Positions 1 to 64,000 of a stretch of DNA of 64,000 nucleotides are shown here, one piece after another. Position 1 is the first letter of the stretch. Each line of letters opens with the position of its first letter. This stretch comes from Nannochloropsis oceanica. Its lineage: Eukaryota > Sar > Eustigmatophyceae > Eustigmatales > Monodopsidaceae. The translations under genes were made by a program, and so were the position numbers. The stretch lies in contig CP038123.1 of the NCBI GenBank assembly GCA_004519485.1, forward strand, positions 276,001 through 340,000. Direction: 5' to 3'. Below the pieces are notes generated by a model, which saw only the letters and a list, made by a program, of their open reading frames with translations, ran no database searches and was not told the origin of the DNA.

Positions 1-11245: not shown

Positions 11246-12510
11246 ACTACCTAAATATCGCCCCTCTAAATCCGAAACCTCATTTCAGCATCCTCTGTGC
11301 CGGATGGGCTCGTCAGTATTCCTGAGAAGGACGAAAGCCAACCTGGCTCCAGCCCCAATATCCTATCTGCATATTATCGGCTCAAATTAGCTTCCGAGCC
11401 CAATTTATCAAAGCCCTCGATCAAGTCAGGGCCATCTGAGGCTAGAAAACCGACCAAATAAGTTGAATTGGCAAGAGGGTTTTAACCTCCCGAGTGGGGG
11501 AACGTATTTCCCAATGCTCAGCCTACTGATTCCTGGTTCACTACTCAATATTTGATCCCAATCCTCCTTCCTCAGTCCCTCTCTCTGGTATCAAGTCCTT
11601 ATATAGAAGGTAAGATGCAGACTCTCAGACTTCGCCACAGGCTTTGGCTTTATCGGCTCGCTCAATCTTCTTCTGGAGCGACCGGTCGCGGCCACTTCGC
11701 AATGATTTGCAACTATCCTTTCTCTGTTTTGGCGGTCATTGCAGCGGTCCAGCAAAATGGAGGTTTTTATCCCTCTGCTTGTTTGTATAGACCAAGGGCC
11801 GTGGAAAGGCGGACAGTGAGAAAAGGAGGGGACGGATCGGAAGAAAGGGGAGAGGAAAAGAAGTTATTGGAAACTACTAATCAGACCTCTCGTGGTTTCT
11901 TTGTTTTACTTCGAGTTCCAAAATCTAATCTATGTGTGTATGCATTGTCATGCTCGTACCCTTTCATCTCTTCCTCCTCCCATTCTTCATTTTTTCCCTT
12001 TCACTTTTTGGTAGCGATTTTTCATACTGAAGGTTTGAGCCCCGTTCGGCCCGCAGTTAGAAAAAAATGTATCATACCCTCTTGGCGTGGCAACAGTGAC
12101 ATAATAAGACTCAATCTTGCGTATAGAAGTGTAAGAGAATGATATGTCTTCGGCGAGGTCGCCCAAGTCGTCGCACGCCAGGCCTCTCTATCCAACGCTC
12201 GGGTACTGCGACTACGCGTGAGTTTGTCTGAGGAAGGAGGACCCAAAAAAAAACAAAAAAAAAACAAAGGAAGTTCTCGGCGATGCAATTGTATCATCAA
12301 GATACTCAAAACTTTGCGAAACACAAACGGGTGACAAATATTGAGTATGTCTTCTCGTGCCTTTTTGGGAAATCTTCTTTCCATTTTTCCTTTGATTCTT
12401 CATTCAGCAGGTCCTCAAACATCTATCTGTCTGTCACCATACATCTTTATTTTGCCGTCGAACATGTCAAAATGCTCATTTACCAGCAATACTTGTCTCT
12501 CTCTTTCTTA
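11246..12510. other. Unassigned region between the Zn2Cys6 gene and HYDE
   Basis: Here the transcription factor gene begins and HYDE ends, both on the minus strand. Between 11290 and 11450 both strands have short protein-like open frames. The plus one follows a fair acceptor (TTTCAG at 11288) and ends at a TAA near 11460. I could not attach either frame to a gene. A longer plus frame at 11612-12142 has no recognisable domain. The remainder is AT-richer and looks non-coding. Confidence 0.3.
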
Positions 12511-14722
12511 TTATCTCACCTTCCGCGTCAAATAATGGGGGGGGTCGTGCCATCTCCCGTCCAGCAGCAACTCTTTCCCCGCTAGCTGCACGCGAAGATC
12601 AAGACAGGCGGTGCTTTCCAAAGCATCTTGATCAATGCCAGGCTTGTTCTCGTAAATCTGGTATTCCTCTGAGGGCGCAAAAAAGTGAGAGGAGAAGAAA
12701 GCATTGAGTTAATTCGTGGTTCACCCGCCATAAGGAAAGGAGAAGTCTCTTGCTATTGACGGATATAAAATATAAAAAGGTACCAAAGCAACCTTCAAAG
12801 AGATTCAAAGGGTGTATACGTTTCTTCCGTCCCGCCGTACTCACCTACCTCTCAACCTTTGAGGGGTAATAATGGGCATCACTACATTCGCCCCCCGCCG
12901 CAACGCTAGCTCTCTCCCCTGTGGATCGAGGGCCTGCAATGCGGTCGTCGCCGCGATATTCACATTTCCTAGTATCAGTCTTGCGAGCGCATACATCCGT
13001 GTCGTTCGCTCCAAGAGATCTATCCTTTCCTTTTCAAGTTCTTCTGCTGAGTGGTGTTGGCGCTCAGCGAGGTAGACTTGTCCGAGCGGAGTTTTGGCTT
13101 GGACGATGTATGGACCCAGGCCAATCATGTCGGGGTCAAATTCCTGAAAGAAAGGAGAGAGAAAAAAGGGAACGAGTGCGAAAGGGTGACTCAAAGCGCT
13201 GTCAGACCCGCGTGAGCTTCCCTTCAGCGCTCCTCTCATCACCGAGGTGTGATGCTGAGCGCACCAGACTTGTCCTAGCTAAGTCTAGACAGAATTCAAA
13301 TTCAATAGAACGATTCGATGACAGAGTATTCCCTGCTATTCATATGATGAAGAGAGTAATTACCTTGAAAAACAGCAGATCGCCCGCCATGTCCTCCACA
13401 TCTTGATAGGGCACGCCGACCATCACTCCCGTCCCAACCTGGAACCCAATCCTTTTCAATTCATTCAAGCACTGCCGGCGTGATTCAAAGGAGTGAGAGG
13501 GTGGATGTAGTTTGTGATAGAGAACGGGGTTGCTTGATTCGATCCTCAGAAGATAGCGAGAGGCGCCTGCCTCGTAGAACGCTTTGTAAGTTTCTGAAGG
13601 TAGTTCCCCCAGGGACAGAGCCACGGCGAGGCCGCGCTGAGAGGAAGCTGCGAGGTTATTGGGCGTCACTGAGAGAGAAGCAGAAGGTAAGGACGAGGAA
13701 CAGGAGGGATGAACTTCGAGGTCCATTTCGACTGTGCGAAGACGGACGGCGCGGACGACGTCGAGCATGAAACTATGAGAAAAGGAGATAATAAGTAGGG
13801 ATAGAGGAAGAAGAATGACTTGTTTGAAAATCAGGTCCGGAATTGTGCCATTGTGATGAGTACTTTCACTTTTGTATCTCATTTCCCTCCTATCTCCACT
13901 TACTTGATCCGCTCAGGAGTTGGCAGTTCCCCCGATTGGAGCATAAGCGTGCCCATCCCTTGGGTGTAGGCAAATTCCGCGCAAGTCACAATTTCTTGTT
14001 TTGTCATGGTGTACCGGTGCACTTTCTGCATATTTGGAATGAGATAAAAAGGGGGTGGAAATGGGACGATGAGAGGGAGGTACACACACGGAATGCAGTG
14101 AACAGGGCCACAGTCTCTACTCCTTCTACTCTTCGCCCTCCTCCGCCTCCTCCTCACCATGTGCTTGCGGATGCCGCAGTAGAGACAATCCTTGGTACAG
14201 ACATTGCTAAACTCGACGATGCCCCTTGCATATACCTTGGACCCAAAGTATGCCGCTGTTGGGCACAGAAAGGAAAAAGAAAGGAAAGAAGGGAGGGACG
14301 AATGTGAGTTCGAAAGGCTATTTCTCTTATGTCAACCATTACTACTTGGGCAACTCTATAATCCAATTCTGCATGCACTTACTCGTTGCGGCCTCCGCGA
14401 GGGAATACAAGGCCTGTACCAAGGCACCGTCTTGCGTCGTCAATAGTTCCATCAGCTGCTCCTTGGAGAGGTCTATGATGCGCCCTGGCTCGAGTTTCTC
14501 CACCCCTAGAAAGTGCGCTAAGGGAGCAAACGAAGCTTGAGCATCGTGCTGGCATTGTGCCGTAGCGGCTGGCGGGCGAGTGCGGTGGAATGTTACAGTA
14601 GGGGGAGAGGGAGATGAGGAGGCAAGACGTTCGAGAGGGGCGACCGGGAGACGTGGACGTTTGCGAAAAAAAGCAGCAACCGTCGAACCAGTGACAGCCA
14701 CATTTTTTTTAAGAAGCAGCAT
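12511..14722 (-). CDS. HYDE: [FeFe]-hydrogenase maturase HydE (radical SAM)
   Basis: HydE is a radical-SAM enzyme that helps make the azadithiolate-bridged 2Fe subsite of the H-cluster. Six exons fit in phase: 14722-14383, 14258-14158, 14025-13904, 13772-13364, 13143-12849 and 12668-12511, giving 474 residues. Exon 2 carries the SAM cluster motif C-x3-C-x2-C as NVCTKDCLYCGIRK. Exon 3 carries TLMLQSGE. Exon 4 has the family signature GLAVALSLGELPSETYKAFY, AGASRYLLRIESSN and GTGVMVGVPYQDVEDM. Exon 5 has DMIGLGPYI and NVNIAATTALQALDP. The tail HDPPHYL is also family-like. The first 50 residues are rich in R, S, A and L without an ER-type signal, which suggests a mitochondrial leader. The start is 192 bases from the HYDG start on the other strand. 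Confidence 0.94.
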
Positions 14723-14914
14723 CGGTGTCTGTGGGGATATTGGGGCAGATCTCGTTAGAGGGTATTGTGTGATGGCGTGCTCGCGGCGGCAAAACTGTTC
14801 GGGTTGAGGCACCTCGTCGCATGTTCTCTCTGAAGCCCCTGAAGCTTTCCACTCGCTTCGAACAGACCCCACAATACAGGCCAAACACTCGCCTTCAAGT
14901 CCTCTTTCTTCAAG
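14723..14914. promoter_or_regulatory. Shared divergent promoter region HYDE / HYDG
   Basis: Only 192 bases separate the two ATG codons, which point away from each other. Both promoters and 5' UTRs must lie here or overlap the coding starts. No TATA box is evident. I found no motif of obvious length shared with the HYDA/HYDF spacer. Confidence 0.6.
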
Positions 14915-17900
14915 ATGCTGCGACTGGCGCAATGGTGCTGTCGCCCGCGCGTGAGCTCTTCCGCTGCACCATCGACGACCTCGCCGGCCCGTCTCAACCT
15001 TGCCATCTGGCCACATCAACAACGAGGACTGGCGCAGTGGTCTGTGGAAACAGAGCGCCACCACAAGTACGAGGACCCGGCCAAGATCATTGACGAGGTT
15101 GCGATCAATCGGTTACTGGAAGAGACCAAGGAAAAGGTATGGTGAGACCTGGTTTGGCTTAAATAGGATGATAGCACTTGGGATGCCAGGCACATATGGC
15201 AACCATGTGGCATCCTCACGTATGGGACAAACCCTACCACCGCGAAAAACCGCAGGCCAAGGACCCTGCGCATGTCAAGGCTATCCTTGTCGCTGCTCAA
15301 GATCGTGCCCGGCTCCAAAGTCCGCCCCCGGGGCACCCTAATGCCGACCCTCCCCTCAATGAGTTTGTGCAAGGCCTGACTTTGGAAGAGGCGGCGACAC
15401 TCTTGAATGTCGATTCGGCGGACAAGGAGATGATGCAATTATTGTACAACGCGGCGTTGAATGTAAAGCAGCAGATTTATGGTAAGTTGGTGAGGATACG
15501 GTGGGGTGTTAGATGGGGTCTTTTTTCACTCTGTTCGGAGTACTAATGAATGTCATACACAGTATCTTGTTTGACGGGTGACAGGACTGTCGGGTGCTGG
15601 ATGATGTGTTTCTTTTTTGCTTAAATGTATTCTTCCAAGCAACGTCTTACCGCTGACCGCGCGATCTACACACACCACTAGTGTAGACAGGCTACCTGCA
15701 CATATATATTTGTTTCTGACCACCACTTATTCTTGCACGATACAAACACCCACCAAAACAGGCAATCGCATCGTGCTGTTTGCTCCCGTGTATCTGGCCA
15801 ACTGGTGCGTGAACACGTGTCAGTACTGTGCCTTTCGTGGGGCCAACAAACAGATGCAACGGAGCATGTTGACCATGGATGAATTACGGTGGGTGTCCGC
15901 CCGTCTGCAATATTTCATGGAATGGCTTGGGCATTTGTTTCTTTATATCCACACTCTTCATATCCTCTTTTCCCTGAAAGCCCAAAGCTTTGTCAGGGCG
16001 GGTTTTCACCAGACCCAAATCTTGTGTTGAAAGGAGGAGATGACGGGAAAGGAGAGGTTTGCGGCGGAGCCCCATTTGCCACGTGTGTGTGGTTTTGGGT
16101 GCCTCTGATATTCTGGCATTATTTTTCAGTATTCCTTCTTTTTCTAGGTCATCTGTCTCTATTGCTCAATAGCTCTAATACTCGCGGCTTTCTCCTTCTT
16201 TTTTTCACTCGCCATTCTCTTTTCTCCTCCCTCGCTTGGGCTCTCTATCTCTCTGCCTTTCCGCAGTCAAGAAGTGGAGGCCTTGGAGGCGATTGGCCAT
16301 AAGCGGCTGTTGCTGCTTACGGGGGAGCATCCAAAGTACTCATTTGATCGATTTTTGGAAGCCGTGCAAGTGGTAAGTCGACATATCTCTTTCATTATCT
16401 TCCTTTATTTGTGGATGAAAAGAGGATATGAAAGGGGGGACGGGGGGACGGGAGCGAAAGAGACCGTATCCGTTTGACATATACTAAGCTTTGTCCGTTG
16501 ATCGTCACTTTTCTTGTTACGGGTTACGCGCGCTAGCATTGCAACTGTCCTCTCACACACATCGTCTCTCCTCCTTTAACTCCTCCTCTTCCTTCTCCTT
16601 CTCCTCCTCCAGGTGGGCACCGTCAAGACACCCAACCCTTGCGGAGAAATCCGTCGCATAAATGTCGAGATCCCCTCCTTATCCGTGTCGGACATGAAAC
16701 GGCTGAAAGCAACGCAATACATTGGTGAGAATGTTAATTTCCTTGATTCCCTCTTTTTCTCTCTGCCCCCCCCCTCGTGTAATCCCACCTTCTCTTTTGT
16801 CGTCTGACGCCCTTTCTCCCTCTTCTGCTTATGATGAAGGCACCTACACGCTTTTTCAAGAGACATATCACCGAGAGACCTTCAAAAAGATGCATCCAGG
16901 CGGACCCAAGAGCGACTATAACCACAGGTAGGACACGGAATCATGGGAGAATGGGATATAGAAGGCTTGTAAGTTTCACCACCTGGTATTCATTTCGGGG
17001 CTACATAGGCTTTTAACGATGGATCGAGCGCAATTAGGTGGCTTGGATGACGTCGGAATTGGGGCCCTCTTCGGATTGGCTGGTGAGGCAGCGAGGGAAG
17101 GGGGGAGGGAGGAAGGGAGGGAGGAGAGAGTAATTGATGTCGACTTTATTTCCACCGTGTTCTTTTCTTTTTTCATGATGTCTTCCCTCACTTTTTGCCA
17201 CTGTTTCTTCTTTCGATCCTGGCCTTCGCCTGGATCATTGCAGATTACCGCTTCGAAGTTATGGGGCTGCTGATGCACGCGCATCATCTGGATCGGACCT
17301 ACGGTACAGGGCCCCATACTATATCCATTCCACGCATGCAGCCTGCCTTAAATGCGCCTGCAGCTGAGCACATTCCTATGCCAGTGAGTGATGATGATTT
17401 CAAAAAACTTGTGGCTGTCATTCGGTGTGCGGTTCCTTATACTGGTAAGAAGAAAGACTGGTGAGAAAGAAGAAGGGATCACGAGTTTAGGCGTAGTAAA
17501 TGCCGCACCTTTCCCCTCAGCTGACTAATTCTCTGTCAAACTGGCATGCTTAACATTCACGTATGCCTATCCTCCTCCCCGTCTCCCCTCCCTCCCCAGG
17601 TATGATTCTCTCGACCCGTGAATCAGCAGCCACTCGCAGCGAGCTCCTCCGGCTGGGTATTTCTCAGATCAGTGCCGGTTCTCGAACGGATGTAGGTGCT
17701 TATCATCGCGACACCACCTGCGATGCAGCAAATTTTATCAGCAACACGGCCAGCAGCAGTAGCACAGCAGGCCGCCCTGCTAAAACACAGCTTCCTCTAG
17801 CAGCGATAGCGGCGGCGACGGCTGTACACGAGGTTGAAGAGGAGGAGGACACGGATGAGTACAAGCGGAGACGAGGGCAGTTCTCGTTGCAGGTAAGAAG

Positions 17901-18453
17901 TACATTTTGGGGTATTCAATCGTGTATGAGCTCTTTCTAAGCCGTATCCTCACATGTGGCTTGATTTCTCTCCGTCCTTCCTATGTAATTTCCCTCTCGT
18001 TCTAGGATCATCGACCCCTTGACACCGTAATCAAAGACTTGCTACATGACGGCTTCATTCCTTCCTTCTGCACGGCATGCTACCGGAAAGGGCGCACGGG
18101 AGCTGCGTTCATGAAAATTGCTAAAAGTGGACGGATCCAAGACTTTTGCCAGCCTAACGCTTTGCTCAGCCTACAGGAGTATATGGAGGTATGCAGTGAA
18201 GATGATTCTTGTATCTTGGTCGTTCATCGAAATTGCACCCTTCTCTCCACCATACTTGTGTCGATTCCCTTTTCTCAGCTTCTTTACTCTTTCTTCCTCA
18301 TCGTGCTTTTAGGATTACGCCTCTCCCCAGACGAAAGCCGTGGGCGATGAGGTAATTGCTCGGGAGAGCCAGATGATGGGCGACAATGCCAAGCGGGCTT
18401 ATGAGAGGAAGCGACAGCAGCTCTTACGAGGAAAGCGGGATCTTTACTTTTAG
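14915..18453 (+). CDS. HYDG: [FeFe]-hydrogenase maturase HydG (radical SAM tyrosine lyase)
   Basis: HydG cleaves tyrosine to supply the CO and CN ligands of the H-cluster as an Fe(CO)2CN synthon. Eleven exons fit in phase: 14915-15136, 15256-15481, 15762-15888, 16267-16372, 16613-16724, 16840-16927, 17009-17082, 17244-17444, 17600-17892, 18006-18188 and 18313-18453, giving 590 residues. The radical-SAM motif is CVNTCQYC. Other family blocks are LLLLTGEHP, TLFQETYHRETF, GGPKSDYNHR, DDVGIGALFGL and QISAGSRTDVG. The C-terminal auxiliary cluster motif C-x2-C-x22-C (FCTACYRKGRTG and DFCQPNAL) is intact, so the protein should be active. Between the core and that motif is a species-specific acidic, Ala/Ser-rich insert. 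The N-terminus (MLRLAQWCCRPRVSSSAAPS) is mitochondrial-like. An AATAAA-like signal lies at about 18522. Confidence 0.95.
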
Positions 18454-18613
18454 GTGTGGAAGAAAAGAAACATGGATAAATATGTGAAAGAGAGGGATAA
18501 GTATGTAGATCTCTGTAAAATGAATAAAGACGGGAAAGGTATCGGAGACAAATGAAACCTCTGAAAGCTATCTGACTTCCTTTGTCACTCGTGTTATTCG
18601 TGTATCGTTCTAT
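18454..18613. other. Convergent spacer HYDG / HYDA
   Basis: 160 bases separate the two stop codons. AATAAAG near 18520 could serve HYDG polyadenylation. The transcripts probably overlap at their 3' ends. Confidence 0.45.
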
Positions 18614-21168
18614 TTATTTAGTGTCTTGCGACCGATCTGTGTATTGAGTATGTAACAGCTGATGGCTCAAGTGTCCCCCTGGTTCACCTAACGCCTCTTG
18701 ATATAATTTCTTGATGCTCGGGTTCTCGTGACTTTTCCTTATCGCGCTCTCCACATCTAAATTATACACATGTGCAATCCTCTTCTGAAGCACAAACGGA
18801 TCGTCGCTCTTGCTTTGCCCGCCTCCCCCTATGCATCCTCCCCTACAAGCCATCACCTCAACGAAGTCAAACTGTGCCGATTCATCCCCGGACTTCATCC
18901 TCTCCAGCAATGCCCGCGTTTCTGCCGTCCCATGCACGACCCCCACACGAACCACAGCCCCCGGTCCCTTCCCATCTGGATTCGGAATACACACCCGCGC
19001 GGACTTCACGCCCTGCAGCCCTCTGATATCACTCATCTCAATTTTTGGCAATGGCTGCCCTCCCGATGCAAGCTCATAAGCTGTTCGCAACGCCGCTTCC
19101 ATTACCCCTCCCGTCGCCCCGAATAATACCGCAGCCCCTGTGCTCTCCCCTAGCGGATCATCAGGAGCCTGTGATTCCAAAGCAGGAAGAGAGATCTTGT
19201 GCAATCGAAACAGGCGTCCGATCTCTCGCGTGGTTAGGACGTAATCGTTGTTGGGCACCGTCGTATCGAGCTTAGCGGAGTAGGTGGCGGCTCGATCGGC
19301 AGGGCGATGCGCTTCTCCCTTCTTCGCAGTGCAGGGCATTATGCTAACATTGACTACATCTGCAGGGTCGCGTCCTACGCGAGGCGCCCACACATTTTTA
19401 ACCGCTGCCCCCATCATCCCTTGAGGAGATTTGCAGCTCGATAAATGAGGAATTAGATAAGGGTAGTTTTTTTCAACCAAATTGATCCACCCAGGGCAAC
19501 AAGAAGTGAACATGGGAAGAGGTCCTGCGCCCGGCTCTTTCTTGAGACGGGAAAGAAATTCAGTCCCTTCCTCCATAATGGTCAAGTCAGCGGCAAAGTT
19601 CGTGTCGAACACATAGTCGAATCCTAGCTGCTTCAGACCGACGACGATCTGTCCCATGGAGATCCTGCCAGGAGGAAGATCGAATTCTTCGCTGATCGCC
19701 ACGCGAACTGAGGGGGCCACTGCAGCGACCTTCACTACCTCCTTATTTTGCAAAGCATCAATGACATGAAAAAGATCGTGGCGCTCACGCATGGCACCCG
19801 TGGGGCAGACGGCGACGCACTGGGGTAAGGGTAGGAGAGATGATAGTTGGATTGAGCTTATCATCAGAACTTGGGTAGTCAATGCGCACGATCAAGATAT
19901 GAACACAACAAGGACGACCAAGCCACACCTGCACTTTGAAAAATTGATTTCAATATGTGTAATTTAAAAAAAAGCAGGATTCACACATGACGAGGGCAGC
20001 CACATTCCATCTCTCTGCCTTTCCTTCTCTTGAGTCCCTTACCTGACCGCACTCGATGCATTTGGTTTGATCGAATGGCAAGCCCTGCATGGTAGACAAA
20101 TGCATGTCCGCGCCACGACCTACAAAACCAATCGCTCCGACCCCTTGAATCTTCTGGCAGACTGCCACACACCGCCCGCACTTGACACATTTGTCTGGAT
20201 CAAAAGTAATGGCGCCATAGGGTGTGTCTTTTGAGGGAGCGGGTGTTTGGCTGTCAGTGGGCGTACCAATGCTAGCCCCACCGTCCCATTCGTGGTGGTG
20301 TTCAAAATTCTTGCGAATCTCTGTGGGGGCAATGTCCTCAACCTGTTGGGAGGAACGAAGGGGGGAGAAGTGAGGGAGAGGGATTATTAGTGGTGCGGCG
20401 AACGACATGTACGCTTCGGAAACTAGGCGCACTTATACGAAAGAATACAAGACAGAGGATGACAAGTCCGACAAAGAAATGTATTGAGCGCTCCTAGATC
20501 TAATGGAAGAGAGAAAGCACGCACACACTTCTACAAGGAAGGAACCAATAGACGTTCTCACTCTTATCACATACCTGATAACGGTACAGCAAGTCCTGAA
20601 ATGTACAATTCCCATCGGCATCACATGTTTGACAAGTGTTGGGATGTTTGGCCCGCATAAGCTGGAGAATAAAACGCACGTTCTCCAGGACATCTGGCGA
20701 ATGTGTGTGGATGCGTTGTCCCTCCTTTACTTGGGTAATGCACGCCGGGACAAGCTTACTCATTGGCACAAGCTTTTCGACCCTCCTTGCATCCGTAGGT
20801 GAAGCGGGGCCTACCACCTTCTTCGTGCCTTGGCCTGTCTCGAGCTCCACCAAGCAAATACGGCATGTTGCGCAGGCAGGGATGGAAGGGTGGGCGCAAA
20901 GCGTGGGCACAAACGCCCCTGCAGCCCGCGCAGCCTCGAGAATGGTGGCATAGGCGGGCACGGCAATGCTCCGGCCATTGATTTCTACATTTACCAGCTG
21001 CTCTTCTGCAGGAAATGTGGCGGTGGGTGAGGTGGTGGGGATGGCAGGGGGTGTAGTCGAGAAGGAAGCAGCAGCAAAGGTACGGGGCTTGGGAAGGCGG
21101 CGCAATGCAGCAGCGGAGGCAGCCGTCGGCCCAATTCGAGCCCATGCGAATAAGAAGGGGCCAAGCAT
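18614..21168 (-). CDS. HYDA: [FeFe]-hydrogenase with full accessory Fe-S domain set (M3 type)
   Basis: Reversible H2 production and oxidation at a 6Fe H-cluster. Three exons fit in phase: 21168-20575, 20342-20043 and 19819-18614, giving 699 residues. In order: a leader of about 60 residues (MLGPFLFAWARIGPTAAS), a [2Fe-2S] domain (TLC, ATCRICLVE, PACITQV), the His-Cys3 [4Fe-4S] site HPNTCQTCDADGNC, two [4Fe-4S] sites (CVKCGRCVAVC and CIECGQ joined to CVAVCPTGAM), then the H-domain. H-cluster motifs are complete: L1 FTSCCPGWI, L2 MPCTAKKGEA, L3 EVMACRGGCIGGGGQ. The small-subunit-like tail ends HLSHQLLHTQY. This is the layout of clostridial CpI. Green-algal HydA enzymes lack the accessory domains. 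The earlier GTG at 21213 was not used because an in-frame ATG follows. Confidence 0.96.
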
Positions 21169-21307
21169 GGTCGGTGGAGCCTGTGCGATTGCGGGATTTG
21201 GGCGTGCGGGCACGCGGGAAGGTCAATGAGCGTCTCAGTAGCAGAGAAAAACAGAGCGATACATCGGTTCAACTTCCGAGTCATGGGCTGGGCTTTAAAC
21301 TTGGATC
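21169..21307. promoter_or_regulatory. Shared divergent promoter region HYDA / HYDF
   Basis: About 140 bases lie between the HYDA ATG and the preferred HYDF ATG. If HYDF instead starts at 21493 the spacer is 324 bases. This second divergent hydrogenase pair mirrors HYDE/HYDG. Confidence 0.55.
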
Positions 21308-23938
21308 ATGCCTATCTTGGCCATAAGATCACGCCACCCACTCCACACGCTACAGGCCATGCCGCCACGCAGTTTCTTTATAGGGTCGTCTTCTTGGGGT
21401 TGGTACCGGGAAGGGATGAGACATGGGCGATCACTACCCAGGTAAGTTTGGGATAGGTGGAAGGCTTTCTGTTGAAGAAGAGCGGCATTCGCATGGTCCT
21501 TGGCCTCATCAAGCTGCCAGGGCCGTACACGTCCAAATTGCTCAGGCCATCACGGCCTATATACGACACCTCCCTCGACAGAGCCTCGTCCTTGTCGCCC
21601 TTCTTCGCATCGCCTTGTGCGTCTTTGTGCTCCTGCAGCACCAATTCCTCCTCCTCGTCCTCCTCCTTCAGCACCACTTCCTCCTCCTATTCTTCTGGTC
21701 TACACCGTCTCCTCCTCGGCTTAGTCGGAGAGATGAATGCCGGCAAGTCCACAGTTCTCAATGCCTTGACGCAACAAGCTACAAGTATCGTTGATGCCAC
21801 GCCTGGGACAACATCAGATATCAAGACAGCCATCATGGAAATACATGGTTTGGGGCCGATCAAACTACTAGATACAGCAGGTGTGGATGACACGGGACGA
21901 CTGGGAGATAAGAAGAGGAATAAGACATGGGAGGCAATGCGGGAAGTGGACGCGGCACTCGTGGTGATAGAGCCCTTTAACAAAGCAAAGGTGGCGACTC
22001 AAGGGATGGATGAAGAGGAAGGACGTGCAGGAAGAAGAAGGGTGGCAGAAACGGCTGTGGAGGAGGAGAAGCCCGTATCACCGCCATCAGCAACAGCAGT
22101 AGCAGGAGCAGTAGCAGTCGGATCAGCACGATCACTATATGTGGCAGGGACAGCAGGAAAAGCAGCTGCAGGGAGAACGCCAGTGGTGCCGGTTGCTTGT
22201 ACAGCCTCCTCTGCCTCCCTCCCTCTTCTCATTTCCCTTGTTCGAAGCATGGCCAAGCGACGCCGTCCCTCCATGCTCATCTTCAATATTAAGAATGACG
22301 AACGAGAGAAATTTATGCGGCGAATTGGCGATGGGAGGGAAGGGGGGGGGGAGTGGAGGTTGGTGGAGGAGTTGTGTGCGTCAATTGAGGGGGAAATTCG
22401 GAAGGCAGTGACAGAAGAAACCAGAGGAGGAGGACAAGGAGGAGGCGTGATGCATCCGAGCAGCAGCAACAATAGCAAGATCAACAACAACAGCAGCTGC
22501 AGCAGCAATGGTTTTAAGTGCGGCACCAGCATCAGCACAGAGCACCCTCCTCCCAACCTCCTCCTCCCTTCCTTTACTGCGGACTTCACCTCCCCCAATG
22601 CCGGCAAAGCCCTCGCTCTCCACCTCGCCCATACCCTCCATCAATCTACCTTCTCCTCAACAGTAACAGCAGCAGCAGCAGCAGCGACAGGGGATGAAGA
22701 CTGTCCTCTTCTTCCCCTTCAGTACCACCAGGGGAACAAGCTCGTTTTGATGAACATTCCCATGGACGCCGAAACACCCCAAACACGGCTCTTGCGTCCT
22801 CCATCTTTGCTGCAAGCTTACTGTCTGCATCATTTTATACCCACCTTGGCCTACCGGATGGACTTGAAAAAAGCCCGTGCTACTGCTGCTGCTGCTGCTG
22901 CTGTTGTTTCCGCCCCTTCTTTATCTCCTATATCTTCACAACAACATCGATCGAAGGATCAGGAAGAGGAGAAAAGGAAGTTTTTAGATATCCTCGCCCT
23001 CCTCCCCCCGGGAAGCTTGGTGGTCACAGACTCCCAAGCCGTCGACATCGTCCACAGGTGAAGGGAGTTGGGGGGAGGGAGGGAGTCAGGGAGGGGGAGT
23101 CAGAGGCAACGTTCTCGTCTCGATTGGTTGGGGCGTGGATCTAAGATAGAAGAGCATTCTCCTCATCCAGCCTCTTTCGTCTTTCTTTCCATCCTTCCCT
23201 GTCTTCCTTAGCTGGACTTCACACAAGCCCGTGGACATTACTACATTTAGCATCATCATGATCCAACACATGAGCGGTGGAAAACTTCAGACCTTTATTG
23301 ATGGGATCGAACGACTGGTAGAGCTCGAAGGAAGGAAAGGGGAAGAAGGAAGGGAGGGAGGAAGGAAAGCCCGGGTGCTGATAGCCGAGGCCTGTAATCA
23401 TGTCAGAATCCCAGAGGCGTGTGACGATATTGGTTTAATTCAATTACCCAAAGCTATTAAAAAAGCGTTCGCGAACGTTTCCCTTCAGATCGATCACGCG
23501 TATGGCCGTGAATTTCCATTCGAGGGCTTGAGCAAGCGAGAAGGAGTGAGAGAGGGAGGATGGGAAGAAGGAAGAGGGATATATGATGTGGTAGTGCATT
23601 GTGGGGGGTGCATGATCGATCGGCAGAAGATAAGGGCACGGATGGAAGAGTGTGAGGAGGCGGGAGTGGCGATGACGAATTATGGGTTGTTGTTAGCGTA
23701 TGCGGCAGGACCTGCCGCATTTTTACGGGCGATCAAGCCTTTCAATGTACTAGTGCCACCGAGATTATTGAAGCATGCGTTGGCATTGGAAAAGAAGAAG
23801 AGGGAGAGGACGGGTGATGATGCGGATGAAGGGGAGACACAGGGAGGGAACGATGGAGCACAATCGTGCATGATTTCGGCTTGTGCGTTATGTCTGGGGG
23901 ATTACGGTGGTGGTGGTGCGACGAAAAAGGGTATTTGA
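21308..23938 (+). CDS. HYDF: [FeFe]-hydrogenase maturation GTPase HydF
   Basis: HydF is the GTPase and [4Fe-4S] scaffold on which the 2Fe subsite is assembled and passed to HydA. Preferred model: exons 21308-21441, 21546-23057 and 23212-23938, giving 790 residues. The first intron has a perfect GTAAGT donor and keeps phase. The alternative is a start at 21493 with no first intron. The G1 P-loop is GEMNAGKST, G2 lies in DATPGTTSD, G3 is DTAGVDD, and the G4 region reads IFNIKND rather than a strict NKxD. The C-terminal cluster domain has EACNH and HCGGCM, matching the C-x-H and H-C-x2-C ligands, followed by TNYGLLLAYA. Low-complexity inserts (Ala/Val/Gly, Ser/Asn, Gly/Glu/Arg) separate the blocks and make the protein much longer than the roughly 400-residue bacterial form. 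Confidence 0.93.
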
Positions 23939-24689
23939 TGTGTACATGAACGATTAGGAAAAGGTAAGAAAACTGAACTTGAATAGATAGAGGGCATGAT
24001 CACACGTAAATAGCAGCCACTCTTAAATATTTATTCAAGATTTCTATTTTAGTGCTGGCCCAGGTGTGAGTTCGACCGGGAGGATAACCATTAAATAGCA
24101 ATAGCAAAGGCATCCTCAAACAGCGAAAGAAACCCTTATATACATGCTTTCTGTGTTTCTATGGTCATTTTTATCTCCACACACAGCCACAACACCACAA
24201 ATCGGTCCACATGTGTTCTCTCCATGTGATCGGTGGCGAAGCAAGCATATGAAGGAAGCTTGTGCTACAAAAATGGTCATTTTCCCTATTTAAGGGCAGT
24301 GTTGCTATTTAAGAGCTGGGAGGGAGGAGCCCTTAACTCCTACTAGTGGCATTTAAGGCGCTACCCTCCCCCTTAGTAGGCAGTCCTTGTGAGAATTCGC
24401 TATTTAAGGGATTAAACCCCTTGAATAGCCCGTTTAAAGGTTTTGGGGAGAGTTGAATACACCTCCTATTGAGCTTGCAGGGGGGTACAGCATATGGGCC
24501 CACCCGCAATTTTTTTGTCAATTCTCCAAAAAACCAGCACCGCAATGTGAACAGCATGGCGCCACGACGCCCCCTCTCACTATGTCCACCACCAGCATTA
24601 CCGCTCTGAATGATGTATCTGACAGTCAGCATACCGGCTGTTGCATTCTTTTCCCCCCACACTGCCCAATCATAGGTCACTTCATCATC
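23939..24689. other. Intergenic region downstream of HYDF
   Basis: This stretch holds the HYDF 3' end and the promoter of the next gene. Its right part contains the TTTAAGG motif cluster listed separately. An in-frame ATG at 24582 could extend the next gene by 36 residues. Nothing else is recognised. Confidence 0.4.
24285..24440. repeat. Cluster of TTTAAGG-type motifs
   Basis: Near-copies of CTATTTAAGG occur at about 24287, 24310, 24349 (as CATTTAAGG), 24400 and 24431 (as CGTTTAAAGG), some in inverted form (CCCTTAACTCC, GAATAGCCC). Two CTACTAG/TTAGTAGG arms and GGGAGGG/CCCTCCC arms give the middle part weak inverted symmetry. It could be a regulatory array before the gene at 24690 or the remains of a small palindromic repeat. 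Confidence 0.45.
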
Positions 24690-26608
24690 ATGGGCCAAAC
24701 TCTCTCTACCTTGGGTGGGGTGGTGGGATACAAGCACGAGTACCGCACGGGTCCTGACGGCGTCGCTAAAACATTTGTCACTGTCCTGGACACAAGCGTC
24801 TTCAAGAGGAAAATCAAGCTGCAGCTTGCCATTGTGCACGAGCCACAACAGGAAGAAGATTTTGCTACTGGTGCCGCCACTGCTGTCGCGGCTGCTATCG
24901 CTGCTGCGACTGCTGAAGACAGAGAAGCAGCGCCTCGCCTCGATTTGATCCAAGAAGCCGTCGATGACGAGTCCACTCAGCCTCCGGCCGATGATGACCG
25001 ACGAGAAGACCACGAACTCCCGCCCTTGGCCTTTGTGGATGAAGAGGACGATAACAGCAGCACTACCAGCAGTACCAAGTTATACCCGCAACCCTATCCT
25101 TCTCGCCGGGCCTTCTCCACTGGAACTGCGGACAAAGCCCCAGAGATGACTATGATACCCTCGCGACAGTTGCGCCGAGCTCGACCCCAGTCTGTGGGGG
25201 ATCTTGGTAGCGGAACAGGAGGCAGGCTTTCAGTACAGACAGTGTCGGATGTAGTGACCATTGCGGGAAGAAACGGCAAACAACGAATGATGAACCGCGT
25301 GCGGCTTAGTTTGCATGACCAGGAGGAAATTATATTGATTCCCGTGTGGCCGTCGTCGAAGGAGGAGGAGGAAGGGACGGAGGGAGGCTTGGGAGGGGTG
25401 GATGGTGAGGGGAAGGATAAGGAGGACGACTTACGGGCGCAGCGTCCAAGTCGTTGTCAATCAGTGACAGTTAGCCTGGATGCTAGAGAGCAGCTGACAG
25501 AAGAGGGGAGAGCGCGGAGGAAGGAAGAGGGAGCGAAAGGGAACGAAGAGGAGCAGAAGCTGAGCTTGGAGATCGAGCAGGTGGAGGGCTTTCAACCCCT
25601 TGGTGTCATGACACATTATGCGGCCTCGGCGATAGCCACGTGAGTTTTTTTGTCGGCGGTATGGAATGCCTGCCTAGGGATAAACGGTGTTTCTACCTCT
25701 TTTCTACCTCACGTCATGTACACATGCCTGTCTATATCTTCCCTCGCGTCAACAAGACGATGACCTCGCTCATTCTTCGCTTATCCCTACCCTACTACTG
25801 ATACAGTGTGACCACTAACGCCCAACTGGAGGCCGCCGTTCTCCGTCTCTGCAGCGCATATCATAAAGACGAAGCAGCCCCAACCGTTGTCTCCCACAAG
25901 CGGGACATCAAAATCATCACAGGTTTTCTCTCACGCTTAATCCTCCCTGCGTCCCAGGCCAACAACAACAGCAATCATAGCAGCACCAGCGCCAGTAGCG
26001 GCAGCAGTATCACCAAAGCTATTCCTTCTTCTCCCGTGGCAGACGTCCTACCTATGGACATGGCCTTGCTCAACCCCTCGTCCTCCCCTCCTCTCTCATC
26101 CCCTTCCTCCGTCTCCATCTCCTCATCGCATATACTCGTCCCACCCCCGCCTCTCTCACCTTATACTCATGAACCAATTGTCGAAAAGTCCTCCAGTGGT
26201 CTCACAGCTGCTACAACTACTGCTGCTGCTGGCAAGGCTGGCAACGGGATCGAAAAGCAAAAGGAGCTCAAGATTATTACGAGCCAAGCTGGAGAAAGTG
26301 GTACCACGCCGACGCTCCCACTCAAAACCAAACGACATCGCAAGATTCGATTGAGCGCCTCTAGCTTTGAGCAACTTCAAGCCTCGGCCGATGATGGCGG
26401 GGCTTTGTTTGATGACCTTTGGGATGTTAAGTCCGCTACTGCTTCCTCCTCCTCTTCCTCCACCTCCTCCCCTTTTTCTGCTTTGCGAAAGCTAGTTAAG
26501 ACATCTTCCGCGCGGATGACACAGAATGGGTATATCCTCCCACCAGACGACGATGACACAGAGGAGGATGAGGCAGAAGGCCGTCGCGATCTGATTTTTG
26601 ATGACTAG
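24690..26608 (+). CDS. Unknown protein with N-myristoylation motif
   Basis: Not recognised. Two exons, 24690-25639 and 25807-26608, fit in phase and give 583 residues. The start was chosen because MGQTLS matches the N-myristoylation consensus (Gly2, Ser6), which would anchor the protein to a membrane. A start at 24582 would remove this. After it comes a compact region (about residues 10-55, KHEYRTGPDG and DTSVFKRKIKLQLAIVHEP) that may be folded, then alternating acidic, Ser/Thr-rich and charged stretches. A second block, MMNRVRLSLHDQEEIILIPVW, lies near residue 210. Exon 2 opens with a helical stretch (TNAQLEAAVLRLCSAYHKDE) and ends in an acidic tail (DDDDTEEDEAEG). No catalytic motif is seen. 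Confidence 0.6.
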
Positions 26609-26927
26609 TTTACATGGTGACTCGTTCGATATCTTTTGGGGTGTTGTAATTGAAACGTAACCGGGAGGAGGTAATTTGGGAGGGCTTGACAAGAAGCAGA
26701 AAGGGGGAAAGGAAGATGTTGGGATTCCAGTGGTGTGTCAGACCATTTTACCATGAGAAAACAGCTATTTTTTGATATATAGCGGTCTGCTTGATGGAGA
26801 AGAAGCAACAAGGAGTTCATTAGAGAATGCTTTTTAGAATCTCATTGAAAAATAAGAACATCGTTTTCGCGCGTGCCCACGCTAGGGAAGCCTCAAGTCT
26901 TCCTTTTGACGAGCCTTTTCACATCAG

Positions 26928-27336
26928 CTATTGATCCGACAATCCTCTTTCCACCTACGGAAAATATCGACATTGTTATGGTACCTCTCATGATAGTGAG
27001 GGCCGGCAGACTGTGAGGGGTGAACGAGGGAGCATGTGAAGGGTATAGGAGGGAGGGAATGGAGAAGCGTGTATTGTAATCAGGAGGGTATGGAACAGGA
27101 AGGGGGGAAGGGAGGAAGAGTGAGAATCATATGCCATCAGCTATACTTACGTGCTTGAGAATGAAAGACAAGATATATGATGGCGGGAGTAAGAGGATAC
27201 GCTGCGTCATGGGCGCATAGACAGGAAGTCCTGGACACGAAAGTAAGTATCCGGACGCTGGGCCATATTCCTTCAGCGAGGACCCCCAAAACGAGTTGAA
27301 CGCACGCACACGGCAATCAAGTTTACTCGTAATCAT
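26928..27336 (-). CDS. Possible tiny protein, two exons, unknown
   Basis: An ATG at 27336 opens a frame (containing RAFNSFWGSSLKEYGPASGY and ILLLPPSYILSFILK) that ends at a perfect GTAAGTA donor at 27150. A fair acceptor at 26955 gives nine more codons (VERGLSDQ, stop) in phase. The product of about 70 residues has one hydrophobic segment and could be a small organelle membrane subunit. The start could lie on a further upstream exon. It is divergent from Z-ISO. The call rests on splice logic only. Confidence 0.35.
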
Positions 27337-27519
27337 TTCTATACACTTCCTTAAAAATCCAAGAGAGGGAGCTACCTTTGTCTTAATGTTGGATTGTCGA
27401 AGTGCTCCAGATTAATTTGTCGTTCCGTGACCAAAAAATGACGAGGGAAAGCGTCGTATCCAACAAACTGACATGCCCTTAGCACACCGCAAACCATCAC
27501 GCCTCCTCACAGGGTCACC

Positions 27520-29636
27520 ATGGCCGCACATCGTGGCGCCATCCTCCTGGCCTTCGCCGCAGTGGCAAGTTTTTACCCCGTTGCCGCATTTGTGCACCTA
27601 AGCCCTGCCAGATCCGGGCAGGCTTTGGCCCTTCTAGCAGCACGTCACAATCCCGTACTGCCATCAGCATCAATGTCACGTCCCTCCTCATTGTCCGCCC
27701 TCCTCCGCAGCGGAGCCACGCAGAGCCTGCCCTTCGGTCAGCAGCGAGCAGGATCATTATCTTCCATAATTATGCATTCAACCGAGTCGGGTGGCGGGAA
27801 CTTGGTGGGGGAGGACGCCGCGAGCTTTGACCTGAAAGAGCAGAGCCTCAAGGTGCGTACGTTTCCTGTGCGCAATGTGGATGTATTTCGATCGAATCTT
27901 GGAAAAGAAAATCAATTCAGTACACAATACAGGTGCTATCGCGATTTGCGGTCACATGAGAAAGACCCATGCATGCCATCCTTGGTTTCTCATCTTCCTT
28001 TTCCTCCCCTCCTCCCTCCCTCCCTCCCTCCCTCCCTCCCTTCCTAGAACTGGGGCATTTTTACCCTCCTCCTCGTCACTGTCTTAGGAGCCCTTTTTGT
28101 GGCATGGATCAATCCAGCCACGGGACTGGGGGATGAATACATCCAATACTTGAACGAGATAGTACCAGGGCATTCCTCGGAAGCCGTGATTGCTGTACTG
28201 CTGACCATATTTGGGGTTGCTCACAGTGGGCTTGCCAGCCTTAGGCCTTGGGCAGAGGAGGTGATTGGCGCAAGGGTAAGGCTTGATTTTCCCGAACCCT
28301 ATTTAGTTGTCTTTTAGACAACAAAATTTGTCGTGACGATTTTCTCCTTTCCCTCCATTCTCCTCCTTGGTTTCTTTCCCCTCTCTTCCCACTAGGCATG
28401 GCGTGTGATCTTTGCCTTGGTCAGCTTGCCTCTGGCCAGCTCGGCTATCATATACTTCATCAATCATCGCTACGATGGAGCACAGTTGTGGGACTTAAAG
28501 CTTGTACCCGGTACGTGTCTGTCGACATGCGCGTGTTTGAGAGAGAGAGAGAGAGAGAGAGTGTGTGTGTGTGAGAAGCTGGCATGTGGCATTTGTGCGT
28601 TTGTGTTGTATTTCGGTGTGGGTGGTTTGTAAGTTAGGCAGCTCATCAAGGGTGGTAGAGGTGGCATTTGTGCGTTTGTTGTTGTGTCTTTGTGTACATG
28701 CTTCGTTCATATCGAACCATCCGGTGACAAATCATATCTGAATCTAATTCCCCTCCCGCCCTCGTCCCTCCCTCCCTCCTCCCGCCCTCGTCCCTTCGCC
28801 TACAGGCGTGCACGAGTTTGTCTGGATCATCTCGTTTATCTCATTTCTTTTCCTCTACCCCTCCACCTTCAACCTTCTCGAAATCGCCGCCGTCGAGAAG
28901 CCTAAGCTGCACATGTGGGCCACGGGTATCATGCGTATCACCCGGTCCGTACCGCCCCTCCCCCCTCTTTCGTCCTTTACTACACCCTTCCCATGACATG
29001 ATCAAGCTGTATGTGGTGCTGAGTATATAATTTTCTCAATGTGCACATTGAAATCTTACATTCATTTTATTCTTCCTGTTATCACCTTTCTCTCTTTCCC
29101 TCCTTCGGTTCCTTCCTCTTTGACAGACATCCTCAAATGGTGGGACAAGGGCTATGGTGTGCAGCACATACGCTCTGGATGGGTAATTCCTTTGTGTTGG
29201 TGGCCTCAGCATTCTTGATGGCACATCATTTGTTTGGGTGAAGAAAGAGGGTGGGAGGGAGGGGTGGAGGGAAGGGAAGTGAGAGAGGTAGAAAAGGGGA
29301 GGACAGAGAGAGTAAAAATCTTGAGCATCGGCCTTCAAACTTCAATGCAAAGCCAACTACACACTTACTTTTTTTCTTCCTTAACCTCACGCCCACAGTG
29401 TCTGGAATGGTGACCGTCGTCTGCGGGACAAGTACGGCGATGAGGTTATGGAAGCCTTCGAGGAGCAAACCTCCGTCATGCCCTTCGCTGCCATTTTTCA
29501 AGGTCGGCAAGTCCTCCCCGCGGATTACTGGAAGGAATTTGCCCGCTTGCCGTATGTCATTATCACTTTAGGCACGATAGGGGCGTACTTGGCTCATCCT
29601 TTCATGCAGGCGGGGAGTTGGACATTGCATTGGTGA
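27520..29636 (+). CDS. Z-ISO: 15-cis-zeta-carotene isomerase (Z-ISO), plastid-targeted
   Basis: Z-ISO is a heme-containing NnrU-type membrane protein that isomerises 9,15,9'-tri-cis-zeta-carotene in carotenoid synthesis in the plastid. Six exons fit in phase: 27520-27852, 28048-28275, 28396-28510, 28806-28944, 29127-29237 and 29399-29636, giving 387 residues. Exon 1 is almost wholly targeting sequence: a signal peptide ([20 protein letters not shown]) ending at the VAAF|VHL cleavage motif of heterokont plastid proteins, then a Ser/Ala/Arg-rich transit part. Family blocks are [76 protein letters not shown] and [13 protein letters not shown]. Six or so membrane segments are visible. Exon junctions reproduce the known protein without gaps. 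Confidence 0.95.
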
Positions 29637-30120
29637 TTGGTGCTTGGGGGGGGGATGGTGGGGTAGATGATTCACGCAAAGGAGAAGACATTGAACTGAA
29701 AGAATCAATAAGGACAACACGAAAGCACAGGAGAAAATGGGGTATCTGATTCGTGGTGTTGTGGCTCAAAGACCCTCATTTTCAGAGTGTGCCGATTCTG
29801 GAGAACATAACTAATATTTGAATTCGAATCGATTCGAACGTTGACCGTTGAAAGAGCTTTGGAAGGAACCCGCGACACCTTCTCAACCCTCACTCGTTCT
29901 TCTCTCTCCCCCCCGTCCCTTCCCTGCGACTGCTTGACTTTTTCCTTTATTGCTCTGACAATTTGTGAAGTGTTTGTTCTTTGTCATTTTGCCTTTTCCC
30001 CCTCCTCGCAGTCACAGCATGGCATTACACGGACACACGATCGAGCAATGGGCCGCTTTCCCTCCCCCGTTGCTTGACTTCCTTTCCCCTCCCTCCCCGC
30101 TCCACGAAAAAACATAGACG
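29637..30120. other. Intergenic region Z-ISO / membrane protein gene
   Basis: Same-strand spacer holding the Z-ISO 3' UTR and the promoter of the next gene. No gene or repeat is recognised. Confidence 0.4.
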
Positions 30121-33100
30121 ATGACATCCTCTCCGTCCCTGTATAACACACTGCTCTCCCTTGCACTCACATTCGCGCACACTACCATATACAGCACCCA
30201 TCCACTTCATCCATCACCAACAAAATCCATGTCTCAAGTCGAGATCAAGCCGGACGGCATCCTCGCAGGCAGCGCTAGCGCGGCCGCCAAGGTGAGCATA
30301 AATAAAAGGACGATAGGGGAAACATCCGGAGGATAAAAGGGAAGGACCAGGGAGAGGAATAGAGGCCAGAGACGTGTCTGAATCCCATGCAAGCTCCGAG
30401 TCCATGCGTACCCGCAGCTCAGTCCTGGGACATATCTTCCCCACGTTTCGTCCCTGTGGTAGATACCAAAGGAGGCTCCCTAATTCTTCTTTGTTTCCTC
30501 GCACATACTATCAAAGAAGCCCTAGCGCAACCTCACTAACACCGCTCCCTCCTCTATCTCCCTCCCCATCACGCGGCTAGACCGGCACCGTCCCTGTGAC
30601 CCTCCTGGACGAGGGCTGGCCTATTGTGCACGGCACCGTTCAGTCGCGAGATAACACCAAATACCACCAGCCCCTCTCGAGCGGGCCGGCGCTGACCTTC
30701 TCCACCTCCTCTACCATCGATGACAAGCCCTCCAACGTCGGGGTAGCGCAGATGCTGCTCACCTCCATGCTGGGCGCCAGCAGCGGTGGTGGCCTTCGTT
30801 CCATCGCAGATCAGGCCTCGCGCATCCTTGGCTTCAGCCTGGCGGATTCAAATCCCGTGTCCGTCATTTCTGACAAGCTCTCCGACGGGACCACACTCCT
30901 GTGGACGTCCACCATCAGGAATGTGATCGTCTACAAAGTACGTTGTTCCTCCCTTTCCCCTTCCCTTAATCCCTCCTTCCCTTCCTCCTTCCCTTCCCCT
31001 CCTTCTCGTTCATTTCCTTACATTCTCATTCCCACCCTCCTTCATCCGTAGGTGACTCCTGCCGGCACCCTGGAGGAGCTGGCCAAGTACGACCACGGCT
31101 GGAATTTCCGTTTCCACGGCTCCTACGCCTTTGTCGGGCAAGTCAACGGCAAGAGCCACTTTTTCACCACCGACACCGACTCCCTCGTTGCCTACACTCT
31201 GGTGGAGGGAGAGCAGGGAGGAAGAGGGAAAAAGGCTACTCCCGCGGAGATCATTCCCATCGGCCGCTTGGCCTTACCCGTCTGGACCAACCCGTCGGGT
31301 GAGTCCCTCTCTCCCTCCCTCCCTCCCTCCCTCTTTCCCTAGGCATCTCAGCCTCGAGCAGTGGGTTCCGTTCTCGCCTGCTCTACAAACGATATGCTGA
31401 CACCTCTCCCTCCCTTCCTCCTTCCCTCCTTTTCCCCCTCAGGCGACGACCACTTGGTGGGTGTCACTGTCCTGGAAGACGGGACCATCGTCGTCTGTAG
31501 CAAGACCGGCGTGCTCATGGCCGCCCGTGTCGACGGGAAGGGAGGCTTTGTGCTGATGGATACCCTCGCCTTGGGAGACTTCACCCGCACGAGCAACAAC
31601 GAGGTCTCCAACTCCATTTCCAGTGATGGCCAGGGCGTGTTCATTGTAACCCAGCGCGAGATGTGCCGTGTCGATTTCAATCCCCAGACAGGTGGGTTGG
31701 AGCCAGCCCCTTCCCTCCCCCCCCTCCCTCCCTCCCTACTTTCCTCCCTTCCCCCTCCCACCTTCCCTTTCTACGCCCTGACGTCTCTCTCTCTTTACTA
31801 CTACAGGCCGTCTCGGATTCAAGTGGTCGACGATCTACGGTGGCCCTAATCCTGAATGGTTCGTGGGGCGCCTTGGCCCGGGGGCCGGGAGCACTCCCTC
31901 GGTGACAGACTGCCAGAAGAAGAAGATGGTTGTGATCACCGATGGCGCTATGCCCATGAACGTGATGTGGTACGACGCGGAGACGGGCGTGGTGGCCGGT
32001 CAGAGGAAGGTGCAGTTTGCGGAGGATGAAAGCGGGAACCTGCCGACGCAGAGCGAGCAGAGTGTGGCTGTGGATGGGTGTAAGGCGTTTGTGGTGCAGA
32101 ACTATATGGGCATGACCACATTGGACGACGAGGTGTTTTGCACCACGGTAGGTTTTTCATTTTTTTTCATCCTTCTTGGAGTTCCTTACCATGGATTTGT
32201 TTGTTTTGCCAGGAGGAGGGAGGGATAGAAGGATGGAAGGATGGAGGAATGGAGGGAGGGAGGGAAGGGAGGATGAATGTATGTCTTCTTGATGGGAGCA
32301 GTCCAAATGTTCCCTTCCCCCCCAGTCCATCCTTCACATATCCTTATCATCTCTGTACTCAACACCATTCTCTCCTCCCCTCCTCCCCTCCCTTCTTCCC
32401 TCCTTCCTCTCAGGCCCCCTCTGGCGGCATTGTCCGCAGCCAGATCCCTGAGATCTGCCGACAGCTGCTGCCCTACAACAGCAACGACACGGACCTATTC
32501 CTCTCCCGTGCTTGCCCCCCGGCCTTGGGGTGCTACTCTCTGGGCGCGGCCGTGTACGAGATTAACCCGTCGTTGAAGGAATCGAATGGCATGGACAAAG
32601 TCACCCGTCAGTGGACTCGAACGGATCGGTCGTGTGGAACGAGCATCCCCTTGATTTCGGGCAAGGCGGGCAGCAACGCCGCGTACTGCGTGGGTGCCAA
32701 GGAAGGATCAAGCCAATGGACGCTGCTCGGGATGGACTTGACGACAGGCGAGGACGTGCTCAGCCACCAGGTGGGGAGGGAGGGAGGACGGGAAGGAAGG
32801 AGGGCAGGAGGAAGGAGGGCGGGAAGGAGGGAGGGAGGGAGGGAAGGCGGTTAGGAATGGACTTGACTGAGGGGGATTATGCTCATTGACAGGGCAAATC
32901 TCTCACGCCCGCACGTAGTTTATAGGACACCCTTTCATTTCTCTCATAAAGCACACTTTCTTTTGCCTTTGACGTCTACTGATGGTCTCTTGTTGGAAGA
33001 GGTTGACTTTACATTCTCACCCTTTTATCCTCTCTCCCTCCTTTCCATATTACTCTCCCTCTTCCTACAGTTTTACAAGGATTTTGGTGCCCAGAACATT

Positions 33101-33856
33101 TTTATCAACCCTTTCTATGCCGGCGTGGAGGCCATCGGGGACAACCAGGTGGTGATCGGGTCCGTGGGAGGCGTGGTGCTCGTCACCCCTCTCCAAGGCA
33201 AAGGCGCGGCGACAACGTAAGTTTGTATCTATAACATTCTCCCTACCTCCCTAATATCGGTGTAAACTTGTTTTGTTTGTTGATTGGATTGGTGTGTGTG
33301 TGTAAGGGGAGGGAAGGAGGGAGGGAGAGAGAATGTGTGTGTGTGTGTGCGTGTGCGTGTGCGTGTCTGTGTTTGTCTCAAGATAGAGGGGGATTAGCCT
33401 TTTGCCTACCTTCTCCATTTGCATGATGCCTTCCTTCGTGCGCTCACATAAAAACTCACATGCCTCTCTGTTTCTCTCCCTCCCTCTTCCCCCCTCCCTC
33501 TTCCTTCCCCCCTCTCTCCCTTCTGCGGTGACGGGAATCCTACCTTTGGCTTCAAAAAACGCCCGAAACCTGACCACCACAACCGCCACCACCCTATCTC
33601 TTCTTCCCCTTCCCTCTCGTCCCCTACCGACGGTGTGGCCCAATACCACGTGAACAGCTTCCGCACGTTGTCGGCTCAATTCGGTCAGGACATGGAGAAG
33701 GGCGTGGCGTCCATGATGCACGGGAACTTGAGCGACATTACTATGCCTGTGGGTGCTACGTTGATTGCCGCGGGCCTGGCAGTATTGGCCATCATGGCGG
33801 TGGTTCTCCGAAAGGGACATGCCATCGTCTCGCCGCGTTTGCCCTATCGCACCTAG
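30121..33856 (+). CDS. Single-pass membrane protein, possible beta-propeller, unknown
   Basis: Not recognised. Eight exons fit in phase: 30121-30291, 30581-30937, 31052-31298, 31443-31691, 31807-32147, 32414-32770, 33071-33216 and 33658-33856, giving 688 residues. A start at 30229 (652 residues) is possible. The longer form has a hydrophobic N-terminal stretch (LYNTLLSLALTFAH) that could be a signal peptide. Near the C-terminus (about 645-668) one clear membrane span (VGATLIAAGLAVLAIMAVV) is followed by a short basic tail, so a type I topology is likely. The large middle part has repeated strand-like units with turns such as DGTIVVCSKTG, DGKGGFVLMDT and ITDGAMPMN, and many cysteines (e.g. EICRQLL, RACPPALGC, DRSCGTS), as in a luminal or extracellular propeller. 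Seven introns carry GGGA/CCCT repeats. The last intron has a weak acceptor (GAACAG|C) that was needed to keep phase. Confidence 0.7.
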
Positions 33857-34350
33857 AGAGGGTGCGATGAAGGGAAAGAGGGAGGGACGGAAGGGGGGAG
33901 GGGCCATAGAACTTTCTTTCCTCTCCCTTGCCGGAATGCTAGCTGTGAAAAGGAGAAGGACGGAGGGAGATTGTGTCCTCACGGGGAATGCTACAGGCAG
34001 AGGAGGATAACGTGAGAGGAAGGACTGAGAAGATTTCAAATAGACTCAAATATCGAGAGAGAGGAAGAGAGAATGCGAGAAGGGAAGGAGAAGACTTCGG
34101 GCGTGGAGCAGACGAACCAGACAAAACGATTACCAGTAGCAACAGCAGCAGCAAAAGCAGCGGCAACAACAGGAACAGTGCTAGATAAATAGAACGAGGG
34201 GAAAGGGACAATGAGACATCTTTCCCACCAGTGCCATCCTCAGCAACAAGTCATCGGAATCACACGCACACACACACAGACACACAGCCACACACACATA
34301 CACACACACATACACACACACGCACACACACACACGCGTGCGCATACACA

Positions 34351-34415
<65 letters not shown>

Positions 34416-34895
34416 TTTCTCGTGTGTTTCGCATTCATTCATCTCTGCGAACATGTTTTTGGGGATAGCAGATGTAATGTGAAAAGCAACAGCGAAAGAA
34501 CAAGATGAAGAAATAAGAGAGAGTCGGAGCATATTTAAGTGCATGTAGAACAATGAGAAGAGAGGAAAGAGGGGAGTTAAGAGAGAAAGAGAGAGTGACG
34601 AACAAACAAAATGTCGCGCGTGATTCCACCAAAATCCAAATTTATTGATTCAAAGCCCTTTTCCTCTATCGTTCTATCTCTGTCTCGTCCTATTTTATAG
34701 TGCTTCGAGACCCCGCCCCCGGATAGTTCCTTATTTGTTCATTTCTACATACCTGAACTTTATCCGCCTCTTTTTGAATTATTATTCTATCATTTCCACC
34801 TGCGCTCTCCCTTTGGAAAGGCCAAATGCCCATCAAGTCTCCCACTCTCATCTACTGTTCCTGGGTTCCCCCTCCTTCCATCATTGTATTTCTTC
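33857..34895. other. Convergent intergenic region with CA repeat
   Basis: The 3' ends of the membrane protein gene (+) and SEC12 (-) face each other. Purine-rich DNA with AGCAGCAA runs is followed by a long CA microsatellite (listed separately) and AT-richer DNA. No gene is recognised. Confidence 0.45.
34258..34414. repeat. (CA)n microsatellite
   Basis: About 155 bases of CA dinucleotides, imperfect at first (CACACAGACACACAG, ACGCGTGCGC) and nearly pure from 34350 to 34412. Confidence 0.9.
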
Positions 34896-36100
34896 CTACA
34901 ATTCCCCCCTCCACCCGTCTACCCTCTCCTTCGCTTTCACAATCATTGGAACCACCGCCGGCAACACCTCAGCCTTCACCCACCCTTCCACCGCCTCCAC
35001 CACCTCCCACCCCTCCCTCCATCTCGTCCTCATCCCCTCCTCCATCCTCATCTTCGCCTGTTCCGACACCCCTAACTTGACCAAACTCTCCTTCCATCCC
35101 TTCCTCGCCACCTCCTTCAACCCTTCCCAAGCACTGACCTCGTAAAGACCACCGAAAAAATGGCCAACCGCTCGCTCTAGTGGAAGGTCGTACACAATCG
35201 AAAGTACGACAAACACCCCTCCCAGCAGCAACAGTAGCAATAACAGACACCAAAAGAAGAAGAGAATGGACAAGAACCAGCCCCTCTCTCTACTACTGCT
35301 GCTACTACTGCTGCTACACCCACTCATTCCTCCATGAGAAGGATGCAGATACTGTAGTCTCAATGTTTTATCACCGCTAGTCGAAGCAATCCTCACATCC
35401 TCCTCTTCCACAGACGGGGAGGGCCCGAAGGAGGGGGGGAGGGGAGGATATAATGACAGAGAAGTCACCCCAAAATTATGCATTTTATCCCGAGATTTCC
35501 AGGAGAGATTACTCGTCTGAAAGATGATCGTTCGGCCACTGCAGTCCCCAGCTACTCCGACTGCTCCCCTTAAATTAATGCACATAATGGGGCTTACCCC
35601 GCCTAGCCTCACGGTCTTGACCACTCTCACATGCACTTGCGCCTGCTCTCCTTCCCTCTCTCCCCCGCTGGTGAGATTGACAGCCCATTTTGTGAGCACT
35701 GGGCGCTTGTCTGCGTTTTTGGGACCTCTACGAACGAAGTGAACAGTGAAAAGATGCTTTCCGTCTTCTGAGAACTGACCACAGCGTGACGTGTAGTGCA
35801 GCATACTGCCTTGTTGGTCTTTTGAAACTGCTGAAGCAGTTGCTCCTGCTGCATCTCCACCTACCAAAGCTCCGTTGCTTGCTGCGAAGAGAGTGAATGA
35901 TGGTGTAAGCTCCACCAGCCGCTGCTGGTGGTGGTGCTGCCGTCTTTGCCCCACCCAAAACGCACGCCACGTCCCATCCTCGCACGAACCCAGCACCAAG
36001 CGTCCAGACGGATGAAATGCAAGGTCTCGGAAAGGCTTGTCTGTCGCCAAAGGCGTGATCCCTATGCTCGCCACCACTGGTGTCCTGGCGCCGCCGCCGC

Positions 36101-36149
<49 letters not shown>

Positions 36150-36692
36150 ACTGCTTAGCCGCTGTGGTGGCCCTTGACCAAACGTTAGCTCCAGCACACG
36201 AATATATCCATCATGAGCCCCGATAGCTAGATAATTTCTTCCTTCATCGCCGCTGCTGCTGTTTCCCGGCCCAGACATGACTCCTCCTGCCCCTGTCGCT
36301 CCCCCCGTCCTGGCAGCATTCGTGGAAGGAGCAAAAAAAGCAATCACCATAGTAGGGTCCATGACATTAGGGTTCGGTGTCAGTTCCAACACTGGCTTTC
36401 CTAGCGGCTTCAAATCATGCAACCGCAGCAACTGCACTCGATTCCCTACTGCGATAGCCAGCAGGTCTAAGGCAGGGAGAGCTTTGGAGAAATAGGGGAG
36501 TTCGTCCCCAGTCTGGTAAAATCGGCGTTGCACCAGCCGTTGCACCCCTCCACGGACCATGTAAAGCAAAACACCATTAGGAACTCCTGTCTTGCTGGCC
36601 CCACCGCCGCCCGTAACGATCAGGTTGTGAGCATCGACCCAATCCACGGAGAAGGGGGGAAAGGGCAGAGTGTGCGACAGGCTGTCCACCAT
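34896..36692 (-). CDS. SEC12: SEC12 / PREB-type Sar1 guanine-nucleotide exchange factor
   Basis: SEC12 activates the GTPase Sar1 on the ER membrane to start COPII coat assembly. One uninterrupted frame of 598 residues from the ATG at 36692. The frame stays open to 37007, but the family begins close to the chosen start. Near the N-terminus is the signature LPFPPFSVDW, then VTGGGGASKTGVPNG, the K+-binding loop of the propeller. WD-like strands follow (YLAIGAHDGYIRVLEL, DLAFHPSGRLVLGSCEDGT, DVRIASTSGDKTLRL) with a poly-Ser insert. At about 468-500 is one membrane span with a leucine run (CLLLLLLLLGGVFVVLS), and the C-terminal tail of about 95 residues would be luminal. The order of propeller, span and luminal tail is that of the family. 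Confidence 0.9.
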
Positions 36693-37019
36693 GTTGGGTT
36701 GTGCTCGCGGAACCTTGGAAGACCTGTGTTGGTTTGAGAGGAGATGGAGAGCATAAGAGTTTTTATTGAGCACGAAACAGCTGTGGGTGGTGTGGCAAGA
36801 GATGTAAGCAGGACGTAGACGAAGAGAAGGGAGGGGGGAAGAATGGGTAACGGACGTGGACTGACGCCATGACCCATGCATGGCCCGCTGGCCCGCTTGA
36901 TGTTGACTGGGCTGGGGGACCCTTCGAGGGGCACCAGGCCTGGCTTGTAGCCGAGGTGGTGCTTTCCATACGCTGAGATTAAAAGTCAATAAGTCCTTAG
37001 CTCTCAATATTCAGAGCGT
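36693..37019 (-). other. SEC12 5' region with unassigned exon-like segment
   Basis: Minus-strand segment 36969-36880 follows an acceptor-like TAATCTCAG and can be read as YGKHHLGYKPGLVPLEG and further residues, which looks protein-like. It does not join SEC12 in frame. It may be a SEC12 leader exon in another frame, or a second exon of the small gene at 37177. Unresolved. Confidence 0.25.
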
Positions 37020-37177
37020 TTATTCATCGAATGGCCTGGTCAATTTGCGCCACTTCACTCTCCACGGAGTCATGCCCAGCGCCTTATAATGACGCTGCTT
37101 CAAACCCACACGCACCCCATCAAACCGGGGCCCTCGCCAAACGCCTCACCTTGAATTGTCAAGGCGAACCTGGGCAT
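37020..37177 (-). CDS. Small basic protein of unknown function, frame interrupted once
   Basis: From the ATG at 37177 the frame reads MPRFALTIQG. A second frame begins a few codons later and runs to the TAA at 37020, including GPRFDGVRVGLKQRHYK and MTPWRVKWRKLTRPFDE. The switch point is ATTCAAG|GTGAGG. Removing GTGAG (5 bases) or the 17-base GT...AG segment would join both frames into about 46-50 very basic residues. A sequence error, a very short intron, or splicing from this donor to the distant segment at 36969 could explain it. Residue make-up recalls a ribosomal or organelle protein, but I cannot name it. Confidence 0.4.
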
Positions 37178-37385
37178 GATAGGCTTGCACCGAGCCTCCT
37201 ACTTGCTTCAGGAGACCTTTCAGAACGTGTACATGTTCGGTTGTCGAGTATTTTCATCAACCAAACCCACCTTATCAACATTCGTCATCATCGCCTCCCT
37301 CCCCCATTCCTCCCCCACCTCCGCCCACATTCAACACTCACACAGGGCAGCCTGCTCTCCCTTATCTCCGACAAGAGAGAGGGAA

Positions 37386-40926
<3,541 letters not shown>

Positions 40927-41622
40927 CAATACAGTGGTGGGTCTGGTGTATGCGTGGAGGGGCAGAATGAAGAAGACAGAGGTTCAGGTCGACTGCTCGA
41001 AAACAGGAAGGAGAGGGAAAAAAAGAAAGAGGGGGAGAGGCAGGGAAGCGAAAGAGAGAGGTGCTCCTCCTCTCTACCTTACCATACACACTACATTCAA
41101 CCCGGCAATGAGATATGCACGCAGAATGAACGAGCGAGAAAACACAGGCACGCACATAAATCACACAAAACGCAAGGGGGAAGAGGAGGACGACGAGAAA
41201 GAGGAGGAGGGGGAAGAGGAAAATTGTTATGGCAGCAGAAATAAGCAGGGATTTGTGCTTGCTTGCCCCTCCATCCTCAATTTACTCCCCGCCTTCCCAG
41301 AACAAACCAAAAACTCAGACATACAATATGAACGGCTTTCTTTCTCTCCTCTTTGGTTTCCTTCTAATTTCAAGCGTACGCATGATGTTTGCTTCCATGA
41401 AAACGTGTGTGATGGGACGAGCTCGGTTTTTGGGGGGTGGGGATGAGGGAGCGTACACACGCGTACACACAAGTCGTCGTCGGCCTTTCAAGTTGATGCT
41501 TCAACCTCGTATCAGGGCCATGGCGTGCCGCATTCTCATGATCAAGATTCCTCAGAACTAAAGCACCCACGACTCGAAACACATGAAACCACACGCAGGA
41601 GACCAGGAAGTGCACGGTGACT
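40927..41622. other. Intergenic region CNNM-like / ATG18
   Basis: Purine-rich at first (GAGGAGG, GAGAGAG), then mixed. Open frames on both strands have no family features. It should hold the 3' UTR of the upstream gene and the ATG18 promoter. Confidence 0.4.
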
Positions 41623-43658
41623 ATGATTCTGGGTGGGGGTAGTCGCAGCGGGGCTGGGAGTAGAGGAAACAGCAGCAGCGGCGGCTCGCGAGGTCCAAAG
41701 GAGGTAAAGAGCAAACCCAGGCGCTTTCACCCAGAGCGCACGAGGACGTTAAGATGAGAAAGAGAGGAGTGTGGAGGAGAGATATCTTGACAGATACGTG
41801 ATGCACTGTACCTCAACAGCCACCACACGAGCACAGTAGAGAGCAATTACTCTGACCTCCTCATGATCACCCTCCCTTCCTCCCTACCTCCCTCCCCTCC
41901 ACATACAGACGGTCTACCACTACGGCTTCAACCAAGATGCAAGTTGTGTCGCCCTTGGATCCTCTCGTGGGTTCTCCGTCTTCAACACTCACCCTTTCCG
42001 CCCTTCCCTTCACGAGAGCGTGGGTGGGGTAGGAATTGTCGAGATGTTGTATTGCACCTCTCTGTTGGCATTGGTAGGAGCAGGGGACCAAGCAGGGTTC
42101 TCGCCGCGATGCCTCAAGATATGGAATACCAAACGACAATCCTCTCTGTTTGACGTGGCTTTCATGTCGAAGATTGTGGGAGTGAGATTGAACAGACGAC
42201 GGTTGGTGGTACGTTTTTCGCTCCTTCTCTCCCCCTTCTTCCTTCTCTCCTTACCTTCTTTCCCCTCGCAATTCATTTCCCAACCTTTTAAATATTATTC
42301 TCCTCCCCCCCCCTGTCCCGTTCGCATTCACCATATTTTCCGCCTTCCATCCTTATCTTGATCCCTCCCCCCCATACTCAGGTGGCACTGGAGCGCGCTT
42401 TGTATATTTTTGGGTTGGAAAAGATGGAGAAATTGCAAGAGCTGGAGATGGGGGAAAATAGGGGTGGCTTGCTGGCCTTATCGGCACGGGAGGAGCCTAG
42501 GTATTAATTTAATTCTTTATCAATGTACTTCTTTACCAATTTATTTATTTGTCAACTTGTTTATCTATTTATTTATCTATTATAAATGAATAAATTAATT
42601 ATTTCACCATAATTATCTAATATTTAACAGCTATCTGGCCTACCCCGGTCACGAGCCCGGCGTGGTCCTCCTCCATGACGTCCTCTCCCTTCGCCTCATC
42701 AACAAGATTACCGCGCACAAGACAAAGTTGGCGGCCCTGGCGCTCTCTTTGGACGGGTCCCTGCTCGCCACGGCCTCGGTGACGGGGACAGTAATTCGTG
42801 TCATGAGCGTGCCGGAAGGGAGGTGGTTGTACACACTGAGGCGGTAAGCAGGGAGGGAGGAGGAGAGGGAGGGCAGGGGAAGGTACCAATGCCTACCAAA
42901 AACGAGGATACGATGATGGCAACTAAAAATATAAATAACCCGAGATTAAGACGCACATCCATTCTCACGTCAACCGCAGAGGTCGATCTTCCTGTACTAT
43001 CTTCTCTCTCGCCTTCAACCACGCTGGCACCCGGCTAGCTGCCTCCAGTGATAAGGGCACCGTGCATATATTCCACCTTTCCTCCTCCTCCTCCTCTTCC
43101 TCTGATACCGTTCCTCGTTCTCCCATCACCTTGCAAAGCAACGGGAGCAGTATACCTGCTTCCTCCTCCTTTTCTTCTTCCTTCTCCTCCAACGAAGCTC
43201 CCTCCTTTCCTCCTCCCTCCTTCCCTCCCTGCTCCAGCCCCACCACCACTACTGGACTGCTCTCCTTCTCCCCTCATTCCCGCCTTCCCACCTTCTCCCT
43301 CTCCAGCCTTGGTGTACCCAAGCAAGTGACTGATGTGGTGATGGGCGTAGAAGGTACTCGGTCCTTCGCTCAAGCCAGGCTAAAAACACACTCAATTAAC
43401 AACAACAAAGAAGGGGGAAAATGGGAAAAAAATGTTTGTGCCCTTATCCCAAGTCGTGGCGGCAGCGGACTAGGGAGAGAGGGAGGGAGGGAGGAGGGAG
43501 AGACATTGGTGGTGTTGACGGCGGAGGGGCACTGCTATCAGTATGCAGTGGATGTAAGAGAGGGAGGCGTGTGTAGATTAGTAGATGAGAAAACGATGCT
43601 GCAGGAGGAGTCAGGGTCGCAAGCCGTGGCACAACGCTTGTTGAGTGGCTGGGCTTGA
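41623..43658 (+). CDS. ATG18: ATG18/WIPI PROPPIN, PI3P-binding autophagy protein
   Basis: PROPPINs are seven-bladed propellers that bind PI3P and act in autophagosome formation and endosome traffic. Five exons fit in phase: 41623-41703, 41909-42208, 42382-42500, 42631-42843 and 42980-43658, giving 463 residues. Exon 1 is a Gly/Ser leader. Exon 2 opens with YHYGFNQDASCVALGSSRGF, typical of blade 1, and has FNTHPFRPS. The phosphoinositide site normally FRRG is LRRG (residues about 237-240), split over the exon 4/5 junction (CG|A GGT). Next comes CTIFSLAFNHAGTRLAASSDKGTVHIFHL. A Ser/Pro-rich loop of about 70 residues is inserted in a late blade, with the final blades after it. Introns are small and intron 3 is unusually AT-rich. 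WIPI-type subfamily assignment is not attempted. Confidence 0.92.
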
Positions 43659-44151
43659 AGTACAGATAATTGCTTGAAGTATTTTGTAATAAAGAAGAGA
43701 ACGAGAATATGGTTCTACTAAGAGCACGTTGTTGCTTACGTACAAGGAAGTAATTGCCTTCGCTACCGTCTCGAGAGAGAGGGCCGTGGAAAGGAGAGCC
43801 CCTCCTTGATTCGTAAAGAAAAAGAACAGAGTGGGGAAACCTTATAGATAGCAAAATCACATTAGAAAGGAAATATTTGAATATTCTCGCGTTCATTTCT
43901 TGCAATAGTTCGTCGATGGTGCGTTTTACGGGAGAAAAAGGAGCGGATAAGATTTGCCCAGGGATTATTTTGAATTTGAGAGAAAACAGCGAACCGTCTG
44001 CAGCACTCTCTGCAGTTGTGTGCCACCACACACGCACAGATAAGCACACACAGACGGCTCTACGTCGAGATGCGACAGTCCCTATTCCAGATGTTTCTCA
44101 CTATCCCGTTCTCTGCCACACACTCTGCCAGAAGAAAGCCCCTCGCCAACA
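43659..44151. other. Intergenic region ATG18 / glutaredoxin gene
   Basis: Balanced composition, with an AATAAAG near 43690 that could end ATG18 mRNA. No gene is recognised. Confidence 0.4.
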
Positions 44152-45596
44152 ATGAAGTTCTTCACCGCTGCCTCCCTCCTCCTCGTCGCCGCCCTTGCGC
44201 AGGTAAGACCACTTGAGCCCGGGTGCCATGCATGGATGCCTGTGTCATAAGACTGTGCCAGGTGGTACCCGGGGAAGGGAAGGACGGCTCGACTAGCTGT
44301 GTATTGTAGGGTGCGCGTCGTCGATCAAGACGACGACATCGTCACGTTGATTGTTTTTCGTGCTTCTCCTTCCCCTCCAAGTTGTCCGCTCAGAGAAAAG
44401 GCAATTTCGTACGAAAACCAACCAGCTTCTATCTGTCCTCAGATGTGTCCTAGCTGGACTAGGGGCGGCATGTGGGATGATTGCTTTATCACGGTGCCCA
44501 GATAAGCCTGCCTTCTCCGCCTATGCAAACCTTTCGAATTTCCCTACCACCACACCTGCAGTGTGCTGTCTCTATCTCTTTTTCACCATCTCTGAAGTTC
44601 TTCTCACGTCACCCACGCACCGTCACTCACTTAAACATACCATAATGCCATACGCGCAGGTGAGCATCGCCGCCAACTGTCCGGCGGGTCTCAAATGCGC
44701 CGGCAATGTGAGTATTTCAGGAGAGAGAGGGGGAGGGAGGGAGAGAGGAGGGTAGGAGAGGGACATGTTTGTGATTATGTATGTGCGTGATTGTCTTATG
44801 TGTGGTAGGAAGATGGTGTGAACAGATGTGCTTGTGTAACGGGGAATGCCTGCATGTTTGTCTCATTCACCCGGTCGGTCTTATTTTTTCTCTCCTTGTT
44901 AGTTGATGTTATGAGTCTTTCTTATTTGTTCCTTCGTATGCATCGATCTACACACCGACACTAACACCGAGATACACATAAAACAGTCCAAGGAGCAGAC
45001 CCTGCTGGTGGAGGGCATTACCAATAATGCCTGCTTCGTCGTCAGCAAGTCCTACTGGTACGTATGCATACATGCATATATATCTATACATGTATATGTG
45101 TATATTTACTTGTTTATGAACACGATCACCACGAAGTAAACAAAAACCGATTCGTCTACCCCTTCTTCAAATCCCCACATCAAAAGCCCTTTCTGCATGC
45201 GCGCCAAGCAAGCCCTCAAGGCTGCAGGTGCCGACTGCGAGATCATCGAACTCGACCAGCGTACAGATGGCCAGGCTCTGCAACGGACTCTAGCCGAGAT
45301 GAGCGGCCGACGCACGGTGCCAAGTGTCTTCATTGGTGGGAAGAGCATCGGTGGGTCGGATGACACGGTACGTCATATTTTTAAAATGCATATTCATTTA
45401 CTTGAATATTGGATATTTTTTTGATTTATTTCAATAAATATTAAAAAAGTGTCCCAGTCGACTCACCTTTTCTACTTCCCCCTTTCCTCCTTCTCTACCT
45501 TATTCCCTGACACTCCTATGACCACTACGTCAACAGCTTGCCTTGCACGAGAAGGGAGAACTCAAGCGCCTCCTCACTGCGGCCAAAGACCTTTAA
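44152..45596 (+). CDS. Dithiol glutaredoxin with signal peptide
   Basis: Glutaredoxins reduce disulfides or mixed glutathione disulfides. Five exons fit in phase: 44152-44202, 44660-44707, 44987-45057, 45187-45367 and 45537-45596, giving 136 residues. Exon 1 is exactly a signal peptide (MKFFTAASLLLVAALAQ). Exon 2 adds a short Cys-containing linker (NCPAGLKCAGN). The active site CPFC is split across the exon 3/4 junction (TG|C) within KSYCPFCMRAKQAL. The glutathione-binding features RTVPSVFIGG and IGGSDDT follow. The fold is complete at the C-terminus (LKRLLTAAKDL). There is no plastid-type F motif directly after the signal, so the ER/secretory route is the first guess. Confidence 0.9.
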
Positions 45597-46480
45597 TCTC
45601 ACATACTAAGCGATGAGTGAAGAGAAAAGCAAGAGGGAGAATTAGAAGCAAAATATTAATGTGTAATGTCTATTTTTTCGTATTTCAACGGTTGGAATGG
45701 GAGAGAGATACGCAGAAGGACAGGATTATAAAGATTATAAAGATAAAGTGCTTAGTATTCTAGCAGACGGCTGGAGATGGCACGGATCGATCGAGTCGGT
45801 CAGAGCGATGACGATCTCTCGCAGGGGTGAGCAGGAAAGCTGGAAATTAAAAATCATATGAGAAATCGACAGTAGTATACAGATGTTTCTTTGGTTGTTG
45901 ATTACTTGGCATCCCATTAAAGTGTGAAAATTGATGGGAAAAGAGATGTCCGTCCGCCACGTATCGCCCAACATTTTGTTCCGTAACGCCGTTTCACCCC
46001 GCGCGGCGCACCCGGAGTAAACCACTTGGCCCCGAGAACACACAATTGAAGCGGATCACACACAAACACACATTGAAAACATCTCATCTGGCTTACCCTG
46101 CATGCGCTCCAGTTTTATGTGCTGCCTTTTCGTGTGATTTGAACGGCTCTCTGCGGCTTCACTTGAACTGGTGATGATGGAGAAGCTCGGGAGCAGTTTG
46201 AAAAAAAGCCCTTGGCCTTGCCCCGCTACCACCATCACACGACGGCCCCACCACCCCCCACATACACACAGTATGAATGGACACCTTCTTTCATGCGTGA
46301 TTGTCACAATTGGGAGTGACCAGGGCCGGGACGCTAGCCGTGTTTGCCTCGCATCATCAAGCCCATACAACCCCTCCTCCCTCGCACACCTCATACCACC
46401 CCCTTCCCTCCTATACAGGCTACCGAGAAGTAAAGTGGGAACTAAAGCAAGGAAATCAAGCAAACGAGCAACCAGAACCA
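45597..46480. other. Intergenic region glutaredoxin / GFAT
   Basis: Left part is AT-richer. A minus frame at 45735-46043 lacks an ATG and family features. 46250-46480 forms the GFAT promoter and 5' UTR: the GFAT frame stays open upstream to 46301 without an ATG. Confidence 0.35.
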
Positions 46481-48703
46481 ATGCAGCATCACCTCTTCGC
46501 CCTCCTCCTGCGGCGAGGAAGCATGCGGGCCGCCGTAACTACTGACAGGGTGTTTCGTCGCTGTACCATTGTCACCTCCACTTCCACAACAGCAAGAAGG
46601 ACGTTGAACCCCACCTCCACCGCGTTGCCCACACAAGTCAGAAAGTGGGAGCAGCAGCAGCAACAACAACATCTGCACCAGCAACAGCATGGAGGGCTCT
46701 TGGGCACTAGGAGCAGCAGATTAGTAGCCTCGTCCTCTTCTTCCTCCTCCATCAACAACCCCAACCGCTTGGGTCTAGGTCTCGCCGCGGCTGCTGTTGC
46801 CCTCGGCCTGATCAATGAACGAGAGGATTTGCCAGCGGAGGCCTGTGGGATAGTGGGTGTGGTGGGAGGGGAGGATGCCCGTGCGATTTTGCTGGAAGGG
46901 CTTAATGTGCTACAGAACAGAGGTTACGATTCTGCCGGTATTGCGACTATTTCTCCGGATCGGAATGAATTGACTGTAACGAAATATGCCTCGGCAGGTT
47001 CTACGCATGATTGTATTGAGTTGGTCAAAGAGAACAGCCACCGCCACAAGGGTCATCATTTAGGGATTGCTCATACGCGTTGGGCGACTCATGGAGGGAA
47101 GACGGATGAGAACGCGCACCCGCACACGGATGCCAAAGGAAGGGTGGCTGTGGTGCACAATGGCACGATTACGAATTCGCATGAGTTGCGCTCGGAGTTA
47201 CAGAAGACGAAAGGGATAAAGTTCGAGTCAGAGACTGACACGGAGATCATTGCGCAACTGATCGGCTTGGGACTGGACCAGAATTTAAGTTTGAAGGAGG
47301 CGGTGGAAGAGGCATTAAAACTCTGCGATGGGACGTGGGGTTTGGTGGTCCTCTCACCAAAGGAGCCGGATGAGTTGGTGGTGGCTTGTAACGGCTCCCC
47401 CATGGTGTTGGGGATTGGCGAAGGCCGCGTATTCATCGCATCCGAGACCTCGGCATTTAACCGCCACACCAAGAATTTCATTGCGCTCAAGGATGGGGAA
47501 ATCGGCGTGGTTCGTGCCGACGGGTCCACGTTGGATTTGTCCCGCGTCCAAAAGGCACCGGAGGTGAACATTTTGTTGTCCCCTGATCCTTACCCGCATT
47601 GGACTATTCGAGAGTGCCTAGAGCAGCCCGAGGCGATCGCCCGTGCCTTGGGCTTTGGCGGGCGCATGAGTGACACGCGCGTCTTCCTGGGGGGCTTAGA
47701 CAGGCAGAAGGACCGGATGAAGAGCATCGAGAACCTGGTCATGACGGGGTGTGGAACTAGTCTACATGCGGCCATGTACGCCGCCAAGCTTATGCGGGAA
47801 TTTGAGGCGTTTCGGACCGTTACAGCCGTGGACGCCGCGGAGGTCCGTTTATCAGACCTGCCAAAACATCATGCGGGCCTGTTGGCAATCTCCCAGTCGG
47901 GCGAGACGAAGGACGTGCACCGGGCAGTGGTCCTCGCGGATCGCCTTGGGCTTCCGACCATGTCGGTAGTCAATACGGTAGGGTCCCTCATTGCGCGTAC
48001 GACCAAGCTCGGCGTTTATCTCAACGCAGGGCGCGAGTCTTCCGTGGCAAGCACGAAGGCTTTTACCACCCAAGTGACGGTGTTGACGCTGATCACGGCC
48101 TGGTTTAGGCAGGTGAGGGAGGAAGCAGGCGAGGAGGCATTGCCTGGACGTGTCACGGAGTTGTTGGAAGCCCTTCAACGCATGCCAATCGGTTTTGGGA
48201 TGGCTCGTCGTACCCGGCAGCAGTGCGCGGCGCTCGCGACGCGGCTGAAGGACAAAGAACACATTTTCTTATTGGGGAAAGGGTATGCCGAGCCGATTGC
48301 GTTGGAGGGAGCGTTGAAGTTGAAGGAAATGGCGTATGTTCATGCGGAGGGCTATTCAGGGGGGGCTTTGAAACATGGTCCCTTTGCATTGATTGAGGGG
48401 AAAGAAGGCAAGCAGGGTGCGACGCCGATTATTTGTTTAATCTTTGACGACGAACACGCCCATCATATGCGCACCGCTGCAGAGGAAGTCAAGGCCCGTG
48501 GAGCCGATTTGATTGTTATCACGGACAACCCGAAATTGGCGCGTGGCCTGGTCCCTGACCCTATCATCATTCCGAGTAACGGCCCCTTAACGGCGCTGAT
48601 TGCAACCCTGCCGTTGCAGCTGTTAGCGTACGAACTGGCGATCTTGCGCGGAATTAATCCAGATAAGCCCAGGAACCTGGCCAAGGCCGTGACAGTCGAC
48701 TGA
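46481..48703 (+). CDS. GFAT: Glutamine:fructose-6-phosphate aminotransferase, intronless, with leader
   Basis: First step of hexosamine synthesis: fructose-6-phosphate plus glutamine to glucosamine-6-phosphate. One exon, 740 residues. The glutaminase domain starts at Cys122 ([11 protein letters not shown]) with [28 protein letters not shown] and SETDTEI. The isomerase has two SIS domains: [34 protein letters not shown], then [20 protein letters not shown]. It ends [11 protein letters not shown]. From the Cys to the end is 619 residues, close to bacterial GlmS and shorter than animal GFAT. The 121-residue extension starts with an Arg-rich, mitochondrial-like stretch, then a Gln/Ser-rich stretch. 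The nucleophile Cys must be N-terminal to work, and no Met precedes it, so proteolytic removal of the extension is implied, as in glutamate synthase. Lack of introns contrasts with neighbours. Confidence 0.93.
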
Positions 48704-49665
48704 CTCGGTACCGTCGGGACGGAGCGGCAAGGAGGGAGGGAGGAAGGGAAGGAGGGAGAGGAGGAGAGGTTGAAGGAGAGAAGGGCAGTATGGGCCTGGG
48801 TGCAGGAGCAGGTGCGGTTGCGCAAGGTCAGGGAGGAGGGAGGGAGGGAGGAAGGGGGAGAAGGCTGGATGGAAGAAGGGCTACAAGCGACGGAGGTTCA
48901 GAAGGAGAAAGGAGTGAGAATTGCGATGATGGTTTAGCCTTTTTGACAAAGGAGGAGGGGAACGAGAGAGGGAACGAGTGAGTAGGATGTACAGGTTTAC
49001 TATCTTCTAGTGTCTTAGAAATCGATCGGTCCCCAGGGAGGGGGACAGTGAAAGAGAATACAGCCAGCCCATGATGATGTCATTGATGGGTGTCAGAGAA
49101 CAGCAGGAAATTAAAAAAAAGGAAATATGAGTAATGCACGGCGGTGGAAGAGGAAAACCTCCCCACTTCCCCATCAAAGAATACACGGATAAATTGTTTG
49201 GCAGCCGCCAAATAACAGCGTGAGATTAGGATTAGAATATTTAGACTTTAAAAGGGGAAGAGGGAAAGAAAAAAGGGGTAATAGTAGACGTATATTGAGT
49301 CTAGAAAACAGGGAAAATAAAGCCTTGATATCGGCCCCTTTTGGACGGCACGAAGGAGAAAGTTCCCCTAAAAAACAAGGGTAACGGGAAGAAAGTGACA
49401 ACCACCATACATTTTCAATATGAAGACAAACAAAAGAAATACCCGAAGAGTAGATCCCACTTTGAATATCGCCTTGCATAAGTGACCTTACTCTGTATAT
49501 CTCTTGAGGTCGGAAGACGGGGAGCAAGAGCACTGCGTAAATCAAAATAGACATGGTGAGAGGAGCAAGGAGATTGATAAGGATCAAGAAGAAAATAGTT
49601 TGGCACCACCATAATTTTTTCCATCTCCCTTTTATCCCCTCATGCGCTCGCTCATGATGTCTACC
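48704..49665. other. Intergenic region after GFAT
   Basis: GGGA-repeat DNA to about 48860, then AT-richer DNA without coding signs. Nothing is recognised. Confidence 0.4.
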
Positions 49666-49806
49666 TTAAGATGAAAATTGCTTGGCGGCAGCTTCTTCTC
49701 TTGAGGCGGGGGCGCGTTGAAGCCATGCATGGAGCGGGCGCTGCATCGCAAATGGGCCGCCCTTTGCCGCGAGCTTCTTGGCCACCTGATGCAACTTCTT
49801 CAGCTC
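49666..49806 (-). CDS. Terminal exon of an unidentified small basic protein
   Basis: After a weak acceptor (AACGAAG) the minus strand reads ELKKLHQVAKKLAAKGG, then FAMQRPLHAWLQRAP, and ends EAAAKQFSS and a TAA at 49666. This is helical, basic and protein-like. A likely upstream exon on the same strand at about 50025-49965 (KRSHGPTRISPNKWPSRQ) lacks a clear GT donor. I cannot join them or name the family; a mitoribosomal or nucleolar role is only a guess. Confidence 0.35.
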   Translation of the reverse strand, partial: ELKKLHQVAKKLAAKGGPFAMQRPLHAWLQRAPASREEAAAKQFSS

Positions 49807-51038
49807 CTTCGTTAGAAGGTTCGTAATAGGGAATTAAGGAATATGTAAGGGGAAAAAAAGAAATACAAAGATACACAGTCCATTGTATTCCAAGTATCAT
49901 TTCAACTTCGATCCTCTCCCTTCCTTCCTTCCTGCCCCACTCCCTCCCTCCCTCCCTGCCTCGAGGGCCACTTGTTCGGACTAATCCTGGTAGGCCCATG
50001 GCTTCTCTTGTGGTTAGAGGTGCTGCTTATAAATTGTAGTATTGTAATTAGGTTCATTATAAAGTCGTTTGAAAAGCTGCTTGCCCCCGGCTGACCCCTG
50101 TTTCCTCCCCCGTTGCCGGCACTTCCGGCCTTTTCTGCGGTCGCGTGATCTGGCCAATCACGCACAAAATTTTGTCATGTCAACCATGGACTTGAAATGA
50201 GGTAGCAGGGTAGTCCTCGCATTTCTAAGCTATCATAATCACTTGCACTATTGTATCATGTCGACCATGGATGGGATTTCCAGAAGTAAAAATAGAAAGT
50301 TTACCTGCGGTCGCGTTGAACTTCAATGGAATTCAAAGGGATTGGGAAGGGATTTCCATGGGGTACGCTTCAGGCCTGCCGCTCACCAACCAGCGTGGGT
50401 ACGCTTCAGGCCTGCCGCTCACCAACCAGGTGAAACACAAATGTCATACGGGTCCTGCATGATCAAAGCTAATACTTTGCCTTTTGTGTTAGGAACCAGG
50501 TTCCATTCGGTGTTGCATGAGAATGTCTTCCGTATATCCCGTGCCCTCAGACAGAAAAAGCCCGTGTTGGCGACGGCGGCGGAGAAGTGAAGGTTCTTCT
50601 TCCTCCCCCACCCCCCACTGCCATTTTTTTCTACATTTATAAACGGTCGAGCCGCACAAACCCGTAAGTTGCTCAAGTATCATGACCTGAGTGCCTTGTC
50701 TAATGTTGTACGATGCTCTGCATGATGCTGTGTCGGGATGCCTCGGCAAGTGTCAAATAAAGCCCTCGAAGGTTCACTTACAACAACAAGCCAAGCCAGG
50801 AAGTAGTCCAGTCACAGGTCAAACCCAAAAAAACAATGCACAGGAAGTCATGCCGCCCCTTGCTTGGATACACAGATGGTAGATGAGTACCTCAAGCATC
50901 CCAGAACGAGCTAATCATCACTCACCAAGAAACTTTCCCCGCCCTACCCAAGGGGTGTCGTCTTTCGTCTTTTCTGGTCATTGTTTCCAGCGCAGGTGCC
51001 GGTAAATTTCGTAGCTTCAGGTTTGAGGAGAGGCATCA
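49807..51038. other. Unassigned region with possible upstream exon
   Basis: Holds the possible upstream exon of the small minus gene (about 49965-50025), a short tandem duplication, and the 5' region of the Q-rich gene. Plus frames at 50243-50590 show no family features. Confidence 0.3.
50361..50429. repeat. Tandem duplication, period 36
   Basis: A unit starting GGGTACGCTTCAGGCCTG and ending ACCAACCAG occurs twice in a row, practically identical, so the duplication should be recent. Confidence 0.85.
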
Positions 51039-54000
51039 ATGACGGAAGCGGCTTGCGCGGTTGGCGAAGGAGGAAAAGGAGGAAGAGGAGGAGGAAACTA
51101 TTTTCAAGATGTCCCGCAGTACCATCAACAGCATTTTTACCAGACAGCTCCGCCTTTGTCACATCCGCCTCCTCTGCAACCACATCTTGATCAACCCCAC
51201 CAGCAGCAGCAGCAGCAACAGACATATCAGCCGCAGCAAATACCGCACCACCTATACCAGCACCAGCATCAGCAACAGCTGCAACAACAGCACCATCAGC
51301 AACAGTTTTATCAATACCGAGCAGGGCCATCGCTGCAATCCCAACAGGTGCCGGCTCTGCTGTCATCGTCGCTTCACGACCACTACCAGCAGCCGTCACT
51401 TTTCTTACATCACCATCAACAGCTCCAATACCCGCCCCCACCTTGGCAGCGGCGGCGACAAGCGCAGCAGCAGCAGCAGCCGCACGCTTATGAATACCAC
51501 CAGGCACTACAATTTCCCCCTCAGTCGTACGTGATCCGGCAGCCACCACTGTTGGCTCCGCAGCAGCAGCAGACGTACCACCACCACGCCCAACCCCACC
51601 ACCATCAGCAGCTGCGTCAGCAGCAACAGCAGCAGCAACAGCAGCAGCAGCAGCAGCAGCAGCTGTGGCAACATGGGGAAGAAGAGCAACAGTACGCTTC
51701 CTACCCATACCATCAGTCGCCCCCGCTCCCCCCCCAGTCGCCTCAACAGCAGAGGCATCAGCAGCAGCAACACCAGCAGCAATGGCAGCAAATACGCAAG
51801 AAGGACGATAATCAAAACCCACATGCCTTTGAAGATACTATTGCGGCCTTCACCCAAGACCTCTCGAGAGGAGGAAATAGCATGCTCCCTCCCGCAATCC
51901 CTTGCATGACGCACCGTCCTGATGTATCTTACTTCAGCGCTCCTACTGCCGCTTGTGCGCTTTCCCCAAATCCTGCTGACACCAAAGCAACGTCTCTCCC
52001 TCCCTCGGACAGCACCAGCACCAGCACCAGCAGCAGCAGTGGGAGGGGTGGAGAAATATCTCATCCGCTTCCAACGTCCGTGTCAACGGGCGAGTGGAGA
52101 GCCTGGCCTCCATTGATGGTATCGACAGGGCCTCAACACGCAGCATCAGCTTCAGGGTTACCCATCCCTCATATTGCTTTTGGAGGTGGCGGCGGTCACA
52201 GCAGCAGCAGCAGCAGCAACAGCAACGTGCCACGCCCATTCAATAGTCTAGCGGTTGCTCCTTCCTCTCTTCCTCCTGCTTCGGTTGTTCATTCTGACTC
52301 TTCTATCGACAACGTCACCCCCATCACCTGCAGCACTATCAACACTGCAGAAAAAGACCGACTTCCATCCTTCTGCGCCTCCTCCTCTTCCTCTGTATCC
52401 CATGCAGCCCCTACCTCCGACCCGAGAATGGCAGCGCCTATTCTTGAGGGTGGAGGGGGAGAGGGAGACCAGGGAGAAGGAGGGAAGCGAGGAGGAGGGA
52501 GGCGGAAATATGAGGCAGGGGAAAAGAGAAAGAGGAAGCGAAGGAGGGCGTCAACTGCTCTTGAGAATGATGCATGGAGGTCGACGACCGACGGGGGAAA
52601 GGGAGAAGAGGGAGGGGAGGGTGGGAGGGAGGACGACTCGAGAGTAGGGCGGCGCATGGATGAGAGATTGAGGGAACAGCAACGTCAGCACGAGGTTGAG
52701 ATTGAGACATTGAAGGTAGGGGAGGGAGGGAGGCAGTGAGGGAGGTAGAGAAGGAGGGAGGGAGGGAAGGAGGACGACAGATTTAGGTAAATCGCACGTT
52801 CTCGCGGTGGGAGGGAGGGAGGGAGGGAGGGAGGGAGGGAGGGAGGGAAAGACAGAGGGCGGGAATGACCGCTCCCTCACGTATTACACGTCATACCACC
52901 TGCACAGAGCGAACACGACGAGGAGCTTGCAAGGATGGAACGAATCATCCGTACCTCTTTATTAGCCCCCACCACCAAGCAAAGCCCTGCATCCTCCCTT
53001 CCTGACTGCCCCCCTCCCTTTATCCCTCCCATCCTCCCTCCAAAGGAGAAGGAGTTGGTTGAGGCCACGATGAGGATCAAGGAGCTGCTGAAGGAGGTGG
53101 AAAGTCGTGACCAAGAGGTGAAGCACAGCGAATCAATGTTCAACATCATGACACTGAAACACAATGCATTGAACTCAGGTGAGCGAGGGGTGGAGGGAGG
53201 GAGGGAGGGGGAGGTCGTGGGGTTGTAGAAGGAGGTGGAGCACCTGCATAATAATAATAATGAAGTATTATGAGCGTGCCCTCCGAGCACGTCGAGCTCA
53301 ATCGGACGAGGGGGAGGGGGAGGATAACGAGGAGTCATGGCGGCAATTTCATTAGATTACCGTATCTTTCAGTCCCTAGAACACCAACCACAAATGCTCC
53401 ATCCCTTCGCTCCCCCTCCCCTCTTTTCCAGTCATGAACGAAGCCAAAAGCGAGCTGATTAAGGCAGCCCGGGATTATCTCCCCGATCTGATCCCTGTCC
53501 GTATTTTTTGCGAGGCCACGGAGGAAGAGGTAGAGGAGGCCCTTCTCAAAGACGGATGCCTCCCTCCCCCTCTCCCTCCCCCCCTCCCTTCCTCCTTCTG
53601 TTCCTCCCCTTTCCGCCACGTTGGAAGCTATGGAATCCGAAGTAGCAGCGCAAGGTTAATTGCTCGACAAAATACGCACGCCAGAAGGACCAGCACCAGC
53701 AACACCGCTAACATTTACACCGCCGGCAACAGCACCGCCTGGAGTAGCAGCAGCAGCAACACCACTACCACCACCATCGAGGAGAGAGCCCGTAATGTCG
53801 TGGAACAGGCGGGTGATGCGCTAGACAATCTCCTTCGCAACGCTACCGTAGATCCCTTCATCCGTCACCAGGGGGAGATAACCGGCGTCGATATCTCCCT
53901 CCATCCCTCCCTCCACGCCTTCTCTCGGAAATGGGGTCGCGCCATGACTGATTTGTACGTCGAAAAAAGAAGAGAAATCGAGAAGTACTGTCCGTCGGGG

Positions 54001-54393
54001 CATTATCCCACCCCAGTGCTGTGGGAAGGAGGGAAGGAGGGAGCGGGAGGGAAGGAGATCTCATTGCCCGAGGTGTTGAGAAGGATATTGCAGGCTTTAA
54101 GGAAGGAGAGGGAGGGGAGCAGAGAAAGGGAGGGAGGGAGGGAGGGACGTGGGGGTGGGGTGGCGGGGGAGGAGGAGGGAGGCGTAGGGGGCTTACAAGA
54201 GAAAGAGAAGGAGGAAGGGGAGGAGAAGAGAGAAGTGGAGAAAGAGAAGAATAGAGAGGAAGAGGTAGTGGTGCTGGAGGGAGAGAAGATGGAGGAGGAG
54301 AAGAAGAAGAAAGAGGAGGAGGATAAGGAGAAGATGGGCCAGGACAGGGAAAGAGGAGAATATAGGGAGGCGTCCGGATCACCACCTCTTTGA
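51039..54393 (+). CDS. Gln/His-rich coiled-coil protein, unknown
   Basis: Not recognised. Three exons fit in phase: 51039-52715, 52908-53178 and 53432-54393, giving 969 residues. Residues 20-265 are Gln/His/Tyr-rich with poly-Gln runs. A Ser/Pro-rich part follows, then a basic stretch (GEKRKRKRRRAS) near 500 that could be a nuclear localisation signal. Exon 2 codes for a coiled coil (KEKELVEATMRIKELLKEVE). Exon 3 has a compact segment (MNEAKSELIKAARDYLPDLI, VRIFCEATEEEVEEALL) and a helical stretch (IEERARNVVEQAGDALDNLL), then a highly charged Glu/Lys tail. Architecture fits a nuclear scaffold or transcription cofactor, but no domain is assigned. The first ATG after an in-frame stop was taken as start. 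Confidence 0.7.
52808..52850. repeat. (GGGA)n tetranucleotide repeat in intron
   Basis: About ten units of GGGA in intron 1 of the Q-rich gene. The same repeat, or its complement, recurs in most introns of the window, e.g. 55379-55413, 59583-59622 and 62146-62200. Confidence 0.85.
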
Positions 54394-54597
54394 CATGTAG
54401 AAAGTGTAGAATTACTCATGGTAGTGTCCATATTTTAGATTGATTTTGTCGCCGAATAATTTGTCGAGTAAACAAGAAGACGACGAGATGGACGAGTGGA
54501 GAGAGGGAGAGAGTGAAGATGATGATAGTCAGAAGCGGGACAGAATCTCTCCATCGAAAAGACGGACGACGACGACGACGATGACAGCCGAAGGAAA

Positions 54598-54638
<41 letters not shown>

Positions 54639-55244
54639 CAATAAAGGCAATGCTCTGGAGTTGTGCGCCGCGCGCATTCGAGTCACCAAACTTGTAACTA
54701 CTATACTTGTACATACACACTTAACTCCACAGAAGAAGATACATGTTCCATATAAATGAGGCCTTGTAACAAAAGGAATTCATCCTCGAGACGGACCAGC
54801 CATGTAAAAGGACCGCCCAAGCACCCTGTCGTTTCCAAACGAGAAAGAAGAATCACTAAACGGCAGACAAAACTGACTCCTTGAAGGGCGGTAAAGGGAA
54901 AGAGGCGTCAGTTGTAGGGTTTTTGGTCGTAATTACACCATTTTGATCCTCTATTTACTATTTCTTCTTAGTGGCACTCTCATTACAAGGCAAGAACCCA
55001 CATTCTGGTGCCATTCCACAATAAGCACGCAACCACGGCTGCTTTAACCTCCCGCCCTTCCTTGAGCTTCTGTTCTGTCACTGTTGTCATTTGTTGTTTC
55101 TTGGTTCTTTCCATGACAACAAAGATTTCTCTTCCCTTTCCTAATTTGTGGGAATTATTTTTCCTCTTTTAACGATGACATTTATACAACCTTGTTACTT
55201 TAAAAAAAAATTCCCTTCCCCCTTGCTCCTTCCTTTTTCCCTGC
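54394..55244. other. Convergent intergenic region
   Basis: 3' ends of the Q-rich gene (+) and the MSH1-like gene (-) face each other. Contains a GAC-rich run and a GGAGCA hexanucleotide repeat, then AT-richer DNA. No gene is recognised. Confidence 0.4.
54597..54642. repeat. (GGAGCA)n repeat, about seven units
   Basis: Perfect or near-perfect hexanucleotide repeat beginning at GCAGGAGCAGGAGC. Confidence 0.85.
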
Positions 55245-58200
55245 CTATTTCCCCACCTTCCTCCTTCCATCTTTGTCCGACCATAGCGGAAACCCTCTCT
55301 CTATCATAGCATTAATCATCAGTCCTTCGAGTACCCTCGCCTCACCCTTGTGAGACAGGGGGACTGCCAACGCTTCCAGCCCTCCCTCCCTCCCTCCCTC
55401 CCTCCCTCCCTCGAAGCGGGTCCGGTGTTGTGCCAGCCGCTGACGAACGCTTTCGGTCTCGCCAACGTAAAATGAGGGAGGGAGGGAGGACGAGGGGGAG
55501 GAAGGGAGGAAGAGAATGTAAAGGCATGCACTGCCTTCAAGGGAAGGGGAGGGATCAAAACTGGGCAAGACCCGGTGGAAGGAAGGAAAGGAGGGAGGGA
55601 TTGAAGACAAAGAGGAAGGAGAGCTATAATAACGCTGCAAAACATCCCTCAGCACTTCCTCCGCCCCCTCAAGCGTCCTTCCTCCCTCCTTCCCTCCCTC
55701 CTTTCTTCCCTTCCCAGCCCCCCCTCGACAAGCCTCATCAAAGTCGCCTCCCAATACCCTAGCCCTCTCTAAGATCGTCTCAGGAATCCCGTATTTCCTC
55801 GCGGTGTACCATGCCATGGAATCCAGGCATCGACCATCTTCCAATTGGTACGTCCACTTCACCTTTCCTCCCTCCCTCCCTCCTCCCTCCCTCCCTTTCT
55901 CCGGGTATTCGAACCCCATGCGTTTCCATTGGACTCGACTGCTGGTTTTGAGAGGAAGGTTGAATATCTCGTGTAGATGGGTGGCAAATATTCCTGTGTA
56001 CAAATTAATTAATGAAAAATTAAATAAAAAAAATGAATGATGAATAAATAAATTAGTAGGTAAATATATGAATAAATGAATAAATACTTAATCAATTCAA
56101 TTTTTTTAAAAAAATCGAGAGTAATGAATATACAAATAGAAAAATTGAAAAAGAATAAATAAACAAAGAAAGACATGTAAATATGATATGCCATGGACGA
56201 ATAAATAAAGAAAAAAATATGTACACGAATGAAGAATAACCCCTCCTTCAAAGTCCAACGTCGGGACCAAATGCCAATACGTTTAATCAGCGATCAATTC
56301 CAGCATGGAGACAAAATGCTTACCTGTCACGGGCACCGCATCCAAAGCCTCAATCAACGCCCCCGACAAGGCTGCTCCCTCCCGGGCCGACGTCCCCTTG
56401 CCGAGTTCATCGAGAAACACCAACGACTTGGAGGACGAATCTCTAAGTAACACCCGAACATCGTCCATCTCGAGGGCGAAAGCTGACTTCCCCTCGCTCG
56501 GAACGTCGTAACTCGCCGTTCTCAGAAATAAATGGTCGAAGCGGGGAATGAAGACGCCGTGCCCATCGTTCCTCCCTCCCTCCCTTCCCCCTCCTTCTCC
56601 TCCTCCACCACCATCACCTTCCCCGCCCCGTCCCAAACCCTGCTCCCTCCCTCCCCCTCCCTCTCCCCCTTCCTCCACCACGCACGGGACCATCAGCCCG
56701 CAGTTCCCCAGCAAGGCCGCCACAGCCATTGCTCGCATTAATGTTGATTTCCCACTCATATTAGGCGCCGTGAGGATAAAGAGACCCTGCAGGTCTACCG
56801 TACTGCTCACTCCGCCGATGGAGCGCGGAAGCCAGTAAGGGGTGAGGTTGGGAAGTGTCAGACGCCAGAATGGAGGGAGGGAGGGAGGGGAGGGGAAAGT
56901 GCAGGGAGAAGGGTCGATGCTCTCTTCGGTGCTTCCCTCCTGCCTCCCTCCCTCCTCCCTTTTCGGTGGGGGTGGTGCAACCAGGGTCGGTAATACCCAT
57001 CCCTTTTGCTTGGCGGCCGCCACGTGTGCTGCGGCGGCTTGAAGGACAACGGCGAAGTGGATCGACGTCACCAGCGTGGGCAAATCTTCCCGGAGCTGGG
57101 ACGAGAGTGCGTGGAGGGAGCGTCGCACGGCAGCTGTTGCCAGGGAGCAGGAGGAGAGGTAGGTGTGGAGGGAGGCCTCGACGGACGCCGTGGTATAGCG
57201 GGAGGAGAGGGGCTTCCGGTGCCGGTCGGTGGGGTGGATGTAGGCCGAGGAGGAGGAGGAGGAGGAGGACGGGGAGGAGGGAGGGAAGGAGGAATGGAAG
57301 GTGGCACTGGGTTTCTTCTTCATCATCAAGGCGTTGTTGAAGGGGTCTAGGACGATCTCGCACTTGGGATCGAAGTCTGGAGGGAGGGAGGGACGGAGGG
57401 AGGGAGGGAGGGTGAGGTGTGATGGGTAGAAATAAAGATGCTAAAGAGAAGAAGGGCCTCATGCCGTTGAAGATTTGCAGAGTGTGACGCCCTCCCTCGG
57501 CGATACAAGTGAAAGCATAGGCGAAGGAGTCAGGGGGGGAAGGAGGGAGGGTGGGAGGACGCGAGGGAGGGCTGCAGACAAGGCAAATCGAAGCCCGAAT
57601 ACTAAAAGCAGCGAGCGAGTGCGCAATAGGAGATGGGATGGACACACAGAGGGAAGGAGGAGGGGAATGACCGGCTTATTGGAAGCTTACCTCGGGCAAC
57701 GGCTAAACACAAATCCTCTGCCGCCCCCTTCACTTTCTCTAGGGCGTCCCGCACGGACGGATGGTCTGGTCGAATGGCATTCCGAAACGGCTCTTCGTTC
57801 CGTTCAAAAAACAAGGAAGGCACTGTTGCTATCCCTCCTCCTCCCCCTCCTCCTCCCCTGCCTCCCCCTTTTCCCGCTGCGTCTCCCTCCGAGGAAGAGA
57901 AGGAGGACGGGGTAGAGGGATGGTCATCGATCCTACCTGGAATAATCACATCATGAATCGCCGCCACTGCTGCCGCCGCCCTCTCCCTCAGCCTTGCCTC
58001 GCCCACCTCCATCCCACTCTCATACGCCACAATCGCCCGCACGCTCGGTATGATGGCTTTGAACGGTGACGGTGACCGTCCTCCATTCCTCCCTCCCTCC
58101 TCCTCGCCCTCCTTCCCTCCCTCCTCCTCACCCAACACCACCAGCATGGCTTCTAAGCAGCCGACTACATCCCTGAAGAGCGGCACGTTGCCCTGGCCCA

Positions 58201-60781
58201 GCGAGAGCATGGAGACGAGTTTCCCGATGGCGAAGGGCCTGCACTGAGGGGGGCCGGGGGAGGAAGGGAAGGAGGAGGAGGAGGAGGAAGGGAGGGAGGA
58301 CGGGGGGGAGGAGAAGAACCTACAGATGTTTTGCATGGCGTCTGCCAGGTGGTAGGGAGGAGGGGTCAGCAGCCAACGGCGAAGGAAACGCGCGGAATGG
58401 ACACGGAGGAGGGGAAGTGATTGAGGGAGGAGGTGGGGGAGGAGGTCGGGGACAGCCGGATTGGGCAGGAGACCGATTTGGAGGGCCGTGGAGAGAGGGA
58501 TGGGCCGAGGGCGGGATTGAAGGGGAGGGGCAACCCTCAAGTTCATTTCCTCGCTCAAGGTTTCCATTTCGAGGTCCCGGGCCAGGGCGTGGACGAGGGC
58601 CTGATAGAAGGACCGGCCTGCCGTGTGTCCCTGCAGCTCGCGCTTCTCCACTTCCCCTCCCCCGGGGCAGAGGGCGCGAAGGAGGTCACGATCGACGTCC
58701 TGGGTGTACACAGGCTCGGCCACCCCGCCTGCCGATAGCATGGCCTTGACACCGTCCTCTGTCAAGCCTTCCGTTACTCGGGCGGTGCGGGAATCGACGT
58801 GCACTGGGGGAGGGAGGGAGGGAGGGAGGGAGGGAGAGGGATGTGAGTGGCGTGAATTATACTGCCTCGGCGATTTCTCCGGCAGAGATCCCCGAGGAGG
58901 GAAGGGAGGGAGGGAAGGAGGGAGGAATGGAGGGGAGGAGGGAGGGGTGGAGGGAGGGAAAGAGGGAGGAGTAGGTGAGAGGAAGCGGACCTCCTTGGGT
59001 AGGAATAGGCGGGATGGGGAAGAAAGGAAGGAGGAGAGGAGGAAAGGAGGAAAGAAAGGAGGAAAGGAGCGAACGAAGCGTACCTTCAACGATTGTGAAG
59101 CCGTTGGAAGGGAGGTTGAGCAGGCCAAGGAATGGGCGGTTTTCCGGGTATGCTATATCGTCGGTCCTCAAGCAACAGTCGTAGAGGTAGGTGGAGGCGG
59201 CGGGGGACACAATCTGAGAGAGAATGCGGGCCTTTGTCTTCTTGGTCGCGCGGGCGGTCGTGTCGACGTCGCCCACTTCCTGCGGGCGGGCGGGCGGGAG
59301 GGAGGGAGGGAGGGAGGGAAGGAAGGAAGGTGGGGGTGAGTTTTTGGAGTAGCAAGGTGGAAGAGAGGGGGAGGAAGGAGGGAAGAAACGAGGGAGGGTA
59401 AGCTCATCTCAATGACCTGAACGGGGAAGAAAAAAGGGAGGGAAGGAGGGAGGGAAGAAGGGAGGGTGGGCTCACCTCAATCACAGCGACGGTAAGGCCC
59501 GCGGACGTGAGCCCGTCGAGGGTAGCTTGAACGTTCTTGATGGGACAGCCAGCTTTGGCCTTATTGCCCATAGGGTTAAGGCCTGGAGGGAGGGAGGGAG
59601 GGAGGGAGGGAGGGAGGGAGATGAAGTTGTAGACGAGGGAAGCAAAAAGGAGAAATTAAAGTGGAGGGCAGGAGGGAGGGAGGGAAGGAGGGAAGGAAGG
59701 GCGTACCTGCATACTCAATCAGCATCAAAGCATCCACGCCGTAGGTTTCGTAGAACTCACCAACCCTTGTCAAAATGATCTTGTCGGGATGTTTTTGTTT
59801 CTGCAAGAGGACGTAATGGAAGAGGGAGCCTTTTCTTTGGGAGAGTGACGGACCAGCATCGAAGCCGAGGGCGTTGGAGGGGAGGAGCTGGCGGATTAGG
59901 GCCCGCGCCGATGGACGCTGCAGGAGGGCGAGGCGCTTCAGCCAGTAGGGATGAAGAGAGGAGAAGGACGAGGACGAGGACGAGGAGGAGGAAGAGAAAG
60001 AGGAGGAGGAGGAGGAGGTGGAGGTGGAGGGGGGGGCGCCGGCTTGGAGACGGAGGAGTTCAGGAGTGAAGTCGTCGTTGGTGGTATTCCAGTAGCTGAA
60101 GCTGTCGTCCATCTTGCTGCTGGAGATGGAAGCATCAGGCGAAGCAAGAGGGGAAGTGAAGAGACTGCTGCTGCTGCTGCAGCTGCTGCGGCCAAGGACG
60201 TCGTTTCCTAGTAGCGCGCTTGGCTCCGGGCCATCCTCCTCTGGTAAGGTGCTTGCCTTGGCCCCTCTTGCCTTTCTGATCCTCGTTGTGGCGGTGATGA
60301 TATTGGTAGCTAAATCAATTGAAAATTCTTCGCCTCCTTCCGCCGTCGGGGACGACGACGTCGAAGCCCGTCTACTACTGCTGTTTCCCGTGCCTGTGCT
60401 CTTCCTCCGCTTCGTTTCCTTCTGTAATGGTGCCTGCGCCTGCTCTCTTTGCCCCCCAGTGGTCATCTCGCCATTGCTGCTGCTGGTGGTGGTGGTGGTA
60501 CTGCTGCTGCTGGTGCCTTTTCGCGTGGCAGCCAGGAGGGGGAAGGAAGCGACGTTCCTTGGATGAGCGGATGAAGAAAAAGAGGGAAAGCAAGCCCGTC
60601 GCAACCAAGGCGTAATGATGGAGCTAGAAGAGGAAAAGGCGGCTATCGAGGAGCGACGGGCATGTGCACGGACGATGCTGGAGAGCATTATTGTCGTTGC
60701 GGCCGTGGGGAGCAGGAGGAGGAGGAGGAAAAGGATGGAGAAGCAGAGCGTACAGCGGTAGGGAGTGAGGGGAGGTTGCAT
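55245..60781 (-). CDS. MSH1: MSH1-type MutS with C-terminal GIY-YIG domain
   Basis: MSH1 guards organelle genomes in plants by mismatch recognition and recombination control. Exons: 60781-59707, 59582-59476, 59279-59084, 58803-57691, an unresolved small exon near 57620-57470, 57376-56324 and 55993-55245, over 1,430 residues. The mismatch-binding motif RVGEFYETYG lies near residue 345, then GNKAKAGCPIKNVQ. The lever/clamp part (GLTEDGVKAML, LSTALQIGLLPNPAVPDLL) follows. The ATPase has Walker A APNMSGKST and Walker B SLVFLDELGKGTSA, then GIFATHLHEIFNLPL. The tail is a GIY-YIG nuclease: ACLYILF, FYVGETESVRQRLAQHR, and the Glu in VLEGLMINAMIERGF. Two in-frame starts exist: 60781 gives a leucine-rich signal-like N-terminus, 60688 gives MLSSIVRAHARRSS, a mitochondrial-like leader. 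The last intron is very AT-rich. Confidence 0.9.
56003..56230. repeat. AT-rich (AAATAAATGAAT)-like tract inside an intron
   Basis: Over 200 bases almost without G or C, built from variants of GAATAAAT, inside the last intron of the MSH1-like gene. It contrasts sharply with the GC-rich DNA on both sides. Confidence 0.8.
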
Positions 60782-61028
60782 TGAGGTATGTCAGGAACGG
60801 CAGCGCGACATCCGCGTGCTTGGCTGCTCTCTGTGTGGCTATCTCCCGACTGTAGTGAAGGTGTGAGGGAAATGCGGTGGGAGGGTGGGTCCATGAGACC
60901 GAGGCGAGGAAGACGATGAGGAGGGAAAATATGTGTACGAAACGTTTCGTGTGGTGGCGTCATGCGTAACCTAAACTGTTTTATTCTTTTGACTTCACAC
61001 CTTCACCTCTTTGTACAAACACTTAACA

Positions 61029-63038
61029 CTAAGCAAGAAGCGCTTTGCTCATAGTCATTCTCACCAAGGCTGCGGCGCCACCGCTTTTGCTGCTGCTCCT
61101 ACTGCTGCTGCTACCCCTCCCCCCATCCCTTCCTCCCCCGCTACTTTTTCTCCCTTCACAAGCTGCGACAATTTGCCGTGCAACCGAGGGAAAAAGCCGC
61201 ATTTGCGAGACATACCTGCCCACAAAGGCATTGACGAAAGCGGCAAATTTAAAGGAATGACCGAGATCACCACCACCCTGTGGAATGGGCAAATAAAGAA
61301 AGGTCAGGGACAGAAGAAATGAGGGAGGGAGGAGGGAATGCTACTGACTCCTGAGTTCATCCACGGTAATCCAAACTTGGACGCACTAAACAAGATAGGT
61401 AGAGATGCATTCATGCACACCCCGTTCCTTATCCCTACCATTTTTCACGCATTTTCCCACCAGGCCACGCCCCTTCCTCCCTCCCTCCTTCCCTCCCTCC
61501 TCCTCACCTCCAAGGCACCCAACATTCTTTCCAGTAATATCAATACCGTCTCATCTGACAACACAGGTTGTTGTGCCACAATGGCTGTCAGTAATGGTAG
61601 GCTCAAATCGGTCCATTCGCACGTCAGAGGCCCCCTCCTTCTCTTCCTCGTCCTCGTCGTCCTCTCCCCCTCACTTCCCCTCTTTCTCCTCTTATTCATG
61701 GTCTCATCTCCGGTACCGCGGCCCACTCCCTCATAACTATCATTCTCATCCTCCTCCTCCCCCTCCCCTACTATGAAGCTAACCCTACACAAGCCTCTCA
61801 ACAGTTTCTCCAACTGCTCCCCCCCTCCCTCTCCTCCTCCTCCTCCTCCCAGGGCACCTTGTTTGATCAACCTTGTGACGATCTCACACTGCATCGACCC
61901 CAAGCTATCCACAGACTGACATAGCAAGGGGAGCAGGACGTGATGGAGGAGGAGGAAGGGGCGGAGGGACGCCAGGTCGGCAAGGGCCGTCACGAGGGCC
62001 CGGGAGGCTGCTCCCTGTCAAAGGAAAAGGGAGGGAGGGAGGGAGGAAGGGGAGATTGAAAGTCAGAGATGCAAAAAAGGCAAAGAATAAGCACATTTGA
62101 AAAAGAGTTTCTTAACTTTTTGGTTTCTCCGTGCATTCTTTTCTCTTTCCCTCCCTCCCTCCCTCCCTCCCTCCCTCCCTCCCTCCCTCCCTCCCTCCCA
62201 CCTTGAGACGCAGTAGCCGCGGCAGTACAGCTCTCTTACAAAACAACACGAAGAGTGGAACGGGCACATCCCTATTTCCTAGTACCTGACATAGGATAAG
62301 AAAGAAACGCTCGCTCTGCTGCTGCTCCTGCTGCTGTTGTCGGAGAGAAGACAAGGAGGAGGAGGAGGAGGAGGAAGATGAAGAGGAGGAAGGGAGGGAG
62401 GGAGGGACGCACCGGCTCCACACCATGTATTGCAATACGTCCTCTGCTTCCTCGCCCACCCTTGCTTCCTCCCTTCCTCCGTTCTCCTCGTCTTCATTTT
62501 CATTGTGAAGGGAGGAAGAGGAGGAAGGGCAGCAACGGGACATGGCCTCGATAAGCTCTAATGTCACCGTTTCTTCCACGAAGCTAAAACGAGGTACAGC
62601 AGCAGCAGCAGCAGCATTGGCCACAGAAGGTAAAGTACCGCGTCGAGCTTGCGGGCGGGAAAGTGACGAGGAGCTGCTACTACTGCTGGCGGTGGTGGTG
62701 ATGGTGGCAGAGGCGTTGTCCATATAGAGAAGGAGCTCGCCCAGGCAATCACGAATGGAGGCCGTGTCCTCCTCGTCTTTCTTTTTTTTCTTGTCCATTC
62801 GATAATGGTCTTGGACGGTGAACTCCGCATCATCCTCATCAATACTAAGAACGTCAGCGCCAGCTGTAGTATTAGCACGGGTCGTCGTTTTGGCCTCGCT
62901 CAGCGTCCAAACCAAGGGCGCAGAGCCCAAGGGCACGGCCGTACTCCATTGCGACGTGAGCACCACATTGTCAATGTCCACATCCCCCCAGCCCTCCTCC
63001 ACATCTTCCATGTCCGCTCCTGTATAGTGGCGTGTCAT
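61029..63038 (-). CDS. FANCE: FANCE-like Fanconi anaemia core-complex subunit
   Basis: FANCE links the Fanconi core ubiquitin ligase to FANCD2 in cross-link repair. Three exons fit in phase: 63038-62202, 62014-61508 and 61277-61029, giving 530 residues (human protein 536). The N-terminal half is acidic and low-complexity. Helical repeat-like segments follow: SERFFLILCQVLG with VPLFVLFCKRAVLPRLLRL, then LVTALADLASLRPFLLLHHV. The part most like FANCE is the C-terminal helical domain: LSLPLLTAIVAQQPVLSDET, ILLERMLGAL, SFKFAAFVNAFVGRYVSQ, VARQIVAACEG, and the final helix. A start at 63011 is equally possible because an acceptor-like TATACAG precedes it. Family assignment is from remembered patterns in a fast-evolving family, so it is moderate. 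Confidence 0.65.
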
Positions 63039-63369
63039 TTAGGAAGGATGCAGGGGAGGGGTGAGGGTAACGACGAGAAGTCGGAAATTGGAGTGTGTGC
63101 GTTTTGGCGATGATCCATTACGAGGAAGAAGACGGCTGGAGCGCGGCGATCCTAGCATTATGGCATCCCCAAACACTGAAATTCTGCGCCACTTGCCCCC
63201 ATGTGTACAGTAACCTGATATGGAGGAGGTCAAGATTGTTCTCATACTTTTCTGCAAGATTGGTTCGGGTCTTTATGTGGAAAAACCTCCTCACCCCACC
63301 ACACCCTACCTCGCCACAAATACAGGATCGATTGCGTCGGACCCCGTCTGTACACTCTCGCCCACCACC
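63039..63369. promoter_or_regulatory. Divergent region FANCE-like / CSP41-like
   Basis: About 330 bases between two start codons pointing apart. No clear promoter element or other gene is seen. Confidence 0.4.
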
Positions 63370-64000
63370 ATGCGTGTCCACGTCCAGGCCCTCGCTATGG
63401 TGGCCATGTTAGCCACATCGTCTGCTTTTCAGGTACGTGATTGGATGGAAGGGCTTTTTTTAGCTGGTGCTCCAGCCCACCCTTGCCCTTGCTCGTTTGT
63501 CCTCCTGTCTGTCCGGGGAAGGGACAACTGTAGCTTGCCACGTGTGACTATACCAATCACGCCTGAGTGCTAGTATTGCAGTCTATGCAAGTGAGCAAGA
63601 CAGTAGCCCATGGATGTGCTTCGGGTCGTGGTGCTGAAAGGCGTAGCGGGTAGTCTTTCTCTCGTATCATGTTCTCAAACTTACGTCCCCTCTTCAACAT
63701 TAATCTTTTCTAGATGCCCATGACCATGAAGGCCCCCGGTACTGGGAAAAAGGTCCTCATCATTGGAGGAACACGCTTTAGCGGCCTGTACCTGTGGAAG
63801 GAGCTTCATGACCGGGTACGTGAATGCTTTCCCTCCCTCCCTCTCTTCCTCCCACCCTCTCTGAGTGCCACCGAGAAGTCAAGAATAGCCAGTACAAAGT
63901 GAAGTACCCAATTGAAAGGAGGGTAGAATGATCGAATGCTACAACATTATTCTTGAGGCCCATCTTCCTCCCTCCCTCCCTCCCTCCCTATCTCCCTCTC
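63370..64000 (+). CDS. CSP41-like plastid SDR/epimerase family protein, 5' part only
   Basis: Relatives of CSP41 are atypical short-chain dehydrogenase-fold proteins that bind or cleave plastid RNA. Exon 1 (63370-63432) is a signal peptide (MRVHVQALAMVAMLATSSAF) ending in the SSAF|Q plastid motif. Exon 2 (63714-63815) holds the Rossmann nucleotide loop KKVLIIGGTRFSGLYLWKEL, the GGTRFxG form seen in CSP41. A GTACGTG donor at 63816 opens a CCCT-rich intron, and the rest lies beyond the window. Other plastid NAD-dependent epimerases of the same superfamily remain possible. Confidence 0.75.

What the first reader, a model, noticed from the sequence alone, without database searches (positions are those of the whole stretch)
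12511..23938. Complete [FeFe]-hydrogenase locus HYDE-HYDG-HYDA-HYDF as two divergent pairs
All four genes needed for an active [FeFe]-hydrogenase lie next to each other within 11.4 kb: E and G head to head (192 bases), A and F head to head (about 140 bases), G and A tail to tail (160 bases). Each gene keeps its diagnostic residues. Gene clusters for one enzyme and all its maturases are expected in bacteria, and in green algae only partial linkage (HydEF with HydG) is known to me. Hydrogenase genes have, as far as I recall, been noted in Nannochloropsis, but this arrangement deserves description.
Basis: partly seen in the sequence, partly recalled or inferred. Interest (0 to 1): 0.92.

Follow-up and report, generated by a model that had tools for sequence, protein, structure and literature searches.

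The report
Known algal hydrogenase gene cluster, confirmed
Four neighbouring genes of a tiny ocean alga encode a hydrogen-making enzyme and the three helper proteins that build its metal centre; the cluster was already published, but its head-to-head helper pair looks old rather than recently taken from bacteria, and the enzyme may sit in mitochondria rather than chloroplasts.

Summary
In detail: HYDE(-), HYDG(+), HYDA(-) and HYDF(+) lie side by side at 12511-23938, with introns, open frames and the motifs checked. HYDA, HYDG and HYDF were found once each; HYDE was not searched separately. One detail is off: the HYDA/HYDF start gap is 324 bases by the conserved frames, not about 140. The genome is Nannochloropsis oceanica (HYDG identity). 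The cluster was published for this species in 2012 with methyl-viologen-dependent H2 release, and noted in N. gaditana; Volvox and Acanthamoeba clusters are also in print. So it is not new. Beyond those passages: (1) HYDE and HYDG fall in well-supported clades whose named members are all eukaryotes, against recent bacterial transfer; (2) the E/G pair has the same head-to-head strands as HYDEF/HYDG in Volvox, while 49 of 49 bacterial loci holding both (of 80 fetched) have them on one strand; (3) HYDA, HYDG and HYDF lack the usual ochrophyte plastid signal and PFO and PFL were not found, so a mitochondrial enzyme is a live, unproven reading.

The parts
12511..14722 (-). HYDE, radical-SAM maturase, 473 aa, exons 14722-14383, 14255-14158, 14025-13904, 13772-13364, 13143-12849, 12668-12511
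   Evidence: TIGR03956 319.9 bits, cut-off 254.6; CX3CX2C
14723..14914 (.). 192-base spacer between the divergent HYDE and HYDG starts (possible shared promoter region)
   Evidence: no word above chance shared with the other spacer
14915..18453 (+). HYDG, radical-SAM maturase, 590 aa, exons 14915-15136, 15256-15481, 15762-15888, 16267-16372, 16613-16724, 16840-16927, 17009-17082, 17244-17444, 17600-17892, 18006-18188, 18313-18453
   Evidence: no mismatch to N. oceanica P0121, which lacks 28 residues; TIGR03955 501.6 bits, cut-off 312.15
18614..21168 (-). HYDA, [FeFe]-hydrogenase with accessory (F) cluster domain, 699 aa, exons 21168-20575, 20342-20043, 19819-18614
   Evidence: TIGR02512 472.1 bits, cut-off 405.95
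21169..21492 (.). 324-base spacer between the divergent HYDA and HYDF starts
21493..23938 (+). HYDF, maturation GTPase, 763 aa, exons 21493-23057, 23212-23938, with long low-complexity inserts
   Evidence: PF18133 95.4 bits and MMR_HSR1 67.4 bits on its pieces; best PDB match 5lad, there named putative GTP-binding protein, a HydF by recall; motifs; TIGR03918 221.4 bits, under its cut-off of 325.55

Best explanation
This is the nuclear [FeFe]-hydrogenase locus of Nannochloropsis oceanica, already published as a cluster. HYDG and HYDE (radical-SAM enzymes) make the CO/CN and dithiolate ligands of the two-iron centre, HYDF carries the precursor and hands it to HYDA, which reduces protons to H2; electrons enter HYDA through its own chain of accessory clusters (motifs for one [2Fe-2S] and three [4Fe-4S]). 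These steps are established for the families (general knowledge); that the proteins do so here is inferred from intact motifs plus the published methyl-viologen-dependent H2 release. The E/G half is an old eukaryotic gene pair, not a recent bacterial operon (inferred from trees and strands). Joint switching-on under anoxia from the two spacers is inferred, not shown.
For: Models and motifs; family scores; species by HYDG identity and a 29.26 Mb genome in 32 contigs; one place each for HYDA, HYDG, HYDF; prior report with activity assay, and a published table listing HYDA, HYDE, HYDF, HYDG for N. oceanica (PMC8003979). HYDE lies in a clade of 46 rows (SH-aLRT 100) and of 16 rows (100/98), HYDG in one of 23 rows (99), whose named members are all eukaryotes. 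49 of 49 bacterial loci with E and G have them on one strand; Volvox has HYDEF(-) and HYDG(+) head to head, 425 bases apart by its Table 2.
Against: HYDF is below the curated NCBIfam cut-off (221.4 of 325.55 bits), probably because of its inserts. HYDE copy number was not searched on its own. H2 release needed an artificial donor and was assayed in the dark, so a role in vivo is open. No transcript data. Some rows of the eukaryote clades are unnamed, and deep branches are unresolved, so transfer between eukaryotes is not excluded. HYDA placement is weak (82).
Confidence: 0.9

Rival explanations
1. Hydrogenase in mitochondria: the four proteins are imported into the mitochondrion, and HYDA, with its NuoG-like N-terminal cluster domain, is fed by mitochondrial ferredoxin or by NADH through the complex I 51K/24K module.
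For: HYDG of N. oceanica and N. gaditana starts with an Arg-rich stretch without acidic residues in the first 40; HYDA likewise has none there and contains RTFAAASFST. Maximum hydropathy is 0.29-1.58 in the 4 HYD proteins against 1.88-2.63 in 7 light-harvesting controls; the AF motif is in 7 of 7 controls and 1 of 4 HYD proteins. No match for PFO or PFL, as in a published table for N. oceanica (no PFO, no PFLA). In core chlorophytes maturases are generally and long HydA often predicted mitochondrial (PMC12924338); in Acanthamoeba all are so predicted and one HydF peptide was found in mitochondria (PMC3785491).
Against: No trained predictor was run; helical moment does not exceed shuffles (20th to 87th percentile; the highest, 95th, is a plastid control); HYDE has AAF at residue 16; HYDF has two acidic residues and is unclear. 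Absence of a plastid signal is weak: for 30% of known plastid proteins of this species HECTAR found no signal peptide. For two controls I chose a later Met by eye. No mitochondrial control set was obtained.
Confidence: 0.5
2. Hydrogenase in the plastid, fed by photosynthetic ferredoxin, as for HYDA1/2 of Chlamydomonas.
For: Short HydA of green algae is plastidial (passages); HYDE has an AAF motif near its start. The published assay ran in the dark, so light-driven H2 was not excluded.
Against: HYDA, HYDG and HYDF lack the hydrophobic start plus AF motif of 7 of 7 controls, with the HECTAR caveat above; this HYDA is of the long type.
Confidence: 0.33
3. Recent horizontal transfer of a bacterial hydrogenase operon, as Vieler et al. 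suggested.
For: Clustering itself; no HYDEF fusion.
Against: HYDE and HYDG trees, HYDE next to the brown alga Discosporangium (97; 99/99); introns (E 5, G 10, A 2, F 1); none of 49 bacterial loci has E and G on opposite strands. HYDA is less clear: joined to green-algal long HydA with support 82, on a long stem.
Confidence: 0.05
4. The two divergent pairs have no regulatory meaning: the genes stay neighbours by chance or low recombination in a compact genome.
For: No shared spacer word above shuffles (one 9-mer, 0.54 expected).
Against: Same E/G strands in Volvox; neighbour status inferred by eye for other algae from record names or equal contig lengths.
Confidence: 0.25

Closest known systems
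Nannochloropsis oceanica CCMP1779 HYD cluster (Vieler et al. 2012, PMC3499364, passages)
   Same: Same species; one hydA with hydE, hydF, hydG directly up- and downstream; E and F not fused
   Different: The passages seen give no exon coordinates, strands, spacer lengths or protein location; its Table S11 was not seen; the strain may differ
N. gaditana HYD cluster (papers not held; known here only as cited)
   Same: HYDG 89% identical over 547 columns, HYDE 76% over 75% of the query
   Different: Its order and strands could not be read here
Volvox carteri HYDA1/HYDA2/HYDEF/HYDG cluster (PMC4416025, passages)
   Same: HYDEF(-) and HYDG(+) head to head
   Different: HYDE and HYDF fused; two HYDA genes lacking F domains; about 57 kb
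Acanthamoeba castellanii HYD region (PMC3785491, one section and passages)
   Same: Hydrogenase and all three maturases in one region; mitochondrial N-termini predicted
   Different: About 50 kb with 11 other predicted genes; PFO present
Bacterial hyd loci (80 kept of 584 confirmed, a capped list)
   Same: E, F, G and sometimes A near each other
   Different: E and G on one strand in 49 of 49 loci that hold both

Membership tests
[FeFe]-hydrogenase, group A | H-cluster motifs L1, L2, L3 | tested here: met
   motif definitions recalled
[FeFe]-hydrogenase, group A | score over curated cut-off of TIGR02512 | tested here: met
   472.1 against 405.95 bits
[FeFe]-hydrogenase, group A | proton reduction by the matured protein | not testable with these tools
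   cell activity with artificial donor is in Vieler et al.
NADH-dependent group A6 hydrogenase | score over curated cut-off of NF040763 | tested here: not met
   best-scoring family, but 673.9 against 765 bits; not filed as A6
HydG | TIGR03955 cut-off, CX3CX2C, C-terminal CX2C | tested here: met
HydE | TIGR03956 cut-off, CX3CX2C | tested here: met
HydF | GTPase domain, HydF tetramer domain, CxH and HCxxC | tested here: met
HydF | score over curated cut-off of TIGR03918 (a naming threshold) | tested here: not met
   221.4 against 325.55 bits; it has the domains and ligand motifs of HydF but would not be auto-named by this model
Bacterial-type operon | genes on one strand | tested here: not met
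   strands alternate
Hydrogenosome-type H2 pathway | PFO (or PFL) feeding the pathway | tested here: not met
   no match for PF01558, PF01855, PF02901; the search is exon by exon and its controls are prokaryotes; published table agrees for PFO and PFLA
Mitochondrial targeting | presequence called by a trained predictor or shown by tagging | not testable with these tools
   only crude composition tests

The most novel reading that the evidence does not exclude
The head-to-head HYDE-HYDG pair is an ancestral eukaryotic (at least pan-algal) gene pair kept across glaucophyte, red, green and stramenopile lineages, and in Nannochloropsis it serves a mitochondrial, PFO-independent long-type hydrogenase of a photosynthetic stramenopile.
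Probability: 0.33. Interest if true: 0.6.

Novelty: already known. Interest (0 to 1): 0.33.

Why it matters
The cluster itself is known. What would matter is a correction to its story: the proposal in print of a recent bacterial acquisition is not borne out by the maturase trees or strand order, and if the enzyme is mitochondrial and has no PFO partner, its electron source differs from that of the model green algae, which bears on plans for light-driven H2 from this alga.

Tried and rejected
Spacer motifs: mono-nucleotide shuffles show no shared word above chance. Mitochondrial controls: Cpn60, citrate synthase and ATP synthase loci gave no clear uninterrupted mitochondrial N-terminus, so there is no mitochondrial control set. 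Plastid controls: of 36 light-harvesting matches 12 loci were fetched; 9 were translated; 7 were used; L016 and L018 were dropped (no visible start); L013, L015 and L017 were never translated. In L009 and L011 I took a later in-frame Met because the expected signal followed it, which favours the contrast.

First HYDG model (612 aa) had a wrong exon 2 start; it was the query and was corrected from P0121 and P0122. Trees used hand-picked rows: HYDE, 89 of 120 listed proteins (P0242 dropped by hand for a second domain and low coverage, P0331-P0360 left out), 28 of 120 and 15 of 46 extracted bacterial HYDE; HYDG, 50 of 120, 22 of 120 and 22 of 80 loci; HYDA, 40 of 120. Searches are quick searches without bootstrap. 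A Kiritimatiellota source of eukaryotic HYDE, suggested by high tblastn scores, was dropped: those scores merge two queries and may come wholly from the bacterial one, and the tree puts these rows among bacteria.

Neighbour status in other algae was read by eye from locus tags or equal contig lengths, not computed and not checked on DNA. I found no earlier statement of a mitochondrial site in Nannochloropsis in the listings or the passages read; the papers listed only were not opened, supplements could not be read, subscription papers are not covered. Searches returned nothing.
Full report
What is there. The window lies in a 29.26 Mb genome of 32 contigs; by their ATP synthase genes I read C31 as mitochondrial and C32 as plastid. 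Spliced models made by hand give HYDE on minus (12511-14722), HYDG on plus (14915-18453), HYDA on minus (18614-21168) and HYDF on plus (21493-23938), each a single open frame across GT-AG introns (5, 10, 2 and 1). The spliced HYDG (590 aa) agrees at every aligned residue with an annotated N. oceanica protein (P0121), which lacks 28 residues. N. gaditana HYDG is 89% identical over 547 columns (86% with the faulty first model) and HYDE 76% over 75% of the query. So the species is N. oceanica.

Are the genes intact? By motif, yes. HYDA has the three H-cluster motifs and ligand motifs for one [2Fe-2S] and three [4Fe-4S] accessory clusters; Pfam finds Fer2-type, NADH-G_4Fe-4S_3, Fer4-type and both hydrogenase domains on its pieces. 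HYDG, HYDE and HYDA (group A) exceed curated NCBIfam cut-offs; HYDF does not (221.4 of 325.55 bits), but its pieces exceed Pfam cut-offs for the tetramer and GTPase domains and it matches solved relatives. Copies: HYDA has one full-length match plus two weak matches in one region of C30 that I take for a NAR1-type paralogue (recalled); all 11 HYDG matches are its own exons; HYDF has one. HYDE was not searched separately.

What was known. Seen: passages of PMC3499364, PMC3897525, PMC4416025, PMC8003979, PMC12924338, and of PMC3785491 passages and one section. They report the N. oceanica cluster without HYDEF fusion, H2 only with methyl viologen in a dark assay, the suggestion of recent transfer, F clusters in the N. 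gaditana enzyme, clusters in Volvox and Acanthamoeba, a table with HYDA, HYDE, HYDF and HYDG but neither PFO nor PFLA for N. oceanica, and prediction of maturases (generally) and long HydA (often) as mitochondrial in core chlorophytes. The N. gaditana papers were not held.

Origin. HYDE sits in a clade of 46 rows (SH-aLRT 100) and 16 rows (100/98), next to the brown alga Discosporangium (97; 99/99). HYDG sits in a clade of 23 rows (99). All named members are eukaryotes; some rows are unnamed. HYDA joins green-algal long HydA with support 82 only, on a long stem. Leger et al. did not reject eukaryote monophyly of the maturases. This speaks against a recent bacterial source for the maturases; for HYDA the question is open.

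Order. Of 80 bacterial loci kept from a capped list, 49 hold E and G within the flanks, all on one strand; 12 hold A and F, 11 on one strand. Volvox has HYDEF 1,498,998-1,508,353 (-) and HYDG 1,508,779-1,513,243 (+). Strands are unknown there. So the E/G half looks old; I have no second example of the A/F pair.

Location and electrons. Seven light-harvesting controls of the same genome show a hydrophobic start plus AF motif; HYDA, HYDG and HYDF do not, HYDE has AAF at residue 16. Helical moment gave no support. In print, HECTAR found no signal peptide in 30% of known plastid proteins of this species, so absence is weak evidence. PFO (two domains) and PFL had no match, while the same searches rang in 11, 10 and 3 of 14 prokaryote controls; intron-rich genes score weakly here (the complex I 51K gene gave three fragments, best E 2.5e-7). 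Besides HYDA one NuoG-like locus was found. I put 0.5 on a mitochondrial site.

Verdict. Real, intact by sequence, already published in this species. Added here: exact models, evidence against recent transfer of the maturases, the Volvox-like E/G orientation, and a testable mitochondrial reading.

Noticed in passing
window 6754-9219 (-): The open frame beyond HYDE encodes a Zn(2)-Cys(6) cluster (PF00172, 21.9 bits, cut-off 21); a possible regulator beside the cluster.
   Followed up: partly
window 9384-10880 (-): Open frame whose later part looks by eye like a degenerate receiver domain; no Pfam match. It may belong to the same gene as the Zn cluster.
   Followed up: no
L116, L117: Kiritimatiellota loci with order F-G-E on one strand; the HydE tree puts them among bacteria.
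   Followed up: yes
P0121: The public N. oceanica HYDG record lacks the CVNTCQYC radical-SAM motif because 28 residues are missing from its annotation.
   Followed up: yes
G000:C30:28970-30142: Weak HYDA matches, probably a NAR1-type paralogue (recalled).
   Followed up: no
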